This document shows, one piece after another, positions 1 to 11,440 of a stretch of 11,440 nucleotides of DNA (its first letter is position 1; each line of letters starts with the position of its first letter). This DNA comes from Streptosporangiaceae bacterium (GTDB lineage: Bacteria > Actinomycetota > Actinomycetes > Streptosporangiales > Streptosporangiaceae), in assembly GCA_025934635.1 (NCBI GenBank), contig JAICWX010000272.1:1-11440 (forward strand), given 5' to 3'. Position numbers and translations under genes: made by a program. Below the pieces are notes generated by a model. It did not search any database. It was not told the DNA's origin and saw only the letters and a program-made list of their open reading frames with translations.

Positions 1-109
1 AGGCTGGCCAGATGTGTCGCTCCGGCTACTGGACTGCTATACACATGTGTCCTACGGTGGCTGTCATGACAGGTCGCCGGGGACCAGCGCGCCGGACGGG
101 CCGCGGGCG

Positions 110-760
110 GTGAGCCAGCCCGCCCCTCGGAGCCCCGCCTCTGGGAATAGGGCGCAGGCTGATCCCGGCGCGGCGGCGCGGCGGCTGTTCGGGCTGCGCG
201 ACGAGCCGACCGGCGCCCTGGGCGGCCAGGCGGACGCGGTGGCCGCGGCCTGCCACGCGATGGCGGTGCGGTTTCACCGGGGCGGGCGGCTGGTGGTGTT
301 CGGCACCGGCGGGGCCAGCGCCGATGCGCAGCACGTGGCGGTGGAGTTCGTGCACCCGGTCATCGTGGGCAAGCGCGCGCTGCCGGCCATCGCGCTGACC
401 GCCGACGTGGCCACCGTCACCGGGATCGCCGAACGCGACGGGATCGCCGCGATCTTCGCCCACCAGCTCAGGTACCTGGCCGGCCCGGCCGACATCGCGC
501 TGGGCATCTCCTCCGATGGGGAGAGCCCGAGCGTGCTGGCGGGGCTCGAGACGGCCCGGGAGCTCGGCTTGCTGACCGTGGCCCTGGTGGGCGGCGACGG
601 CAGCGCGGCCGGCAAGGCGGCCGAGCACGTGCTGGTGGCCGGCTCCTCCGATCCGCGCGTGGTCAAGGAGATGCACGTGACTCTGTACCACGTCCTCTGG
701 GAACTGGTCCACGTGTTCTTCGAGCAACCGGGCGTACTGGGACCTGGAGTTGTCGCATGA
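110..760 (+). CDS. SIS-domain protein A, GmhA-like, in hydrogenase maturation operon
   Basis: Sugar isomerase (SIS) fold protein of the GmhA (sedoheptulose-7-phosphate isomerase) type, about 216 residues from GTG 110; substrate unknown. The P-loop-like motif reads GTGGASAD (residues 65-72) where GmhA has GNGGS. The second loop reads SSDGES (134-139) where GmhA has STSGNS. Against my recollection of E. coli GmhA, the metal ligands His61, Glu65 and His180 are kept as H75, E79 and H194, while Gln172 is replaced by K186. The GmhA Asn-Asp pair (93-94) is Glu-Arg here. The frame is open back to the window edge, and GTG 14 and GTG 47 are alternative starts. GTG 110 gives a family-like length and leaves the AT-richer first 100 bases non-coding, though its ribosome site is weak. 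The stop overlaps the next gene as ATGA. Fold is near certain, biochemical role is not. Confidence 0.85.
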   Translation: MSQPAPRSPASGNRAQADPGAAARRLFGLRDEPTGALGGQADAVAAACHAMAVRFHRGGRLVVFGTGGASADAQHVAVEFVHPVIVGKRALPAIALTADVATVTGIAERDGIAAIFAHQLRYLAGPADIALGISSDGESPSVLAGLETARELGLLTVALVGGDGSAAGKAAEHVLVAGSSDPRVVKEMHVTLYHVLWELVHVFFEQPGVLGPGVVA

Positions 761-984
761 GCGAGCCGGAGGAGGCGAGCGAGTGCACGGGCGAAGTCTG
801 CATTACGTGCTCCGACATGGCCGTCGAGGTCACCGTGGTCCGGCTGCTCGCGGACCAGATGGCGGTGGTCGATACCGGGGCGGGCGAGGAAACGGTGAGC
901 GTGGCCCTGGTGACCGCCGGGGCGGGCGACACGATCCTGGTGCACGCCCGCGAGGCGATCGCCGTGGTAGGCGCCCGTGAATGA
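757..984 (+). CDS. HypC/HupF-family hydrogenase chaperone, divergent Cys-rich form
   Basis: A 75-residue small beta-barrel protein that I assign to the HypC/HybG/HupF family. The family-like features are a VTVVRLL strand, a DTGAGEETVSVALV segment and a GDTILVHAREAIAVV ending, resembling the GDWVLIHVGFAL segment of the canonical HypC encoded downstream. It lacks the Met-Cys start that canonical HypC uses to bind iron and HypD. Instead it has three N-terminal cysteines, C10, C15 and C18, in ECTGEVCITCSD. Canonical HypC is a chaperone that carries the Fe(CN)2CO unit from HypD to the hydrogenase large subunit. This paralogue could serve a specific large subunit, bind a metal, or act with the flanking SIS proteins. 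Its ATG overlaps the stop of SIS protein A (ATGA) and its end overlaps SIS protein B by 8 bp, so translation is coupled. A GGAG lies 7 bases before the start. Confidence 0.8.
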   Translation: MSEPEEASECTGEVCITCSDMAVEVTVVRLLADQMAVVDTGAGEETVSVALVTAGAGDTILVHAREAIAVVGARE

Positions 985-1642
985 CGACCTGGCCTCGCTG
1001 TACCCGTTCCTGTACTCCGACACCGGCGACCTGACGGCCGTGCTCGACCAGGTGCGCGCCTCGACCGTGGCCAAGGCGGCTGAGGTCGGGGAACTGCGCC
1101 GTGCGGTCGGCGAACGGGACGGGACGCGGATCGCCGAGTGCGCGCGGCAGGCCGCGGCCCGGTTCGCCCGGGGCGGGCGGCTGTTCGCCTTCGGCAACGG
1201 CGGCAGCGCCACCGACGCCGCCCAGCTGGCCACGTTGTTCCTGAATCCTGCGGGCAGCGCTCCCCCGCTGCCCGCGTTCGGGCTGGCCAACGACACCTCG
1301 GTGATCACCGCGCTGGCCAACGACGTGGGTCCCGAGGTGATCTTCGCCCGGCAACTGGCCGCGTTCGGCGGCCGGGACGACATCGCGGTCGGGTTGTCGA
1401 CCAGCGGGAACTCCGAGAACCTGCTGCGCGCCTTCGACGAGGCGAGCCGGCGGGGGATGCTCACCATCGGGCTGGCCGGCTACGACGGCGGCCAGATGGC
1501 CGAGCTGGACAGCATCGACTACCTGTTCGTGGTGCCGTCGTCATCGGTGCACCGGGTCCAGGAAGCACAGACCACGATCTACCAGGTGCTCTGGGAGCTG
1601 ACCGCAGAGGAGATAGCACATGTGCCTCGGCATACCCGGTGA
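977..1642 (+). CDS. SIS-domain protein B, GmhA-like, metal ligands lost
   Basis: A 221-residue SIS-fold protein starting at GTG 977. It keeps the classical GmhA substrate loops: GNGGS (73-77), Asn-Asp (115-116), STSGNS (141-146) and the RVQE helix with Q195 matching GmhA Gln172. The other three metal ligands are replaced: His61 by Q83, Glu65 by L87 and His180 by Q203. A zinc-dependent isomerase reaction by this protein alone is therefore unlikely. It probably binds a sugar phosphate or pairs with SIS protein A, which has the opposite pattern. The last residues (EIAHVPRHTR) are written over the start of hypC, a 23-bp overlap that contains no domain residues. Tight coupling to hypC and to the HypC-like gene ties it to [NiFe]-hydrogenase maturation or function. 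Databases often label such proteins phosphoheptose isomerase, which the residues do not support. Confidence 0.87.
   Translation: MNDDLASLYPFLYSDTGDLTAVLDQVRASTVAKAAEVGELRRAVGERDGTRIAECARQAAARFARGGRLFAFGNGGSATDAAQLATLFLNPAGSAPPLPAFGLANDTSVITALANDVGPEVIFARQLAAFGGRDDIAVGLSTSGNSENLLRAFDEASRRGMLTIGLAGYDGGQMAELDSIDYLFVVPSSSVHRVQEAQTTIYQVLWELTAEEIAHVPRHTR
1606..1613 (+). promoter_or_regulatory. Shine-Dalgarno site of hypC
   Basis: AGAGGAGA ends 6 bases before ATG 1620, inside the end of SIS protein B. It is the clearest ribosome site of the + strand operon. It supports the ATG that gives the obligatory Met-Cys N-terminus of HypC. Confidence 0.75.
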
Positions 1643-1892
1643 GGTTATCGAGCTCCACCCGGAGCAGCCCGACCTGGCCAAGGTGAACGTGAGCGGGGTC
1701 CGGCGGATGATCAACATCGGCCTGCTCTCCGACGACCCGCCGGCGCCCGGCGACTGGGTGCTCATCCACGTCGGCTTCGCCCTGTCGAAGATCGACGAGC
1801 AGGAGGCGGCCGCCACCCTGCAGTACCTGGAGGGCGTCGGGCAGTCCTACGAGGACGAGCTCGCGGCGCTCAAGGAATCAGTAATCGAGTAG
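1620..1892 (+). CDS. hypC: Hydrogenase maturation chaperone HypC
   Basis: Canonical HypC, 90 residues, beginning MCLGIPGEVIEL. Cys2, exposed after Met removal, is the residue known in the family to bind HypD and the Fe(CN)2CO unit before delivery to the hydrogenase large subunit in the cytoplasm. The beta-barrel core includes VNVSGVRRMINIGLL and GDWVLIHVGFALSKID, followed by a C-terminal helix EQEAAATLQYLE. The length is normal. The start has a strong ribosome site and overlaps SIS protein B by 23 bp. The C-terminus ends ESVIE and lies in the first copy of an 18-bp tandem duplication whose second copy (ESLIE plus stop) follows immediately after the stop. hypD begins 35 bp downstream, the only real gap in the operon. 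Confidence 0.97.
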   Translation: MCLGIPGEVIELHPEQPDLAKVNVSGVRRMINIGLLSDDPPAPGDWVLIHVGFALSKIDEQEAAATLQYLEGVGQSYEDELAALKESVIE

Positions 1893-1910
1893 GAATCACT
1901 GATCGAGTAG
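1875..1910 (+). repeat. 18-bp tandem duplication across hypC stop codon
   Basis: Copy 1 (1875-1892) is GAATCAGTAATCGAGTAG and copy 2 (1893-1910) is GAATCACTGATCGAGTAG. They abut directly and match at 16 of 18 positions. Each encodes ES(V/L)IE followed by TAG in the hypC frame, so the stop codon itself is duplicated. The second copy forms most of the hypC-hypD gap and ends just before an AGGAG. Confidence 0.9.
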
Positions 1911-1927
1911 AGGAGCGTGGGGGAACG

Positions 1928-3070
1928 ATGCGGTTCGTCGACGAATTCCGTGACGCCGACAAGGCCCACGCGCTGGCCGCGAAGATCGCGGCGCTGTGCG
2001 AGCCCGGGCGCCAGTACAAGCTGATGGAGGTGTGCGGCGGGCACACCCACACGATCTACAAGCACGGCCTCGAGGACTACCTGCCGGAGTCGGTCCAGCT
2101 GGTGCACGGGCCGGGCTGCCCGGTCTGCGTGATCCCGATGGGGCGGGTGGACGACGCGATCCACCTGGCGTCGCAGCCGGACGTGATCATGACGTCGTTC
2201 GGCGACATGATGCGGGTGCCGGGCAGCGGCGGCTCGTTCTTCGACGCCAACGCCGAGGGCACCACCATCAAGATGGTGTACTCGCCGCTCGACTCGCTCA
2301 AGCTGGCCCGGCAGAACCCGGACAAGCAGGTCGTGTTCATGGCGATCGGGTTCGAGACGACCGCGCCGTCCACCGCGATGACCATGATCAGGGCGGCGGC
2401 CGAGGGGCTGACGAACTTCTCGGTGTTCTGCAACCACGTCACCATCGTGCCGGCCATCAAGGCCATCCTGGACTCGCCCGACCTGCGGCTCGACGGCTTC
2501 ATCGGGCCGGGGCACGTGTCCACGGTGATCGGCTGCCGGCCGTACGAGTTCATCGCGCGGCAGTACGGCAAGCCGGTGGTGGTGGCCGGGTTCGAGCCGC
2601 TGGACATCCTGCAGTCCATCTACATGCTGATGGTCCAGCTGTCGCAGGGCCGGGCCGAGGTGGAGAACCAGTACGCGCGGGTGGTGCCGTGGGACGGCAA
2701 CCTGGTCGCGCTCAAGGCCATCGGCGGGACGATGGAGCTGCGGCCCTACTTCGAGTGGCGCGGCCTCGGCTTCATCTCGCACTCGGCGCTGCAGGTGCGG
2801 GAGAAGTACGCCGCCATGGACGCCGAGCGCCGGTTCCAGGTGCCCGGGGTGCGGGTGGCCGACCCCAAGGCCTGCCAGTGCGGCGAAGTGCTCAAGGGCG
2901 TGCTGAAGCCGTGGGAGTGCAAGGTGTTCGGCACCGCGTGCACCCCGGAAACACCGATCGGCACCTGCATGGTGTCCCCCGAGGGCGCGTGCGCCGCTTA
3001 CTACAACTTCGGCCGGATGAACCGGACCCGGGTCGCCGAGGCGGGCGTCGCCGGGATGGCCGGGTCATGA
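1928..3070 (+). CDS. hypD: Hydrogenase maturation protein HypD
   Basis: HypD, 380 residues, full length. It is the iron-sulfur scaffold on which, with HypC, the Fe(CN)2CO group is assembled. Motifs visible in order: CGGHTH (36-41, with the key Cys36), GPGCPVC (61-67), GFETTAPS (141-148), CNH (168-170) and GPGHVS (193-198). The C-terminal cysteine cluster that holds the [4Fe-4S] centre includes CQCGEVLKG (316-324), PWEC (C331), GTAC (C338), C347 and C355. All known functional cysteines appear present. The start ATG 1928 is preceded by AGGAG and GGGGGAA. The last about 20 residues after NFGR are a short variable tail. The stop overlaps the hypE start as ATGA. There is no sign of frameshift. Confidence 0.98.
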   Translation: MRFVDEFRDADKAHALAAKIAALCEPGRQYKLMEVCGGHTHTIYKHGLEDYLPESVQLVHGPGCPVCVIPMGRVDDAIHLASQPDVIMTSFGDMMRVPGSGGSFFDANAEGTTIKMVYSPLDSLKLARQNPDKQVVFMAIGFETTAPSTAMTMIRAAAEGLTNFSVFCNHVTIVPAIKAILDSPDLRLDGFIGPGHVSTVIGCRPYEFIARQYGKPVVVAGFEPLDILQSIYMLMVQLSQGRAEVENQYARVVPWDGNLVALKAIGGTMELRPYFEWRGLGFISHSALQVREKYAAMDAERRFQVPGVRVADPKACQCGEVLKGVLKPWECKVFGTACTPETPIGTCMVSPEGACAAYYNFGRMNRTRVAEAGVAGMAGS

Positions 3071-4215
3071 GCCGGAGCTGGATCGACGAGGCCCTTGCCG
3101 AGCACGAAGGTCTCGCCGCCGAGGGGCGGCGTCAGCTGCCGCTGGCCGATCGGGAACAGCAGGTGCTGGACCGGATCGACCGGGCGCGCCGGCGCCGCCC
3201 CAAGGTAAGGGAAGAGCGCGTCACCATGTCGCACGGAGCCGGCGGCAAGGCGACGCACACCCTGATCGAGGCGGTCTTCCTGGACGCGTTCCGCAACCCG
3301 CTGCTGGAGCCGATGGAGGACGCGGCCCAGCTGACGGTGGGCGGCGCCCGGATCGCGCTCACCACCGACTCCTACGTGGTGTCCCCGCTGTTCTTCCCGG
3401 GCGGCGACATCGGCGACCTGGCCGTCAACGGCACCGTCAACGACCTGGCCGTGTCCGGGGCCCGGCCGCTGTACCTGTCGGCCGGGTTCATCCTGGAAGA
3501 AGGCTTTCCCGTCGCCAGCCTGCAGCGGGTCACCGAGTCGATGCGGGCGGCGGCCGAGGCGGCCGGAGTGCAGGTGGTGACCGGCGACACCAAGGTGGTG
3601 CAGAAGGGCAAGGCCGACGGCTGCTACATCAACACGGCCGGCGTCGGCGTGCTGGAGCGGGACGTCTCCCTGGGGGTAGCTCAGGCCCGGCCGGGCGACG
3701 CCATCGTCGTGTCCGGGCCGATCGGCGACCACGGCATCACGATCATGCTGGCCCGCGGCGAGCTGGACATCGAGGCGGACATCGTCTCGGACACCGCGCC
3801 GCTCAACGGGCTGGTGAACGGGCTGCTCGACGCGGTTCCCGGTGTCCGGGCGATGCGCGACGCGACCCGCGGCGGGGTGGCCACCATCCTCAACGAGATC
3901 GCCCGGGCGGCCGACGTCGGCGTGCTGGTGCACGAGAACGAGATCCCGGTCCGGGAAGAAGTCCGCGGCGCGTCGGAGCTGCTCGGCATCGACCCGATGT
4001 ACGTGGCGTGCGAGGGCCGCCTGGTCGCGGTGGTGCCCGGCCTGGACGCGGACCGGGCGGTGGCCGCGCTGCGCGCCCATCCGCTCGGCGACCAGGCCGC
4101 GGTGATCGGGCACGTCCGGGCCGAACAGCCGGGCATCGTCCAGATCAAGACCGCGTTCGGCGGGACGCGGATCGTGGACCTGCTGGTGGGTGATCCGCTC
4201 CCCCGGATCTGCTAA
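3067..4215 (+). CDS. hypE: Hydrogenase maturation carbamoyl dehydratase HypE
   Basis: HypE, 382 residues. It is an ATP-dependent enzyme of the PurM/ThiL/SelD fold that dehydrates the carbamoyl group placed by HypF on its C-terminal cysteine, giving the thiocyanate used as the cyanide ligand. The protein ends in the diagnostic PRIC, with acceptor Cys382. Other motifs are SHGAGGK (55-61), TTDSYVVSPLFFPGGDIG, VNGTVNDLAVSGA, VTGDTKVV, GPIGDHGI and RDATRGGVA. It is longer than usual because of an N-terminal stretch of about 50 residues, helical and Arg-rich (for example RIDRARRRRPKVREE), before the conserved core. ATG 3226 would begin inside the core strand, so the ATGA-coupled ATG 3067 is preferred. 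The stop overlaps the hypF stop on the other strand, leaving no room for a terminator. Confidence 0.97.
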   Translation: MSRSWIDEALAEHEGLAAEGRRQLPLADREQQVLDRIDRARRRRPKVREERVTMSHGAGGKATHTLIEAVFLDAFRNPLLEPMEDAAQLTVGGARIALTTDSYVVSPLFFPGGDIGDLAVNGTVNDLAVSGARPLYLSAGFILEEGFPVASLQRVTESMRAAAEAAGVQVVTGDTKVVQKGKADGCYINTAGVGVLERDVSLGVAQARPGDAIVVSGPIGDHGITIMLARGELDIEADIVSDTAPLNGLVNGLLDAVPGVRAMRDATRGGVATILNEIARAADVGVLVHENEIPVREEVRGASELLGIDPMYVACEGRLVAVVPGLDADRAVAALRAHPLGDQAAVIGHVRAEQPGIVQIKTAFGGTRIVDLLVGDPLPRIC

Positions 4216-6452
4216 AGCTGGGCGGCGGCGACCACGGCCTGGCCGAGGCTGATGCCGCCGTCGTTGCACGGGACCCGGGAGTGCAGCAGGACGCGGAAGC
4301 CGCGCGCCTCGAGGCGGGTGACGGCCGCGTTCAGCAGCAGCAGGTTCTGGAACACGCCGCCGGAGAGCGCCACCGTGCTCAGGCCGCGGGTTTCGCGCAG
4401 CCGCTGGCAGCCCGCTTCGATCGGGGCGGCGACCCCGTGGTGAAAGCGGGCGGCGATGAGGGGGGCGGGGACGCCACTCGTTAGGTCGCCTGCGAGAGCG
4501 TGCAGGAGATCGGACCCGCGGGCTCGGAACGGGCCTTCGCCGGTCTCGAGGCCGGCTGGGTACGCTTCCAGCTCGGCCGGGTCGGCGAGCTGCTCGAGCT
4601 CGATGGCGGCCTGGCCCTCGTAGTTGATCGTGTCGCGCACGCCGAGCAGGGCGGCGGCCGCGTCGAACAGGCGGCCCGCGCTGGAGGTCAGCGGGGAGTT
4701 CACGCCCTTGGCGGCCAGCTTTGTCACGGCGGCCCACTGGTCCGGGTGGCGTTTCGCCACCGCGGTGGCGGCGTCGCCGAGGTAGGCGGCGGCCATGCGC
4801 CAGGGCTGGCGGATGGCGGCCGCGCCGCCGGGCATCGGGACCGGGGCGAGGTGGCCGCCGCGCTCGTAGCTTTGCGTGTCGGCGATCAGGAACTCGCCGC
4901 CCCAGATGGTGCCGTCGGGGCCGTAGCCGGTGCCGTCGAAGGCCACCCCGATGACCGGGCCGCTTTCGCCGTTGTCGGCCAGGCAGGAGGCGATGTGGGC
5001 GTGGTGGTGCTGCACGCCGATCAGGTCCAGGTCCTCGGCGTCGGCCAGGTCGAGGGCGTACTTGGTGGACAGGTACTCGGGGTGCCGATCGTGCGCGATC
5101 ACCTGCGGCTCGATGTCGAACAGGCGGCGGAAGTGCGCGATGCCCTCGGTGAACGAGCGCAGCGTCTCCGCGTTCTCCAGGTCCCCGATGTGGTGCGAGA
5201 TGAACGCGTGCCGTCCCTGGGCCAGGCAGAACGTGTTCTTGAGCTCGGCTCCGCAGGCCAGCACGGGGCGGGGGAAGGTACGGGTGACGGTCAGCGGCTC
5301 GGGAACGTAGCCGCGGGAGCGTCTTATCAGCGCGGGGCGGCCGCGGACGGTGCGGGCCACCGAGTCGTCGGTCCTGACGTGGATGGCGCGGTCGTGGGCG
5401 AGGAAGGCGTCGGCGATGTTTTCCAGCCTTTCGCGGGCCTCCTCGTCGCGGTAGACGATCGGCTCATCGGAGACGTTTCCGCTGGTCAGGACGATAGGTT
5501 TCGTTGTCGCGGCAAGGAGCAGGTGGTGCAGCGGCGTGTACGGGAGCATGATGCCGAGCTGGCGGTTGCCGGGAGCGGTGGCCGCGGCGATCGTGGCGTC
5601 GCGGTTCCTGGGGAGCAGGACGATCGGGCGGGACGGGCTGGTCAGGAGGACGGCGGCCGCGTCGTCGATTCCGGCTAGTTCGCTGGCCGCGGCCAGGCTG
5701 GCGGCCATGACGGCGAAGGGCTTGTCTTCGCGGTGCTTGCGGGAGCGAAGGCCGGCGACGGCGGCGTCGGAGGTGGCGTCGGCGGCCAGGTGGTAGCCGC
5801 CCAGGCCCTTGATCGCGAGGATCTGGCCCTGCTGGAGTCGTTCGGCGGCCTTGCGGATGGGGTTTTTATCGTCGCCGTCCAGGGCGAGGCGGGGGCCGCA
5901 GGCGGAGCAGCAGACGGGCTGGGCGTGGAAGCGGCGGTCGGCCGGGTCGTGGTACTCGGCCCGGCAGCGGCCGCACATGGCGAACGGCGCCATCGTGGTG
6001 CTGGGGCGGTCGTAGGGGACGTCGCGGACGATGGTGAAGCGGGGACCGCAGTTGGTGCAGTTGATAAAGGGGTACTGGTAACGCCGGTCAGCCGGGTTTC
6101 TGAGTTCCTCAAGGCAGTCCGCGCATACGGTGGTGTCGGCCGAGATCAGCGTCCGGCGCGGGCCGGAGGTTTCGCTCGCCGCGATGACAAATGATTCTTC
6201 CGAACGGGCGGGGCTGATTGCCCGGATCGTTACCTTCTCGATCCGGGCCAGCGGGGGTGCGTCCCGCTCGAGCCGGTGCAGGAACTCGTCGACGGCGGCC
6301 CGCGGCCCCTCGACTTCGGCGAAGACGCCGTCGGTGTCGTTGCCGACCAGACCGGTCAAGCCAAGGCCGGTGGCCAGGGAATACACGAACGGGCGGAAGC
6401 CGACGCCCTGCACGACGCCCTCCACCCGCAGGGCCGTGCGCACGGTCCCCAT
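4212..6452 (-). CDS. hypF: Carbamoyltransferase HypF
   Basis: HypF, 746 residues. It converts carbamoyl phosphate and ATP into carbamoyl-AMP and transfers the carbamoyl group to HypE, the first step of cyanide-ligand synthesis. The acylphosphatase domain holds VQGVGFRPFV (14-23). Two zinc fingers follow: C110/C113/C132/C135 and C160/C163/C182/C185, each a CX2C-X18-CX2C pattern. Then come a YrdC-like domain from about 197 (KGLGGYHLAADATS, RKHREDKPFAVM) and a Kae1-like carbamoyltransferase domain from about 400 (AHDRHPEYLSTKYA, HHHAH at 482-486, AFDGTGYG, SGGVFQN). An in-frame ATG at 6500 exists, but ATG 6452 has a full GGAGGTGA site 7 bases upstream and matches the family start. The gene is convergent with hypE and divergent from the MFS gene, so it has its own promoter. 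Confidence 0.97.
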   Translation of the reverse strand: MGTVRTALRVEGVVQGVGFRPFVYSLATGLGLTGLVGNDTDGVFAEVEGPRAAVDEFLHRLERDAPPLARIEKVTIRAISPARSEESFVIAASETSGPRRTLISADTTVCADCLEELRNPADRRYQYPFINCTNCGPRFTIVRDVPYDRPSTTMAPFAMCGRCRAEYHDPADRRFHAQPVCCSACGPRLALDGDDKNPIRKAAERLQQGQILAIKGLGGYHLAADATSDAAVAGLRSRKHREDKPFAVMAASLAAASELAGIDDAAAVLLTSPSRPIVLLPRNRDATIAAATAPGNRQLGIMLPYTPLHHLLLAATTKPIVLTSGNVSDEPIVYRDEEARERLENIADAFLAHDRAIHVRTDDSVARTVRGRPALIRRSRGYVPEPLTVTRTFPRPVLACGAELKNTFCLAQGRHAFISHHIGDLENAETLRSFTEGIAHFRRLFDIEPQVIAHDRHPEYLSTKYALDLADAEDLDLIGVQHHHAHIASCLADNGESGPVIGVAFDGTGYGPDGTIWGGEFLIADTQSYERGGHLAPVPMPGGAAAIRQPWRMAAAYLGDAATAVAKRHPDQWAAVTKLAAKGVNSPLTSSAGRLFDAAAALLGVRDTINYEGQAAIELEQLADPAELEAYPAGLETGEGPFRARGSDLLHALAGDLTSGVPAPLIAARFHHGVAAPIEAGCQRLRETRGLSTVALSGGVFQNLLLLNAAVTRLEARGFRVLLHSRVPCNDGGISLGQAVVAAAQL

Positions 6453-6459
6453 CGGTCCC

Positions 6460-6467
6460 TCACCTCC
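6460..6467 (-). promoter_or_regulatory. Shine-Dalgarno site deciding the hypF start
   Basis: On the minus strand GGAGGTGA lies 7 bases before ATG 6452. It is an eight-base match to the anti-Shine-Dalgarno sequence and selects this start over the upstream in-frame ATG at 6500. Confidence 0.85.
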
Positions 6468-6498
6468 CGGCCCACCGAGGATATTCCCCGCGCGCTGC

Positions 6499-6504
6499 AA
6501 TATA
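6499..6504 (-). promoter_or_regulatory. Possible hypF -10 element
   Basis: TATATT on the minus strand, about 46 bases before the hypF start, lies in an AT-rich pocket of otherwise GC-rich DNA. No convincing -35 is seen at 16-19 bp; the region that would hold it overlaps the palindrome at 6510-6528. This is a pattern-based guess only. Confidence 0.35.
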
Positions 6505-6509
6505 GATGA

Positions 6510-6528
6510 AACAAATCATTGATCTGTT
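6510..6528. promoter_or_regulatory. 19-bp palindrome, candidate operator between hypF and MFS gene
   Basis: AACAAATCATTGATCTGTT is symmetric about T6519 with 8 of 9 base pairs matching; the mismatch is 6514/6524. It lies between the divergent hypF and MFS genes, next to a TATATT on the hypF side and overlapping a TTGATC on the transporter side. Size and symmetry fit a dimeric helix-turn-helix repressor or activator. The half-site TGAT/ATCA recalls Crp/Fnr-type boxes, but the spacing between half-sites does not fit those consensus sites. The bound regulator is unknown. Confidence 0.55.
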
Positions 6529-6548
6529 ACCTGGTGGGGGGTTACCTT
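6519..6548 (+). promoter_or_regulatory. Possible promoter of the MFS transporter gene
   Basis: TTGATC (6519-6524) and TACCTT (6543-6548) are 18 bp apart and fit loose actinobacterial -35 (TTGAnn) and -10 (TAnnnT) patterns, about 50 bases before ATG 6600. The -35 overlaps the palindrome. GTTACCT also occurs twice here, at 6526-6532 and 6541-6547, 15 bp apart on the same face spacing of about 1.5 turns. Confidence 0.35.
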
Positions 6549-6599
6549 CGAGTCACTATCAGACCTGGGCCTGAGCGCTCCACGGTAAGGGGTGACCGC

Positions 6600-8687
6600 A
6601 TGTCAGGGACCGCCGTGCATGACGTCCCAAGTCGGCCCGGACGGGCCGGCTCGCTAATCAAACGCCAGCTCGACCACTATCCCGAGACCGGGCCCAGGAT
6701 CATGTACCTGGCCATCACGGTGCTGGCCACGATCACGCTGTACTACGAGCTGTACGTCGGCGGCTCGGTGTCCACGCTGATCCTGACGAACCTGCACATG
6801 AACTTCACGTTCTACGTGCTGACGCTGGCGTTCGGGGCCCTGATCGGAGCGGCCGGCTCGCTGTTCGCCGGGATCACCGACCGGCTCGGCCGGGCCAACC
6901 TGGTCGTGTTCGGCCTGCTGTTCACCGGGATCTTCACGCTGTTCATCCTGCCCGCCGCGACCGACAAATGGGTCTTCACCATCGAGGGCTTCGTGGTCGG
7001 CTTCGTGGAGGGCGTCTGCCTGGTCGCCACTCCCGCACTGATCAGGGACTTCTCCCCCCAGGTGGGGCGGGCCACGGCCATGGGCTTCTGGACCAGCGGC
7101 CCGGTGCTCGGCAGCCTGATCGTCTCGGTGGTGGGCACCTGGACCATCCCGGCGGTCGTCAACGACCCGCGGTTCTGGACCCACGAGTACCGCATCTGCG
7201 GCATCGCCGGCCTGATCGTCTTCCTGATCGCGCTGGTCGGCCTCAAGGAGCTGTCCCCGGCGCTGCGCGACCAGCTGATGGTCAGCATGCGCGACCGCGC
7301 GCTGGTCGAGGCCAAGGCCAAGGGCCTGACCGAGGAAGACATCGCCGCGGCCCTGCGGCACCCGTTCCGCCAGCTGATGAAGCCCGACGTCATCATCTCC
7401 TCGATCGCAGTGTCGATCATGCTGCTGTTCTATTACACGTCCGTCGCGTTCAGCGTGATCTACCTGACCACCGTGTTCTCCAACATCACCCTCAAGGACG
7501 CCAACGGCCTGGGCAACTGGGCCTGGGGCTTCAACGTCATCGCCGTGATCCTGGTCGGGATCATCTCCGACCGGTTCCGGGTGCGTAAGCCGTTCATGGT
7601 GATCGGCGGGATACTAGCCGCGGTGTCGGTCGTGCTCTACCTGGAGCATGCGGGGAACCATACCGGCTACTACACCCTGGCGATCAACCTGGCCCTGATC
7701 TCGCTCGGCCTGGGCATCGCCTACACCCCGTGGATGGCCAGCTTCACCGAGACGGTGGAGGCGCGCAACCCGGCGCTCACCGCGACTGGCCTGGCCATCT
7801 GGGGCCTGATCATCCGGATCGTGGTGGCGGCCTCGTTCTTCCTGGTCCCGGTGTTCATCAACTCGGTGACGCCGCTGGTCAACTACGGCGGCACGGTGTC
7901 GGCCTACGCGACCCAGTACGCCAGCCAGATCGCCTTCGCGACCGCCCACCCCGACGTGGTGGCGGCGGCCCAGAAGGTCCCGCCGAACGTCATCGCCGCC
8001 GCGCAGGCTATCCCGCCGGCGGTCACCGCCACCGCGCAGAAGATCCCGCCGGATGTCCTGGCCATCGCCCAGAAGGACGCGACCCAGCTGGCGAACGCGC
8101 AGAAGTTCCAGCCCGAGCTCACGGTGATCCAGGCCCACCCGGCGCTGTTCACCCAGCTGGCTAAGTACTCGGACCCGTCCAAGATCCCGCCCGCGCTGGT
8201 GGGCCAGGCGATCGCCGCAGCCGGCGGAGGCGCCAAGGGCATCGGCATCCTGACGACCATCTCGAACAACAAGGACGCCATCAACGGCGTGATCGCGGTC
8301 GCGCCTGACCTGCAGAAGGTCGCGCCGTACGCGGCCGACCTGAGGACCATCGCGCCGTACTCGACGCAGCTGACCACGATCGCGCCGTACGCGGCCGAGC
8401 TGACCAAGATGGCTCCGTACGGGGCGCAGCTGACCGCCCTGTCCAAGGTGCCGCCGCAGGTCTTCCCCTACCTCCAGGCGCACGGCAAGGCCGTGCAGGA
8501 CGCCGCGGCCAAGACGGCCGGCCAGTGGAAGACGTGGTACTGGATCTGCTTCGGCGGGATCATCTTCTTCCTGCTGAGCATCCCGCTGCTGCGCGGCCGC
8601 TGGCGGACGCGTGACGCCAAGGCCGACGAGGCCGCGCACGAGGCCAAGGTTCAGGAGGAGCTGGCCAAGCTGCAGGCCACCGTCTAG
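6600..8687 (+). CDS. MFS transporter with large repeat-bearing extracytoplasmic loop
   Basis: A 695-residue major facilitator superfamily membrane protein. Twelve hydrophobic segments can be placed: TM1 about 34-54 and TM2-TM6 up to residue 215; a charged cytoplasmic loop about 216-262; TM7-TM11 up to about 420; and TM12 about 646-666. The motif A variant AGITDRLGR follows TM2, and the matching IISDRFRVRKP follows TM8. The oddity is a loop of about 225 residues between TM11 and TM12, on the outer face, carrying an 11-residue repeat rich in AQ(K/A)(V/I)PP and a 10-residue APY repeat. The length is therefore far above the usual 400-500. ATG 6600 is chosen for AAGGGGTGA just upstream; a TTG at 6519 would add 27 unlike residues. 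Substrate is unknown: a metabolite:proton symporter is likely, but hydrogenase relevance (for example nickel uptake) is not supported. Confidence 0.88.
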   Translation: MSGTAVHDVPSRPGRAGSLIKRQLDHYPETGPRIMYLAITVLATITLYYELYVGGSVSTLILTNLHMNFTFYVLTLAFGALIGAAGSLFAGITDRLGRANLVVFGLLFTGIFTLFILPAATDKWVFTIEGFVVGFVEGVCLVATPALIRDFSPQVGRATAMGFWTSGPVLGSLIVSVVGTWTIPAVVNDPRFWTHEYRICGIAGLIVFLIALVGLKELSPALRDQLMVSMRDRALVEAKAKGLTEEDIAAALRHPFRQLMKPDVIISSIAVSIMLLFYYTSVAFSVIYLTTVFSNITLKDANGLGNWAWGFNVIAVILVGIISDRFRVRKPFMVIGGILAAVSVVLYLEHAGNHTGYYTLAINLALISLGLGIAYTPWMASFTETVEARNPALTATGLAIWGLIIRIVVAASFFLVPVFINSVTPLVNYGGTVSAYATQYASQIAFATAHPDVVAAAQKVPPNVIAAAQAIPPAVTATAQKIPPDVLAIAQKDATQLANAQKFQPELTVIQAHPALFTQLAKYSDPSKIPPALVGQAIAAAGGGAKGIGILTTISNNKDAINGVIAVAPDLQKVAPYAADLRTIAPYSTQLTTIAPYAAELTKMAPYGAQLTALSKVPPQVFPYLQAHGKAVQDAAAKTAGQWKTWYWICFGGIIFFLLSIPLLRGRWRTRDAKADEAAHEAKVQEELAKLQATV
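7956..8054 (+). repeat. 33-bp tandem repeat coding 11-residue AQ-PP units in MFS loop
   Basis: Three consecutive units at residues 453-485 of the transporter: VVAAAQKVPPN, VIAAAQAIPPA and VTATAQKIPPD. A fourth decayed unit starts VLAIAQK. DNA copies differ mainly at wobble positions, so the protein pattern is under constraint or is old. It lies on the outer side of the membrane. Confidence 0.85.
8319..8438 (+). repeat. 30-bp tandem repeat coding 10-residue APY units in MFS loop
   Basis: Four units at residues 574-613: VAPYAADLRT, IAPYSTQLTT, IAPYAAELTK and MAPYGAQLTA, preceded by a partial VAPDLQK. Spacing is an exact 10 residues. It suggests a regular short-helix or solenoid-like structure outside the cell. 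Confidence 0.87.
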
Positions 8688-8716
8688 GGGTTATCGTCTG
8701 ACTCCGGAGAACCTGT

Positions 8717-8746
8717 CCTCCCCCAGGGCCCTGGCCCTGGGGGAGG
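8717..8746. terminator. Strong bidirectional hairpin between MFS and TetR genes
   Basis: CCTCCCCCAGGGCC and GGCCCTGGGGGAGG form a perfect 14-bp inverted repeat around a 2-base centre (realistically a 13-bp stem with a CCTG loop). It sits 29 bp after the MFS stop and 10 bp before the TetR stop on the other strand. There is no long U run, as is common in actinobacteria. The position between two converging genes supports termination in both directions. Confidence 0.85.
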
Positions 8747-8756
8747 ATTCGGCTTT

Positions 8757-9503
8757 CTAGGGGGTGTTGCCGCGCGGGGGGATGCCCTCGATGATGGCCT
8801 GCTGGAGCCGGTTGGCCGTCTCGACGTCGGGCTTGCGCGCGGCGATCACGTCGGCGTAGAGGAACGACTCGCCCAGCCGGACGAGCGCGTAGGCCAGGGC
8901 GCTCGGCTCGGTGATCGGGACCAGGCCGAACTCTTCCATGTCGCGGCGGAGCGAGACCTCGTTGAAGGCCACGATCCCGCTCTGCACCCGGCCGCGCGGG
9001 TCGGTGAGCACGCGCAGGGTCAGGGCGGGCTCGTCGTCGAGCAGTCTTCTCAGTCCTTTGCTGCCGGCCACCATGGCGTTGATGTGGCGGATGGTGCCGG
9101 GGGTGTGCAGCTCGCCTTCGGGTCGTTCGGCTTCCCAGCGCTCGACGGCGATCTCGAGCATGCGCTCGGTCAGCCGCCACAGGGCCTGGCTGATCAGTTC
9201 CTCGCGGCTGCCGACGCGCCGGAACAGGGTCACCCGGGACACGCCGAGCTCGTCGGCCAGCCCCTGCATGTCCAGGCGGCGGCCCTCGTAGATCCAGCGG
9301 GCGGCGGTGCCCACGATGCGGGCGGCGTTGCTGGTGGCGGTCTTGGTGGCTGGCTTCGCGGCGGTCTTGGTCGCGTCGCTGGCGGCGGTCTTGGTCGCGG
9401 TGCTGGTGGCGGTCTGGTCGGCGGCGATGCTGGCAGCGCTGGGACCGGTCGCGCCGGGGCCGGGCCCGTGGCCCGGACGGCGCTTCAGGGTCGGTGCCTT
9501 CAT
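8757..9503 (-). CDS. TetR/AcrR-family regulator, QsdR-like
   Basis: A 248-residue transcription regulator. The TetR-type helix-turn-helix is at about 78-110 (LDMQGLADELGVSRVTLFRRVGSREELI). The C-terminal half, with EPALTLRVLTDPRGRVQSGIV and LVRLGESFLYADVIAARKPDVE, resembles the QsdR group; QsdR itself represses lactone-degrading genes in Rhodococcus. Residues 1-60 are a low-complexity Ala/Thr/Lys/Pro tail with three copies of an 8-residue unit (ATKTAASD, ATKTAAKP, ATKTATSN), unusual for TetR proteins and positively charged. No internal start lies between the tail and the helix-turn-helix, so the tail is probably translated. The ribosome site before ATG 9503 is weak (GGCGAG). The gene converges with the MFS gene and diverges from a phosphotransferase gene. 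Its target may be itself, the MFS gene or the phosphotransferase gene; ligand unknown. Confidence 0.85.
   Translation of the reverse strand: MKAPTLKRRPGHGPGPGATGPSAASIAADQTATSTATKTAASDATKTAAKPATKTATSNAARIVGTAARWIYEGRRLDMQGLADELGVSRVTLFRRVGSREELISQALWRLTERMLEIAVERWEAERPEGELHTPGTIRHINAMVAGSKGLRRLLDDEPALTLRVLTDPRGRVQSGIVAFNEVSLRRDMEEFGLVPITEPSALAYALVRLGESFLYADVIAARKPDVETANRLQQAIIEGIPPRGNTP
9337..9419 (-). repeat. 24-bp tandem repeat in TetR N-terminal tail
   Basis: On the + strand GCGGTCTTGGT starts at 9337, 9361 and 9385, exactly 24 bp apart, with a decayed fourth start at 9409. On the coding strand it gives the ATKTA-containing octapeptide repeats. Copy number could vary by slippage. Confidence 0.75.
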
Positions 9504-9563
9504 AGTCTCGCCACCCTGCCTTGTGCGGAAAAGTCCACCACGCTGTCTACGTTAACCCGCGCG

Positions 9564-9575
9564 ACCGGATCCGGT
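9564..9575. promoter_or_regulatory. 12-bp perfect palindrome, candidate operator upstream of TetR gene
   Basis: ACCGGATCCGGT lies in the 146-bp gap between the divergent TetR gene (start 9503) and the phosphotransferase gene (start 9650). The outer TAACC (9553-9557) and GGTTA (9573-9577) add a partial inverted repeat. The position fits an autoregulatory TetR site, but short GC-rich palindromes occur by chance, so this is weak. Confidence 0.35.
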
Positions 9576-9649
9576 TAGCCCGGTGCCCCCCGTGCGTCCA
9601 GATCTCGTACCAGGGGGGTTCCGGTCCCGTTCCAGCCGAAGATAGGACG

Positions 9650-11119
9650 ATGAGCGGTGAGCTGACAGGCGGGTACCACTCGGCGCCGGTGCGGCGGGGG
9701 GACGTGGTCATCAGGGCCGCGGGGCCGTGGAGCCGGAACGTGGAGGCCTTGCTCGGCCACCTCGAGCGAGCCGGTTTCCGGCAGGCACCCGCCTACCTGT
9801 CCCGTGACGAGGACACGGGAACCGAGACGCTCAGCTTCGTCGCCGGGCAGGCGGGCACCTATCCGCTCACCGCGGAGCAACGTTCGGACCAGGCCCTGGT
9901 GAACGTAGCCCGGGCTATCCGGGTCATGCACGACGCCACCGCCGGGTTCACCGCTCCCGAGCCGGACCGCTGGCAGTACCGGGCGGTGATCCCGGCCGAG
10001 GTCGACTGCATCGGCCACAACGACCTCGGGCCCTACAACATGGTCTTCGACGGGAGCCGCGTCGCGGGCATCATCGACTGGGACTTCGCCGGGCCGTCCA
10101 GCCGCGCCTGGGACCTGTGCTACGCCGCGCACCGGTTCGTCCCGCTGTCGGCGCCGCGCTCCACGGTGGCGTTCGGCTGGGATCCGGTCCCCGATCAGGC
10201 AGCCCGGCTACGCCTGTTCGCCGGCGCCTACGGCGGCGCCGTCGACGTACCGGGCCTACTTGACCTGCTGACCGTGCGGCTCTCCGCGATCTGCGCCCAC
10301 TGCTCACAGGCTGATCTGGGCGGCCGTGGCGGCCTGGGCGGGGATGGCGGCCAGCAGCCCGGGGACCAGTGCGCGGGCCAGGCTCTTCTCTTTTGCGCCG
10401 GCGGGGCGCAGGCCGATGGCCCGCTCCACGTTGAAGGCCACCCAGTCCAAGCCGATCATCATGGACTGGCCCAGGTCCAGCGGTCCGAGCGTGGTGTCGT
10501 CCCCGCCTTCTCGACGATACGAGCGGACCACTTCGCGGGCGATAGCCAGATCTGTCCAGGCGGCCAGCGACATGGCCACGTCGGCCAGCTCGCGACGGGG
10601 AACGAGCGGGGCGGCCAGGTCCCAGTCGCACAGCACCGGTCCGGCTCTGGTGAGCAGGAGGTTCTTCTGGTCGATGTCGCCGTGCGTCATCACCTCCTGA
10701 TCCGGCTGGAATCCGGCTTCGCGGGCCAGGTCAGCGATCAGCGTTACGGCGGGGGCGGCGGCTTCCATCGCGGCGGTCCAGGTTTCCTGGCTCTGGCGGG
10801 CGGCTTCGGTCAGCTCGGGCCAGCGGGCGGCGGTCACGGTGCTGGTGACGGGGAACAGGTCGCGGTCCCGGGGGGTGATGCGGAGGCCGTGCAGGGTGGC
10901 CAGGGTGCGGCCTGCCCATTGGGCGGTCTCCGGGCCGACAGGGCCGGGGTGGACGGGGGTGCCATCGGTCCAGTGGTGGACGCGGACCGGGGCGTCCGGG
11001 GCGACGTGGCTGGACTGGCTGGCTTGGCCGGGCTGGCTGGCGAGGCTGGGCTGGCTGGCGAGGCTGGGCTGGCTGGCGAGGCTGGCTTGGCTGGCTCGGC
11101 TGTGGCGGACCCGGGCTAG
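9650..11119 (+). CDS. Phosphotransferase (APH family), C-terminus lost and replaced by antisense read-through
   Basis: The first about 217 residues (9650-10303) are a small aminoglycoside/choline-kinase-like phosphotransferase. It has GHNDLGPYN with H123, D125 and N130, DWD at 143-145 (Mg-binding Asp143), and the AWDLCYAAHRFVPL segment typical of an actinobacterial group. Substrate unknown. As I recall the family, it continues about 45 residues beyond LLTVRL; here that end is absent. From about 10304 the frame runs through the exact antisense of the opposite-strand kinase gene as Gly/Ala/Gln-rich, non-domain sequence until the stop at 11117-11119, giving 489 residues. This looks like a deletion that joined two genes, leaving either a decayed gene or a chimeric product. 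Catalytic residues are intact, so partial function cannot be excluded. The ORF could be extended upstream to 9521, but ATG 9650 fits the family start. Confidence 0.7.
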   Translation: MSGELTGGYHSAPVRRGDVVIRAAGPWSRNVEALLGHLERAGFRQAPAYLSRDEDTGTETLSFVAGQAGTYPLTAEQRSDQALVNVARAIRVMHDATAGFTAPEPDRWQYRAVIPAEVDCIGHNDLGPYNMVFDGSRVAGIIDWDFAGPSSRAWDLCYAAHRFVPLSAPRSTVAFGWDPVPDQAARLRLFAGAYGGAVDVPGLLDLLTVRLSAICAHCSQADLGGRGGLGGDGGQQPGDQCAGQALLFCAGGAQADGPLHVEGHPVQADHHGLAQVQRSERGVVPAFSTIRADHFAGDSQICPGGQRHGHVGQLATGNERGGQVPVAQHRSGSGEQEVLLVDVAVRHHLLIRLESGFAGQVSDQRYGGGGGFHRGGPGFLALAGGFGQLGPAGGGHGAGDGEQVAVPGGDAEAVQGGQGAACPLGGLRADRAGVDGGAIGPVVDADRGVRGDVAGLAGLAGLAGEAGLAGEAGLAGEAGLAGSAVADPG

Positions 11120-11440
11120 GCAGGTGCCGTCGGCGGGGTTGGGCACGGGCTGGGGCGCATTCACGTCGGCAGCGATGGCCTGCTGCTCGAACGACCACGC
11201 CGCGGCCAGCCACTCCTGCCAGTGCGGATCCGCCCAGGGATTACGCAGCTCCTTGACCGCGTAGCGGCGGCCGCCGGCGTCCAGCCGGTAGACCCGGTTC
11301 GACCAGGCTCCGCCCACCGGTTCCCAGCCCGCCACCGGGCCGGGGAGAGCAAACGCTTCGATCACCGCCGCCGGATCAGGCGCTGGGTCGGGCGCGTCTG
11401 GCTCTGGCGCGTCTGGCTCTGGCGCGTCTGGCTCTGGCGC
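10304..11440 (-). CDS. Phosphotransferase (APH family) with Ser/Ala/Gln repeat insert; 5' end open at window edge
   Basis: An aminoglycoside phosphotransferase-fold protein; small-molecule kinase of unknown substrate. Counting from GTG 11365 (353 residues), it has an N-lobe with GGAWSNRVYRL and YAVKELRNPW (Lys38), a catalytic HGDIDQKN (228-235, Asp230) and CDWD (Mg-binding Asp247). Between the two lobes is an insert at 91-120 made of six-residue units such as ASQPSL, coded by an 18-bp repeat. GTG 11365 has no ribosome site, and the same frame is open without a stop to the window edge, coding repeated APEPD units, so the true start may lie beyond 11440. It overlaps the read-through tail of the + strand kinase by 816 bp. 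This strand is the real coding one, as shown by its motifs. Confidence 0.85.
   Translation of the reverse strand, partial: APEPDAPEPDAPEPDAPDPAPDPAAVIEAFALPGPVAGWEPVGGAWSNRVYRLDAGGRRYAVKELRNPWADPHWQEWLAAAWSFEQQAIAADVNAPQPVPNPADGTCLARVRHSRASQASLASQPSLASQPSLASQPGQASQSSHVAPDAPVRVHHWTDGTPVHPGPVGPETAQWAGRTLATLHGLRITPRDRDLFPVTSTVTAARWPELTEAARQSQETWTAAMEAAAPAVTLIADLAREAGFQPDQEVMTHGDIDQKNLLLTRAGPVLCDWDLAAPLVPRRELADVAMSLAAWTDLAIAREVVRSYRREGGDDTTLGPLDLGQSMMIGLDWVAFNVERAIGLRPAGAKEKSLARALVPGLLAAIPAQAATAAQISL
11008..11097 (-). repeat. 18-bp tandem repeat, five copies, in kinase gene
   Basis: On the + strand the unit GGCTGGGCTGGCTGGCGA occurs perfectly at 11044-11061 and 11062-11079. Diverged copies lie at 11008-11025, 11026-11043 and 11080-11097. 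Being a multiple of three it keeps frame and codes Ser/Leu/Ala/Ser/Gln/Pro hexapeptides on the minus strand. It is a likely length-variable site. Confidence 0.9.
11391..11440 (-). repeat. 15-bp tandem repeat coding APEPD units, cut by window end
   Basis: On the + strand GGCGCGTCTGGCTCT is repeated identically at 11391-11405, 11406-11420 and 11421-11435, and a fourth copy begins at 11436. In the frame of the downstream kinase it codes Ala-Pro-Glu-Pro-Asp units, followed by degenerate APDP units up to GTG 11365. Identical copies imply recent expansion. Total copy number cannot be seen. Confidence 0.9.

Follow-up and report, generated by a model that had tools for sequence, protein, structure and literature searches.

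Two adjacent SIS-domain proteins of hydrogenase maturation operons as candidate unlike subunits of one GmhA-like enzyme

GmhA, the SIS-domain sedoheptulose 7-phosphate isomerase of heptose synthesis, is among the known systems closest to the proteins described here. Its zinc ligands come from two chains and residues of three chains contribute to each site (PMC11056994, partial text). The zinc ligands of the Burkholderia pseudomallei enzyme, H64, E68, Q175 and H183, correspond to residues 61, 65, 172 and 180 of Escherichia coli GmhA, and its activity is of the half-of-sites type (PMC5705639, partial text). In a homology model of the Mycobacterium tuberculosis enzyme, one monomer contributes Glu, and another contributes Gln and the contacts made by Asn, Gly and Ser/Thr of the loops (PMC7705670, partial text). 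In the portions of these three sources available to us, ligands were assigned to chains for Glu and Gln only. Residue numbers below are those of E. coli GmhA.

That SIS or gmhA genes neighbour hydrogenase genes is already known. Operons for the actinobacterial-type hydrogenase bear the group label 1h. In the available excerpts, a putative gmhA is reported in group 1h/5 operons (PMC5900883) and gmhA in the hyp region of Mycobacterium smegmatis (PMC5445863), SIS_2 is listed among conserved hydrogenase neighbours (PMC12727194), GmhA is counted among the maturation proteins of Acidithiobacillus ferrooxidans (PMC7735108), and Saccharopolyspora erythraea has a hydrogenase operon with gmhA genes (PMC3359211). 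In an industrial strain of the last species, two gmhA genes (SACE_3069, SACE_3071) are frameshifted and hypD (SACE_3073) has a nonsense mutation (PMC3359211, excerpt), as if the three genes had decayed jointly. A predicted GmhA-HypD-HypE link has been termed 'not well understood' (PMC3231954, excerpt). Our literature search, which covered its sources in part, found no paper on the division, the fusions or the composite site considered here.

Gene order in the window

The window, an 11,440-nucleotide stretch of a Streptosporangiaceae contig (JAICWX010000272.1), begins at the first SIS gene and shows no hydrogenase large subunit. It contains a plus-strand run A-Cp-B-hypC-hypD-hypE, whose genes overlap or almost do so, and hypF on the minus strand (Table 1). 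An in-frame GTG at position 14 is an alternative start for A. Both SIS proteins exceed the gathering cut-off (27 bits) of SIS_2 (PF13580), A with 60.7 and B with 55.3 bits. The solved sequence relatives of both are GmhA and DiaA, to which A adds two matches of the MurNAc-6-phosphate etherase type; where organism names are given for the listed relatives of A, these are Streptosporangiaceae.

Table 1. Coordinates of the hyp cluster and of the active-site elements of A and B in the window.
Feature	Position	Strand	Basis
Protein A, SIS-domain subunit	110..757 (GTG start 110, stop 758-760)	+	ORF, PF13580, alignments
A, codons of the His61 (332-334) and Glu65 (344-346) equivalents	332..346	+	stretch QHVAVEFVHP, alignments
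A, C-terminal helix: Lys at the Gln172 position (665-667), His180 equivalent (689-691)	665..691	+	alignments
Cp, second divergent HypC-like protein, EVCITCSD motif	757..981	+	PF01455, 25.6 bits
Protein B, SIS-domain subunit	977..1639 (stop 1640-1642)	+	ORF, PF13580, alignments
B, GNGGS loop (N52, S55 equivalents)	1193..1207	+	sequence
B, STSGNS loop (S119-S124 equivalents)	1397..1414	+	sequence
B, C-terminal helix: Gln172 equivalent (1559-1561), Gln at the His180 position (1583-1585)	1559..1585	+	alignments
HypC, hydrogenase maturation chaperone	1620..1889	+	PF01455, 89.8 bits
HypD	1928..3067	+	HypD comparison across loci
HypE (AIRS/AIRS_C)	3067..4212	+	domain match
HypF carbamoyltransferase, convergent with hypE	4212..6500	-	domain match

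The Cp gene overlaps both of its neighbours, A on the upstream side and B on the downstream side. An N-terminal Met-Cys defines the HypC family. The HypC of the window begins accordingly (MCLGIPG), whereas Cp begins MSEPEEASEC, has no N-terminal Met-Cys and carries a CITCSD motif. Its PF01455 score lies below the gathering cut-off of 28.5 bits, which relatives of Cp do pass (40.8 bits in L119 and 44.9 in L140). The CxTC[SG]D motif is exemplified by the Cp proteins at 757-981 of the window, L140:8270-8977 and L139:6507-6731.

Farther downstream, an open reading frame at 6519-8684 (+) encodes an MFS transporter (PF07690, 86.7 bits, residues 70-428). Imperfect repeats occupy a long segment after the MFS domain, an unusual look for an MFS protein. 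Units of 33 and 30 bases at 7971-8075 and 8300-8435 encode IAPYAAQL-like and AQKIPP-like segments. Two convergent genes match the APH-type family PF01636, at 9521-11119 (+, residues 149-221) and 10304-11365 (-); the latter contains an 18-base tandem repeat (11008-11095) encoding SQPSLA-like units.

Division of GmhA residues between A and B

The initial annotation described A and B as having lost complementary sets of GmhA active-site residues, and alignments to E. coli GmhA and the solved GmhA sequences bear out this description of the window. A retains the metal ligands His61, Glu65 and His180, and has changed loops (GTGGA, ER instead of ND, SSDGES) and Lys at position 172. B retains GNGGS, ND, STSGNS and Gln172, and has Gln, Leu and Gln at positions 61, 65 and 180. 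With A lacking Gln172 and B lacking His61, Glu65 and His180, neither chain has all four zinc ligands.

The complementary pattern is conserved in 105 A domains, 102 B domains and 121 fused proteins, which rules out random ligand loss. The domain counts omit L081-L086, L090, L092 and L093 (copies of other loci), L116, and domains of less than 130 residues or 70 bits, and they treat L057 as fused, though Cp sits between A and B there. His61 and Glu65 are invariant among the A domains (105/105 each), and His180 is present in 104, the remaining one having a gap. Position 172 is Lys in 84 of them, Gln in 20 and Arg in one. The loop residues S55, D94, T120, S121 and S124 are kept in only 6, 2, 15, 0 and 7 of the 105, respectively, but S119 (88/105) and N52 (64/105) are better preserved, so that the substrate loops of A, altered in the window, are not entirely lost family-wide. 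Residues new to A are Asp at position 121 (88/105) and Cys at 124 (77/105); given these and the prevailing Lys172, a separate site within A is conceivable.

In the B family, N52, S55, D94, S119, T120, S121 and S124 are each present in 102/102 domains and Q172 in 101 (one gap), while H61 and E65 occur in none. The loss of the third metal ligand did not generalize: position 180 is His in 95/102 B domains (otherwise three Gln, two Asn, one Asp and one gap). Loss of H180 is local to the relatives of the window and is no family trait. The fused proteins show the same division within one chain, with H61, E65, K172 and H180 in the A half and N52, S55, D94, S119, T120, S121, S124 and Q172 in the B half of all 121; the B half has H180 in 120.

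Our preferred reading, to which we assign a probability of roughly 0.72, is that A and B assemble into one heteromeric enzyme that has a composite site and is devoted to hydrogenase maturation. This enzyme would be a SIS-fold metalloenzyme with A and B as its two dissimilar subunits, descended from an undivided, GmhA-like homo-oligomeric ancestor. This ancestor would have been duplicated once, and each copy would have lost a different part of the site; such separate losses are possible because the GmhA active site spans more than one chain. The separation of Glu from Gln and the loops in the M. tuberculosis GmhA model is the same as that between A and B. His61 and His180 probably belong to the same chain as Glu, the former because it lies one helical turn from Glu65 and the latter because A retains it. 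A would then supply His61, Glu65 and presumably His180. The phosphosugar loops and Gln172 would come from B, which in most species also has His180. Of the two sites in an A:B pair, one would be composite and functional and the other dead. Judged from the sequences, the pair alone probably makes a working active site, and separately encoded A and B chains would bind each other. By analogy with GmhA, the site would hold a metal, presumably zinc, and act on a phosphorylated substrate through enediol chemistry.

Separate, fused, decayed and undivided forms

A profile search of GTDB genome contigs with A gave at least 325 relatives, of which the best 80 were kept. In all of these 80 loci, the best of at least 325 relatives, B lies downstream of A on the same strand, although the contigs of L003 and L006 end within B and include just its start, and L051 and L070 have a fragmented B. 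The expected co-occurrence of the two proteins thus held, with two exceptions seen: G031, a fragmented assembly in which A is broken and Cp and B are intact, and G252, where B was not found and the His61/Glu65 stretch is missing from what remains of A-Cp. Cp lies between A and B in 74/80 loci (L018 was counted here and is absent from a later Cp count). In the other six (L054, L059, L068, L069, L070, L075) A and B share one open frame without Cp between them, L070 being broken within B.

The second sample comprised 296 actinobacterial genomes, drawn evenly. Both domains occupy one open frame in 23 of the 29 sampled loci (L087-L115), three of which are copies of the six above. A search with one fusion returned 120 proteins of 392-480 residues among the matches listed, covering 88-100% of the query. 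CxTC-motif proteins resembling Cp occur in 23 loci beyond the 80-locus Cp set, and all 23 are linked to SIS genes or to HypD of the SIS-linked clade described below. Cp was not found in 5/6 fused loci of the 80 or in several of the sampled fused loci, and a Cp-like protein is not present in every SIS locus.

One natural A-B fusion, modelled as a single chain with AlphaFold2, gave a confident fold (pTM 0.92) that superposes as a whole on GlmS-like double-SIS proteins, the two predicted SIS domains packing as a pseudodimer in the GlmS manner. The model covers the pair as one chain. The heteromer with composite sites proposed in the initial annotation is supported by the conserved division, the adjacency, the fusions and this predicted pseudodimer.

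In several regions with an A-B fusion (Thermus, Sulfobacillus and several actinobacterial loci) we also observed a glutaredoxin-like gene, annotated as Uxx-star family in Thermus (L139:10073-10330; L147:6147-6374; also L129, L130, L136, L169, L170, L206). On the Sulfobacillus acidophilus plasmid a SIS-like stretch between hypE and the glutaredoxin gene (L147:5001-5990) is a tblastn match without an annotated gene.

In mycobacterial-type loci a strongly decayed A has Cp fused to its C-terminus, and the gene that follows is B. The A-Cp proteins of L140 and L161 match HypC only in a domain search, with no SIS_2 match; the decayed A of these two, the ones that were read, still has the His61/Glu65 stretch.

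Undivided SIS proteins were found in plasmid operons of seven proteobacteria (Cupriavidus necator, A. carboxidovorans, M. huakuii, B. guangxiense, S. alaskensis, N. pentaromativorans and M. parvus; 11 of 159 plasmid records examined). Since L144 and L145 are nearly identical, the seven amount to about six. The single SIS gene directly precedes hypD and is itself preceded by hypC in 6/7 operons and by hypF in M. parvus; Cp was not found in any of the seven. All seven proteins keep H61, E65, Q172, H180, N52, S55, D94, S119, T120 and S121, and six of them S124. They share HxAVEFxHP and YHxLW with A and, in 5/7, LYPFL with B, a combination of A-like and B-like signatures as expected from the sequences of an undivided form. 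The initial annotation held that A or B often found alone with a complete site would count against its reading. Lone proteins with a complete site do occur in hyp operons, but they make up a third clade that is neither A nor B. In an unrooted SIS tree (91 rows, quick method) A, B, the single proteins and GmhA formed four clades with SH-aLRT supports of 100, 96, 99 and 100, a topology compatible with one old duplication followed by complementary decay. The direction of change would have been from single protein to pair.

These forms bear on three other explanations. A and B could be a heteromer without catalytic function, a scaffold or a phosphosugar sensor, with a ligand bound by the intact loops of B, A serving as a brace only and HypCD assembly gated metabolically. 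Other SIS proteins are indeed regulators, with DiaA among the matches and glucokinase regulatory protein among the structural matches of the fusion model, and A has both lost most substrate contacts and become fused to a HypC-like protein in mycobacterial-type loci. Scaffolding alone, however, does not explain why His61 and Glu65 are invariant in 105/105 A domains and kept even in the decayed L140 and L161. The four metal ligands are also all present in the undivided proteins (7/7), and we consider this explanation unlikely. That A and B are independent homo-oligomers, one binding metal and the other phosphosugar, would suit their separate genes in the window and 74/80 loci and the novelties of A (Lys172, Asp121, Cys124). 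Natural fusions in many lineages, adjacency in 80 loci, the pseudodimer fold of the fusion and single proteins with both residue sets argue against it and make it very unlikely.

Finally, source annotations often name A/B-type proteins D-sedoheptulose 7-phosphate isomerase, and the pair might be an ordinary enzyme of heptose synthesis that lies in the operon by chance. The GmhA equivalog model TIGR00441 has a curated cut-off of 209.45 bits, and A (102.4), B (116.7) and the C. necator single protein (148.1) each fall below it; the fusion L068 reaches 250.4 bits only when its two domains are summed. Ordinary GmhA (three rows) forms its own clade, and one such gene (L163) adjoins a gene for a HAD-type hydrolase, the type to which GmhB belongs. 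Cut-offs, clade and the conserved hyp context argue against the ordinary heptose pathway, which we rejected as highly improbable.

The hydrogenase link and the step possibly served

The tie to hydrogenase maturation that the initial annotation drew from gene coupling was strengthened by the hyp context conserved across loci, by a distinct HypD clade and by HofG-like large subunits in related loci. Among the 296 actinobacterial genomes, HypD occurs in 35/37 A/B genomes compared with 117/259 others; the 37 are genomes with two adjacent matches together with G182 (contig end) and G096 (confirmed), G031 being excluded. The 96 SIS-linked rows are 61-90% identical to the HypD of the window, and the four rows labelled HypX-linked are 49-54% identical to it. 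The 44 other rows fall into two groups, 34 with 46-52% and 10 with 64-86% identity; the L164 and L166 rows are labelled 'none' though HypX lies about 12 kb away.

A quick-method tree was built from 95 of the 144 HypD rows, with the SIS-linked rows of L001-L080 sampled every fourth and the window HypD serving as query and not as a row. All 48 SIS-linked rows fell into one clade of 58 (support 84), which spans Proteobacteria, Thermus, Sulfobacillus and Actinobacteria. The C. necator row linked to HypX falls outside it, as do a further 36 actinobacterial rows. Ten rows within the clade have no SIS gene nearby: four genomes (G016, G092, G148 and G274) encode A/B at another place, G138 and G158 lie on short contigs and gave no A/B match, and neither did G147, G166 and G169. 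These last three and G252 look like true absences, and on the evidence of G147, G166 and G169 the pair is therefore not always needed. A HofG-like large subunit is encoded within the available stretch of 60/80 loci, with another type in one and none in 19; that of L010 matches the HofG structure 5aa5 with 995 bits.

Because A and B adjoin hypC, Cp and hypD, their position suggests that the step served is the loading of Fe(CN)2CO on HypCD. HypX, a maturase that forms CO in the aerobic assembly of hydrogenases and is encoded beside other hyp genes, offers a comparison. The C. necator protein that follows hypE in the other hyp operon, annotated as a hydrogenase maturation protein and used as our query, is taken by us to be HypX; it has formyl-transferase and enoyl-CoA hydratase (ECH_1) domains. 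It was matched in 4/47 A/B genomes, the other 43 having no match at E 1e-20, and at E 1e-50 in 8/296 actinobacterial genomes, at most four candidates being scored per genome. One of these eight, G086, also has A/B. In the five actinobacterial HypX loci seen (L164-L167, L204) HypD is of the other type and SIS genes are absent, and no Cp-like protein was found in the HypX loci examined. Two loci with HofG-like hydrogenase clusters, L149 (G175) and L150 (G041), have a different HypD type and neither SIS nor HypX beside them; G175 gave no A/B match at all, and G041 a lone GmhA-like match elsewhere only. A firm claim that the SIS pair replaces HypX is ruled out by the rarity of HypX (8/296), by G086 with both and by L149 and L150 with neither.

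A role in CO-ligand supply is a tentative possibility. Enediol or lyase chemistry at the A:B site, and in the undivided SIS protein, might convert a phosphorylated metabolite into the CO ligand of the Fe or into the direct precursor of this ligand. The enzyme would then serve one HypD clade as a counterpart of HypX elsewhere. We think this quite unlikely in view of L149 and L150, where the HofG-like hydrogenase is accompanied by neither SIS nor HypX. No link between SIS proteins and CO is known to us. In A. ferrooxidans the GmhA of the operon is elevated in anaerobic growth (PMC7735108, partial text), which argues against a purely oxic role.

If A and B are unlike subunits of one enzyme, proteins now annotated as heptose isomerases become candidates for an unrecognized maturation factor in bacteria with HofG-like, actinobacterial-type hydrogenases, and the testable question is which step of [NiFe]-cofactor assembly requires them. 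They would also be a clean natural example of one active site shared out between paralogues, in which the undivided, the fused and the split form are all extant.

Among known systems, HypX is likewise an accessory gene beside hyp genes, but encodes an unrelated protein and accompanies the other HypD group in the five actinobacterial HypX loci. The C. necator pHG1 protein H16_RS31885 and its kin resemble A and B in their position beside hypD, their HypD clade and the shared signatures, and differ in being encoded by one gene, in having all four metal ligands and in the absence of a detectable Cp. The isomerase domain of GlmS/GFAT and the NagB-II double-SIS proteins, like the A-B fusion, combine two SIS domains into one pseudodimer, with only 8-16% identity to the fusion among the rows listed; in contrast to them, A and B have GmhA-type metal ligands and are encoded by separate genes in many species, including that of the window. 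GmhA of E. coli and B. pseudomallei shares with A and B together the SIS fold and the four zinc ligands and loops that A and B hold between them. However, every chain of the GmhA homotetramer has the full set of residues, whereas here the set is split over two genes, which lie in a hydrogenase maturation operon and whose products score below the gmhA cut-off.
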